Assembly (NCBI GenBank): GCA_016214755.1
Contig: JACRNX010000040.1
Coordinates: forward strand, 1-52,653
Reading direction: 5' to 3'
From: Candidatus Falkowiibacteriota bacterium
GTDB lineage: Bacteria; Patescibacteriota; Patescibacteriia; UBA11705; JABHMO01
DNA length: 52,653 nucleotides
Shown: piece after piece, positions 1 to 52,653 of the stretch
Position numbering within the stretch: position 1 is the stretch's first letter
How the letters are laid out: each line of letters starts with the position of its first letter
Made by a program: the position numbers and the translations under genes
Notes under the pieces: model-generated
Seen by the model: the letters and a program-made list of their open reading frames with translations, nothing else
What the model was told of the DNA's origin: nothing
Databases searched by the model: none

Positions 1-85
1 CGGAGGCATCAATCTCTGGACTACAAAACGCCGGCGCAAATATATTTTCAGAAATAATTCATTGACATATTTAATTCTTAAAAAA

Positions 86-466
86 TTAACCCACCAAATA
101 CAAGGCAATTAGCTGTCTTGACAAAGGGGTACACTTAATATTTTGATCTGGTAGACAATTAAATAAAGCGATATCAACGTCTTTTTCTTCATGCTCAAAG
201 ATTTTTACATCTTTCAACGAAATTTTAATCAATTGTGAGCTGTCATCTTTTTTATTTAGACGCAATACAATTTCAGACAAGTAGTTTCCTTGATTATCCT
301 GCAATACATGTTTTGCAGTTACAAAATAAAAATTGAAAGTTTTTTCGTTTTCTTCATTTTTTACTCCAATAAAAAAACCTGTTCCGTTAGGCTTTACTTT
401 ATCTTTGCCGTCAGGAATAAAAATAAACGAAACTGATTTTTTAACTTCTTGAAGATGGTTTGCCAT
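86..466 (-). CDS. trypsin-like peptidase domain protein, probably truncated
   Basis: GTGFFI...FVTAKHVL...VDIALF resembles the N-terminal half of a trypsin-fold protease; no GxSGG serine motif before the stop. Confidence 0.4.
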   Translation of the reverse strand: MANHLQEVKKSVSFIFIPDGKDKVKPNGTGFFIGVKNEENEKTFNFYFVTAKHVLQDNQGNYLSEIVLRLNKKDDSSQLIKISLKDVKIFEHEEKDVDIALFNCLPDQNIKCTPLSRQLIALYLVG

Positions 467-475
467 AATTTATAT

Positions 476-1292
476 TTAATATCCTAGGGCAAGTTGATCG
501 AGCATATCCGGTCCCTTCTCACGCCCTACTTCTTGATAAATTTCAAGAACTGCTTCATATGTTCCGGCTCCGCCTACTAAATCCCAAAACTCTTTTCCAA
601 GTAAAACTTCATCTTCCAAATCCATGTAATTCACAACGAAGCTATGTCTATATGTTGCTTTATCCACTCCATAGGGATTATAAGCAGTCGCGTAATATGC
701 TTTTGCTCTCGGATATTGCTTGTAAGTTATCCCATGAATTTGGAGCAATCGGCCTGTTGCTTCCAAACACTGTCCTTTGTTCGGCTTTGGACTTTTGATC
801 TCAATAAAAAGCTCTGTCTCGTCTTTCTTGACGATGTATAAATCGGCAATACTGGTTCTTTTTACGCTTTTTCCGTCTCCGGCAATTTTAACGATTTCTT
901 TAACAAACTCGGGATAGCTTGATTTCATTCCTCCTGTACCGATTTTGCTTGTGATTTCTTCAATCCGTTTTATAGCTTTGAGTGAAATTTGACCAGTAAC
1001 GCGATGCCCTCGTTCTGCATGTTTATGATTATCAAGTGCGATCAATCGAGCACATTCCTCAAATGTTGTTCCTAACTTGGTAGAAAATGAACGTTCAAAT
1101 TCTGTTATTGTTAATAATCCATCAGGTAACAAAGACTCGTGGAATGGTTTTAAATCTCCCTTTTTTGATTCTTTTCGCAGTGGTCTAAGTTGCTTTGGGT
1201 CAAAACCATTATCGGTTTTTTTTTTCGATCATTCCTTGAATAAATCCTTCAAGGTATCCTTTAATTGATTGTCTGGTGTTTTTTGTAATCAT
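476..1292 (-). CDS. type II restriction endonuclease, TdeIII-like, interrupted by a frameshift
   Basis: IADLYIVKKDETELFIEIKSPKPNKGQ resembles a PD-(D/E)XK core. N-terminal MITKNTRQSIKGYLEGFIQGMIEKKN is in another frame, joined at a 10-A run (minus strand); downstream frame continues TDNGFDPKQLRPLRKESKKGDLKPFHESLLPDG. Confidence 0.55.
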
Positions 1293-2482
1293 ATTTTTTG
1301 CCAAATTAAAATACTTTCATAAAATGCGCCGTTGCGTCGGCCAGTCCGACGATTTACATGACGCTCAACCCTCCCGATTGATCTAAAACCAACATTTGAA
1401 GGGTTATATAAATTATGTTTGTCATTAACAACAATAACCATAATTCCGTCTTTAGTCATATAATCGCGTGTATGTAATAATACATCATTTATTCCTTTAA
1501 TATATTCTTTTTTTGCTTCTTCTGAGGAGCCTCTTTTCGCTGGCCCGATTTCTTTAGTTTCATTATTTTTTAAACTAAGCAGCTCGTAAGCATATTTATG
1601 CTGATCGTGGTAATCGATTAAGCCAATATAAGGTGGCGATGTAAAAACCATATCAATTCCTTTTGGTAAATCAACCGTCCTTGAATCATCATGAAAGACT
1701 TTAACATCAGCTTTGGTTCTAATTTGATTAAATTCCTTAACTCTTTGCAATGTGTCAATGGAATAACTGCTTAAAAATTTATAAGCTTCTTGAACTGGCG
1801 TACAAACTCGGCCATGTTTGTAGCATTGGTATGGTGTCTTTTGTGGTTTTTTAGGAAAGTCTAAATCATAATGCGTGACTAATCGTGCAGAGCGAGCCGA
1901 ACGAGAAAGAATGATTTTTAGCAAATCTTGGTATTCATAATCTTTTATTAAGCGCAAGTAACAAAGAAGTTCTTTTTTTGTCCTATCTGCAAACCATTCA
2001 TTAATATAATCATTTTTCGTTGTGAAAAGTTTATTTACTTTTTCATCATTTAAAAAATCCTTCTCATATTTTGACATTCGTTTTAAAATATCGCGAATTT
2101 CCTTATCCAGAAGTTCAATATCATATTTGTTAGTTTTAACTTTTGAAAGTAGGGTATTGAAAATAGAAATATCTGTACCAATTGCATCAATCCCAAGTGC
2201 ATTTGCTTCGACAAGTGTTGTTCCTGAACCACAAAATGGATCATAGACTAGTTTAGGATTAAATTTGCGTAAAAAAATCTCAACTAACTGAGGTATAAAT
2301 TTACCCATGTATGGGTGAAGTCTATGAACATGCTTTGTTCGTGCCATTTCAGGCAAATCATTTTCCCGCCAATTTAAATTAAGCGTTTCTAAATCAGTAT
2401 CAAGAGTAATGCTTGAAAAATTAGTTAGCGGAGTTTGTTGATATTGCTTGGCGATTTTTTGAGCTACTGTATTATCGTACAT
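1289..2482 (-). CDS. DNA methyltransferase (N6-adenine/N4-cytosine type)
   Basis: VYDPFCGSGTTLVEA (SAM motif) and VFTSPPY (catalytic motif); stop overlaps the nuclease start as ATGA. Confidence 0.85.
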   Translation of the reverse strand: MYDNTVAQKIAKQYQQTPLTNFSSITLDTDLETLNLNWRENDLPEMARTKHVHRLHPYMGKFIPQLVEIFLRKFNPKLVYDPFCGSGTTLVEANALGIDAIGTDISIFNTLLSKVKTNKYDIELLDKEIRDILKRMSKYEKDFLNDEKVNKLFTTKNDYINEWFADRTKKELLCYLRLIKDYEYQDLLKIILSRSARSARLVTHYDLDFPKKPQKTPYQCYKHGRVCTPVQEAYKFLSSYSIDTLQRVKEFNQIRTKADVKVFHDDSRTVDLPKGIDMVFTSPPYIGLIDYHDQHKYAYELLSLKNNETKEIGPAKRGSSEEAKKEYIKGINDVLLHTRDYMTKDGIMVIVVNDKHNLYNPSNVGFRSIGRVERHVNRRTGRRNGAFYESILIWQKI

Positions 2483-2660
2483 ATTTTCTAATCTGATTTA
2501 ATGTATTAGCATTGTATCTGTTTTCCCCTTATAAATAAATCGTTTTCGTAGCGGAGCGGAGAAAACACCTTATTCCCCTCTATAAAATAAAGAAAAAGAA
2601 ATTTGAAAATTTTTTAAAACAATTGGGCGATAGCCCAAAAAGAAAAGGAATATTTCAGCT

Positions 2661-2818
2661 AATGCGGCGGCTGATCCGACGTGTTGGACGGACGCAGCTT
2701 GCTGCGCCCGACAGGCCATGTTGGATAGCCAGAGTTGGACGATGTCGCTTTGCGACAGAGTGCAACTCTGAGCGGCAGCCGCCGCATTGGACAAAATACG
2801 CGAAGCGATTTTGTCCAA
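2661..2818. repeat. 158-bp multi-stem palindromic repeat, copy 1
   Basis: AATGCGGCGGCT...AGCCGCCGCATT closing inner stems, followed by hairpin TTGGACAAAATACGCGAAGCGATTTTGTCCAA. Confidence 0.85.
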
Positions 2819-2964
2819 CGTCTGCGTGTATGAGAAGTTTCGCCGACTTCCTTATTATTTTATCATAGAGGAGGCGAAATTTGGGTGAAAGAAAAAGTGC
2901 AACCTTTGAAAATTATTAACGCACTTTTTCTTGAACCTCATACACGCCGTTAAGTGATGTAAAT

Positions 2965-3372
2965 TTAGCCCGTAATCTTGAGCTTCTGCCATATTTCTTC
3001 AATATTGAAATCTTTTTTTGCCAAATTGGGCCAAGTATCTAGGCCATCGTCTTTGAAGCGCGGAAACAAATGAAAATGAAAATGCGGAACAGACTGCTGG
3101 CCGGCTTGTCCGCTTGCATGTAGAACATTCATGCCCGTTGCTCCAATCCTTGTTTTGTATTCTTTCGTGAGCAATTGAATGGCCTCTGTTAATTTGCACA
3201 GCAGATCTTGCGGAATATCATAAAGGTCTTGGAAATGCTGCTTGGGTACGACTAAAGTATGGCCGTATACTTCAATTTCTTTGGGCAAGAAGCAGATAGT
3301 ATTTTCATTTTCATAAATTATCTTTGACGGCTTTTCCCCGCGAACAATTTGGCAAAAAATACAATCATTCAT
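2965..3372 (-). CDS. HIT family protein
   Basis: N-terminal CIFCQIVRGE and histidine triad HFHFHLFP. Confidence 0.92.
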   Translation of the reverse strand: MNDCIFCQIVRGEKPSKIIYENENTICFLPKEIEVYGHTLVVPKQHFQDLYDIPQDLLCKLTEAIQLLTKEYKTRIGATGMNVLHASGQAGQQSVPHFHFHLFPRFKDDGLDTWPNLAKKDFNIEEIWQKLKITG

Positions 3373-3409
3373 ATTTCTATTTTAACTAAGGGCTAAATTT
3401 ATTTCACTT

Positions 3410-3567
3410 AATGCGGCGGCTGATCCGACGTGGCGGACGGGAGCAGCTTGCTGCGGCCGACAGAACATGTCGGATAGCCAGAGTTGGACGATGTCGCTTG
3501 GCGACAGAGGACAACTCTGAGCGGTAGCCGCCGCATTGGACAAAATACGCGAAGCGATTTTGTCCAA
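3410..3567. repeat. 158-bp multi-stem palindromic repeat, copy 2
   Basis: same length and near-identical to 2661-2818. Confidence 0.85.
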
Positions 3568-3574
3568 CTCGTTA

Positions 3575-4111
3575 TTATGCGTAATTTGGGGATTTAAGAT
3601 ACAATGGCTTATAGCTAAATTTCATCAGCCGCGTCTCGAGGTCAGCGTAGGATTTGCCGCAGACCATGCCGCCGGCGAGAAATGTTTCTTGCGTCACGTC
3701 AACTAAGCAAAAATCAGGCGGCGTAAAAGTGTTTTTCGCGTCAATGGTATCAAATTCAAAATCAATAAGAACAAGTCCGGCGAGTTCATCCTGAAAAATA
3801 TCAATCTCCGCGGTTTGGCCTTGAACTTTGTAATAATAGCGGATTTTGTGAGTCCGCTTGCCGTCAAGTTTTGTCAGCGCGTCAAATTCTTCTTTTGATA
3901 AAGCAATAGTTTGTTCTGTCTGTTCAGAAGCGTCCCCGTCTTTAATCGGCGTCTTTTTTGTCATCTCATATTTTTCGCCGCTTTTTCTTATTCGAAGCAC
4001 GGGATGTTCAACGGTTTTAGGAATGTAGATGTCAATAATTTCTTTCGACGGAAAATTGCGGATGTCAGTCGGAATTGTTTTCGCGAGATATGTTTTTTCA
4101 AGCTCAATCAT
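3575..4111 (-). CDS. CYTH domain protein
   Basis: IELEKTYLAK start, LRIRKSGEKYEMTKKTP, KIRYYY, EIDIF and IDFEF pattern of CYTH/triphosphate tunnel proteins. Confidence 0.7.
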   Translation of the reverse strand: MIELEKTYLAKTIPTDIRNFPSKEIIDIYIPKTVEHPVLRIRKSGEKYEMTKKTPIKDGDASEQTEQTIALSKEEFDALTKLDGKRTHKIRYYYKVQGQTAEIDIFQDELAGLVLIDFEFDTIDAKNTFTPPDFCLVDVTQETFLAGGMVCGKSYADLETRLMKFSYKPLYLKSPNYA

Positions 4112-4114
4112 AAT

Positions 4115-4375
4115 TTATTTAAAAGACAAAATTTGCAGTCCGTATTTTTCAACATCAGCGTCGTTCCAAAATTTCAGCTCCTTTGTTTTTAAAACATAAG
4201 TGATGACTTTTTCTATTTCCCGGCCAGTATATTTCTCCGTTTCGGGGTCCCATTCTCTAAGCGCGAGCGTGTCGCCGGGCGCGCAATCAAAATCCGCCAA
4301 CCGCAATTCAAATGTTTTGTCGCCGTCAATAATTTTTTGAAAATACTTTGGCCAGCACTTTTTTTCAACGCGCAT
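4115..4375 (-). CDS. DUF3850/ASCH-like protein
   Basis: KCWPKYFQKIIDGDKTFELRLADFDCAPGDTLALREWD. Confidence 0.6.
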   Translation of the reverse strand: MRVEKKCWPKYFQKIIDGDKTFELRLADFDCAPGDTLALREWDPETEKYTGREIEKVITYVLKTKELKFWNDADVEKYGLQILSFK

Positions 4376-4379
4376 AAGT

Positions 4380-4631
4380 TTATTTTAACGCCGCCTCTTC
4401 CAGCTCTTCCAAACGGTCGTAATAATCAGGAATTTCGTTAAGATGGGCCAAAGCGATTTTTCCCGTCATCAGCGGGTCGTCATTCGTAATATTAGTGGCG
4501 CTGTCCCGCGTGCCGTGCTCGAGTTCGACATTAAGCCCGCGTTGGAATTGGTCAACGTCGAATTTGTCCCACGCGACATTAAGCTGTCCGCCGATTTCCT
4601 TTGCTTCTTCGGCAGTGAATTCTGATTTCAT
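4380..4631 (-). CDS. small conserved hypothetical (DUF5661-like)
   Basis: FTAEEAKEIGGQLNVAWDKFDVDQFQRGLNVELEHGTRD...TNDD. Confidence 0.5.
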   Translation of the reverse strand: MKSEFTAEEAKEIGGQLNVAWDKFDVDQFQRGLNVELEHGTRDSATNITNDDPLMTGKIALAHLNEIPDYYDRLEELEEAALK

Positions 4632-4666
4632 AGTTTTAAGTTATCTTGCTTATATTTTACATAAAG

Positions 4667-4704
4667 TTATTCGTGTTGACAAGCGGCTAAAATTTTGGGA
4701 TGGT
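4667..4704. repeat. 38-bp intergenic repeat, copy 1
   Basis: TTATTCGTGTTGACAAGCGGCTAAAATTTTGGGATGGT, identical at 9567-9604. Confidence 0.9.
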
Positions 4705-4837
4705 GCCAGCGAGAGAAACATTGTCTTTCTTGTCAATTTGTTTCGCGATGATTTGAGAGAATGAAAATAAAACTACAAAACTACATCGCCGATAGTATTA
4801 AAATCTACGTAAAATATTGTACAGAAATGTGGAAAAA

Positions 4838-4875
4838 TAAAAAAGGCTTACGTTCATTGACGTAAAGCCTTTTTT
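4838..4875 (-). terminator. Rho-independent terminator of metG
   Basis: AAAAAGGCTTACGT-TCATTG-ACGTAAAGCCTTTTTT just past the metG stop. Confidence 0.8.
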
Positions 4876-4879
4876 CGAT

Positions 4880-6538
4880 TTATTGTTTTTTGGCTTCTTC
4901 AAGATTACTTAACTCTTCATCGATAATTGCGGCGTCAATTTTAGCGATGGCCGCAGTTGGTTTTTCAATAGCGTAATTCGCTGGCAGAAGCGTAAATCTC
5001 CAAGCCAAGTCATCTGTTTTCAGAAACCGGCTTATTTTTTCACAAGCGTGCGGAATGAATGGGGCGCTTAGACGACGCAATGTTTCAGCTATTTGACAGC
5101 AAACATAAATTGTTTGTTGCGCGTGTTTTTCATTATCTTTTATTTGTTTCCATGGTTCTCGCTCATTAATGTAGCCATTGCCGCGTTGTGAAAATTCAAG
5201 CACCAAACGTAGAGCTTGTCTGAATTCAGCGCGTTCGATATGGTCGCCGACCGCGGTAAAGATAATATTTGCATCTTCAAGCAGTTTCGCGCTTACTTCA
5301 TCAAAGTCGGATGATTCTGGAACCTTGCCGAAATATCTGTTTGCCATGGAAAATGTTCTATTCCAGAAATTTCCCAGATTGCCTACTAAGTCGCCATTAA
5401 CGCGATGTTGAAAATCGCGCCAGTTAAATGATATGTCTCCGCTTTCCGGACCATTTAAGGTCAGATAAAAACGGATCGCGTCTGATTCAAATTTTTCTAA
5501 AGCATGAGGAAGCCACACGGCGATTCCTTTACTCTTTGAAAGTTTCAATCCTTCAAGGCGCAGGTATTCGCTGGAGACGATTTGGTCCGGCAAATGTAGC
5601 CGCAACGCCATGAGCATTGCCGGCCACAGAATAGTGTGGAAAGGAATGTTGTCTTTCCCATGAACATAATAATGAAAAGCGTCATCGTTTTCCCACCATT
5701 CGCGCCAAGCATCAGGCGTTCCTTGTTGCGCCGCCCATTCTTTGGAACAGGTGAGATAACCCATTACCGCTTCAAACCAAACATAAATGCATTTGTCGGT
5801 ATATCCTGGCACGGTTACTGGAATGCCCCATATCAAATCACGAGTAATCGGCCGTTCTTGTAGTCCGCGCTGAAACCATCCTTCAGTCATCGTAAAGGCG
5901 TTATTGCGCCAACCTTTTTGTTGCTTAACCCAATTTTTCAATTTTTCTTCAAAGACCGGCAGGTTAAAGTAAAGATGGGTTGACGATTGCCAAATAGGAT
6001 TCGTGCCACAGTTGCGACAACGAGGGTTGATAAGAGAAGAAGGGTCATGCACGTGACCGCAAGAGTCGCATTGGTCGCCACGCGCATTTTCCGCCCCGCA
6101 GTTTGGACAGCGGCCTTCAATATAACGATCAGGAAGGGAGCGTTGGCATTGGGAGCAAAAGGCCTGTTGTTCTTCATGCGGCGTCATGTATCCTGCTTCA
6201 TAAATCGTGGAAAAAATTTTTTGAGCTTCAGCTTTATGAAAATCACCCATGGTTTTTGTATAGAGCGAATAACTGAATCCGAGTTTTTTGATGAGCATTT
6301 CAACAAACTCATCATGATATCGGCTGGCGATATCCGCGGGATTTTTTCCTTCTTTTTCCGCTGTGACCAAAATTGGCGTGCCATGGCAGTCGCTACCAGA
6401 CACATATAGCACTTTATCTCCTTTTGAACGATGATATCTGGCGAGAATATCAGCAGGCAGTAGTCCGGCAACATGTCCAAGGTGCAAAGAGCCATTGACA
6501 TATGGCCAAGCGGCGGCAACAAGAATGTTTTTTTCCAT
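4880..6538 (-). CDS. metG: methionine--tRNA ligase
   Basis: AAWPYVNGSLHLGHVAG, CPNCGAENARGDQCDSCG zinc knuckle, KLSKSKG. Confidence 0.96.
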   Translation of the reverse strand: MEKNILVAAAWPYVNGSLHLGHVAGLLPADILARYHRSKGDKVLYVSGSDCHGTPILVTAEKEGKNPADIASRYHDEFVEMLIKKLGFSYSLYTKTMGDFHKAEAQKIFSTIYEAGYMTPHEEQQAFCSQCQRSLPDRYIEGRCPNCGAENARGDQCDSCGHVHDPSSLINPRCRNCGTNPIWQSSTHLYFNLPVFEEKLKNWVKQQKGWRNNAFTMTEGWFQRGLQERPITRDLIWGIPVTVPGYTDKCIYVWFEAVMGYLTCSKEWAAQQGTPDAWREWWENDDAFHYYVHGKDNIPFHTILWPAMLMALRLHLPDQIVSSEYLRLEGLKLSKSKGIAVWLPHALEKFESDAIRFYLTLNGPESGDISFNWRDFQHRVNGDLVGNLGNFWNRTFSMANRYFGKVPESSDFDEVSAKLLEDANIIFTAVGDHIERAEFRQALRLVLEFSQRGNGYINEREPWKQIKDNEKHAQQTIYVCCQIAETLRRLSAPFIPHACEKISRFLKTDDLAWRFTLLPANYAIEKPTAAIAKIDAAIIDEELSNLEEAKKQ

Positions 6539-6713
6539 GATTTGTAATCCTTTGTCAAGGAACTTCTAAATAGTTCCCGTTTACAACTTATAATATGATA
6601 TTTGAAATGTCAATGAGCGATATTCGTCTGCGATGTTGGACGAAACGATATTGTTATTAATTGTGGATAAAATCATAGACAAAAAATAATCAACAGCATA
6701 AGATAAAGTCGAA

Positions 6714-6780
6714 ATCTGCCGGCACATCAGTGCTATTTAAATCGGAGGGGCTCTGGTTTAAATGGGGTTTCTTGGCAGAT
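6714..6780 (+). promoter_or_regulatory. candidate structured metK leader (three-way junction)
   Basis: closing stem ATCTGCC/GGCAGAT; stem GGCAC-ATCA-GTGCT; 9-bp stem ATTTAAATC/GGTTTAAAT. Confidence 0.5.
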
Positions 6781-6805
6781 GGTTCTTTGAAATAGGAGAA
6801 GTGCT

Positions 6806-7981
6806 ATGAGAAACGAGATGGATATGCGTAAAGCCCGTTCGATGGCGGCTGAGTTCGTCACGAACGGGCACCCAGACAAGTGTTGCGATCAAATGGCTGA
6901 TGCCATTGTCGACACGGCATTGTCGCAGGACCCCAAGTCGCGGGTGGCAATGGAAGTCACTGGCGGACATGGAGGCATTGTTGTTATCGGTGAGATGACC
7001 ACGTGTGCCGTATTCGATATTGGCGAGGTAGTTCGCCGTACCTATCGCGCGATTGGTCATGATCATGACCTGGCGATTTTTACCAATGTGGTTAAGCAAG
7101 CAAAAAATATCGCCCAGGGCGTAGATGACGAAAAAGCAGTTGGCAAAGGCCATGCTGAGCAAGGCGCTGGCGATCAGGGTATAATGGTCGGATACGCGGT
7201 GAATGATACGCCTGAATTCATGCCTTTGACCTGGAGCATTGCGAAGCGTCTTTGCCTCATGATGCACGATCTTCGTGTTGATGGCACTTTGCCATGGCTT
7301 AGACCCGATGGGAAGAGTCAAGTCACAATCGTTGATGGCAAGATTACCCATGTGACTCTCGCAGCTCACCACGCACTCAAATTTTCTCCCGATACTCCAG
7401 AGGAGAAAGCTGAATTGGCGCAAATTAGGATAGAACTTTTCAATCGCATCGTTCGGCCTGTTGTACCAGATCTCGGAAATGTTGACATGGTAGCTGCCGG
7501 TGAAGATCCTTGCGTTGTCATCAATGGCACCGGCCGATTTGTCCAGGGAGGTTTCGACGCTGACGCCGGTACTACTGGACGGAAACTGATGGTGGATAAT
7601 TTCGGCCCGAACGTTGAGATAGGTGGTGGTTGCTACTCAGGGAAGGATCCTACTAAAGTCGATCGTTCGGCCGCTTACTTCTGCAGATTCATTGCCAAGT
7701 CGATTGTGGCTGGCGGATATGCGCGCGAAGCCATTGTCAAAGTCGGATATGCCATTGGCGTTGCCAAGCCGACTTACGTATCAGTTCAGACAAGTCTGCC
7801 TGATGATGAAGCTCGCAAGCTCGAAGCTAATGTTCTGGACAAATTCGATTTTCGTCCGAAAGCCATCATCGAGCGCTTGGGACTGATCGATTCGAACAAA
7901 GATTGGCGCTACGAAGACACGGCTCGTTTCGGACACTATGGCGATTCGCGTTTCCCGTGGGAAACGCCGGTTTCATTCTAG
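6806..7981 (+). CDS. metK: S-adenosylmethionine synthetase
   Basis: GHPDKCCDQ, AGDQGIMVGYA, GGCYSGKDPTKVDRSAAY; SD AGGAGAAG upstream. Confidence 0.95.
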   Translation: MRNEMDMRKARSMAAEFVTNGHPDKCCDQMADAIVDTALSQDPKSRVAMEVTGGHGGIVVIGEMTTCAVFDIGEVVRRTYRAIGHDHDLAIFTNVVKQAKNIAQGVDDEKAVGKGHAEQGAGDQGIMVGYAVNDTPEFMPLTWSIAKRLCLMMHDLRVDGTLPWLRPDGKSQVTIVDGKITHVTLAAHHALKFSPDTPEEKAELAQIRIELFNRIVRPVVPDLGNVDMVAAGEDPCVVINGTGRFVQGGFDADAGTTGRKLMVDNFGPNVEIGGGCYSGKDPTKVDRSAAYFCRFIAKSIVAGGYAREAIVKVGYAIGVAKPTYVSVQTSLPDDEARKLEANVLDKFDFRPKAIIERLGLIDSNKDWRYEDTARFGHYGDSRFPWETPVSF

Positions 7982-7990
7982 TCAACCAAT

Positions 7991-8028
7991 GAGGCGGAGT
8001 TTCGCTTTTAAGAACGAAACTCCGCCTC
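7991..8028 (+). promoter_or_regulatory. 14-bp stem-loop between metK and the PLP enzyme gene
   Basis: GAGGCGGAGTTTCG-CTTTTAAGAA-CGAAACTCCGCCTC, no following T tract. Confidence 0.75.
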
Positions 8029-8052
8029 TAAACTATGATAAGGAGTGAAGCC

Positions 8053-9327
8053 ATGAGTAAACGAGAACGGGCATTCAAAGATCCATTGCGTCATCTTCAT
8101 CCTTCAACCGCGCTTTCTTTAGCTGGATACAGCGCTCGCTTTTCAGAACGCTCTGCCAAAGTCCCGCTGTTCAGGACGTCTACCTTTGAATTTGCTTCTG
8201 CCGCGGAAGGCAAGTTGTTCTTCGACCGCGCTTATCATCTGCCGGGCGATGATGGAGTAGATCCAGGGTTAGTGTATTCGCGGCTGAATAATCCAAACAC
8301 AGAAATTGTTGAAGACAAAATCGTCGCCGCTGAAGCGGGGAGTAATTTTGCGGCTGCTTTTCCTTCGGGGATGAATGCGATAACGACAACGATCTTGGCG
8401 CTTGTTCCGCGCGGCGGCAAAATTCTTTACGGAAATCCAGTGTACGGAGGCACGTATTTCTTTTTAAAACATATCTGTCCCGAACGATTTGACGTAAAAA
8501 CTGTTCCGGTTGATTCAAGCGATTTGGAGTTATTCGAAGATACGCTGAAGAAGGAAGGGCCATTTAGTATGGTCTTCTTGGAGACGCCGGCTAATCCTAC
8601 GATGAAATTAACTGACATCAGGGCGGTCGCTGATTTAGCGAAGAAACATTCTGGCGAAAAAGTTATTGTTGTCGTTGACAATACTTTTCTCGGCCCAGTT
8701 TTTCAGCAACCATTTGAATGCGGCGCTGACATTGTGGTGTATTCAGCCACTAAATACATCGGAGGGCACAGCGATTTAATCGCTGGTTTCGCGCTCACCC
8801 GCGATAAAGCGCAAATGATGACGATTAAAGATTTCCGCACTATACTTGGAGGTACCATTTCTTCAGATACCGCTTGGTTGCTGACAAGGTCAGTCGAAAC
8901 GTTGTGGATGCGCATGGAGCGGCAAGCTGAAGTCGCGGCTAAAGTCGCGCAAGCTCTGAAGGTTCATCCTGCGGTTTCGAAAGTCTATTTTCCCGGTCTT
9001 TTGCGTCGTCAAGACGGAAAAGCATATGAGATTTACAGGAAACAATGTCTCGGACCGGGCGCCATGATTACTTTCGACCTAAAGGCTGGCACGATGGAAG
9101 CGGCTTACAAGTTTCTGGACGCGGTGGAAATTTGCCATTTGGCTGTTTCGCTCGGCGGTACCGAGTCGCTTATTGAACATCCTCGCACCATGACTCATAG
9201 CGATATGACCGAAGAAGATCTTGATCTCTGCGGCATAACAAACGCCATGGTCAGACTCTCCATAGGACTTGAAAATTCTGATGACTTGATCGCTGATATC
9301 TTTAATGCGTTAAAAGAAATTGAATGA
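8053..9327 (+). CDS. Cys/Met metabolism PLP-dependent enzyme (methionine gamma-lyase/cystathionine gamma-synthase family)
   Basis: VYSRLNNPNTEIVEDKI, FPSGMNAI, YSATKYIGGHSDLIAG, SLGGTESLIEHPRTMTH; start chosen after AAGGAG SD. Confidence 0.92.
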   Translation: MSKRERAFKDPLRHLHPSTALSLAGYSARFSERSAKVPLFRTSTFEFASAAEGKLFFDRAYHLPGDDGVDPGLVYSRLNNPNTEIVEDKIVAAEAGSNFAAAFPSGMNAITTTILALVPRGGKILYGNPVYGGTYFFLKHICPERFDVKTVPVDSSDLELFEDTLKKEGPFSMVFLETPANPTMKLTDIRAVADLAKKHSGEKVIVVVDNTFLGPVFQQPFECGADIVVYSATKYIGGHSDLIAGFALTRDKAQMMTIKDFRTILGGTISSDTAWLLTRSVETLWMRMERQAEVAAKVAQALKVHPAVSKVYFPGLLRRQDGKAYEIYRKQCLGPGAMITFDLKAGTMEAAYKFLDAVEICHLAVSLGGTESLIEHPRTMTHSDMTEEDLDLCGITNAMVRLSIGLENSDDLIADIFNALKEIE

Positions 9328-9334
9328 TTCAAAC

Positions 9335-9368
9335 AACCCATCTGTAATTTCAGATGGGTTTTCTTTTT
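9335..9368 (+). terminator. Rho-independent terminator
   Basis: AACCCATCTG-TAATTT-CAGATGGGTT-TTCTTTTT. Confidence 0.85.
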
Positions 9369-9373
9369 CGCAA

Positions 9374-9402
9374 GAAAAAGAGTCCGTTTTAGGACTCTTT
9401 TT
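9374..9402 (-). terminator. terminator of the tRNA-Met transcript
   Basis: AAAAAGAGTCC-GTTTTA-GGACTCTTTTT. Confidence 0.7.
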
Positions 9403-9403
9403 G

Positions 9404-9477
9404 TGGGGACGAGGAGATTTGAACCCCCGACCTAGTGATTATGAATCACTCGCTCTACCGGGCTGAGCTACGTCCCC
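9404..9477 (-). tRNA. tRNA-Met(CAT)
   Basis: cloverleaf GGGGACG...CGTCCCC; anticodon arm AGTGA-TTCATAA-TCACT; CCA not encoded. Confidence 0.93.
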
Positions 9478-9566
9478 GATTCCATGAGCCAAGTTTTCTA
9501 TTTTTGATTACATTCATATATTAATAGAAGTAATTTTTTTTGTCAATACTTTCGCTTTATTTCGCT

Positions 9567-9604
9567 TTATTCGTGTTGACAAGCGGCTAAAATTTTGGGA
9601 TGGT
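9567..9604. repeat. 38-bp intergenic repeat, copy 2
   Basis: identical to 4667-4704. Confidence 0.9.
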
Positions 9605-9743
9605 ATAAATAGAGGAAAGGTTGTCTTTCGCGTCTCTATTTTTCAGGAATTATTAATAAGATAATGAATAGCGGATGATGGCGCTGGCCGAAATTTATTG
9701 GCAGAATTTAAAATATAAACTGTCAACGGCCGGCGCCAAGCCA

Positions 9744-9953
9744 TATGGACATCACATTATGAAAACGCACTCCATAAATAGTAAAAATCGCGATCCGCTT
9801 GTTTTTCGCGGAAAAAATTTTCATCGTAGCTATGGCTACGACTCAAATTTTTTCACGCTCCAAAACTTCGCCGCTCATCGATTTTTTCTTATTTCTTAGT
9901 GCGTTTTTTTTTCTTATTTCTTAGTGCGTTTTCATCATAATGTGATGTCCATA
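9744..9953. mobile_element. MITE-like element, copy 1
   Basis: 28-bp TIR TATGGACATCACATTATGAAAACGCACT/AGTGCGTTTTCATCATAATGTGATGTCCATA (right arm carries a CAT duplication); about 180-bp unit repeated at 16063-16244. Confidence 0.85.
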
Positions 9954-11818
9954 TGTTCTATCACCATCATCTCAATTCAAAAACATTGCAAAAAAATCAC
10001 GAACAGATTTATCGTGAGTTTTTTTCGCGCAATCCGCTGGTGATTTCCACGCCCTCGGTTTTGCTTTGGTCGCCGATTTATTCGGTCGGCTACGGCGGAC
10101 TGGGGGTCTCGGGAAAATTGCCTGGCCGGCATTATGTCGGCATCCGGAAAAAAGAAAGCGGCAATGGCCGATTGGTAAAATTTGTGTCGCAAAAAATGTA
10201 TTTTCCGGAAGATGATTCGTTTAAAGAGAAAGAGTCAATTACTTATTACAGCGAAAAGGTGGCGAAAATCTACGAGGATTTTTTGCGGAAGCGCGGCATT
10301 AAAGAAGCCGTTGAAATTGAAATTTTGGAGGAGGGTCCGGTGGCGCGCGGCTGGCATTCCACTCAAGCAGTGTGCTCGGCTGTCAGCGCCGCTCTTTTTT
10401 TATGGTATAAAATATGCGAGAAAGAAGAAATCGCTAATTGGAAAACAATGGCGACGGAAAGATTGATTGAAGATGAAAAATTTAATGAATTGGTGCGGCT
10501 CACCTGGAAAGCGGCGTCTTACGCGTTAGGGACATTTGACGACGGTTACGCGATATTAAATTCGCTGATTGACAGCCATTACCCGATGATTTTTTATCAT
10601 GAAAAAGACCCTGGCTATTTTGACCAGTATCAGGATTTGGGATTGGACGACCCGGGTTCTTATTACAACTTTGCCGAACAGCTAAAATGGCGCGCGGTTA
10701 GATTGGAAGAATTATTTTCATTGCCTGAACAGCCGAGTTGGGTTTTGGAATACGCCATAGTTTACAGCGGCGGCGAATGCCCGTTGAGCCATATTTATCA
10801 GGCGCAGATTAAATATGACGAACGTTTGTCCGGCTTAGCGAAATTTATCCGAAAAACGTTCGAGAAAACCGTGCCAAAAAGTTTTAGAGCGCGGCCGTAT
10901 TTTTTGGAGCCGTCATATTCCGAGAAAGAATCGCCGGGCATAATTTTATTTAAAAAATATCGCGAATCATCGGTTGTTTTATCGTCGGAATTCATCAAGC
11001 GTTTTTATGAATTGTACCGAATCGGCTATGTGACGGACAGGATTTTGGAGTTTTTTAAAGCAATCAATTTGTGCGAAACATTCGCCAAAGTGCTGGGGCA
11101 AGTCAGTCCCCGCGTGGATAATATCTGTTCAATTTTGACGCGAATGGGGAAGGAAGTGAATGAACTCGGCGTGGGCGCGAAATTGATTGCCGAAGGAATT
11201 CTCGGCGACATTTTAGTCGTTGGCCCGTATCAGAGCGTGAGAAAAACAATTGAAAAAGCGCAGGACGAAGTTCAACGTTTAATCGGCCAGCCGCTTTACT
11301 GCGAATATGCTTCTTGGTGCGATGGCGAGGAAAACGAAGGCATGAGAATCGAGCAGATGATGTCGGAAAATCTTTATTCCCCGTTCATTTCTCCGCAGAC
11401 GTACGTGCTTCGCGAAATTAACGCGGACGGCGCGGTCGCCAGTTCGTTGATTTCTTTTGAAGAATATCAAAAAAGAATCGCAGGGTTTGATTTGCTCGGC
11501 GACTTGGACGAGAAGAAAATTTACATTAAAGGCAACTTGCTTTCGTCGTCAGATATTCATTCCACGAAAGCGACGTTAGAAACGTTAAATAAATTTTTCG
11601 AAAAACAGCGCGTTCAACTTTCCGCGCGCGAGCTTGATATTTCATCTTATCAGGATCGCAATCAAATGGAATCGAAAATCGCGCGGCCGCTTGTCGCCGC
11701 GTTCAAGAAATACACGGGCAAAAAATTGAATTTGGTCATCTCCGGCGGACTGGGCACGAACTATTCGCTGACTTTTGACTCGAATGGGCATAAGATTGGA
11801 TTGATTGGGAAAAAATAA
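9953..11818 (+). CDS. GHMP-kinase-like protein
   Basis: ARGWHSTQAVCSAVSAALFL resembles the GHMP ATP-binding motif; GVGAKLIAEGILGDILVVG resembles the C-terminal motif. Confidence 0.5.
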   Translation: MFYHHHLNSKTLQKNHEQIYREFFSRNPLVISTPSVLLWSPIYSVGYGGLGVSGKLPGRHYVGIRKKESGNGRLVKFVSQKMYFPEDDSFKEKESITYYSEKVAKIYEDFLRKRGIKEAVEIEILEEGPVARGWHSTQAVCSAVSAALFLWYKICEKEEIANWKTMATERLIEDEKFNELVRLTWKAASYALGTFDDGYAILNSLIDSHYPMIFYHEKDPGYFDQYQDLGLDDPGSYYNFAEQLKWRAVRLEELFSLPEQPSWVLEYAIVYSGGECPLSHIYQAQIKYDERLSGLAKFIRKTFEKTVPKSFRARPYFLEPSYSEKESPGIILFKKYRESSVVLSSEFIKRFYELYRIGYVTDRILEFFKAINLCETFAKVLGQVSPRVDNICSILTRMGKEVNELGVGAKLIAEGILGDILVVGPYQSVRKTIEKAQDEVQRLIGQPLYCEYASWCDGEENEGMRIEQMMSENLYSPFISPQTYVLREINADGAVASSLISFEEYQKRIAGFDLLGDLDEKKIYIKGNLLSSSDIHSTKATLETLNKFFEKQRVQLSARELDISSYQDRNQMESKIARPLVAAFKKYTGKKLNLVISGGLGTNYSLTFDSNGHKIGLIGKK

Positions 11819-11877
11819 TTTGCGTAGACAAAAAATCGTTATGAGTTTTTTGTCGAGATTTATTGAAAATAACACAA

Positions 11878-11919
11878 AACGCGCCGTATCTTGTAGATAG
11901 AGACGGCGCGTTTCATTTT
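11878..11919 (+). terminator. Rho-independent terminator
   Basis: AAACGCGCCGT...ACGGCGCGTTTCATTTT. Confidence 0.75.
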
Positions 11920-12018
11920 GGTCTCTATTTTTCAGGATTATAGATGAGACAATGATAGTGGTTCTTTTGTTCTAGATGAGTTCTAGCGCGTCAATGCACC
12001 GCCACAAGGAGGGTTAAG

Positions 12019-12195
12019 ATGAATACCAAGGTAGCAGTGCGTGAAGAAAAACCAGTTCGTCCGATCCAAGTTGACGAACGCGGGACTGAAAAAAACGTTG
12101 ATGAACGACAGCCGCGGACAGAATCGCTTTACGGCGATCAGTCTGACCATAATGAGTGGTTGGGCGTTCTTACTTCATCTGGATTTTTCGTCTAA
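12019..12195 (+). CDS. 58-aa microprotein
   Basis: MNTKVAVREEKPVRPIQVDERGTEKNVDERQPRTESLYGDQSDHNEWLGVLTSSGFFV, SD AAGGAGGG, followed by a terminator. Confidence 0.55.
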   Translation: MNTKVAVREEKPVRPIQVDERGTEKNVDERQPRTESLYGDQSDHNEWLGVLTSSGFFV

Positions 12196-12203
12196 ATACA
12201 CAA

Positions 12204-12235
12204 ACAGCGATTTCACGAGTCGCTGTCTTATTTTT
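12204..12235 (+). terminator. Rho-independent terminator
   Basis: ACAGCGA-TTTCACGAG-TCGCTGT-CTTATTTTT. Confidence 0.7.
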
Positions 12236-12280
12236 GTCCGTAATCCGTAATAGAAAATAGAAAGTAGAAAATAGAAAATA

Positions 12281-12330
12281 GAAGTTTGTTAGAGAAGGAT
12301 TGTCAACATTGTAATTTCCATATTCTAGAT
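12281..12330. repeat. 50-bp intergenic repeat core, copy 1
   Basis: GAAGTTTGTTAGAGAAGGATTGTCAACATTGTAATTTCCATATTCTAGAT, near-identical at 42822-42871. Confidence 0.85.
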
Positions 12331-12533
12331 TTCCGCTAGAGGCGGGACGAGCTTCGAAGGACGTAACTTGTAATTTTAAGAAATGGAAGATTTTTCAATC
12401 GCGTCAAAAAGGTCTCTATTTTTCCCATTCCAGCGCGCGATAATGTAAGTGGTTCTTCACAACAAAGTTCGTTCGGAATGTCCGAAGAACTTTGATAAAC
12501 GCCATTCTTGGGTAAACCCAAAGGAGGTGCAAA

Positions 12534-13361
12534 ATGAGAAAGGCGTTGGCAGTGCTGATGGTGCTGGGAATGTTCCTTGGTTGCGACGTCGCTGGCGAGG
12601 ACGAAAAAGGCCTTGGTGCCATGCAGTCCTATATGAAGGCCAAGGCGCTAGACACGCGGCTGGTGATGCAGAAGTGCCGCGAAGGTAAGATCGGCGAAGT
12701 GCCGATTGCGACAAAGAAGAGCGTGTTCGTTTCTCTTCACCGGACGCTGACAGACACCCAGGTGGACGGCGCGCTTGCTTTGATGGAAGGCAATGCTGGT
12801 CCGATTATCAAGACAGAACTCAAGAAGACCTATAATTGTCTGATAGAAAACGATGTGTCTTTGGCGCTGATTGGCACGAAAACCTTTGCTCTCGAGGCAG
12901 GCAAGGCAGACGATGTTTCTGAAGGCGCGCCGGCTGGCGGCATTCCTGCTGGCAGCAGCGGTGTCAGCGCTTCTGTCTACATTCCGGACCTGGGCAATGT
13001 TTCTGCTTCTGCGGTGGCGGATTCAGAGACAGTGGCTACAGTGATGGGCACGGTGGAAGAGGGCGCTCAAGGCGCGATTGAAGAGCTAAAGCAGCTCTCA
13101 CAGTGTCTGGCGGTTATCGCTGACTGCGTAGCGCATGTGGGTCTGCGCAATTCATGGTGCATTTACAATAGCCATGAGTTGAACCCAGGCAACGCGTACT
13201 GCGCTGATGGCTGTTGCGCGCATACCAGCATGGTCGGGATGGTTCACTGCTTGCCGAGTTGCGGCGCTGGCTGGGTCGAGGCGGACGATTTTTCGAACTG
13301 CGAAAACGTCACTACGCCTGACGACGGCATGTGCCCTTGGAACTTTGGCGGGTGGTACTAA
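12534..13361 (+). CDS. secreted lipoprotein with Cys-rich C-terminus
   Basis: signal peptide and lipobox MRKALAVLMVLGMFLGC; SD AAAGGAGG; C-terminal CADGCCAHTS...CLPSCGAGW. Confidence 0.75.
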   Translation: MRKALAVLMVLGMFLGCDVAGEDEKGLGAMQSYMKAKALDTRLVMQKCREGKIGEVPIATKKSVFVSLHRTLTDTQVDGALALMEGNAGPIIKTELKKTYNCLIENDVSLALIGTKTFALEAGKADDVSEGAPAGGIPAGSSGVSASVYIPDLGNVSASAVADSETVATVMGTVEEGAQGAIEELKQLSQCLAVIADCVAHVGLRNSWCIYNSHELNPGNAYCADGCCAHTSMVGMVHCLPSCGAGWVEADDFSNCENVTTPDDGMCPWNFGGWY

Positions 13362-13368
13362 ACACGAT

Positions 13369-13410
13369 GGAGCGGATTGACCGCGTTCAATCCGCTCCCC
13401 AATATTTTTT
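13369..13410 (+). terminator. Rho-independent terminator
   Basis: GGAGCGGATTGA-CCGCGT-TCAATCCGCTCC-CCAATATTTTTT. Confidence 0.85.
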
Positions 13411-13602
13411 CATCGTTATCCGAAAGTAATTTATTATCAAGCGAGTGAGTGAAATGTCCCGCTTTGGCGGGATCATTTCCGAGCGAGCGCAGATAATACA
13501 GGTTCAATACCGCGTAGCTTTGCTATGAAATATAATAAACGAAGCGAGTTCCGACAAATACCTCGGAGCTCTGCTCCGAGGAACCTTTATTTTCGGATGA
13601 TG
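13411..13602 (+). promoter_or_regulatory. structured multi-stem 5-prime region of the Cys-rich lipoprotein gene
   Basis: outer pairing ATCCGAAA/TTTCGGAT; inner TATTATC/GATAATA, GAAATG-CCCGC/GCGGG-CATTTC, CGTAGC-TTT-GCTATG, CCTCGGAGCTCTGCTCCGAGG. Confidence 0.5.
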
Positions 13603-13618
13603 AGGAAGGAGGTTTATC

Positions 13619-14476
13619 ATGAAAGCATGCGTTGTTTTGTTCTTTACATTTAGTTTTGTCAGCTGTGAATGGGAGGAAGGCGAAATCACAACCACATATT
13701 CTTATCCGGATACAGCAGTGGCAGAAGAACAATCCTGCGGTGAAATTGATTTTGTCGGCAAATGTCAAGGGACGGTTTTAAAATATTGCGCTGACAGCGT
13801 ATTAGATGAAGTTGATTGTGGCGAGATTAACGCCACTTGCGGTTGGGACGAAAAATATCAATATAACACTTGTTTGTCGTTAGAGGTTGCCTATCCGCAG
13901 GGCGAAATTCCAGATACCTGTCCGAACATCGGCGCGGGCGAGTGCGTAAAAGACAGCCAGAACGAAATTCGTGAGTGCGTTGTCAATGCCGGCGTCGCGG
14001 TATGGCAGATTAGGAAATGCGATGACGACAATGGTTGCACTGCTGATTCGTGCGAAAAAAACATTTGTCTGTTCGAATACAATTGTCCGGAGGGCAGCTA
14101 TTGCGATAATGGAAAATGCAAGGCAGAGTGTGTGCCAAATTGCGAAGATAAGGAATGCGGTTCAGACGGTTGCGGTGGCGAGTGCGGCAGTTGCAGTGGT
14201 AAGTTTGAATGCGATTTTGCAAACAATCTCTGCCGTCGTAAATGCGAAAATGGTTTGTGGTGCGACGCGGACCAGAAGTGCTGCCGCAACGCCTGCATTC
14301 CGTCCACTAGCACCTGTTGCGACATCGAAGACACGAACGCCGCGGTTTGGTGCAATGAAAAACTGCCAAATTGCGTTGAAGCGTCGGAAAAGTGCCACGC
14401 GCCTTATAATATGATGTGTTGCCCGACATATTATTATTTTGTATGTTTCAACGGAAACGAATGCGACTGCTGTTAG
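13619..14476 (+). CDS. Cys-rich lipoprotein with myxobacterial-type Cys motif
   Basis: signal peptide MKACVVLFFTFSFVSC; NCEDKECGSDGCGGECGSC; SD AAGGAGG. Confidence 0.75.
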   Translation: MKACVVLFFTFSFVSCEWEEGEITTTYSYPDTAVAEEQSCGEIDFVGKCQGTVLKYCADSVLDEVDCGEINATCGWDEKYQYNTCLSLEVAYPQGEIPDTCPNIGAGECVKDSQNEIRECVVNAGVAVWQIRKCDDDNGCTADSCEKNICLFEYNCPEGSYCDNGKCKAECVPNCEDKECGSDGCGGECGSCSGKFECDFANNLCRRKCENGLWCDADQKCCRNACIPSTSTCCDIEDTNAAVWCNEKLPNCVEASEKCHAPYNMMCCPTYYYFVCFNGNECDCC

Positions 14477-14503
14477 TCATTTTTGCATTATTGTTAAAAA
14501 CAA

Positions 14504-14536
14504 AAGAAGAGGATTCGCAAATTCTCTTCTTTTTTA
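14504..14536. terminator. bidirectional terminator
   Basis: AAGAAGAG...CTCTTCTTTTTT between convergent genes. Confidence 0.75.
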
Positions 14537-14552
14537 GTTAAATTAATTTTAT

Positions 14553-15020
14553 CTATACTAAGGATTTGGTTTTGAATTTTTCGTACCTTTCTTCAATCAA
14601 TTTAATATCGTTTTTAGATAAGATGGAATTACTAATGCTGCAAGTTAATATCGCATCAGGTACTTTACTTAATTTTTTCTTTAACTTAATAATATCAGCG
14701 TCTGAAAACAGATGGGTTATCGGGCAGATATTGATATAAAAACATTTTTTATTATCCTCGATTTCCGCGTCCACAGGCCAGCAGCGGCACATTAATGGTC
14801 TGACTTTATGAATTGAGCAAGAATAGTCCTTTGTTAAATACGGGCAAACGCCTTTTCTGCTTTTCATTTCATAGTGATTACTCCCTATTTTGATAAAATA
14901 ATTTGGCTGGCCGTTGTTCAAGATTTTGTTCATCTCTGATTTGGTAACATCACTGCCGCCCAGCCGGCAGCAAGCCGCTTTACATTGCCGACAAATTTTT
15001 AGGAGAATATCGTTTTTCAT
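14553..15020 (-). CDS. YkgJ-family cysteine cluster protein
   Basis: CRQCKAACCRLGG...CPYLTKDYSCSIHKVRPLMCRCWP. Confidence 0.8.
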   Translation of the reverse strand: MKNDILLKICRQCKAACCRLGGSDVTKSEMNKILNNGQPNYFIKIGSNHYEMKSRKGVCPYLTKDYSCSIHKVRPLMCRCWPVDAEIEDNKKCFYINICPITHLFSDADIIKLKKKLSKVPDAILTCSISNSILSKNDIKLIEERYEKFKTKSLV

Positions 15021-15080
15021 ATCGTATCATGAACGAAAAATTTTTGTTATCGGACGCGATTTAAATTTTATTATTTATAA

Positions 15081-15446
15081 TTATCCGCGGCTTTTTTTGT
15101 GCCAACCCACAAGAAACAATATGCCGATTAAAAAAGCGACTCCGGAAATTTGCATGGCCCAGAATAACACAGACCATTCAAACGGATTTCTCGTCAGCGT
15201 GGCGATGTAAGTTAGTCCAGCAAGAATAAATCCTACCCCGCCGACGATTTCTCGTTTCCAAGAAATTAATAAAATAATCAACAGTATAAGAGCGGGAATA
15301 TTATGCATGAATAATCCTAAAATCGTTCCCCAGAATCCATAGTTTCCTTCGAAAATATCTAATGAAAACATGGCTAAAAATAATATAAAAATTATTGATA
15401 AAATTCTCGGCGTCCAGTATAAGCCCTGACTGACATTATTTTTCAT
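15081..15446 (-). CDS. small conserved membrane protein
   Basis: four hydrophobic segments, WxPRILSIIFILFLAMFSLDIF. Confidence 0.6.
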   Translation of the reverse strand: MKNNVSQGLYWTPRILSIIFILFLAMFSLDIFEGNYGFWGTILGLFMHNIPALILLIILLISWKREIVGGVGFILAGLTYIATLTRNPFEWSVLFWAMQISGVAFLIGILFLVGWHKKSRG

Positions 15447-15553
15447 ATTTATAAAACTTCGATTATTTTCAAAATTTCGGTATATCTGAAGTTGCGTAAC
15501 AATTTGGGTGAAGCGAAGCGAAACCAGATATTCGCTGTTGTGCGATGTAAATT

Positions 15554-15892
15554 TTATTTTTCTTTGTCAATCCACTTTTTATCGATGGCCTTTTCTAAAT
15601 CAATGCCGAGTAAATACGCATTAACTATGGCCATGCCAACGACATCAGCTAACTCTTTTGCCACTTCTTTTTTTGAAATTTCCTCGGAAACATGTTTTTC
15701 TGGGCGGCTTTTTTTTCTGTGGATTAAAACCGCTTGAGCAAGTTCGCCGACTTCCTCGTATAATTTCAACAAGGCAAAATCCTCATCGATTTTTACGCTG
15801 TATTTTTTGCCGTAGTTGATAGCATTTTCTACGACTTTTTTTTGTAGCTCTTTGAAATCCATAAAAGAAAAATTAAAATTTATTTTGTCCAA
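15554..15892 (-). CDS. MazG-like nucleotide pyrophosphohydrolase
   Basis: LLKLYEEVGELAQAV...EISKKEVAKELADVVGMAI. Confidence 0.8.
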   Translation of the reverse strand: MDKINFNFSFMDFKELQKKVVENAINYGKKYSVKIDEDFALLKLYEEVGELAQAVLIHRKKSRPEKHVSEEISKKEVAKELADVVGMAIVNAYLLGIDLEKAIDKKWIDKEK

Positions 15893-16062
15893 TTCGTATC
15901 TATACGAAAATATTTCACCCTTGATGCGAGATTGCGTTGCGAAAGCGAAGTGTGGTATGATTTTATAATTGATTTAATTATAACAAAAAGGCCTTTTATT
16001 TGCAACAGTATAAAAATTGACAAAAAAATGAAAATATGATATGATTTAATGGTTAATAAACC

Positions 16063-16244
16063 TATGGACAGCACATTATGAAAACGCACTCCATAAATAG
16101 CAAAAATCGCGATCCGCTTGTTTTTCGCGGAAAAAATTTTCATCGTAGCGACGGCTACGACTCAAATTTTTTCACGCTCCAAAACTTCGCAGCTCATCGA
16201 TTTTTTCTTATTTCTTAGTGCGTTTTCATAATGTGATGTCCATA
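16063..16244. mobile_element. MITE-like element, copy 2
   Basis: same TIRs and interior as 9744-9953. Confidence 0.85.
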
Positions 16245-16289
16245 AATAATTTGTTCGTATTTTCGTACTGGTTCGTAGTTCGTACATAT

Positions 16290-17453
16290 ATGAAAATCGC
16301 TTTTATCGGACAAAAAGGCATACCAATGAAATTCGGCGGGGTGGAAAAACACGTCGAGCGGCTGGCGATTGGCCTGGCGCGCAAGGGTCATCAGGTCTAT
16401 GTCTATACGCGGCCGTGGTACACTCACGCGAAAATGAAAACGCACAAAGGCGTGCACTTGATTAGTTTACCGTCAATTAGGACAAAGCATTTGGACGCGA
16501 TTACCCATACATTTTTAGCGTCGCTTGACGTCTTAAAAAAAGATTATGACATTGTCCATTACCACGGCGTCGGTCCGTCTCTACTGGCTTGGATTCCCCA
16601 CTTGTTCAAACCGCGGACAAAAGTGGTAATTACTTTTCATTGCATTGATCGCCAGCATCAGAAATGGGGCGCCTTGGCGCGGCTGGCTTTGCGCTTTGGC
16701 GAGATCGCGGCTGTCAAGTTTGGCCATGACACAATTACTGTTTCCAAAACATTGCAAATGTATTGCGCGGACAAATATGGCGCGAAAACCATTTATATTC
16801 CTAATGGCATTGACCTTCTGCCAGCAATGCCGGCGAAAGAAATTAAAAAGAAATTCAGCTTAACGAAAGACAGCTATTTGTTGTTTGTTTCTCGTTTGGT
16901 CAAACACAAAGGCGCGCATTATTTGATCGAAGCGTTTAATCAAATTAAAACAGACAAGAAATTAGTGATTGTCGGCGATTCCGCGTTCACGGACGCTTAT
17001 GTTAAAAAAATAAAGGGCTTGGCCGCTTCAAATCCCAATATAATTTTTACCAGCATGGTTCGCGGCGGGACGCGGCTTTGGCGCGAATTGTATTCGAACG
17101 CGCACTTGATGATTCATCCATCGGAAAGCGAGGGCTTGCCCATCGTGATTTTGGAAGGAATGAGTTTCGGCTTGCCGATTTTGGTCTCCGATATTCCGGA
17201 AAATATGGAAGCCATCGCTGGCGGCCATGGTTTTTCTTTCCACAGCGGAAATGTTAAAGATTTAAAACAAAAATTGGAGCACTTGCTCCGTTCGCCGAAA
17301 TTATTGAAACAGGTTGGCGTTGGCGCGCGCAAATACGTGATTAAAAATTATAACTGGAAAGATATCGTTGAATCCGTCGAGCGCGTCTATCGAGATTTAC
17401 TCGTTGAAGGAGAGACAGAATGTTTATATCAGAAAAAGAGGGTTTGGATATAA
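16290..17453 (+). CDS. GT4-type glycosyltransferase family 1 protein
   Basis: MKIAFIGQKGIPMKFGGVEKHVERL, HPSESEGLPIVILEGMSFGLPILVSDIPE. Confidence 0.9.
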   Translation: MKIAFIGQKGIPMKFGGVEKHVERLAIGLARKGHQVYVYTRPWYTHAKMKTHKGVHLISLPSIRTKHLDAITHTFLASLDVLKKDYDIVHYHGVGPSLLAWIPHLFKPRTKVVITFHCIDRQHQKWGALARLALRFGEIAAVKFGHDTITVSKTLQMYCADKYGAKTIYIPNGIDLLPAMPAKEIKKKFSLTKDSYLLFVSRLVKHKGAHYLIEAFNQIKTDKKLVIVGDSAFTDAYVKKIKGLAASNPNIIFTSMVRGGTRLWRELYSNAHLMIHPSESEGLPIVILEGMSFGLPILVSDIPENMEAIAGGHGFSFHSGNVKDLKQKLEHLLRSPKLLKQVGVGARKYVIKNYNWKDIVESVERVYRDLLVEGETECLYQKKRVWI

Positions 17454-17552
17454 GGGGGTAGTGAGTAGGTGGTAGGTTGTAGATTATTAGCTAATTTAAA
17501 CGAGCAGTTAATTGCTAAAGAGTTAATCAGCTAACCAGCTAAAAATTTAAGG

Positions 17553-17577
17553 AGAGACAAAGGACGGTCTCTTTTTT
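17553..17577 (+). terminator. terminator-like hairpin
   Basis: GAGAC-AAAGGACG-GTCTC-TTTTTT. Confidence 0.55.
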
Positions 17578-17699
17578 GCTTTTTAAATTGTAGCCTGTTA
17601 GCTTATTGGGTTATGGCCTTATAGCAATTAATTGCTCGATTCTGTCTGACTTGGTTAATTTTAACTATCCGCTACTCACTACAACCTATAACCTACCAC

Positions 17700-17945
17700 C
17701 TAATAATTTATCTTCCATTTTTCAACAAACTGCCCGATTCCCTTTTGATTCATTTTATTTTTAACAGTCGAACGGTTTCGCGCCCATTCGATTAAACTGT
17801 CAAAATTGATTTTGTATCTTCCTTGAACCACGATGTAGCGCAGTTCTTCGCGCTTTATCGCCCGTCGAATCGTAAATGTATCAACGCCAAAAAGCCGTGC
17901 TGCTTCTGAAATTGAAACTCTAATTGGGTTTGGTTGAGCGTCCAT
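17700..17945 (-). CDS. excisionase/MerR-like helix-turn-helix protein
   Basis: VSISEAARLFGVDTFTIRRAIKREELRYIVVQGRYKI. Confidence 0.8.
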   Translation of the reverse strand: MDAQPNPIRVSISEAARLFGVDTFTIRRAIKREELRYIVVQGRYKINFDSLIEWARNRSTVKNKMNQKGIGQFVEKWKINY

Positions 17946-17965
17946 TTTATGTGGATAAGTCGTTT

Positions 17966-17991
17966 GTTTGCATACACTAGTGTATGCAAAC
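17966..17991. promoter_or_regulatory. 26-bp perfect palindrome, candidate operator
   Basis: GTTTGCATACACTAGTGTATGCAAAC, 20 bp upstream of the HTH gene. Confidence 0.75.
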
Positions 17992-18047
17992 AGCTATTTT
18001 AATGATATAGGAAGTTAAATAAAAAGGCAATATCTCGTCTTTCGTCA

Positions 18048-18231
18048 TTGCGAGGAGCGCGGCGACGAAGCAATCCCAGCGTTTATAGTATCGAGATTGC
18101 TTCGTCGTATAACTCCTCGCAATGACGGGGGCGCTGCGCTCCTCGCAATGACGGGAGAGTGTATTGCGCGTTTCGTGTTCTTTTTGCTCGCAATGACGGG
18201 AGAGTGTATTGCGCGTTTCGTGTTCTTTTTG
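18048..18231. repeat. family A palindromic repeat (TCATTGCGAGGAG.../...CTCCTCGCAATGA) with 45-bp tandem duplication
   Basis: GTCATTGCGAGGAGCGCGGCGACGAAGCAATC...GATTGCTTCGTCG...CTCCTCGCAATGAC; exact repeats 18142-18186 and 18187-18231. Confidence 0.9.
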
Positions 18232-18334
18232 CGTAATTTTAATCAAATCCACAGGTTTTTTATTTACATTCGCTTTTTCTTTTGCTATGATTGTTATTGA
18301 ATAAATTAACCTAAATTTACCAAATTTTCGTGCG

Positions 18335-18363
18335 GTAGGGACAGGGCAGTGCCCTGTCCCTAC
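18335..18363. repeat. 29-nt palindrome, intergenic copy
   Basis: GTAGGGACAGGGCA-G-TGCCCTGTCCCTAC. Confidence 0.9.
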
Positions 18364-18460
18364 GGAATGCAGACATTATTGTGGGACCAGCGTATTGTCT
18401 TGTCTTTACGATGAGGACATTATATTTTGTAACAGATTTCGTCTAATAACGTCTAATTAA

Positions 18461-19018
18461 ATGAAAAGAGCATCATTAAAAGAAAAATTCCTGATTTTCA
18501 AGGTTAAGCAGAACAAGGACGCCGAAGCGTACGGAATGCTTTATGATTATTACGTTGAAAGGATTTTCCGATTTATTTTTTTCAAAGTGTCTTCTTCGGA
18601 AATCGCCGAGGATTTGACGTCAGAGGTTTTTTTGAAAACATGGGAATACATCAACCGGACAACGGAAAAAATCGGAAATTTCAACGCGCTTTTGTATCGG
18701 GTAGCGAGAAACGCGGTTATTGATCATTATCGTTCAAAAGGACGAACAATCGTAAACATTACTGATGAAGAATTATTTGAACAGATCGCCGATAAACGCG
18801 ACCTTGAAAAAGAAGCGGACACGCAATTGGAAATCGAAAACGTGCGGAATCATTTAAAAAAATTAAAAGACATTTATCAGGAAGTAATCACTTTAAAATA
18901 CATTGAGGAATTTTCCATCGCTGAAATCGCGGAAATCATGGAAAAGAAAAAGGGCGCGGTGCGGGTGCTTTTACACCGAGCGCTCAAAGCATTGAAAGAG
19001 ATTGCGGGAGAGGAATAG
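18461..19018 (+). CDS. ECF-type RNA polymerase sigma factor
   Basis: YGMLYDYYVERIFRFIFFKV, SEVFLKTWEYI, VARNAVIDHYRSK, LKYIEEFSIAEIAEIMEKKKGAVRVLLHRALKAL. Confidence 0.92.
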   Translation: MKRASLKEKFLIFKVKQNKDAEAYGMLYDYYVERIFRFIFFKVSSSEIAEDLTSEVFLKTWEYINRTTEKIGNFNALLYRVARNAVIDHYRSKGRTIVNITDEELFEQIADKRDLEKEADTQLEIENVRNHLKKLKDIYQEVITLKYIEEFSIAEIAEIMEKKKGAVRVLLHRALKALKEIAGEE

Positions 19019-19021
19019 GGC

Positions 19022-19068
19022 GGATTGCTTCGTCGCCCCGACGTACGTCGGGGCTCCTCGCAATGACT
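19022..19068. repeat. family A palindromic repeat fragment
   Basis: GATTGCTTCGTCGCCCCGACGTACGTCGGGGCTCCTCGCAATGAC. Confidence 0.85.
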
Positions 19069-20211
19069 ATGAACAACATCATCGAACAATTAAAAGAGTT
19101 AAAAAATATCAAACCGAGAAGGGACTGGGTGGAAAGCCAGCGCGAAGTTCTGTTGTCGCAGATAACAAAACAAAACGTGGCCAAGCCGCAGTCCTTTTTA
19201 GTTAATTCTTGGTTTCTAACCAAGTCGCTTTTGCCGGGCGGATTCATGCGTTTCGTCGCGCGGCCGGTGGGCGTGCTGACAATGGTTATCCTGTTCGTTT
19301 TCTCCTCGGGCCTGCTGGGCGTGAACGCGTCGCGCAAAAGTTTGCCGGGCGATTTTCTTTACTCGGTAAAGCGCAGTTCTGAAAAAATGCAGGTCAGTTT
19401 GACCATGAAGCAAGAGAAAAAAGCGATTCTGCACGTGCAGTTCGCGGAAGAAAGAGTGAAAGAAATAGAGACGCTCGCGCACGGTCAAAATCAGCCAGAA
19501 AAAAAACAAGCGAAGATTGATATGGCGGTTAATGGTTTAAAAGAAGAAATGGGCGAAGCGCAAAAGACATTGGATAAAGCAAAAGAGGAGCCGAAAAAGG
19601 CGCAGAAGACAATTGAGGCGGCGAAAAAAGTTGATAATATGGCCGCTGCTTTGAGCGAAAAAATCGCGCAGAAAAAAACAGAGACGACGGATAAAGAAAT
19701 CGCCAAAAGTTTAGAAACGGCGGTTCAGGCGGCGGACGCGGCTAGCGTCAAAGCCATGTCGGTCATCGTGGAAAAGCATGAAGCAGGCGAAGCCGAGTTG
19801 TCGAAAGAAGAGATAAAACAAACAATTGATAAAATTGATAATAAAATAAATAAAGTCCAGCAGCAGGTGAACGCGTCGGCGGAGGAAATGAAAGAAGTCA
19901 GCAAGACAGTTGAAAATATAGCGGGCGGGGAAACGAAATTACCTCCCCCTAACGCCCTCCTTGGTAAGGAGGGGATCGGCACGGACACTGGCGGTTCGTC
20001 CGCGGAAAAGAATCAGGATTTGTCAGACAAATTGCAAAAGCTCAAAACAAAGCCAGGAGCGGCCGGTCAAAAACTTTCAGAGGCGAAGATATTATTAAAT
20101 AACGGCGACTTAAGTTCAGCGATTGAAATGATAAAGCAAGGCGCGGAAATTAATGAGGAAGTCAGGCAGGGAGTCGAGACGATAAATAAGGTCTTAGAAA
20201 ATAAAAAATAA
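19069..20211 (+). CDS. DUF5667-type membrane protein
   Basis: single TM followed by SLPGDFLYSVKRSSEKMQVSLTMKQEKKAILHVQFAEERVKEIE; follows the ECF sigma gene. Confidence 0.7.
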   Translation: MNNIIEQLKELKNIKPRRDWVESQREVLLSQITKQNVAKPQSFLVNSWFLTKSLLPGGFMRFVARPVGVLTMVILFVFSSGLLGVNASRKSLPGDFLYSVKRSSEKMQVSLTMKQEKKAILHVQFAEERVKEIETLAHGQNQPEKKQAKIDMAVNGLKEEMGEAQKTLDKAKEEPKKAQKTIEAAKKVDNMAAALSEKIAQKKTETTDKEIAKSLETAVQAADAASVKAMSVIVEKHEAGEAELSKEEIKQTIDKIDNKINKVQQQVNASAEEMKEVSKTVENIAGGETKLPPPNALLGKEGIGTDTGGSSAEKNQDLSDKLQKLKTKPGAAGQKLSEAKILLNNGDLSSAIEMIKQGAEINEEVRQGVETINKVLENKK

Positions 20212-20517
20212 AAGATAAAAAATAAATTACGTAACAGGTTGTAGGTTATAGGTGGTAGTGAGTAGGTTGTAGAGTTTTAGAGCTTTATGGCCGTAAAGCT
20301 TTACAGCTTTATAGCTTTTCGTTCGTATTTTCGTATGCGTTCGTAGTTCGCACATTTCGATTTTTGGGTTTTAATTTTTCCGTATATCAATCCGTAATCC
20401 GTATATCCGTACATAATCCGTAATCCGTATTATAAAAAATCCTAAAGTTTTTTCTTTGGGTTGCAGCGGCCTAAAAGGTCGAGTCCGCGAGGACGGAAGC
20501 TGTATATTAAAGATAAT

Positions 20518-20571
20518 AATAAACTGATGCTTGGCTGATTTCATTGAAATCATTTTAATCATCAGTTTATT
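20518..20571 (+). promoter_or_regulatory. 5-prime UTR stem-loop upstream of the S-layer-like gene
   Basis: AATAAACTGATG/CATCAGTTTATT 12-bp stem with inner TGATTTC-ATT-GAAATCA. Confidence 0.65.
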
Positions 20572-20590
20572 GAAAAGGTTTAATTAAATT

Positions 20591-23500
20591 ATGAAGAAAT
20601 TTTTAACCCTGACTGTTGTTTTCACAACAGTTTTGTGGACGCTCGGGTTGGCGGCTTTTGTTCCAGTCGCTTCTGCGGTGAGTATCGCGGCGGGCGACTT
20701 GATCAAGGCGAGCGGTTCGGCGGTATATTATTACGCGGCTGACGGCAAACGCTACACCTTCCCGACAGAATCCACCTACAAAACTTGGTACAAGGATTTC
20801 AAGGGCGTGAAACCCCTAATGGACTCGGAATTGGCGGACATTACCTTAGCCGGCAATGTCGTTGTTCGCCCTGGCACCAAGTTAGTGAAAATTACCACGG
20901 TTCCAAAAGTGTTCGCTGTCAGCCCGAAAGGGAAATTGTCCCATTTGAAGGACGAGGCGGCGGCCAAAGCTCTTTACGGAGCGAATTGGAGCAAGATGGT
21001 GATTGATGTTCCAGATGGTTTCTGGACAAATTATTCTGATACTGGAAAAACATTGGACGGCACGTCTTATCCAGAAGGACAGATGGTGAAATACGGCGCG
21101 GACGCTTACTACGTCAATGCCGACGGCACCAAGAGCAAAGTCAAGGATGAGACCGCTTTCAATGCCAACAAATGGAATTGGGATTATGTGGTAACTGGCG
21201 CCTCTACCATTTCAATGGCCGCTGGCACGGAAATCGCGGCGGCGGTTGATTCGTATGTGGATGTTTCGCAGGGCGGCGGCGCGGGCACTACTGCTACCAC
21301 TACCACGGCTGGAGCATTGGCTGTTTCTTTGAGCGCTGATACTCCTGCGGCTGACTATGTGTCAAAAGGCGTGCAAAACGCGTTATTCGCGAAATTTGAC
21401 TTTAAAGCCACGGGCGGAAAAGCCAAAGTGAGCGAGATTGTTTTGCAGAGAAAGGGTTTGGGCTATGACGCTGATATTGATACTGTCCGCTTGTACAACA
21501 AAGGCGTGCAGGTTGGCACTGACCAATCCTTCAACGTCAATACCCATAAAGTCACTTTCAAGAATTTAGCTTGGACAGTTGAAACCGCGGAAATTCTTTC
21601 CGTGAAAGCGAATATCAACAGCGCGCCGAGCGGCACCAATGACTATCTTGAATTAGTCAGCGTTACTGCCGACGGCACGGTCTCTGGTTTGCCGATTGCC
21701 GGCAACGCGATGAAATTTTCCAATTTAACGATTGGATATTTGGATGTTGACGCGGTGAGCTCAAGCTCGTCCGTTAACGTCATTTCCGGCGCGACTGACC
21801 AAGAACTTGGCTGTTGGAATTTCACCACTAGTTCAGCTGAAGGTTTTTATGTTGATTCAATCATGGTGACGAACATTGGCAGCGCGGCCACGACCGAGGC
21901 CTTGAATTTCAAGATCAAAGTCGGTTCAGACGTAATTTCTGGTTCTGAAGTCGCGGCCATGAAAACAAACGGCACAGTCATTTTTGATTTATCGGCAAAA
22001 CCGTATTTCATTGACAAGAGCAAAGTAAAGAAACTTTGCGTGTACGGCGATATTTTAGCCGGCATTACCACTTCCAAGACCGTTCGTTTCCAGGTAGCGG
22101 ACAGCAAAGATATTGCCGCGCGCGGAGACAGCTCGGCGGGCGAAGCGTTGATCACTTATAGCGCCCACACCTCGTTTGTCGCTCAATCAGCGAAGACGAA
22201 CACGATTGCCCAGGGTTCTGCCACTTTAGCGCAGGACGCGGCTTACGCGCCGACTACCGGCACTGGCTTAGTCGTCGGTGTTGCTAATAATAAGATGGCG
22301 GCATACAAGATTACCGCTGGCGCCAATGAAGGCGTTCGCTTAACCAAACTGCGCGTGATTCTCGCTGGCACCAATGTCGCGAGCACGGATTTCGCCAATT
22401 GGTCTTTGTATAAAATTGATGGCGGCAAAGAAGTCGCGATCGGCGTTACTGGCAGTACTTCGGGCATGAATGTCACTTTTGAAGACACGACCAATGGCTT
22501 GATTGATGTCGCGAAATCATTAAACGGCACGATCGTTGTCAAAGCAGATGTTTCCACTTCTGCTGGCGGCAATGAATCCGGCGTTCATGTTTATGTAGGC
22601 GCGAACGGCACGGCGACAAACACCGAGTCAAGGATTAAAGGCATTGAATCAGGCGAATATGTTACGAGCGGCGTGACATTGTCTGGCGTGGCCACTGGCA
22701 ACGCGCAGACATTCACGGTTGGCGCAAAGGGCACTTTGACTGTGTCTAAAGCCGCTGATTCTCCGACTGCTGACACAGTAGCCAAGGGCAAGACCGCTTA
22801 TCATTTCACCACCGTTAATTTATACGCGACTGGTGAAGATATTGAAGTTACCACTTTGGTCTTGACTGGTTATGAAACAGCCGGCACTGGCGACGCGGTT
22901 GAGACAGGCGATTTGTCCAATGTCTATTTGATGAGTGAAGACAATAAGCCGATCGGTACAACGGTTGCCAACCCGAGCTCGGGCGAGTATTCATTCAGTT
23001 TCTCTTTGGTTGTGCCAAAAGACAGCAATAAAAAGATTAAGGTTTATGGCGATGTTCCGAGCGGAACAACCTCCAGCTATGCCCATATTGACATGGATAC
23101 AGCCAATACTGATATTACCTCAACTGGCGTCTATTCGTCAGCAGACATTGGCACTTCTGAAACCGGGACAGCGACTGGCAGCACCATGACTGTCGGCGGC
23201 CCGACGATAACCGCGGCCATGAGCACGTCACCGTTAGCCACGAGCTATGTCATTAACTCGTCCGGCGTAACGCTCGGCAAATTGATTTTAACTGCCGGCG
23301 CCACGGAAAACGTGAAGATTACGAGCATCAAGATTACCAGCGATGACGCGGCAACTTTGAGCACTGTTTCTTCAGCCAATTCTGATATCACGAATATCAA
23401 ATTGGTGAATGCCAATAATACTTCAACGCAATACGGCGTAACCCAGAATTTCACCGACGGCACGGCTGATTATGTCAGCTTTACCGGCATTGACAATTTA

Positions 23501-24697
23501 ACAATTGCCAAAGGTGAAAACGCGGTCATCAATATCGTCGCTGATATTAAGGGCTCTTCGTTAACGTATTATTTTGGCGTTTACAACCCAACCGTTGATC
23601 TTACTGGCGTGGGCATAAGCTCAAACGCGTCGCTCGCCGCCGCTGATATTAACAGCGGAACAACGACCGCGATTGCTAGCACGGGCGCGACTCTGACCAC
23701 CGCGGGACTTTTGGCGGTTAACAAAGCAGGCGATATGCCGGCAGCCGCTCAATTAGTCTCTGGTTCAACGAACAATGACATCGCCAAGTATAAGTTAGCG
23801 TCGAGTTATGAAAGCGTTGATATCACGGTCTTGCAACTCGAAACCAGCGCTGATATTTCCAACATTTTGGCGAACGTGAAATTGTATTTTGACGGCAAAC
23901 AGATTGGCGATTCAGCTGGTTACATATTTACCGGCACGGAAAAATCCATTAATTTGGCGTCAGGAACAATGGTAGTGACTAATGATAAGACCTCGTATCT
24001 GACCATTAAGGCGGATATTAACGCCAAGGCGCAGGTTACTACTACGGTTTCCAGCACGACCATGAGAATTGATTCAACTGCTGCTTCTGGAGCGGCGGGC
24101 GCGTACACAATGACAGCTAAAGGCAGTTCTTCCGGCGGCACAGTGTCGAATATCAACAGCACTGGCGCGGCGGGCGGCATTGTCTATGCTGGCAATGGAT
24201 TTACTTTCCACAAAGGCATTTTGGTTGTGAGCAAGAGCTCGTCTTCACCGAGCGGCACCGCGACAGCTGGCACTAACTCGGAGGTCTTGAGGTTAGATCT
24301 CACGGCCACGGGCGACGAAATCAGCTTGTTAGGTATTGACATGTTGAAGAGCGGCACCTGCACAGTAACTGGAACCGGCGCGGCTTACATCAAGAGCGGC
24401 GATGGCACGGTTACTTATAAAACATGGACCGCGGGCACAGCGCATTTGAACGTGGAAAAGACCGTGGCAGATGGCGGCTTGGACACTGCTCTTAGCATTG
24501 GCGCGGGCACAACCGCGACGATCAAGTTGGTCGGCGATACCGGCGGGTGCACGACAGCCAATACCACCTTGCAGTTCACGGTTGGCGACGGCACGAATAC
24601 CAACAATGGTCTTATTTATGAAGACAGTTCTGGTACCAATGTTGACTTGTCAACAACCAAGAACCTGCCGATCTCTGGCGGCACTCTGTACTACTAA
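20591..24697 (+). CDS. large secreted S-layer-like surface protein with degenerate internal repeats
   Basis: signal peptide; about six repeats of the type VSxxxDSPxxxxVxxGxxNxxxxxxxLxAxxExVxIxxLxL; Thr/Ser/Ala rich. Confidence 0.75.
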   Translation: MKKFLTLTVVFTTVLWTLGLAAFVPVASAVSIAAGDLIKASGSAVYYYAADGKRYTFPTESTYKTWYKDFKGVKPLMDSELADITLAGNVVVRPGTKLVKITTVPKVFAVSPKGKLSHLKDEAAAKALYGANWSKMVIDVPDGFWTNYSDTGKTLDGTSYPEGQMVKYGADAYYVNADGTKSKVKDETAFNANKWNWDYVVTGASTISMAAGTEIAAAVDSYVDVSQGGGAGTTATTTTAGALAVSLSADTPAADYVSKGVQNALFAKFDFKATGGKAKVSEIVLQRKGLGYDADIDTVRLYNKGVQVGTDQSFNVNTHKVTFKNLAWTVETAEILSVKANINSAPSGTNDYLELVSVTADGTVSGLPIAGNAMKFSNLTIGYLDVDAVSSSSSVNVISGATDQELGCWNFTTSSAEGFYVDSIMVTNIGSAATTEALNFKIKVGSDVISGSEVAAMKTNGTVIFDLSAKPYFIDKSKVKKLCVYGDILAGITTSKTVRFQVADSKDIAARGDSSAGEALITYSAHTSFVAQSAKTNTIAQGSATLAQDAAYAPTTGTGLVVGVANNKMAAYKITAGANEGVRLTKLRVILAGTNVASTDFANWSLYKIDGGKEVAIGVTGSTSGMNVTFEDTTNGLIDVAKSLNGTIVVKADVSTSAGGNESGVHVYVGANGTATNTESRIKGIESGEYVTSGVTLSGVATGNAQTFTVGAKGTLTVSKAADSPTADTVAKGKTAYHFTTVNLYATGEDIEVTTLVLTGYETAGTGDAVETGDLSNVYLMSEDNKPIGTTVANPSSGEYSFSFSLVVPKDSNKKIKVYGDVPSGTTSSYAHIDMDTANTDITSTGVYSSADIGTSETGTATGSTMTVGGPTITAAMSTSPLATSYVINSSGVTLGKLILTAGATENVKITSIKITSDDAATLSTVSSANSDITNIKLVNANNTSTQYGVTQNFTDGTADYVSFTGIDNLTIAKGENAVINIVADIKGSSLTYYFGVYNPTVDLTGVGISSNASLAAADINSGTTTAIASTGATLTTAGLLAVNKAGDMPAAAQLVSGSTNNDIAKYKLASSYESVDITVLQLETSADISNILANVKLYFDGKQIGDSAGYIFTGTEKSINLASGTMVVTNDKTSYLTIKADINAKAQVTTTVSSTTMRIDSTAASGAAGAYTMTAKGSSSGGTVSNINSTGAAGGIVYAGNGFTFHKGILVVSKSSSSPSGTATAGTNSEVLRLDLTATGDEISLLGIDMLKSGTCTVTGTGAAYIKSGDGTVTYKTWTAGTAHLNVEKTVADGGLDTALSIGAGTTATIKLVGDTGGCTTANTTLQFTVGDGTNTNNGLIYEDSSGTNVDLSTTKNLPISGGTLYY

Positions 24698-24720
24698 GGT
24701 TTAATGCTAGTTTAGGACAA

Positions 24721-24762
24721 AGTCCTCCCCGTAGCTTTATGCGAAGGGGAGGGCTTTTTTTT
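24721..24762 (+). terminator. Rho-independent terminator
   Basis: AGTCCTCCCC...GGGGAGGGCTTTTTTTT. Confidence 0.9.
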
Positions 24763-24829
24763 ATGAAAAATTTTTGTTATGATATATTTAAGATTAACGT
24801 TTTATGAAAGAAGAGGAGGGTGCGTATAA

Positions 24830-24898
24830 GTCATTGCGAGGAATCCCATGGCTTATAGACTCGAGATTGCTTCGTCGTGTAACTCCTCGCAATGACGA
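24830..24898. repeat. family A palindromic repeat
   Basis: GTCATTGCGAGGAATCC...ACTCGAGATTGCTTCGTCG...ACTCCTCGCAATGAC. Confidence 0.9.
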
Positions 24899-24921
24899 AG
24901 ACGTCGAACTCCTTTTACATT

Positions 24922-25593
24922 ATGAATAGAAAAATAATTTTTATTATCATTAGCGTTGTTATTGTTATCGCTGTCGTGGCGGAGGCCCTTGTTTTTTGGT
25001 CTGATAAGAAAACGCCGGACGTAACGGATTTATTGAAAATCAACACCACGCTCCAGATGAACGAGATGCAGAAAAAACAATATGAGGAAATCGTCATGAG
25101 GCTCAAAAAAGATTCGAATGATTATTATTTGCGTTTCGCGCTGGCGCGGCTGAAACAGGATTTGCTCGATTTTGCCGGCGCGATCGAACTTTATGAACGT
25201 TTAGGAAAAGAAAAGCCGAACGACCTTTTGATTTGGAATAATTTGGCGGGCATTTATTATAATCAGGGAAAATACGAAAAGGCGGAAGAATTGCATTTGA
25301 AAATTTTAACTATTTCGCCAAAATGGTATAATTCATACGAAGAACTGGGCAGTATTTATCAATTTCATTTGAAAGATAAAAGGCCTGGCTTTGAAAAAAT
25401 TTTATTGAAAGGCATCGAAGAATATCCGGAAATGAAATTAGCGCTGATGGCGAAATTGGCGGTTTATTACGATGAAATGATGCAAAACTATCCGAAAGCG
25501 ATTGAATATTACGAAAAATTGGTGAAGACGAAATATAACATTGAAGTAATCGCTCCGCGGTTGAAGGAATTAAAAAAAATAAAGATAAAGTAA
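24922..25593 (+). CDS. membrane-anchored TPR repeat protein
   Basis: N-terminal TM; LLIWNNLAGIYYNQGKYEKAEELHLKILTISPKWYNSYEELGSIY. Confidence 0.8.
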   Translation: MNRKIIFIIISVVIVIAVVAEALVFWSDKKTPDVTDLLKINTTLQMNEMQKKQYEEIVMRLKKDSNDYYLRFALARLKQDLLDFAGAIELYERLGKEKPNDLLIWNNLAGIYYNQGKYEKAEELHLKILTISPKWYNSYEELGSIYQFHLKDKRPGFEKILLKGIEEYPEMKLALMAKLAVYYDEMMQNYPKAIEYYEKLVKTKYNIEVIAPRLKELKKIKIK

Positions 25594-25636
25594 TAAAATA
25601 AAGCAATAAAATGCGGTGAGTAAGACAAGGTTCGCC

Positions 25637-25748
25637 CCCTTTGTCATGGTTCGAGAGCCTCACCATGACAAGCATCCTCGGCGTGACAGAATCCTCGCGT
25701 GAAGAAAGTCGCTCCCTTTGTCACCCTGAGGCTCTCGAAGGGTGACAG
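25637..25748. repeat. family B palindromic repeats
   Basis: TTTGTCATGGT-TCGAGAGCCTC-ACCATGACA and TTTGTCACCCT-GAGGCTCTCGA-AGGGTGACA. Confidence 0.85.
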
Positions 25749-25764
25749 GAAATTATGCCAGTGT

Positions 25765-26064
25765 ATGAAATATTATTATGTTTATATTGCTCAATGTTCA
25801 GATAAAAGTTATTATATTGGCGTTACGAATGATTTAAACAGGCGAGAAGCAGAACATAATTCAGAATTTCTTCTCTGCCGTAGTTATACATATAGAAAAC
25901 GACCGGTAAAAATTATTTATTGGGAGGAGTTTGTAGACATAAATGAAGCAATTCGTCGGGAAAAACAGATTAAAAGATGGTCGCGGAAGAAAAAAGAAGC
26001 ATTAATAAAAAAGAATTTTGAAAAGCTACCGAAATTATCTGAAAGGAAAATTTTAAATAGGTGA
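25765..26064 (+). CDS. stand-alone GIY-YIG nuclease domain protein
   Basis: MKYYYVYIAQCSDKSYYIGVTNDLNRREAEHN...INEAIRREKQIKRWSRKKKEALI. Confidence 0.92.
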   Translation: MKYYYVYIAQCSDKSYYIGVTNDLNRREAEHNSEFLLCRSYTYRKRPVKIIYWEEFVDINEAIRREKQIKRWSRKKKEALIKKNFEKLPKLSERKILNR

Positions 26065-26073
26065 CAATTTATC

Positions 26074-26110
26074 TTTTTGTCATGGTTCGAGAGCCTCACC
26101 ATGACAAAAA
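26074..26110. repeat. family B palindromic repeat
   Basis: TTTTTGTCATGGT-TCGAGAGCCTC-ACCATGACAAAAA. Confidence 0.9.
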
Positions 26111-26195
26111 TCTGGATGACAAAAATCTGGCGGCAATAGTTACTATCTAAAAAGGTGAATAAGATTGATTATTTTTATAGATAAAATTTAAAAAT

Positions 26196-27791
26196 ATGCG
26201 AAAAAAGATATTAACGGCAGTATTGTTGGTTTTTCTTTTGGCGCCGATGAATTTCAGCTCGGCGGTCGGCGCGGCAGCCACGGTAAATCAAATAACGTTG
26301 GTCGGTTATTTTAATCAGCAGACGTTTGACAATTTGGTTTTGGATTTTTCCATTGTTCCGTCCGCGGCCGATACGTTAAACGCGCTGACTGTCCAAAACG
26401 ACGGCTCGGCGAAGAATATGACGGAGATTGAAAAAGTGAAGTTATGGTTGGACAATGGCAATGGAAAATTTGACGGATTCGCCGTTGATTCAGAGTTGGC
26501 GGTCGGCAGTTATAATAGCGATAATTTTACGTGGGAGTTCAGTCCTCTCGGCCAATCAATTTCGAGCGCTGGCGTCCGGTTTTTCGTCTCAGTGGAAACG
26601 AGAAAGTCGGGAACAGTAAATCGGACATTCAAATTCGCGCTCTCTTTATATTCAGACGCGAACAATAATAAAAGTTTTGATGTCGGCGACATGGGCGTTT
26701 ATTTATCTTCAAAAGAACCGCTACCGGCGACAAAATTAGTAAATAATTCCTACGCGATGTACAAAGCATTGCTGACCGACGTCTGGGCGCCGGTTTCAGT
26801 TATAACAAATTTGACGAATGGCGAAACGATTTACGGAACGTCGTTTAAAATAAATGGGAAATCGAAAGACCAGGGTGGCGGCGTGCCGGGCGGTATCGAA
26901 GTTTGCGTTGACGCTGTCTGTGCCAGCGCCAAGAACACAGGAGAAAATTATTCGACTTGGGAATATGATTGGCTGGACATTTCAGAAGGCGCGCATTCTG
27001 TTTACGTTAAATCGAATGATTTAAATAGCAACGCAGGTCAGTCAGCGAAAATTTCCGTGAATGTGAAAACGAAAAAAGTTGATCCGGCCGGTGTGTTTTC
27101 CGCGACAAACTCGAACGTCGGTTTTAACAAAACCAGCGCCAAAGCCGATGGCGTTGAGTATATTAAAGCGACGGTTGTTTTGAAGGATACGAATAATAGC
27201 GCCATGGCCAATAAAAAAATTTTAGTTAAAGCAATTGTCGAAAACGGGGAAATGACCATTGATTTTGGCAATACCAATGCCAGCGGCGAATTAGTTTTCA
27301 AATGGCGGAGCGCGGAGGAGGGTTCGCTGAAAATTAAATTTATTACCAGCGATGGCAGTTTAATCAAAGACGCTTCGGTGATAAATTTTCCTGAAGTTGA
27401 TAATTTTATTGATTACGCGGCCGGCGCGTGGATAAAAACCGGCTCGTCAAAAGCGGTTTATTTTTTGGATAAAAGCAATGTCCGCCATTGTTATCCGACG
27501 CAGGCGATTTGGGAAAGTTATTTCGGCGCTGATTTTTCGGCCGTGAAAAAAATTTCAGACGCGGAAATGGCGGAATACGCGCTCGGCGCGAATGTGCCGT
27601 TCAAGTTCGGGACATTGATGAAGATACCGTCAATCAACAAGGTTTATTACGTCAGCAAGAACGGCGTCTTGTCTTGGATCCCGACGGCGGACATTGCGGC
27701 AACTTTGTTTGGTTCTACCTGGGCGAAAAAAGTAAAGGATTTGCCTGAATCCTTTTGGACGGATTATAAGGTTGGAATAAATATTGAGTAA
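26196..27791 (+). CDS. secreted surface protein with Ig-like regions and the C-terminal domain shared with the 20591 protein
   Basis: signal peptide; SNVGFNKTSAKADGVEYIKATVVLKDTNNSAMANKKI resembles an invasin-type Ig repeat; C-terminus VYFLDKSNVRHCYPTQAIWESYFGADFSAVKKI...LGSTW-like FW ending. Confidence 0.75.
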   Translation: MRKKILTAVLLVFLLAPMNFSSAVGAAATVNQITLVGYFNQQTFDNLVLDFSIVPSAADTLNALTVQNDGSAKNMTEIEKVKLWLDNGNGKFDGFAVDSELAVGSYNSDNFTWEFSPLGQSISSAGVRFFVSVETRKSGTVNRTFKFALSLYSDANNNKSFDVGDMGVYLSSKEPLPATKLVNNSYAMYKALLTDVWAPVSVITNLTNGETIYGTSFKINGKSKDQGGGVPGGIEVCVDAVCASAKNTGENYSTWEYDWLDISEGAHSVYVKSNDLNSNAGQSAKISVNVKTKKVDPAGVFSATNSNVGFNKTSAKADGVEYIKATVVLKDTNNSAMANKKILVKAIVENGEMTIDFGNTNASGELVFKWRSAEEGSLKIKFITSDGSLIKDASVINFPEVDNFIDYAAGAWIKTGSSKAVYFLDKSNVRHCYPTQAIWESYFGADFSAVKKISDAEMAEYALGANVPFKFGTLMKIPSINKVYYVSKNGVLSWIPTADIAATLFGSTWAKKVKDLPESFWTDYKVGINIE

Positions 27792-28199
27792 AAACGAAAA
27801 AACGGGAAAACGAAACAGGTTGTAGGTTGTAGTGAGTAGGTTGTAGATATTTTTTGACGTAAAAAGTAACCCTTCCGAGACAGCTCGCTTCACAATTCCA
27901 ATTTTTGTCGTCTCTATGAAACTACTCACTACCCCCTACCACCTGCTACATGATTTATTTTTATAATTTTATGTTTTTATATTTTTAAAGTTATCCACAG
28001 GGAAGTTTGAGATGTCGGGGCAACTCGACATCTTTTTGTTTTAAATATATTTTCCAAGACGGTTTTCTCTACAGTCAGAGGTCGGAGGTCAGAAATCAGA
28101 GGTCGGAAGTAGGGAACGCATATATGCGTTCCTTTGAGGTTTCGCATTTATTTTTAATTTTATATTTTTATTTTGTCGGAATAGTCCGTCAAAAATCGT

Positions 28200-28228
28200 T
28201 TGAGCGGTCATTGGCGAACTGGGATAAT
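28200..28228 (+). promoter_or_regulatory. sigma70-like promoter
   Basis: TTGAGC-17 bp-GATAAT. Confidence 0.45.
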
Positions 28229-28233
28229 ATGAA

Positions 28234-28309
28234 AGGAACCTCTGATGAATATAGTTTCGTTACGAAAATTTGAAAATTGCAGTAGAAACTATATTTTTCA
28301 GAGGTTCCT
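28234..28309 (+). promoter_or_regulatory. long 5-prime hairpin
   Basis: AGGAACCTCTGA-tga-ATATAGTTTC...GAAACTATAT-ttt-TCAGAGGTTCCT. Confidence 0.75.
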
Positions 28310-28353
28310 AAAGCTAAACGAGGCGGAAATTTATTCATAAGAGTATCAAATTT

Positions 28354-29061
28354 ATGACAGCACAAAAAAGTTTTCAAGCGAAAAACGCCGAATCAACCAG
28401 TTCGAGCGAATCAAAAGGGTTGTATCAGTACGGCGGCGTGTATTTTTATTGCGGCGCGATCATGGGCCGGAAGAATATCTTCGTCACAGACGATATTCTG
28501 GCGCTGATGGCGAACGCGTTTAAAATGACGGAAGTAAAAATGGACGTCAAGAACTTGGCCTACGTGATTATGCCTAATTTTTTCTACTGGCTTTTCCGAC
28601 TTAGCGAAAGGCAAAACAATCCAGTGGAAATTTATAAAGAATTGAAAAAGGACTTGACGCGGGAAATTTTAACGAATTTGGTTGAAGAAGCGAAAGGGAA
28701 AAAGCCATGCGCGCTGGCGGAAGTGTTTCGCGGCAATGCGCGCGTCGGCCGGTCGCCAGCCGGAAAAATTTTAGATGTGTTTGAAGCGAGCGCGAAACAG
28801 CTCAACAGCAAAAAGCATTTTCAGGTCTGGGTGCCGCGCACCGAGCTCCGCTTGATTGATAACGACGAACTGTTACGGCAAAAAATCAAGGCGATTAAAG
28901 CCATTCCTGTTTCCGAACGGTGGCAGCTCGCGAAAAGAGCCGAGGATTATCCTTATTTTTATTTAGCCGAGGATGTTTCCGCTCTTAGCGACGATAATGC
29001 GAAAATCAGCGATTTCGCGACCGTAATGACAGGACAAAAAGTCGTTTCAGTAAACGCTTAG
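28354..29061 (+). CDS. RAYT/Y1-transposase-like protein with degenerate HUH motif
   Basis: LAYVIMPNFFYWLF aligns with xAYVLMPNHFHLLL; C-terminal ELLRQKIKAIKAIPVSERWQLAKRAEDYPYFYL aligns with the RAYT IHxNPVKAGLVxxPEDYxWSS region. Confidence 0.55.
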   Translation: MTAQKSFQAKNAESTSSSESKGLYQYGGVYFYCGAIMGRKNIFVTDDILALMANAFKMTEVKMDVKNLAYVIMPNFFYWLFRLSERQNNPVEIYKELKKDLTREILTNLVEEAKGKKPCALAEVFRGNARVGRSPAGKILDVFEASAKQLNSKKHFQVWVPRTELRLIDNDELLRQKIKAIKAIPVSERWQLAKRAEDYPYFYLAEDVSALSDDNAKISDFATVMTGQKVVSVNA

Positions 29062-29082
29062 TTTAGCCATAGGCGAATCGCT

Positions 29083-29178
29083 GTCATGGTTCGAGAGCCT
29101 CACCATGACAAAAGGCACGCTCTTTGTCACCCTGAGGCCTGTACTGAGTTTATCGAAGTGCACTCGAAGGGTGACAAA
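29083..29178. repeat. family B palindromic repeats
   Basis: GTCATGGTTCGAGAGCCTCACCATGACA plus TTTGTCACCCTGAGGCCTG...CGAAGGGTGACAAA. Confidence 0.85.
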
Positions 29179-29326
29179 AAGCGAATTGCGATTTGCCAAA
29201 TTTCGCTTCGACGTACATCGGGCCGAAGTAAATCTAATAATTAAACCGGATTGGCGGATTAAACGGCGGCCGCCGGCTGATCCGCCATTCCTCAAAAATG
29301 GGTTTGGCGGTAGACCCGATATAAAT

Positions 29327-31738
29327 ATGAAAAAATATTTGTGTTGTTTAGTGTTGCTCGCTGGAATAATCGTAGGGATAACAAGAATTGACGTGCAAAA
29401 CGCGTCGGCGCAGTCATTTTTTCAACAAAATGCGGTCAGTCCATTTCGGCTTTCAATTTCCAGCGCGAACGAAACAGAAGTTGATCCAGAATTTTCAGTC
29501 GTGAATAATGCCATATCGAACAGCAATATTTACCAATATATTTTAATAAATTGCCAAAAAGACGAGTGCGGATGGCTGGCTGATATTTTGAAAAACGAGG
29601 CAATCGGCGTTCAATTTTCGCAGAAAGTTCAGCCATCAATAATATTGTCAGAATCAGGCGCGCTACCGGCGCCAAACGTTCAGTTAAATGGAACGTTTGA
29701 ATCAGGCGTTCAGTCAGGCGCGGAGTCAGAGGCAAGCGTTGCCGAAAAAACGCCGTTGCCTGTCGCCTCCGCGTCAAGTGGAAATAACGGACAAGAGACG
29801 TCCGCGCCGATTGAAAATAATGTTGAAGCAGTAACGCTTGCGCCCGCCAGCAATGAAAAGACAGTAGGGACAGCTCTCGAGCCGTCCGTTACGCCCGTTG
29901 AATCAGCGGCCGCTCCGGCGGACGAAAAAAACGCGGCCAACAATTCCAAAGTTAGTCCAAAACAAATCAGAATCAGCGAAGTGATGTCCACTCCGCTAAC
30001 CGGCCAGAAAGAGTGGATTGAACTTTATAATTCTTTGGATTATCCGGTTGACCTTGCCGGCTGGCAACTTATCGAAGGCGCGGGGAAAATCACAAGTATC
30101 AAAGGCGTCGTCAACGCGAATAATTTTATTGTTTTTGAAAAAGACAGTTTAAATAACAGCGGCGATATTGTTATTTTGAAAGACGCGGCTGGCGCGATTA
30201 TTGATTCAATCACTTACGGCGACTGGGACGACGGAAATGTAAGCGACAACGCGCTGAAAACAGCGAACGGCCAGTCGTTGATTTTGTCTGACGGCAATTA
30301 TTTCGCGACCGACACGCCGACGCCGAACTTAGCGAATGTTTTTTTTCAAAAACCGGCGGCATTGGCAATTCAAGAATCGTCCACGTCGAATGTCGTCCAA
30401 ACTTCGAACGGGACCAGTGCGTCAGCGTCGGTCCAGCAGGAAGCAACAGCGGTCAATAATCAGCCAGCGCAGTCGGTCTCAGTTGGTCCAGCGGCAAGCA
30501 TTGCCATGAAAGAAAATGCCGAGCCGATTTATCAATTTTCTGATAAAATTTTTATTAATGAATTTTTGGCCGACCCGCTAGGCAGTGATGACGACGAGTG
30601 GATTGAATTATTTAACGATGAGCTGGAGCCCGTCAATTTATTCGGCTGGTCGCTTGACGATGTGGAAGCTGGCAGTCAGCCGTATGTCATCGGAAAAGCA
30701 ACTGTCATCGGCGCGAAAGAATTTCTGGTTTTTAAAAGAGAGGAAACGAGTTTAGTTTTAAATAATTCGACTGACTCCGTTGTTCTGCGCGCTCCCGACG
30801 GAAAGACAATCAGTCGTTTTGATTATAAAAATGTCAAAGAGGGATATGGTTTCGCGAATTTTTCCGACGGCTGGCAGGAGACCTCGATTTTGACGCCGGG
30901 CGCGTTGAATAAAAAATCAACATTGGCAGTCGCGCTGGCCGTGGCGCAATCAGCGGACGAAGGATTTGTGAAAATGAAGACGTCTTCAACGAATAAAAAA
31001 ATGCTTGTCTTTCGTCAAATTGACGTGGACGAAGTAAAAGCGACAGAGCTCGGCGCGTCGATTGCCGTTCAAGGAGCGATCATCGCTCTGCCGGACGTCT
31101 TCGGAAAAAAAATCGCTTATATCAACGGCCTGCAAATTTATTTTGACAAAGCCGAGTGGCCGATTTTAAAAATTGGCGATATTATTTCCGTCCGCGGTAC
31201 GATTTTTGAAAACAGCGGCGAGCGTCGGCTTGTCGTCAAAAAAAAGGACGATATACAGGTGCTCAAAGAATCGGTATCTGTCGAGCCGCTTAAAATATCG
31301 GGAGCAGATATTTCGAAAGATATTGTCGGAAAGTTTGTTCAGCTCTCCGGCGCGCTAATCGAAAAAAAACCGAACAAACTAATTCTGGCTGATGACAGCG
31401 CAGAGTTTATTGTTTATTTGAAGAAGGGCGCGCAGATTGACCAAAAAATTTTTGAACTTAACGATGAACTTGAAGTGACGAGCATTGTCAGCGCGTTCGA
31501 TAATGAAGTGCGGCTCTTGCCGAGGAGCGGAAAAGACATTGTTAATTTGTCTTGGCAAAAATTAAATTTGCCGGCCAGTCCGTCTGTCTCTGAAACGCAA
31601 TCTGCCGACGGACGGAAGAAAACATTGATTGTGCTTTTATTTTTATTCGCCGTAGTCATCGGCGTTAATGTCTATTTGGCGGTTGTTCATCGGAAAATTG
31701 TGCTTGAAAAAATAAACAAGGCGATTAACTATTTTTAA
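29327..31738 (+). CDS. membrane-anchored protein with two lamin-tail domains and an OB-fold-like region
   Basis: ISEVMSTPLTGQKEWIELYNSLDYPVDLAGWQL and INEFLADPLGSDDDEWIELFNDELEPVNLFGWSL; OB-like VQGAIIALPDVFGKKIAYINGLQIYF; C-terminal TM. Confidence 0.85.
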   Translation: MKKYLCCLVLLAGIIVGITRIDVQNASAQSFFQQNAVSPFRLSISSANETEVDPEFSVVNNAISNSNIYQYILINCQKDECGWLADILKNEAIGVQFSQKVQPSIILSESGALPAPNVQLNGTFESGVQSGAESEASVAEKTPLPVASASSGNNGQETSAPIENNVEAVTLAPASNEKTVGTALEPSVTPVESAAAPADEKNAANNSKVSPKQIRISEVMSTPLTGQKEWIELYNSLDYPVDLAGWQLIEGAGKITSIKGVVNANNFIVFEKDSLNNSGDIVILKDAAGAIIDSITYGDWDDGNVSDNALKTANGQSLILSDGNYFATDTPTPNLANVFFQKPAALAIQESSTSNVVQTSNGTSASASVQQEATAVNNQPAQSVSVGPAASIAMKENAEPIYQFSDKIFINEFLADPLGSDDDEWIELFNDELEPVNLFGWSLDDVEAGSQPYVIGKATVIGAKEFLVFKREETSLVLNNSTDSVVLRAPDGKTISRFDYKNVKEGYGFANFSDGWQETSILTPGALNKKSTLAVALAVAQSADEGFVKMKTSSTNKKMLVFRQIDVDEVKATELGASIAVQGAIIALPDVFGKKIAYINGLQIYFDKAEWPILKIGDIISVRGTIFENSGERRLVVKKKDDIQVLKESVSVEPLKISGADISKDIVGKFVQLSGALIEKKPNKLILADDSAEFIVYLKKGAQIDQKIFELNDELEVTSIVSAFDNEVRLLPRSGKDIVNLSWQKLNLPASPSVSETQSADGRKKTLIVLLFLFAVVIGVNVYLAVVHRKIVLEKINKAINYF
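29864..29892. repeat. 29-nt palindrome inside the lamin-tail-domain gene
   Basis: GTAGGGACAGCTCTCGAGCCGTCCGTTAC. Confidence 0.8.
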
Positions 31739-31739
31739 G

Positions 31740-31893
31740 ATTGCTGCGCTCCTGCGGGGCTCGCAATGACGGGGACTATAGTCTCGAGATTGCTTCCCCC
31801 GCCGTTGGCGGGGTCGCAATGACGGGAGCGCTCCTCGCAATGACGGTGGCGTATACGTCATTGCGAGGAGTTAGACGACGAAGCAATCTCGTC
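31740..31893. repeat. family A palindromic repeats (several copies)
   Basis: CTCGCAATGACGG, CTCGAGATTGCTTCCCCCGCCGTTGGCGGGGTCGCAATGAC, CGTCATTGCGAGGAGTTAGACGACGAAGCAATCTCG. Confidence 0.9.
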
Positions 31894-31911
31894 CTTATTA
31901 ATCTTACTCAT

Positions 31912-32211
31912 ATGTTCAATAAGTATTATTATGTTTATATCATGACAAATAAATTAAGCACGGTTTTATATGTTGGTGTTACGAATGATTTAAAAAGAAG
32001 AGTTTGGGAACACAAAAGTAAATTTAATGATAAGTCCTTTACTACTAAGTACAACATTTGCAAGTTGGTATATTATGAAATTTATGAGTCGCCGCGGGAC
32101 GCAATCGGGAGAGAGAAGCAAATGAAGGGCGGTTCTAGAAAAGACAAAATTGATCTGATAAAAAAGGGAAATGAGGGCTTTGCTGACATGTCTAAGGAGT
32201 GGTATTTGTGA
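31912..32211 (+). CDS. stand-alone GIY-YIG nuclease domain protein
   Basis: MFNKYYYVYIMTNKLSTVLYVGVTNDLKRRVWEHKSK...AIGREKQMKGGSRKDKIDLI. Confidence 0.92.
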   Translation: MFNKYYYVYIMTNKLSTVLYVGVTNDLKRRVWEHKSKFNDKSFTTKYNICKLVYYEIYESPRDAIGREKQMKGGSRKDKIDLIKKGNEGFADMSKEWYL

Positions 32212-32227
32212 TTTCTGCCATGGGCAT

Positions 32228-32362
32228 ACGTCATTGCGAGGAGCCCCTACGTCCGTCGGGGCGACCCTTCGACGGGCTCAGGGTAAACTCCGCAATCCCG
32301 AATCTATAGGTTCGAGATTGCTTCCCCCGCCGTTGGCGGGGTCGCAATGACGGAGGGGGGCG
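32228..32362. repeat. family A palindromic repeat with family B fragment nested inside
   Basis: CGTCATTGCGAGGAGCCCC...CCCTTCGACGGGCTCAGGGTAAACTC...TTCGAGATTGCTTCCCCCGCCGTTGGCGGGGTCGCAATGACGG. Confidence 0.85.
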
Positions 32363-32449
32363 TATAGACGGCCGCATGTGTTGTGCATAAAGTTTGTTTG
32401 CTGATTGATTTTGTGGTATAATTTTGTTGCGAAAATATAAAGAATTTAA

Positions 32450-35056
32450 ATGGCGAGTAATTTCACGCAAATCTTGCCTATTTTTTGGAGTAAACTGAAA
32501 AAAGCAGCCCAGTTTGCCAAGTTTTTGTTTTTGCCGCGACATCGAGCGCATAAAGTCGTCTTGATTTTTATTATTGTATTCGCCATTTTTTTCATAAGTA
32601 GCGGTGTTTACGCCGCTGCTGGCGGCGACTTGGCAATTCCCGGTCTTGATTGGTTATTTAGTTTTCTTGCTCGTCTGTTGTGGGGAATCGCTTACATGCT
32701 GGGCTGGATCGCAATGAAACTGTTCGCTTTGCTAATTGTATTTTGTTCATATAATGATTTCGTCACTTCAGCGGCTGTGAACAAGGGTTGGGTGTTGACG
32801 CGGGACATTTCCAATCTCTTTTTTGTCTTGGTGCTTTTAGTGATTGCTTTTTGCCAGATATTGCATGTCGAAAAATATAAATTACAGCAGATATTGCCGA
32901 CGCTTCTGATCGCGGCCGTGCTGGTGAATTTCAGCAAATTAATCTGCGCCTTAATGATTGATTTCGCGCAAGTGGTGATGATGACGTTTGTCAATGGTTT
33001 CGCGGCTACAGCTGGCGCGAATTTGATCAATGGATTAGGGTTAACGAAAGTAATGCAAATGGACAGTTCGAGTGTGGACAGCGCGAGCAAATTAACCGGT
33101 CTTGAAGTTTTTTTAGCAATGTCGCTTGGAATTTTTGTTATATTAGTGGTGATTATTGTTACTTTTTTCATACTTTTACTGATTGTCTTGCGGATTGTTA
33201 GTTTATGGGTGTTGATCGTTCTATCTCCGTTCGCGTTTGTTTTGGAAGCAGTGCCAGTTGGCGGGCTGAAAGAAAAAGCGGCAAAATGGTGGTCAACATT
33301 CGGCCGGACAGTCGCGATTGGTCCGATAATGGCGTTTTTTCTTTGGTTGAGCTTGGCAGTAATGGCCAATCCCGAGGAAACAATTAAAATTGAATCAGAC
33401 GCAATTGAGGCAAAATCAAAAGGCGCAGTGACGACTAAAATGTCTTATATCAACAATTTAGCGCAGTCGGCAATCGGATTAGCGATGTTAATGGCTGGTT
33501 TAATGGCCGCGCAGGAAGCTGGCGGAATAATTGGCGGCGCGGCTGGAAAAATGAAAGCATGGACGGAAACAGCGGCGAAGGGAGTGGCGGGGAAAATGAG
33601 CGGTTATTCCGCAGTCGCTACCCGGGCAAAAGCGGTTTATGGCGGCTACGCGGCGGCGAGAAAAACAGCGATAGAAGCAAAGATGGCTAGTTACGCGGGA
33701 TTTGGCGCGAAAACTTTTGCTAAAAAAGAGGGAGCGGTTGGTGTAGCGAAGGAAGTTGCGGCGGCGCCAATAATAGCAGGCGCCAAAGCTACGAGAGTGC
33801 CAGCGATAGCCGCTAAATTAGCAGGAAAAGTGGCTGGCGGAATCGGTGGATTTAAGGAAAAAGTGGCTGGATCAAAAGTTGGAAAATGGGTTGCAGAAAC
33901 ATCAGCTGGCGTCGGCACTATGGAGGAAATAACTGTTGATAGAATAAGAAAAGGGGAATTTGAACGCAAACGAAAGGAGGGAGGAGAATTGCTCGCGGCC
34001 AGGGGCATTAAAGATGAAAAGGATTTAGAGACGGCGATGATGGATGATAAACAACCGAAGAATTTGCGAGCGGCGGCAGCAATGAAGTTGGCGGAGGATG
34101 GCAAATTGAAAGATGAAAAACAAGTCGAGGCCGCGAGGAAATTAGTGAAAGGCGACCGCGACGGAGAAAAGATATTGCAGGATAATATAGAAAAACATAA
34201 CGCGCATTTAGCGATGGATATAAGTATTGATAAACCAGACCAGACCGCGGACGAACGGGCAAAAAATCAGGAAAATCGTGATAAAATGGCGGAAAAGATT
34301 CGGACAGGAAAAGTTGATATTGCCGGACAAGGCCCGACCGCGCTTCAAAACGCTGATTTATTGCAGATCGCCATGCAAGCGCTTGGGCCAAAGATTTTGG
34401 CTAACAAATTAGGCGATGCTTCGAAGAAGAACGCGGCTAATAGAACCGCGGTAAATAGTGGAGTTAGCAGGTTGGCGGCGGCGGAGCACAAAAGAATCGA
34501 GGCGATGCCAAAGGGAAATCCAGACGGAAACCCAGAGGAGAAAGCGCAACATGAGGCACAAGCGACTGAAAGAAAAAATATCCAAAGCATGGTAGCGAAT
34601 GTTACCAATAATTTAAATTTAGCGTTTGGCAAAAGAAACGAAAATGGGGAAGCGATTGATACTGATGGTAAAAAGATTGAAATAGGAGATGAGAAGGGGA
34701 AAGCGATAGCAATTGACGATTCCCAAGCAGACGCAATGAAAAGCCATATCGCTCGAATGTCGCCGAAACAGTTGGCCGGCATAGATTTGCAGGAGGACGC
34801 TTTATCTCATATCGCGCAACATGTCAAAAAGACGCAGCTGGAAAATTTAGCGAGCTCAAACGAAGAAAACGCTATCCCTAATTTAGAAAAAATCATTGAT
34901 AAGGCAATGGACAAAAATCAGGAATTAATAGCAAAAATCGCAAGCAGTGAAAAAGTGATGGGCGCGATCAGTAGTCAATTGACGGACAGGATAAAGCACA
35001 GAATGGAATTGGCGGCGGAAGCAGAAAAAAGAGCAGCTAAATCAAAAAAAACGTAA
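32450..35056 (+). CDS. VirB6/TrbL-like polytopic membrane protein with long cytoplasmic tail
   Basis: multiple TM segments in the first ~350 aa, Ala/Lys-rich charged tail, upstream of PrgI and VirB4 genes. Confidence 0.6.
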   Translation: MASNFTQILPIFWSKLKKAAQFAKFLFLPRHRAHKVVLIFIIVFAIFFISSGVYAAAGGDLAIPGLDWLFSFLARLLWGIAYMLGWIAMKLFALLIVFCSYNDFVTSAAVNKGWVLTRDISNLFFVLVLLVIAFCQILHVEKYKLQQILPTLLIAAVLVNFSKLICALMIDFAQVVMMTFVNGFAATAGANLINGLGLTKVMQMDSSSVDSASKLTGLEVFLAMSLGIFVILVVIIVTFFILLLIVLRIVSLWVLIVLSPFAFVLEAVPVGGLKEKAAKWWSTFGRTVAIGPIMAFFLWLSLAVMANPEETIKIESDAIEAKSKGAVTTKMSYINNLAQSAIGLAMLMAGLMAAQEAGGIIGGAAGKMKAWTETAAKGVAGKMSGYSAVATRAKAVYGGYAAARKTAIEAKMASYAGFGAKTFAKKEGAVGVAKEVAAAPIIAGAKATRVPAIAAKLAGKVAGGIGGFKEKVAGSKVGKWVAETSAGVGTMEEITVDRIRKGEFERKRKEGGELLAARGIKDEKDLETAMMDDKQPKNLRAAAAMKLAEDGKLKDEKQVEAARKLVKGDRDGEKILQDNIEKHNAHLAMDISIDKPDQTADERAKNQENRDKMAEKIRTGKVDIAGQGPTALQNADLLQIAMQALGPKILANKLGDASKKNAANRTAVNSGVSRLAAAEHKRIEAMPKGNPDGNPEEKAQHEAQATERKNIQSMVANVTNNLNLAFGKRNENGEAIDTDGKKIEIGDEKGKAIAIDDSQADAMKSHIARMSPKQLAGIDLQEDALSHIAQHVKKTQLENLASSNEENAIPNLEKIIDKAMDKNQELIAKIASSEKVMGAISSQLTDRIKHRMELAAEAEKRAAKSKKT

Positions 35057-35125
35057 GAAAAGGGATTAAGAGCGATATAAAAGATGAGTGGCAGACATAA
35101 AAATTTAGGTTATTGAGTTTATGTT

Positions 35126-36703
35126 ATGGCGGAAGAAAAAACAAAAGCACAACAAAGTTCAAGCAACAAACGTAATTTGCCGGAGACGATTGAATTGATA
35201 TTAAGAGCAGATTTTGGCGCAGAAACAAATCTTCAAATTGCCCGTGATTTTGAATTAACGATTGGACAGTTGGCGGAGATGACGATTTTAGTTGGCAAGA
35301 TATTTAAGAAAGAGTCGTCTGTCGTCAACTTGGAAAAAGAGGTTCAAGGATTATTGCAGTTGGATGAAGTTAAGGCGAAAAAAGTGGCGTTGGAAATTTG
35401 CGGCAAGCGGCTGTTGGTTTGCGATAAAGATTGGTTCGGAGGAGAAGTTGAGAAAAAAATAACAGCATTGGGCGGCAGTCCGGAAAATTATCAGGATTTC
35501 GTTAAACAATATCTAACCGCTGTTGAAGAAGAAAAATTAGCGGCAAAGCTGGTGCTGGAAGATGAAAAAAGAGCGGAAGAAGAAAAACAAAGAGAAATGA
35601 TTGAGGCCGAACAAAAAAAAGCGGAAGCGTTTTTGAAAGACCCGGAAGCGGAAAAACGTTCGGCGAAAACCGTTTTTGCCAATTATTTGAAGGATATTTT
35701 GAGTTCAAGCAATTATCATTTAAAAATTGAATTAAACGTTCGGTTAATAACATTGCTTTTGCAAGATGAAAAAGACAAAATTTTTCAAAAGGAATTGTTG
35801 GACGTTATGTACGAAAACAAGGAAGGACTGTCGAAAGATAAAATTTTACTTGGCACCGAAAAAGCAGAGCCGACGATCGGCAATTGGCTGCGCGATTATG
35901 TTAGTTTTGTGAGAATTGAAGAAGTGGCGAGCGCCATAAAACGGGCGCGATATTTCACCGAAACCGCCAATGTTAAAACATTAAATCCGGACGAAAAAAG
36001 GCTACTGGAAGATTTGCTAAAATTGTTCACCGCGGTCAAAAATTTTTATGAAAACGCCAGTAAAATGGATTTAGCTGATATTTATATTTTTCCATTTTCC
36101 GACGAAGAACAGCAGGCGTTTCTGAAAGAAGTTGAGGAGAGCGCGGAGTCGGCAGCGGAAAAAAGCGTCGGAGTCGCTCCTGATTATGAAAAGACGCTGG
36201 GCGAGGCGGAAGCTATTGATATTGTCGGTTTATATCGTGATAAGCCCGCTGACCGCGAAAAAATTGACGCGGAAAAAGCGAAAATCAAACAAGCGACGCG
36301 TCAAGAATACGACAAAATCGCCGATTGGTTGGAAAACGCGATTCGTTTGCGCAAAAAACATTTGACTTTGGCCTGCCTCGAACTGCTGGCTGAAATCGGC
36401 GCGCTCGATAATATCATCGCGGCTGATAAACGTTATCAGGAATTGCTTTTGGGTTATTACAAACGAAACGGTTTGGCAGAGCGCGCTGGCGCGTTCAAAA
36501 ATGACCCAAACAATGTTAAATATGTTCAAGATTTTTTGAAGTTTATTTATTTGGAGCGATTGGGAATGAGTGAAAACGAGGGCGCGCGCGTTGCCGCCAA
36601 TATGTCCGAGCTTTTTCAGCTGAAAGGGATGGCTGAATACGGAGGAATGGCTTATTTGGATTTGGCGGACAATAAGTTCAAATGGGCGGAAATAAGTTTG
36701 TAA
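35126..36703 (+). CDS. hypothetical protein of the T4SS-like cluster
   Basis: long ORF, charged and helical, between VirB6-like and PrgI genes. Confidence 0.6.
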   Translation: MAEEKTKAQQSSSNKRNLPETIELILRADFGAETNLQIARDFELTIGQLAEMTILVGKIFKKESSVVNLEKEVQGLLQLDEVKAKKVALEICGKRLLVCDKDWFGGEVEKKITALGGSPENYQDFVKQYLTAVEEEKLAAKLVLEDEKRAEEEKQREMIEAEQKKAEAFLKDPEAEKRSAKTVFANYLKDILSSSNYHLKIELNVRLITLLLQDEKDKIFQKELLDVMYENKEGLSKDKILLGTEKAEPTIGNWLRDYVSFVRIEEVASAIKRARYFTETANVKTLNPDEKRLLEDLLKLFTAVKNFYENASKMDLADIYIFPFSDEEQQAFLKEVEESAESAAEKSVGVAPDYEKTLGEAEAIDIVGLYRDKPADREKIDAEKAKIKQATRQEYDKIADWLENAIRLRKKHLTLACLELLAEIGALDNIIAADKRYQELLLGYYKRNGLAERAGAFKNDPNNVKYVQDFLKFIYLERLGMSENEGARVAANMSELFQLKGMAEYGGMAYLDLADNKFKWAEISL

Positions 36704-36809
36704 TCAGTAATCCGTAACTTGTAATTCGTAATTTCACAGAGAGAACGGTAAATGAGTATTGATTGTTACTGATCCTTTTACAGTTTTCTGATTATTGATT
36801 ACGAAATTT

Positions 36810-38078
36810 ATGGCCAACGGCTACATTTTAATAAAAGATAAAGACGGCAAACTAAAGTATTACAAAGACGGAGGATTTTTTAGCGTTGAAGAAATTGAGC
36901 GGGCGCGGCAGAGCGAATCAGCATCAAGCGCCGCGAGAAAAAAAGAATTGAAGCCGATCATGACGTACGAGCAGAAAAAAGAAAAACCGCGAATTGAATC
37001 AGCGATAAAGGCAGGGACAACCCCCAATCTGGCCGACGTCAAAAACGTAAGGACAATCCCCGCCGCTGGCGAGGTAAACCTTGGGTTGTCCGCCGTCAAA
37101 TCGAAAAAGATAGGGACAGCTCTCGAGCTGTCCGCTATAAAGGTTTCGAGGGAATCGTTTGAAATCGAGCATCTTCAGGAAGATACGGCACTTTCAGGAC
37201 AGCGCGAAGAAGACCAAAAATTGGTAGAAAAGCATGTGGAAAGCGTGATCAATAAATTGAAAATTCAGTTTAACGACGAAAAAATAAAAGCGAGGTTCAG
37301 CAATTTACTAATGACTTTTTTTCGCGGCGTCCGGACGGAAAAGGAATTGGAATATATTTTAGGAATGCCAAAAGTGAGCGGTGGATTGGAAGTGCCGAAG
37401 GAAAAAATCGGCATTATCTTAATCATTCTTCGAGAGGAAAAGGAAAGTATTTTCAAAGAGAGGCGCGGTTTAGCCGGAAAAAAAATTGAAATTCAGCCAA
37501 TAATGGATCCGAGCCGCGAATTGGAGCCGCCGCCGCCCGTAGTGCGAAAGGAATCCTCCGTTCAGGACGCGCCATTAGATAAACTTGCGCGAGCGCTTGA
37601 ACAAGGTGAGTCCGTCGAACCCCTCGAACGAGATAAAAAGTTGAGCCCGATCCCGGCCATCGTTCGCCGCATTGTCGAAAAGCCACTGGCGGGGAAAGCG
37701 TTAAATATATCCGGCGATAGACCGCGTGTCGAAAATTTTGGATCAGAAAGAAAATTGATCGGCCCGATTGAAGAATTGGGTGAAATGAATTTGGAGAATA
37801 TGCGCCGGCTTGGAAAAAACGTTGAACAAATTCTGTCGGCTTTGATGGAGAAATTCGCTGTTTTGGCCGAGCAATCGTTAGTAAAAAAAATGGAAGGCGT
37901 TAAACAGTGGAAAATTTCACCGTTGTTTCGTCTGTACGCGGCCATGACCATGCAAGCCATAAAAGAGCGGAAGCCAATCGCGAAAATCATTGAGGAGCGC
38001 CAAATAAAAAACGAAAAAAGTTTGACTTTGAGCGAGTATGAAATGATGGGCAGGATCAGTCGAAGATTGAGTGAATAA
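36810..38078 (+). CDS. hypothetical protein of the T4SS-like cluster
   Basis: long ORF MANGYILIKDKDGKLKYYKDGGFFSVEEIERARQ; contains palindrome-derived segments. Confidence 0.6.
   Translation: MANGYILIKDKDGKLKYYKDGGFFSVEEIERARQSESASSAARKKELKPIMTYEQKKEKPRIESAIKAGTTPNLADVKNVRTIPAAGEVNLGLSAVKSKKIGTALELSAIKVSRESFEIEHLQEDTALSGQREEDQKLVEKHVESVINKLKIQFNDEKIKARFSNLLMTFFRGVRTEKELEYILGMPKVSGGLEVPKEKIGIILIILREEKESIFKERRGLAGKKIEIQPIMDPSRELEPPPPVVRKESSVQDAPLDKLARALEQGESVEPLERDKKLSPIPAIVRRIVEKPLAGKALNISGDRPRVENFGSERKLIGPIEELGEMNLENMRRLGKNVEQILSALMEKFAVLAEQSLVKKMEGVKQWKISPLFRLYAAMTMQAIKERKPIAKIIEERQIKNEKSLTLSEYEMMGRISRRLSE
37015..37091. repeat. palindromic segment inside a coding region
   Basis: GGACAACCC (37015-37023) / GGGTTGTCC (37083-37091). 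Confidence 0.65.
37110..37138. repeat. 29-nt palindrome inside a coding region
   Basis: ATAGGGACAGCTCTCGAGCTGTCCGCTAT. Confidence 0.85.
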
Positions 38079-38099
38079 ATGTTTTAGCTTTGCGTTAAG

Positions 38100-38196
38100 G
38101 TCATTGCAAGAAGCCTCGACATACGTCGGGGCGACGAAGCAATCTCATGCCATATAGTCTCGGGATTGCTTCGTCGTTTCTCTCCTCGCAATGACA
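38100..38196. repeat. family A palindromic repeat
   Basis: GTCATTGCAAGAAGCC...CGACGAAGCAATCTC...GGGATTGCTTCGTCG...CTCCTCGCAATGAC. Confidence 0.9.
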
Positions 38197-38212
38197 AATC
38201 AACATTTAGAGT

Positions 38213-38647
38213 ATGTACCAATTCCTCGTGCCGCAATTCATCGAAGTCGAGGATAAAATTTTAGGGCCGATCACGACCCGGCAGTTTGTTTTACTTTTAG
38301 CTGGCGGGTTGATTTGCTTTGTTCTGTATCGTCTACTGAGTTTCGCTTACTTCGCGTTCTTCGCGTTTTTTGTGCTGGCGGTGGATTTGATTGTGGCGTT
38401 CGCGAGAGTGAACGGCCGGCCAGTGCATTTTTTTCTTTTGAATTTTTTACAGACCGCGAAACGTGCGAAACTGCGAATTTGGAATCGCGAATCCTACGTA
38501 CACCTTGTTCGGGAAATCGAAAGCGGCATCCAGGAAAAGAAGCGGGAAATAGCGAAAAAAGCGGCCATTTCCGGCTCGCGGTTGCGCGACCTCGCGATTG
38601 TCGTTAATACCGGCGGGGTGTATCAAGGGGAGGAAATAAATGAGTAA
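38213..38647 (+). CDS. PrgI family protein
   Basis: MYQFLVPQFIEVEDKILGPITTRQFVLLLAGGLICFVLYRLL with two TM segments. Confidence 0.88.
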   Translation: MYQFLVPQFIEVEDKILGPITTRQFVLLLAGGLICFVLYRLLSFAYFAFFAFFVLAVDLIVAFARVNGRPVHFFLLNFLQTAKRAKLRIWNRESYVHLVREIESGIQEKKREIAKKAAISGSRLRDLAIVVNTGGVYQGEEINE

Positions 38648-38685
38648 CGCGCAACGCGTAATGCGTAACGCGCAATTAGAATTAT

Positions 38686-39363
38686 ATGCAAAGCGCAAAA
38701 TTAGCGGGCAATAAAATTTCGCAATCAACGCAGTTATTTTTAGACATCGCGGAAATAAAAGCTGACACCGTGATAATGAAAGACGGAACGCTTCGGGCGG
38801 TGCTGATGACGTCCAGCGTGAACTTCGCTCTTAAATCCGAGGATGAACAAAGGGCGCTGGTTTCGTCCTATGTCACGTTTTTGAATTATTTAAATTTTCC
38901 AATTCAAATCGCCATTCAATCGAGAAAATTAGACATCGAGCATTACATGGGAAAAATCGAAGAATCAGAAAGGACCTTGACGAACGAGCTTTTAAAACGG
39001 CAGATAGTGGATTATAAAAGATTCGTCAAAGAGTTGGTGGAAATGAATAATATCATGACAAAAAATATTTTTATCGTTATTCCTTACAGTCCGCTTGAAA
39101 GCAAAAAAGGGGGATTTTGGGCGAAATTGGCGTCGGTTTTCACTCCCGCCAGAGTGATACGGCTGAAACAAGAAATGTTTGACAAATATTCTCATGAGCT
39201 TGAAATGCGGGTCAACCATGTGGTCATGAACATCGCCGCTTTGGGAATCACGGCGCCGAGGTTAGACACGCAAAGTTTAATCGAGCTTTATTACAATGTG
39301 TACAATCCGGCCATCGCGCAATATCAAAAGTTGGGCAACATCGAGAAGTTGATGGTTGAATAG
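38686..39363 (+). CDS. TraC-like/VirB4 N-terminal domain protein
   Basis: DIAEIKADTVIMKDGTLRAVLMTSSVNFALKSEDEQ...FIVIPYSP; precedes the VirB4 ATPase. Confidence 0.75.
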   Translation: MQSAKLAGNKISQSTQLFLDIAEIKADTVIMKDGTLRAVLMTSSVNFALKSEDEQRALVSSYVTFLNYLNFPIQIAIQSRKLDIEHYMGKIEESERTLTNELLKRQIVDYKRFVKELVEMNNIMTKNIFIVIPYSPLESKKGGFWAKLASVFTPARVIRLKQEMFDKYSHELEMRVNHVVMNIAALGITAPRLDTQSLIELYYNVYNPAIAQYQKLGNIEKLMVE

Positions 39364-39429
39364 CATAAATAAATTTTAATTCCTAATTTTTGATCTATTA
39401 TCTTTTATCCATTATTTTGGATTTAATAT

Positions 39430-41316
39430 ATGTTCAAACCATCGGATATTAACAAAAAGAGCAAATCAATTTTTGATTGGGGCAAAAAACCGTCCGTGAC
39501 GGAAACAGAGAAATTGAAGCAAGCGGAAGCGGATTCCGCGCTCGAACAGGTGACTGTTGAAGAAGAAAAAAGGTTTCGCCGCGGGATTACCTCGGTGCTC
39601 GATATCGTCGCGCCGGCGGCGCTCGAAGTAAAGCCGGACCACGTGCGGCTGGGCGAGATGTGCGTGCGGACATTGTTCGTCTTGGGCTATCCGCGCTATA
39701 TCACTATCGGCTGGTTCGCGCCGATTATCAATTACAACGCCACTTTGGACGTTAGCATGTTTTTTTATCCGATGGCGTCGCCGGTGGTTTTGAAACAACT
39801 ACGAAACAAGGTCGGCATTCTGCAGGCGCAATTATCTTCGGACGCGGAAAAAGGCGCGCCGCGCGATCCTTTGCGCGAAACCGCTCTCCGCGACATCGAA
39901 AAATTGCGCGACGATTTGACGCAGGGAATAGAAAAATTTTTTCAATTTTCACTTTATATTTCGCTTTATGAAAAAGACCTGAAAGCGTTGGATATTCTCA
40001 CCGAAGACATTGAAGCGGCGCTGGGCACGCGTTCGATTATTTCCAAGCGGGTGTTTTACCAATCCGAACAGGGATATAATTCCACCGTACCGCTCTGCAA
40101 CGACGAACTGATGATTTCCGCGAACTTGAATTCATCGCCCATCGCTTCTTCTTTTCCGTTTATTTCTTCGGATCTGACGACAGACGAAGGCGTTCTATTC
40201 GGCGTCAATCAGCATAATAACAGTTTGATTTTGTTTGACCGTTTTTCTTTGCCTAACGGCAATTGCTGCGTGTTCGCCACTTCCGGCGCCGGCAAGAGCT
40301 TCGCTATCAAGCTGGAAGTTTTGCGTTCAATGATGATGGGCACGGACGTGATCATTATTGACCCGGAGCGCGAATATAAAAATTTGTGCGACGCGGTCGG
40401 CGGCACGTACATCAACATTTCGCTGAATTCTGACAGCAAGATTAATCCTTTTGATTTGCCGCGCAAAATCGGCGACATGTCAACCGCTGATATTATCAGA
40501 AGCGCGATTATTACTTTGAAAGGTTTGATGCGGATAATGCTTGGTAAAATGACTTTTCAAGAGGATTCGCTCATGGATAACACCTTAAAAGAGACATATG
40601 CCAAAAAAGATATCACCGCCGAGTCGGATTTGGAGAAAATCGAACCGCCGATCATGCAGGATTTGTATGACGTGCTGGAAGGCATGGAGGGCGGCAGGGA
40701 TTTGGCTTTGCGCTTGCAAAAGTACACCACCGGAACGTTCTCGGGATTGACTAACGCGTACACCAATGTTGACGTCACTAACCAGTTAGTGGTTTTTAGC
40801 GTCCGTGACTTGGAGGACGAGCTCCGGCCAGTGGCGATTTACAATATCGTCAATTACATTTGGAATGTCGTCCGTTCGGAAATGAAAAAGCGGATTTTGG
40901 TGATTGACGAGGCCTGGTGGCTGATGCAACACGAGGACTCGGCGAAGTTTATCCACGCTTTGGTTAAACGTTGTCGAAAGTATTATCTTGGCGTGACGAC
41001 AATTACCCAGGATGTTAATGATTTTTTGCTTTCGCAATACGGCCAATCAATCGTCACGAACTCCGCTTTGCGGATTTTGTTCAAGCAGTCAACGGCGTCC
41101 ATTGATTTGATACAAAAAGTTTTCAAATTGACCGAGGGCGAAAAATATCTGTTGCTGGAAACACCGGTGGGAGAAGGAATATTTTTCGCCGGCGATCGGC
41201 ATGCGGCGATTCGCGTGGTGGCTTCGCCGCAGGAGACGCGGCTCATTACCACCGACCCGCGCCAGCTTTTGGAATTGGAGAAGCAGGGGCAGAAAGAAGC
41301 GGAGGACAGGTTGTAG
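39430..41316 (+). CDS. VirB4-family ATPase
   Basis: Walker A ATSGAGKSFAIKLEVLR, IIDPEREY, Walker B ILVIDEAWWLMQ, TTITQDVNDFL. Confidence 0.93.
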   Translation: MFKPSDINKKSKSIFDWGKKPSVTETEKLKQAEADSALEQVTVEEEKRFRRGITSVLDIVAPAALEVKPDHVRLGEMCVRTLFVLGYPRYITIGWFAPIINYNATLDVSMFFYPMASPVVLKQLRNKVGILQAQLSSDAEKGAPRDPLRETALRDIEKLRDDLTQGIEKFFQFSLYISLYEKDLKALDILTEDIEAALGTRSIISKRVFYQSEQGYNSTVPLCNDELMISANLNSSPIASSFPFISSDLTTDEGVLFGVNQHNNSLILFDRFSLPNGNCCVFATSGAGKSFAIKLEVLRSMMMGTDVIIIDPEREYKNLCDAVGGTYINISLNSDSKINPFDLPRKIGDMSTADIIRSAIITLKGLMRIMLGKMTFQEDSLMDNTLKETYAKKDITAESDLEKIEPPIMQDLYDVLEGMEGGRDLALRLQKYTTGTFSGLTNAYTNVDVTNQLVVFSVRDLEDELRPVAIYNIVNYIWNVVRSEMKKRILVIDEAWWLMQHEDSAKFIHALVKRCRKYYLGVTTITQDVNDFLLSQYGQSIVTNSALRILFKQSTASIDLIQKVFKLTEGEKYLLLETPVGEGIFFAGDRHAAIRVVASPQETRLITTDPRQLLELEKQGQKEAEDRL

Positions 41317-41507
41317 GTGGTAGGGCGTAGTGAGTAGATTATAGAGCCGGTAAAAAGTAGAACAGCGAGGCAAACTATCTCGAAAAATTCAAAGCACAAA
41401 GCTCATAGTTTCCCTGCGGGATTTATTTGAGGCAAATTGAAATTTAAACTACAACCTACTCACTACAACCTGTTTTGATTTTTCGTTTAAGTTTTAATAT
41501 TAAATTT

Positions 41508-42077
41508 ATGTCCAATCGTCTCAAAATATCATTAATCGTCGCGGCCGGAATCGCAGCGATAATTATAATTATTTTGTTTTTCTTTTCTGAAAATCAGTCT
41601 GAACTGACAGAAAAAGACCAGTCAAATAATCAAGGAGCGGCGAAAATAGAAAATGAAGCGCCGGTCATTCCCGCGGTCAGCGAAAAAGAGAAACAAGCGT
41701 TTTCCGTGAAAGCGCTCGCCGTCGCGTTTGTCGAACGTTTTGGTTCCTTTTCAAATCAGGCGGACTATTTAAATTTTAAAGAATTATTGACGACCATGAC
41801 TGCGACGATGACGAACTGGGTTCAAAAAACATATATTCCAAAATTGAAAAAAGAGCATCCGGCGGACGGATTTTTTTATTCGATTTCGACCAAGACCGGC
41901 GCGGTGGAAATAATCGAACAAAAAGAGGACTCAATGAAAATTAAAATGTCCGCCATTCGGAAGGAAACGCAAGAAGGGAAAGGCGAACAGGAATTTTTAC
42001 AGGATATAATTTTGGATTTGAAGAAAATAAATAATAACTGGCTGATTGATGGCGCTTATTGGGGAGCAAAAAAATAG
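41508..42077 (+). CDS. membrane-anchored hypothetical protein
   Basis: N-terminal TM then soluble domain. Confidence 0.6.
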   Translation: MSNRLKISLIVAAGIAAIIIIILFFFSENQSELTEKDQSNNQGAAKIENEAPVIPAVSEKEKQAFSVKALAVAFVERFGSFSNQADYLNFKELLTTMTATMTNWVQKTYIPKLKKEHPADGFFYSISTKTGAVEIIEQKEDSMKIKMSAIRKETQEGKGEQEFLQDIILDLKKINNNWLIDGAYWGAKK

Positions 42078-42771
42078 ATTAACCATTCTTTGGGAACGAA
42101 TTGCTGATTATGTCTTTCCAAGAGAATGTTTCGGCTGCGGTAAAGAGGGGGAGTATTTGTGCTCCGCCTGTTTTGATAAAATAGAGCTGGTGAAGATTCA
42201 TTGTTTCATTTGCGGCGAGAAGCCAAGCGAGCTGGGCATTTGTTTAAATTGCCGCGCGGCGACAAAGCTTGACCGCGTGATCGTCGCCGCGCATTATGGC
42301 GACGCGGTAGTAAGAGAAATAGTGGAGTCATTTAAGTTTGATTATATAAAAGGACTGGATGTTTTGTTGGCTAATATTTTAGAGCGGCGAATCAACCGAA
42401 ATTATTTAGCTGGCGCAGTGTCAAGGAGCGTGCTGGCGCCGATTCCTTTGCATCACAAACGGCTTTTGGCGCGCGGGTTTAATCAAGCACTCGAACTTGC
42501 CAAGCTGATTGCTTTAAAATATAATTGCGAGATAGCGGAGGGCTTGGTTAAAAGAAAAAAGAATACCGAGCAACAGTCGAAGTTAAAACGTGAAGAGCGT
42601 TTGATGAACGTGAAGGACGCGTTTAGCGTTAATATCAATGCGCCCGTGCCGCGGAAAGTTATTTTAATTGATGACGTGCTCACCACTGGCGCGACGTTCA
42701 GCGAAGTAGGGAAAGCATTAAAGTCCAGCGGCGTTAAAGAGGTTTGGGCGATGGCGGTCTGTCATGGGTAG
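42046..42771 (+). CDS. comF: ComF family phosphoribosyltransferase-like protein
   Basis: zinc motif CFGCGKEGEYLCSACFDKI; PRPP loop VILIDDVLTTGATFSEVGKAL. Confidence 0.9.
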   Translation: MMALIGEQKNRLTILWERIADYVFPRECFGCGKEGEYLCSACFDKIELVKIHCFICGEKPSELGICLNCRAATKLDRVIVAAHYGDAVVREIVESFKFDYIKGLDVLLANILERRINRNYLAGAVSRSVLAPIPLHHKRLLARGFNQALELAKLIALKYNCEIAEGLVKRKKNTEQQSKLKREERLMNVKDAFSVNINAPVPRKVILIDDVLTTGATFSEVGKALKSSGVKEVWAMAVCHG

Positions 42772-42821
42772 TAATTTGTAATCCGTAATTAAAGAATCTA
42801 GAATCTAGAAAGTAGAAAATA

Positions 42822-42871
42822 GAAGTTTGTTAGAGAAGGATTGCTATCATTGTAATTTCCATATTATAGAT
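42822..42871. repeat. 50-bp intergenic repeat core, copy 2
   Basis: GAAGTTTGTTAGAGAAGGATTGCTATCATTGTAATTTCCATATTATAGAT. Confidence 0.85.
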
Positions 42872-42965
42872 TCTATTTTCTAGATTCTAAATTCTATTTC
42901 AATTAGATTTTGAATTTTGAATTTACTTTGGACTTTGAGCTTTGAATTTTGGATTTTTATTTTAT

Positions 42966-44048
42966 ATGAGGATATTATTATCCGGCGGCGGGACAATGGG
43001 ATCGGTTTATCCACTGCTCGCGATTCGTGACGGACTCATTGAACAAAAAATGTGTTCAGAGTTTCTTTGGGTTGGCACGAATGACGGTGTTGAGCGGGAG
43101 CTCTTAGCAAAAGAGCCAATGCCTTACCGCGGAATCAAGGCGGGAAAGTGGCGCCGATATTTTTCCTGGCGGAATTTATTTGATTGGGTCAATGTTGTTT
43201 TTGGTTTTTTTCAGGCGCTGTTAATAATAATCAAATTCAAGCCGGACTTAATTTTAACTGCCGGCAGTTTTATTAGCGTGCCGGTAGTTCTGGCGGGCTG
43301 GGTTTTGCGAAAAAAAATAATCGTCCATCAACAGGACTTGCGCGTTGGGTTCGCTAATCGGTTGATGTCGCCGTTCGCCTGTAAAATCACGGTCGCTTTT
43401 GATTTTTCTTTGAAATTTTTTTCCGCGAAAAAGGCGGTGCTTATCGGAAATCCTGCGCGCGGTCAAGTTATTTCCGGCAATAAAGAACGGGCGATCCAAT
43501 TTTTTAATCTCGAAAAGGATTTGCCGACGCTGCTCGTGATGGGAGGCAGCCAAGGCGCCGAGGAGATAAATAATTTGCTTTTTGAAACAATCCCGCAGCT
43601 TATTTTGTTCTGCCAGATTATTCACGTCACCGGACGCGGCAATATTGTTGAATGGGGAAATAAAAAGGATTATGGCGAAGCGGCCGCGCGCTATCATCCG
43701 CGCGAATATCTGGAAAAAGAATTGTTTGACGCTTATGCCAGCGCCGATTTAGTTGTTTGCCGAGCGGGGATTTCAACATTAACCGAACTTTCCGCGGCCG
43801 GCGTGGCGTCAATCGTTATTCCAATTCCCGGCAGCCAGCAGGAAGACAACGCTGATTATTTCAACGCTAAAAACGCGATTATTCTTCTTGACCAGCGCAA
43901 ATTAAACGCGCTCGAGTTTGTCTCGATGGTTAAACGTTTGTTCGATGAGTCGGATAGTCGAAAACGTTTGAGCGATAACATGCGGGCGGTCATGCCGGGG
44001 AATGCCGTTGAACGTTATGTGGAATTGATCAGATGTTTAGTTGTCTAG
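42966..44048 (+). CDS. murG: MurG-like UDP-GlcNAc transferase
   Basis: MRILLSGGGTMGSVYPLLAI, VHQQDLRVGFANRL, LLVMGGSQGAEEIN, VCRAGISTLTELSAAGVASIVIPIP. Confidence 0.85.
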   Translation: MRILLSGGGTMGSVYPLLAIRDGLIEQKMCSEFLWVGTNDGVERELLAKEPMPYRGIKAGKWRRYFSWRNLFDWVNVVFGFFQALLIIIKFKPDLILTAGSFISVPVVLAGWVLRKKIIVHQQDLRVGFANRLMSPFACKITVAFDFSLKFFSAKKAVLIGNPARGQVISGNKERAIQFFNLEKDLPTLLVMGGSQGAEEINNLLFETIPQLILFCQIIHVTGRGNIVEWGNKKDYGEAAARYHPREYLEKELFDAYASADLVVCRAGISTLTELSAAGVASIVIPIPGSQQEDNADYFNAKNAIILLDQRKLNALEFVSMVKRLFDESDSRKRLSDNMRAVMPGNAVERYVELIRCLVV

Positions 44049-44189
44049 TTTTATGAGATTGCTAACAAGATACAAATTGTAAATCGTAGATAAATTACAA
44101 ATTATAAGCACCAAATTACCCCAGTAGCAGAACTTCGTTCGCTACAGGGCAGGCAAACAAATTCGAAATTACAAATTCACCCTTCGAGT

Positions 44190-44264
44190 GCCTCAGGGTG
44201 ACAGATTATTGTCATGCTGAGAGTTTATCCTGAGTTTATCGAAGGATTCTCGAAGCATGTCATT
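44190..44264. repeat. family B palindromic repeats
   Basis: CACCCTTCGAGTGCCTCAGGGTGACAG and TGTCATGCTGAGAG...TCTCGAAGCATGTCA. Confidence 0.8.
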
Positions 44265-44309
44265 TCGAATTTGTGATTTGTTATTTGTGGTTTGTGATTT
44301 TCAAAATGT

Positions 44310-44957
44310 ATGAATCAATGGCAAGGATTTAAATTTCACGAGAAAGAAAAAATTGATGAAGTGGCGTATCATCATCCAATGATTATCGTTCCGCATTTGG
44401 CGGTCTGCGTTTTGATTTTAATTTTAAATTTTTTTCTAATGTATTATTTGTTTTTACAGGGATGGTGGGGCGTTTTGATTTTCGGCTTGGTGATCGCGAC
44501 GATAATTTTTTACCTTGGCCGCATGTTCTTTCTGTTTCGGCATAATAAAATCGTCATCACGAACGAAAGAATCGTTGATTTCGAGCAAGTGAGTTTTTTC
44601 GAACGATTCGTTAATGAATTTAATTACGCGAAAATTCGGGAAGCGAAAGCAATGATTCGCGGAATCGGGCCGACGCTTTTTCATTACGGAAATTTAAAAC
44701 TTTTTCTCCGAGAGGACGTCGGGCCGTTTGAATTGTATCGAGTGGCCGAGCCGCTCCGCCTGCAAAATAAAATCAATGATTACGTCTTGAAAGCAGAAGC
44801 GGGCGTTTGCGCCGAGAAACACGATCCGGTTTCAATGATTATGGCGCAGACGCGATTATTGAATCCAAAAGAAAAAGAGGAATTATTTAACCGGATTAAG
44901 GCGGCGTTTCAAAGGCCGGCGCCGGTGGATGAGGAGGCATTCAATAATCGCGAATAA
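44310..44957 (+). CDS. bacterial PH-domain-like membrane protein
   Basis: two TM helices then NKIVITNERIVDFEQVSFFERFVNEFNYAKIREA. Confidence 0.6.
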   Translation: MNQWQGFKFHEKEKIDEVAYHHPMIIVPHLAVCVLILILNFFLMYYLFLQGWWGVLIFGLVIATIIFYLGRMFFLFRHNKIVITNERIVDFEQVSFFERFVNEFNYAKIREAKAMIRGIGPTLFHYGNLKLFLREDVGPFELYRVAEPLRLQNKINDYVLKAEAGVCAEKHDPVSMIMAQTRLLNPKEKEELFNRIKAAFQRPAPVDEEAFNNRE

Positions 44958-44974
44958 TGTAGTATAATAAGGTT

Positions 44975-45388
44975 ATGGGAAAAACATCAGATTGGCGAAA
45001 GACGAAATCATATTTCCCGAAACTCGTGTTTGTTCTTTGTCTTTTACTTTTGGCGCTTTTGGTTTTCAGCGTGGCGCGGGAATATCTGAAACGGATGGAA
45101 CTCGACCGAGAAATCGCCAAGCTGGAGCAAGAATTGGCGAGTTTGAATTTTGAAAAAAAGGGATTTCTATCCTCGATAGAATCGTATCAAAGCGGTTTTT
45201 TTCTTGAACAAGAGGCGCGCGAGAAATTAAATTTTAAAAAATCAGGCGAAACAGTGGCCGTGATTCCGATCGCCGCGCCGTCAGTGGGCGTTAAAACAGC
45301 AGAAAACGAAACAATCGCCGGCGCGGCCGCGCCGCTAAGCGGCGCCTGGGCGAATGCCGCGCTGTGGTGGAATTATTTCTTTAACTAA
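44975..45388 (+). CDS. septum formation initiator (DivIC/FtsB family)
   Basis: N-terminal TM, coiled coil MELDREIAKLEQELASL, EQEAREKLNFKKSGETVAVI. Confidence 0.82.
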   Translation: MGKTSDWRKTKSYFPKLVFVLCLLLLALLVFSVAREYLKRMELDREIAKLEQELASLNFEKKGFLSSIESYQSGFFLEQEAREKLNFKKSGETVAVIPIAAPSVGVKTAENETIAGAAAPLSGAWANAALWWNYFFN

Positions 45389-45393
45389 AAAAA

Positions 45394-46443
45394 ATGATGA
45401 CAGACTTATCAAAATTAGATTTTAGCGACGAGACAAAAGACGAGGCGCGGACGTTGATTGGCGCGGAAACGACAAAGGAAGAAAGTAAATCATCCGGCGC
45501 GTTGTCCAACGAACCGCGAAAACGCGTCAATTGGTTCTGCCGCGTCGATCGTCGAATATGGCTGATCGCTCTTTGCGCCATCGTCCTGATTGTTTGTTTC
45601 GTCGGCATAATGTCCTTAAGCGTTTATCGTCTTCATTCTGAAAATAAATTTGTTTTGGCCACATTGAGGATTTTGCGTTTGCCGGCGGCGATTGTTGATG
45701 GAAAAATCGTGAGATACTATGATTGGCAAAAAGAAGTTGAAGCGGTAATGTATTTCAGCGAAAAAAAATTGAGCGGCGCGACCAAAGCGGACGTAGAAAA
45801 AGAAGTGTTGACAAAATTAATCCATGAAGCGATTTATAAAAACTTGGCGAAAAAGCTGAAAATCTCGGTCAGCGAAGAAGACGTCGAATCCTATGTCAAT
45901 AAAATCGCAGACCAGTTGGGCGGCAAAGATAAATTGGCGGCGAATGTCAAAGATTCTTTTAATTGGGACATGGACGCGTTCAAAGAGCATATTGTTTTTT
46001 CGCAAGCGTTAGGTGAAACGCTGGAAAAAGAATTTAATCAATCAGCGGCGACCAAAGAAATTATTTCGAAGAAAACGGACGCGTTAATGGAGGAATGGCA
46101 AAAAGGTGATAAAAGTTTTGAGCAATTGGCGATTGAATGGAGCGATGACACGGCGACGGCGAAAAATGGCGGCGATTTGGGCTGGTTCCCGCGCGGAGTG
46201 ATGATTAAAGAATTCGAGGACGCGGCTTTCGCCCTCTCGCCCGGGCAGGTGAGCGGCTTGGTGGAGACAGAATACGGATTTCATTTGATTAAAGTGGAAG
46301 AAAAAAAGCCGGCTGATGAAAAAACAAAATCAGCGGAACAGGTAAAAGCGCGCCATATCTTAATTAAATTCCCGAAATTTTCCGAGTATCTGTCTGATTA
46401 CGCGGATAAAATTAAAATTCATAAATTCGTCGCTCTGGACTAA
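45394..46443 (+). CDS. SurA/PrsA-like peptidylprolyl isomerase
   Basis: TM anchor; SDDTATAKNGGDLGWFPRGVMIKEFEDAAFALSPGQVSGLVETEYGFHLIKVEEK. Confidence 0.88.
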   Translation: MMTDLSKLDFSDETKDEARTLIGAETTKEESKSSGALSNEPRKRVNWFCRVDRRIWLIALCAIVLIVCFVGIMSLSVYRLHSENKFVLATLRILRLPAAIVDGKIVRYYDWQKEVEAVMYFSEKKLSGATKADVEKEVLTKLIHEAIYKNLAKKLKISVSEEDVESYVNKIADQLGGKDKLAANVKDSFNWDMDAFKEHIVFSQALGETLEKEFNQSAATKEIISKKTDALMEEWQKGDKSFEQLAIEWSDDTATAKNGGDLGWFPRGVMIKEFEDAAFALSPGQVSGLVETEYGFHLIKVEEKKPADEKTKSAEQVKARHILIKFPKFSEYLSDYADKIKIHKFVALD

Positions 46444-46473
46444 AAAAAAATGCCCCGCCACGCGTCGGGGCAA
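46442..46473 (-). terminator. terminator of the tRNA-Thr transcript
   Basis: minus strand: TGCCCCG...CGGGGCATTTTTTTTT. Confidence 0.7.
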
Positions 46474-46541
46474 GTATTGGGAAGTCTATCAAATTTTTTA
46501 TTCTAACTTCTAACTTCTAACTTCCTAACTTCTATTATTGA

Positions 46542-46616
46542 TGGAGCCGGCTGTCGGAGTTGAACCGACGACCCACGGTTTACGATACCGTTGCTCTACC
46601 ACTGAGCTAAGCCGGC
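46542..46616 (-). tRNA. tRNA-Thr(CGT)
   Basis: cloverleaf GCCGGCT...AGCCGGC-T-CCA; anticodon arm ACGGT-ATCGTAA-ACCGT; CCA encoded. Confidence 0.93.
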
Positions 46617-46671
46617 GCGGCGCAGTTCGTAGATATTATAAAAAATTTAAATTGTTTTGGCAAGCGAAAGT

Positions 46672-47424
46672 ATGAACAGACATTTACTAATAATTATTTT
46701 ATTTCTTTCCGCTAGTATAATATTTCCGCTGAATGTTGACGCGAAAGTGGTGACGCTGACCAAAGAATTCGTCATTAACGCTAAGACAGCCGAACGAGGG
46801 ATAACAGTTAAAAGCGAAGACAATGTTTTTCAAATCGGAATTTTTCCAAAGGTTTTATCCGTAGAAGCGAAAATTGTTATTAATCAGTTTGATAAAAGTT
46901 TATATAAATTTCCCGAAGGATGGATGGCGGCGGGCGATGTGTATTCTTACGAGATAATCGAGCCAGCCGCGCTCATCGGACAAATTCGCGTTTTGTTTAA
47001 CGCGGGTGAACCAATTGCCGAATTGGAGAAAATATTTATTTTTGAAAATGAAAAATGGCGCGAACTGGATTCGAAATCAGTTGGCCGCGGAACGGCGAGG
47101 GTGAGTTTGTCGGTCGCGAACGCGCGGCTAGCGCTGCTGCGAAATGAAAAAATTTTGGAATTCGGCCAGGCCAGCTGGTATAAATATAAAAATTGCCTGT
47201 GCGCGGCCTCGCCGGATTATCCCAAAGGCACAAAATTAAAAGTGCAAAATTTAAACAATGGAAAAGAAGTCGTGGTCTTGGTGAATGATTACGGCCCCGA
47301 CCGTTCACTTTTTCCGGCGCGGGCGATTGATTTGGACAAGGTCGCGTTTAAGAGATTAGGCCCATTAGGCGCCGGGGTGTTGAAAAATATCAAAGTGACA
47401 AAGGTGGGCAATTCAAAATCTTAA
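46672..47424 (+). CDS. RlpA-like double-psi beta-barrel protein
   Basis: signal peptide; C-terminal GQASWYKYKNCLCAASPDYPKGTKLKVQNLNNGKEVVVLVNDYGPDRSLFPARAIDLDKVAFKRLG. Confidence 0.82.
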   Translation: MNRHLLIIILFLSASIIFPLNVDAKVVTLTKEFVINAKTAERGITVKSEDNVFQIGIFPKVLSVEAKIVINQFDKSLYKFPEGWMAAGDVYSYEIIEPAALIGQIRVLFNAGEPIAELEKIFIFENEKWRELDSKSVGRGTARVSLSVANARLALLRNEKILEFGQASWYKYKNCLCAASPDYPKGTKLKVQNLNNGKEVVVLVNDYGPDRSLFPARAIDLDKVAFKRLGPLGAGVLKNIKVTKVGNSKS

Positions 47425-47521
47425 ATCTTAAATCTCTAATCTTGAATCCTAAATCCTAAATTCGAAATTCTAACCTTAAAATTCGAAATTCGAAATTCAA
47501 AATTCAAAATTCTAAACTGAT

Positions 47522-48202
47522 ATGATTCATTTTCGCCACGTGACAAAATTTTACCAGCCAGACACCTACGCATTAAAGGGAGTGAGTTTGCATATTCAGC
47601 CGGGCGAGTTTATTTCGATTATCGGCCAAAGCGGCAGCGGCAAGACAACGCTGATAAAACTTTTAATCGCTGAAGAAAAATTGACCAGCGGCGGATTGGT
47701 CATCGGCGGCTGGGATATTTCCAAAATCCATCATCGGGAAGTGCCCATTCTGCGGCGCCAGATTGGCGTTATTTTTCAGGACTATAAATTGTTGCCGCAA
47801 AAAACCGTGTTTGAAAATATCGCGTTCGCTCTCGAAGCGTGTGGCGCTTCGAATAATAAAATAGGGAAAATCGTGCCGCAGATTTTGAAGGTTGTTAATT
47901 TGCTGGATAAAAGGGATAAATATCCGCGCCAACTCTCCGGCGGCGAGCAACAGCGCGTCGGCATCGCCCGCGCGCTCATCCATCGCCCGAAGATTTTAGT
48001 CGCCGACGAACCGACCGGCAACCTTGATATAGCCAACACCCGCGAAATCGTTGAACTGCTTCGAAAATTAAATGAGCTGGGGACAACGGTTCTGCTCGTC
48101 ACCCATGAGAAGGATGTCGTCAATATGCTCAAAAAACGGGTGGTGGTGCTGGACCGCGGCCAGATTGTCAGCGATCAGCCGGTTGGACGGTATGTCCTAT
48201 AA
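47522..48202 (+). CDS. ftsE: cell division ATP-binding protein FtsE
   Basis: [49 protein letters not shown]; followed by ftsX. Confidence 0.93.
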
Positions 48203-48350
48203 ATATAGATTACGGATTATGTACAGATATACGGATTACGGATTTATACCCGCTGTCGCTAAAGCTATAAAGCCATAAAGCTTTATGGCTTTACAACTCT
48301 ACAACCTACCTACTACCCACTACAACCTACAATCAACAACCTATTCTTTT

Positions 48351-49265
48351 ATGAATCATTCATTTCTGCGAGTTTTAAAATTCGCCTTCCAGGATTTTTA
48401 CCGAAATTTTTGGCTGTCGCTCGCGACCATTACGGTTTTGGTTTTGGCTTTGCTTTCAGTTAATATCTTAATTTCGCTGAACGCGATTTCCAGCAATATC
48501 GTCGCGTCAGTCAAGGATAAAGTTGATGTCAGCGTTTTTTTCAAAAAAGAAGCTTCCGCCGCGGCCATAAATAATTTTCAGGAAAAAATGAAATTAATGC
48601 CAGAAGTGAAAGCGGCGATTTTTATCGCCAAGGACCAGGCGCTTGATTCGTTTAAATTAAAACACGAAGACGACCCGGCGATTATGGAAGCGTTGAAAGA
48701 AGTCGGCGCTAATCCGCTTTTGGACACTTTGGTCATTAAAGCGCGGAATACCGAGGATTACGCGAAAATTTTGGCAATACTAAGTTTGGAAGAGAGCCAG
48801 AAAATCATTAAATACCAAAATTACACAGACCATCAGAAAATTATTGATAATGTCAATTCAATTAGCAACCGGGTGGAAAAAGTAAGTTTGATTTTAACCG
48901 CGGTTTTTTCGTTAATTGCTCTCTTAATTGTTTTTAACGCCGTGCGGGTGATGATTTACACTCATCGCGAGGAGATCGCGGTCATGCGGCTAGTTGGCGC
49001 CAGTAATTCGTTTATCCGAGCCCCTTTTCTCGTTGAAGCGTGTTTGTATTCTGTTTTCGCGCTTATTCTGGCGACAGCGATTTTATACGGACTAACGATA
49101 ATGGCCGGTCCGTATTTGAATTCGTTTTTGGAAACATACAATTTCAGTTTGGCGAATTATTTCAATCAGAATTTCGTCAAAATTTTCTTGTCGGAACTGG
49201 CGGCGGTCGCTTTACTGAACATCGTCAGCAGCGGCATCGCGGTGGGAAAGTATTTGAAAGTTTGA
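48351..49265 (+). CDS. ftsX: cell division protein FtsX
   Basis: FtsX topology; VRVMIYTHREEIAVMRLVGASNSFIRAPFLVEACLYSV. Confidence 0.92.
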   Translation: MNHSFLRVLKFAFQDFYRNFWLSLATITVLVLALLSVNILISLNAISSNIVASVKDKVDVSVFFKKEASAAAINNFQEKMKLMPEVKAAIFIAKDQALDSFKLKHEDDPAIMEALKEVGANPLLDTLVIKARNTEDYAKILAILSLEESQKIIKYQNYTDHQKIIDNVNSISNRVEKVSLILTAVFSLIALLIVFNAVRVMIYTHREEIAVMRLVGASNSFIRAPFLVEACLYSVFALILATAILYGLTIMAGPYLNSFLETYNFSLANYFNQNFVKIFLSELAAVALLNIVSSGIAVGKYLKV

Positions 49266-49323
49266 CTAGATGGTTGGTTTTTGTTAAGTTTGTTTAGGGC
49301 GATAAGAATATCTCTAATTTAAT

Positions 49324-49704
49324 ATGATTGATAATAACGAAGAATTTGACGGCGCGATTCGCGTCATCGCCGAGAAAATTTCGAGGACAGAATTAAAAAA
49401 AATTGCTGAATTGCGATTTGGCGATTTAGTTAAAGCGGTGGTGGATGCGGAGAAAAAAATTATGGCCATCGGCGGAGAATTGCATTCTGATGAAGAAGGA
49501 TTATTAATAATCGTACAAGGTTCGCGTCAGCAGGATTTGTGGGGAATTAATTTGTATCCCGATCGTTCCGCTGAAGAAATGGTTGAATTTGATTCAATGA
49601 TAAATATTAGGCCCAATCAAGGAAACAGGTCTCGTGGCGTTGATGATGAAAATATTAGAAAGGCGATAATGGAAATTGTGATGAATTTGGTTGAAGAAGT
49701 ATGA
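49324..49704 (+). CDS. DUF5674-like protein
   Basis: LKAVVDxExxIMAIGGELHSDEE-type core, QGSRQQDLWGINLYP, SMINIRPNQGNRSRGVDD. Confidence 0.6.
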   Translation: MIDNNEEFDGAIRVIAEKISRTELKKIAELRFGDLVKAVVDAEKKIMAIGGELHSDEEGLLIIVQGSRQQDLWGINLYPDRSAEEMVEFDSMINIRPNQGNRSRGVDDENIRKAIMEIVMNLVEEV

Positions 49705-50042
49705 ATAATATTCAACATAAAAATTTGGCGGCTGGGAGATGGAGAACCCTGTCTTTTTCAGAACAGATGGGCAATGTGGGCAGTGAAGTTAGTCGCGCTA
49801 TTTCTTGGGATAAAAGAGGTGATATTGAACAGAAAGAAAAAGCATTAGTCCGCGCGTTTGAGTTGCTTGATTTAACGATTGAGGATCCGCGCTGGTCGCG
49901 TTTTAGCCGTTTGAAAGAAATATTGCGGACGCGCGAGGTCATGGCTGATTATTTTTACGGCGATAATTTATATTTTACGCAACCGGAAAAGTTGGAGCAA
50001 TATTTTTATTATTTCGCGTTCGCCGCGCGGCGATTGCGTTGA
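49701..50042 (+). CDS. small conserved hypothetical, translationally coupled to the DUF5674-like gene
   Basis: start overlaps upstream stop (ATGA); SFSEQMGNVGSEVSRAISW. Confidence 0.65.
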   Translation: MNNIQHKNLAAGRWRTLSFSEQMGNVGSEVSRAISWDKRGDIEQKEKALVRAFELLDLTIEDPRWSRFSRLKEILRTREVMADYFYGDNLYFTQPEKLEQYFYYFAFAARRLR

Positions 50043-50106
50043 ATTACAATTCGAATTTGAAATTTGGAATTTGTTTAGGATTTAGGATTTCGAATTTTGG
50101 ATTTCA

Positions 50107-51675
<1,569 letters not shown>

Positions 51676-51715
51676 AGGATTTCAAAAATGTTTTAAAAAA
51701 TTTCTTTTGCCCTTA

Positions 51716-51825
51716 TTGATAAATCGTTTTCGTTTTTAGCGAATGGGCCCTTTCAAATCGTTGCCGAGCGGCGGCTTCGCCGCCGCGAGGCTCCATCTTC
51801 AAACTTGCAAAATCCCAACTGGCGG
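51716..51825. repeat. 110-bp inverted repeat, right arm
   Basis: TTGATAAATCG...CCCAACTGGCGG, reverse complement of 50203-50312. Confidence 0.9.
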
Positions 51826-52023
51826 TGTATTTTAAAGATAGCTCGAACGGAATTTCCTCGCCGCGAGGAGCGCGGCTCGGAACGGACGGGGGGCAAAAAA
51901 TTGCGACGAAACCGTAACCCTTCCAAACTGCCAAAGAACCTGAAAACAAATCGTCTCGAACCATATTTTGTAAGGGCAAAAGAAATTTTTTCATAAATTT
52001 TTGGGAAGATTTGGTAAAATAAT

Positions 52024-52548
52024 ATGTCATCAGATATCAATCTCTACACAGAACACCCTGAAAAATATAGCGAGTTGCAAAACTTACGTCCTGATTACAG
52101 GGGTGCCATTGAGACAACTGTTGCTTTGGTAACAAAATATCTCAAAGACAGAAATAAAATCTCTGTTGCTGATTTTTGCGGTGGAATTGGCAATGTAACA
52201 AGAAAAATTGCTGAGCATATTCCAATTTCCAAAGCAACAATTATTGATATCAACAAAGAATTTTTGCATATTGCCGAATCGTCTAGTATAAAAACCGAAA
52301 AACTAGAAACAATACATTCAGACATACTCGAAGTAAAACTTGAAAAAGAATTTGATCTAGTATTGTCCATTTTTGCATATCATCATGTTACAGATAATAA
52401 AAAAGAAAAATATCTCAAGGTTGCTCTAAGTGGTTTAAAAGAAAATGGATTTTTAGTTTTAACAGAAATTTATTCACCTAATCAAGATCTAACTAATCAA
52501 TATTACAGGAAACTTTTAGAAAAACAGATCTTAATCCCACGGGCGTAA
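52024..52548 (+). pseudogene. class I SAM-dependent methyltransferase, 3-prime end lost to IS insertion
   Basis: VADFCGGIGNVTRKIAEHIPISKATIIDINKEF; ORF ends ILIPRA inside IS sequence. Confidence 0.75.
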
Positions 52549-52653
52549 GCCCGTGGATGAAGACTTCCCGCTATCCTCGTGGTAGAATAGCAGTATATGA
52601 AATTCTATAGACAAGGACATAGCACATATTATGCAAAGTATCATCTAATATTG
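52536..52653 (+). mobile_element. IS200/IS605-type element, left end (partial)
   Basis: hairpin CCACGGGC-GTAA-GCCCGTGG followed by tnpA start. Confidence 0.75.
52597..52653 (+). CDS. tnpA: IS200/IS605 family transposase TnpA, N-terminal fragment cut by window end
   Basis: MKFYRQGHSTYYAKYHLIL. Confidence 0.7.
   Translation, partial: MKFYRQGHSTYYAKYHLIL

Follow-up and report, generated by a model that had tools for sequence, protein, structure and literature searches.

Stand-alone GIY-YIG nuclease genes are bracketed by tagged palindromic repeats in many phyla and may drive the dispersal of these repeats

In a 52,653-nucleotide contig of a Candidatus Falkowiibacteriota bacterium (JACRNX010000040.1, the whole of which is referred to here as the window), a gene for a small stand-alone GIY-YIG nuclease lies between inverted copies of a short palindromic repeat. 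The first-pass annotation of the window had described a gene of about 100 codons in this setting, and we found that it encodes 99 residues and has repeat copies on both sides. Genes of the same clade are bracketed by tagged hairpins in many phyla, far beyond what chance would produce, and we regard it as nearly certain that gene and repeat belong together. We further think it fairly probable that the nuclease is a dedicated factor spreading these repeats, which it would cleave and mobilise in a dispersal system resembling that of REP sequences and RAYT proteins.

The window corresponds to contig C35 of a 1.09-Mb genome in 71 contigs, which contains two genes of this subfamily (gene 1 and gene 2, both in the window) and no third. 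Gene 1 runs from an ATG at 25765 to a stop codon at 26062–26064, and its product is made up of one GIY-YIG domain (PF01541, E 3e-16). The two proteins, which are 46% identical, scored 59.8 and 56.1 bits for PF01541, compared with a curated cut-off of 22.6. In an alignment of 23 GIY-YIG sequences, Tyr7, Tyr17, Arg27, His31 and Glu66 were invariant, and the catalytic residues expected of this family (two Tyr, Arg, Glu) were all present as Y7, Y17, R27 and E66. By domain match and conserved residues, both genes belong to the GIY-YIG nuclease family, and nuclease activity is predicted for their products. The AlphaFold2 model of the gene 1 protein (pLDDT 77.8) had UPF0213 proteins (1ZG2, 1YWL) as its nearest solved folds, followed by Slx1, a nuclease that cuts branched DNA. 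Such a modelled Slx1-like fold would be compatible with the recognition of extruded hairpins.

The palindrome around gene 1, family B, reads GTCAnnnTGAG-N5-CGAAnnnTGAC on one strand, with GCTCT as the loop in the window and TGG/CCA or CCC/GGG at the nnn/nnn positions. The first-pass annotation had listed TTTGTCATGGT..ACCATGACAAA and TTTGTCACCCT..AGGGTGACA as separate forms. Both are present near gene 1, but their loops are identical and their stems compensate, so the division into two families was rejected in favour of one family with different stems. Pattern searches found 55 exact copies in the genome, or 69 when a slightly looser ending was allowed, and the reversed control pattern had no match there. 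The free stem positions covaried: pairing held in 94.4% of cells, 35 cells were double-changed, and none of 500 shuffles was equally good. As DNA hairpins, single copies folded at -8.5 to -10.2 kcal/mol, with z scores from -3.9 to -6.1.

Family B also occurs in doublets. In the part of the genome that was examined, 15 pairs of copies were less than 130 bp apart, and in all 15 the halves lay on opposite strands and had unlike stems; heterodimers are known among CGTC repeats as well (PMC3733652). Gene 1, between a CCC copy on the plus strand and a TGG copy on the minus strand, has the arrangement of a gene-less doublet with a gene inside. The doublet upstream of gene 1 recurs as a whole on contig C25, where the two sequences were 94.5% identical over 109 bp, shared the 50-bp spacer, and lost homology at the outer TGTCA/TGACA; a compensatory stem pair accounts for two of their differences.

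Gene 2 had been said to have the same layout with another repeat family. Family A palindromes (ATTGCGAG..CGAAGCAAT) were indeed found on both flanks, but the downstream copy at 32230 is interrupted. In this genome, the tags of family A doublets pointed outward in seven of seven cases.

Table 1. Nuclease genes and palindromic repeats in the window.
Feature	Position	Strand	Remarks
Gene-less family A doublet	18046..18124	.	Tags outward, 19-bp spacer
Upstream doublet of gene 1 (TGG, 50-bp spacer, CCC)	25640..25748	.	Dispersed whole copy at G000:C25:58579-58683
Family B palindrome, TGG/CCA stem	25643..25669	-	Outer half of upstream doublet; pattern match; DNA fold -9.7 kcal/mol
Family B palindrome, CCC/GGG stem	25720..25746	+	Ends 18 bp before start codon of gene 1; pattern match, fold
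GIY-YIG nuclease gene 1	25765..26064	+	99 aa; clade tied to TGAG/CGAA (family B) palindrome; nuclease activity predicted
Family B palindrome, TGG/CCA stem	26079..26105	-	14 bp past stop of gene 1; pattern match; fold -10.2 kcal/mol
Extra family B copy	29083..29109	-	3 kb downstream of gene 1; pattern match
Family A palindrome (CGTCATTGCGAG..CGAAGCAATC)	31856..31889	+	Upstream of gene 2
GIY-YIG nuclease gene 2	31912..32211	+	99 aa, other clade; PF01541 E 4.5e-15 on 31921-32196; nuclease activity predicted
Family A palindrome	32230..32300	+	Downstream of gene 2; interrupted by degenerate B-like palindrome; read directly in sequence
Variant family A palindrome	32304..32353	-	Downstream of gene 2; repeat family D16; second copy at 31776-31825, 96%

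To compare the surroundings of such genes, we used a hairpin detector that required a GTC tag and an A-led stem of length 6 or more and took no account of the two window families. GIY-YIG relatives were detected at E 1e-4 in 48 of 55 related genomes searched, and 60 large loci together with the window gave a set of 69 genes. In this set, hairpin density was 1.36 per kb at distances of up to 150 bp from the gene and about 0.1 per kb beyond 500 bp. Across 80 loci from many phyla in a bacterial and archaeal genome collection, the corresponding values were 4.74 and about 0.17 per kb, which makes GTC-tagged, A-led hairpins about 30 times denser near the nuclease clade than farther off, with a possible bias in that the query alignment was partly picked from genes already known to be flanked. 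Ten control combinations of tag and base were flat in both sets. Hairpins bracketed 35 of 75 GIY-YIG genes on both sides within 150 bp (46.7%), compared with 17 of 956 other genes at the same loci (1.8%, P 2e-31).

A replicate set was obtained with a single query in an independent collection, by protein search of plasmid records, some of which, judged by size, resemble mis-filed chromosomes. Among its 35 records, 14 were read, and the hairpin density was 3.39 near the gene and 0.39 per kb away from it. Genes flanked on both sides were found in Azospirillum lipoferum, Neisseria gonorrhoeae (where the repeat is CGTC-1), Shinella, Rhizobium, Aeromonas, Sphingobium and Neorhizobium. With the strict detector, several of the 14 records had no flanking hairpin, e.g. 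Sinorhizobium meliloti and Novosphingobium; in Planktothrix, repeats of the GTCATTCTGAG type were present that the detector missed. On plasmid AZO_p3 of A. lipoferum 4B (L281), the GIY-YIG gene and CGTC repeats lie between sufB and sufC, the gene apparently having been inserted into the conserved suf operon.

Most of the repeats flanking these genes across phyla were TGTCATTCCCGCGAAAGCGGGAATCCAG and its variants, which are textbook CGTC-tagged REPs. This superfamily, one of two such large groups among bacterial palindromic repeats, is characterised by a CGTC or TGTC tag, an 8–9 bp stem starting with AT, a loop of 4–5 bases, a CCA tail and inverted dimers; its agent of spreading was left open, as no transposase gene was found flanked by the repeats and a dedicated transposase was lacking (Di Nocera, De Gregorio, Rocco 2013, PMC3733652). 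The same paper equates CGTC-1 with dRS3 and does not mention GIY-YIG proteins. In the 80 loci and the replicate set, most flanking repeats fit the tag, the A-led stem, the loop and the CCA-like tail of the superfamily, and they likewise form inverted dimers with outward tags and common heterodimers. Families A and B of the window keep the tag and the inverted doublets, but family B ends in GAC rather than CCA, and family A has an outer stem of only 5 bp. In family B (e.g. at 25720–25746), TGAG..CGAA could give tandem sheared G.A pairs plus one G-C pair around a 5-base loop, in which case family B would be a 5-base-loop relative of the CGTC repeats. In the open-licence PMC literature we found no paper linking GIY-YIG proteins with REPs, although an earlier report elsewhere is possible; one study does no more than count a GIY-YIG gene among horizontal transfers out of Patescibacteria (PMC12455944).

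The tags of inverted dimers usually point outward, around the gene and in gene-less doublets alike. Where hairpins lay on both sides of a nuclease gene, 32 of 45 cases had a plus-strand copy before and a minus-strand copy after it, and the same order was found in 33 of 48 gene-less doublets away from nuclease genes. Repeats on the two sides of the same gene were more similar to each other (0.880) than shuffled partners were (0.743, sd 0.015). In one genome, two loci on separate contigs (L085 and L092) were 91% identical over 511 bp, from the outer GTC upstream to the outer GAC downstream, and shared no sequence outside this unit in 15–20 kb. Within the unit, they differ in a 45-bp stretch directly before the start codon, and no target-site duplication was seen at the boundaries. 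A second pair of units within one genome (L067/L071) has family A repeats at its ends. In Flavivirga sp. 57AJ16 (L163, 9322–10861), three units of about 503 bp, each a REP, a GIY-YIG gene and a REP, stand in tandem, and a stop codon breaks two of the three genes.

The type of repeat correlates with the clade of the nuclease. On a tree of 139 proteins (100 columns, with many open forks, so that the count of label changes alone was used), the repeat-type label changed 20 times, whereas 200 shuffles of the labels averaged 40 changes and never fell below 35. The TGAG/CGAA type flanks seven of eight members of the clade of gene 1, while the tree neighbours of gene 2 have mostly family A or 4-base loops. 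All six relatives that carry the gene 1 clade also have family B, as against 5 of the remaining 49 (P 1.6e-5, host phylogeny partly controlled). The first-pass annotation had named random placement of repeats, or a lack of correlation between protein clade and repeat family, as grounds for giving up its reading of a nuclease-driven repeat-dispersal system; the bracketing frequencies and the tree show neither, and this reading is supported, with cleavage of the hairpins and their dispersal as its conjectural part.

At the genome level, repeats were found to depend on the gene. Among 380 genomes of the phylum, CGTC-1 occurred in 62 of the 102 that have the nuclease clade and in 15 of the 278 that lack it (OR 27, P 1e-29; P 6e-18 when collapsed to families). 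All 19 genomes with at least eight CGTC-1 copies had the nuclease, and 15 genomes had CGTC-1 copies but no nuclease gene.

We propose that the nuclease recognises a tagged hairpin (GTC tag, stem and characteristic loop) extruded in single-stranded or cruciform DNA, and that it would cut at the tags. The unit would consist of two inverted copies: with the nuclease gene inside it would be the autonomous form, and with only a short spacer it would be the non-autonomous doublet that fills the genome. GIY-YIG enzymes hydrolyse DNA and, to our knowledge, form no covalent intermediate of the transposase type; for this reason, we suggest that host replication or repair would copy the cut unit elsewhere to give new copies. 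Each nuclease clade would serve its own loop family, so that one genome could hold two genes and two families. In favour of this proposal we count the bracketing and its orientation, the tag-bounded units dispersed with and without a gene, the match of clade and repeat family, the CGTC-1 counts across genomes, the range of states at the orthologous Bradyrhizobium site described below, and purifying selection on the gene. We counted against dispersal by the nuclease that gene and repeat can separate, that many clade members have no detected hairpin, that CGTC-1 occurs in 15 genomes lacking the gene, that the repeat type around one Bradyrhizobium gene changes, that L085/L092 showed no target-site duplication, and that we know of no strand-joining step in GIY-YIG chemistry.

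The main rival, which we consider unlikely, is a homing-type gene: a selfish nuclease gene would cut pre-existing palindromes, abundant, harmless and made by other means, and be copied into them by repair. GIY-YIG is a classic fold of homing endonucleases, and some alleles at an orthologous site in Bradyrhizobium are what homing would give. We compared the intergenic site of locus L139 across 30 Bradyrhizobium species. Among its states were no repeat in L233 and L256, one doublet in L242, L248, L249 and L250, and a doublet-gene-doublet arrangement in others (e.g. L230, L236–L239, L247, L251, L252); the latter two states could arise by homing or by recombinational loss. In L232 the gene lies between single repeats of another type, L231 and others have a gene-less doublet of a different family, and in L258 a remnant of the gene persists beside a doublet. 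From species to species, the repeat families around this gene differ although its site is the same (L139, L145, L183), a variation that homing would also allow. Since the flanking families differ at one site, it is the repeats that are exchanged while the gene stays in place; its inheritance is largely vertical although the repeat type changes, and the specificity of nuclease for repeat is therefore not absolute. A clear empty site with a target duplication was seen neither here nor for L085/L092. Three observations speak against homing: the copied unit of L085/L092 carries its own outer tags, the gene-less doublet on C25 was dispersed together with its spacer, and 263 of the 278 genomes without the gene also lacked CGTC-1. 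Together these results indicate that the repeats depend on the gene and not the reverse.

A housekeeping role appears less probable still. A structure-specific nuclease might process cruciforms formed by the repeats and so protect replication, with the nearby repeats being regulatory or tolerated. The branched-DNA cutter Slx1, as the next structural match of the model after UPF0213, would suit such a role, and the nuclease gene is under strong purifying selection, since dN/dS among intact genes at the Bradyrhizobium site was about 0.05. However, the gene is patchy and present in multiple copies (subfamily-wide, up to 11 matches in one genome), is sometimes tandem and broken, decays in place (L258), and lies inside a conserved operon in Azospirillum, all of which is the behaviour of a mobile element.

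It is very improbable that an IS200/RAYT-type tyrosine transposase spreads the repeats and that the GIY-YIG gene is a bystander. The genome of the window has two full-length Y1_Tnp matches plus fragments, mostly at contig ends, and Y1_Tnp was weakly correlated with CGTC-1 in the 380 genomes (OR 3). When the tables were stratified, this correlation vanished among genomes with the nuclease and among those without it (P 0.39 and 0.42). The association with the nuclease persisted within either Y1_Tnp class (OR 24–25), and we rejected the RAYT-type enzyme as the driver. The family B copy nearest to a Y1_Tnp match in the own genome is at least 376 bp away, and in the work of Di Nocera et al. (PMC3733652), too, CGTC repeats were not found to flank any gene for a tyrosine transposase. 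The IS200-like Y1_Tnp matches lie at the ends of contigs C2, C4, C30, C31, C67 and C70, which suggests that the assembly breaks at an IS200-like element. Finally, that small mobile genes and repeats, both intergenic, merely pile up where insertion is harmless is hardly credible and, barring an unseen bias common to the controls, was rejected, as the density ratio was still 7 in intergenic space only (4.80 vs 0.68 hairpins per kb, P 6e-40), other short genes at the same loci were bracketed in 2.8% of cases compared with 46.7% for GIY-YIG genes, and the strict detector found no hairpin up to 400 bp from any of 25 sister-clade GIY-YIG genes in the relatives' loci, UPF0213-like ones included (three of them gave a loose family-B motif call only).

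The nearest known parallel to dispersal by the nuclease is the REPIN/RAYT system, which likewise combines short palindromes carrying a tag, dispersal in the form of inverted doublets, a gene with the same palindrome on its flanks, several gene/repeat pairs per genome and selection that maintains the gene (Bertels and Rainey 2011, PMC3116915). There the enzyme is an HUH tyrosine transposase and the tag is GTAG (PMC3116915); here it is a GIY-YIG nuclease, with no conditional association of Y1_Tnp, and the tag is GTC with an A-led stem. The RAYT-REP comparison in the first-pass annotation holds for the architecture (inverted doublets, a gene between repeats, tag-bounded units), whereas enzyme and tag differ. 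GIY-YIG homing endonucleases of the I-TevI type and free-standing homing genes resemble gene 1 in catalytic fold and as small mobile genes, but gene 1 has no intron, encodes 99 residues without a separate DNA-binding domain, and is a free-standing reading frame between intact inverted hairpins that does not interrupt a recognition site. UPF0213/YhbQ-like proteins (1ZG2, 1YWL) and Slx1 share the fold and are the nearest solved structures. By the strict detector, however, no hairpins accompany the UPF0213-like and other sister genes of these genomes, and Slx1 is a eukaryotic protein that works with Slx4.

The GIY-YIG family is the best candidate for the missing mover of the CGTC REP superfamily, and with it a small, testable enzyme family with clade-by-clade repeat specificity can be named. 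A broader proposal seems to us possible, at somewhat short of an even chance: a separate class of mobile elements in many phyla, in which a hydrolytic GIY-YIG nuclease of 90–100 residues alone would spread short tagged hairpins by way of host repair. Such a class would stand beside RAYT-REPIN as its non-homologous counterpart, and CGTC REPs, including dRS3 of Neisseria and many alphaproteobacterial repeats, would originate from it. If the nuclease is confirmed as the mover, the dispersal of short palindromes arose on two or more occasions from unrelated enzymes, many proteins annotated only as 'GIY-YIG nuclease family protein' would gain a function, and hairpin-specific small nucleases might be used as tools.

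The window contains further repeats. The two arms of a 110-nt inverted repeat, at 50203–50312 and 51716–51825, show 99% complementarity across a gap of 1.4 kb and resemble the termini of an insertion element, and long direct repeats were found at 2651–2819 and 3400–3568 (169 nt, 92%) and at 9744–9907 and 16063–16226 (164 nt, 97%).
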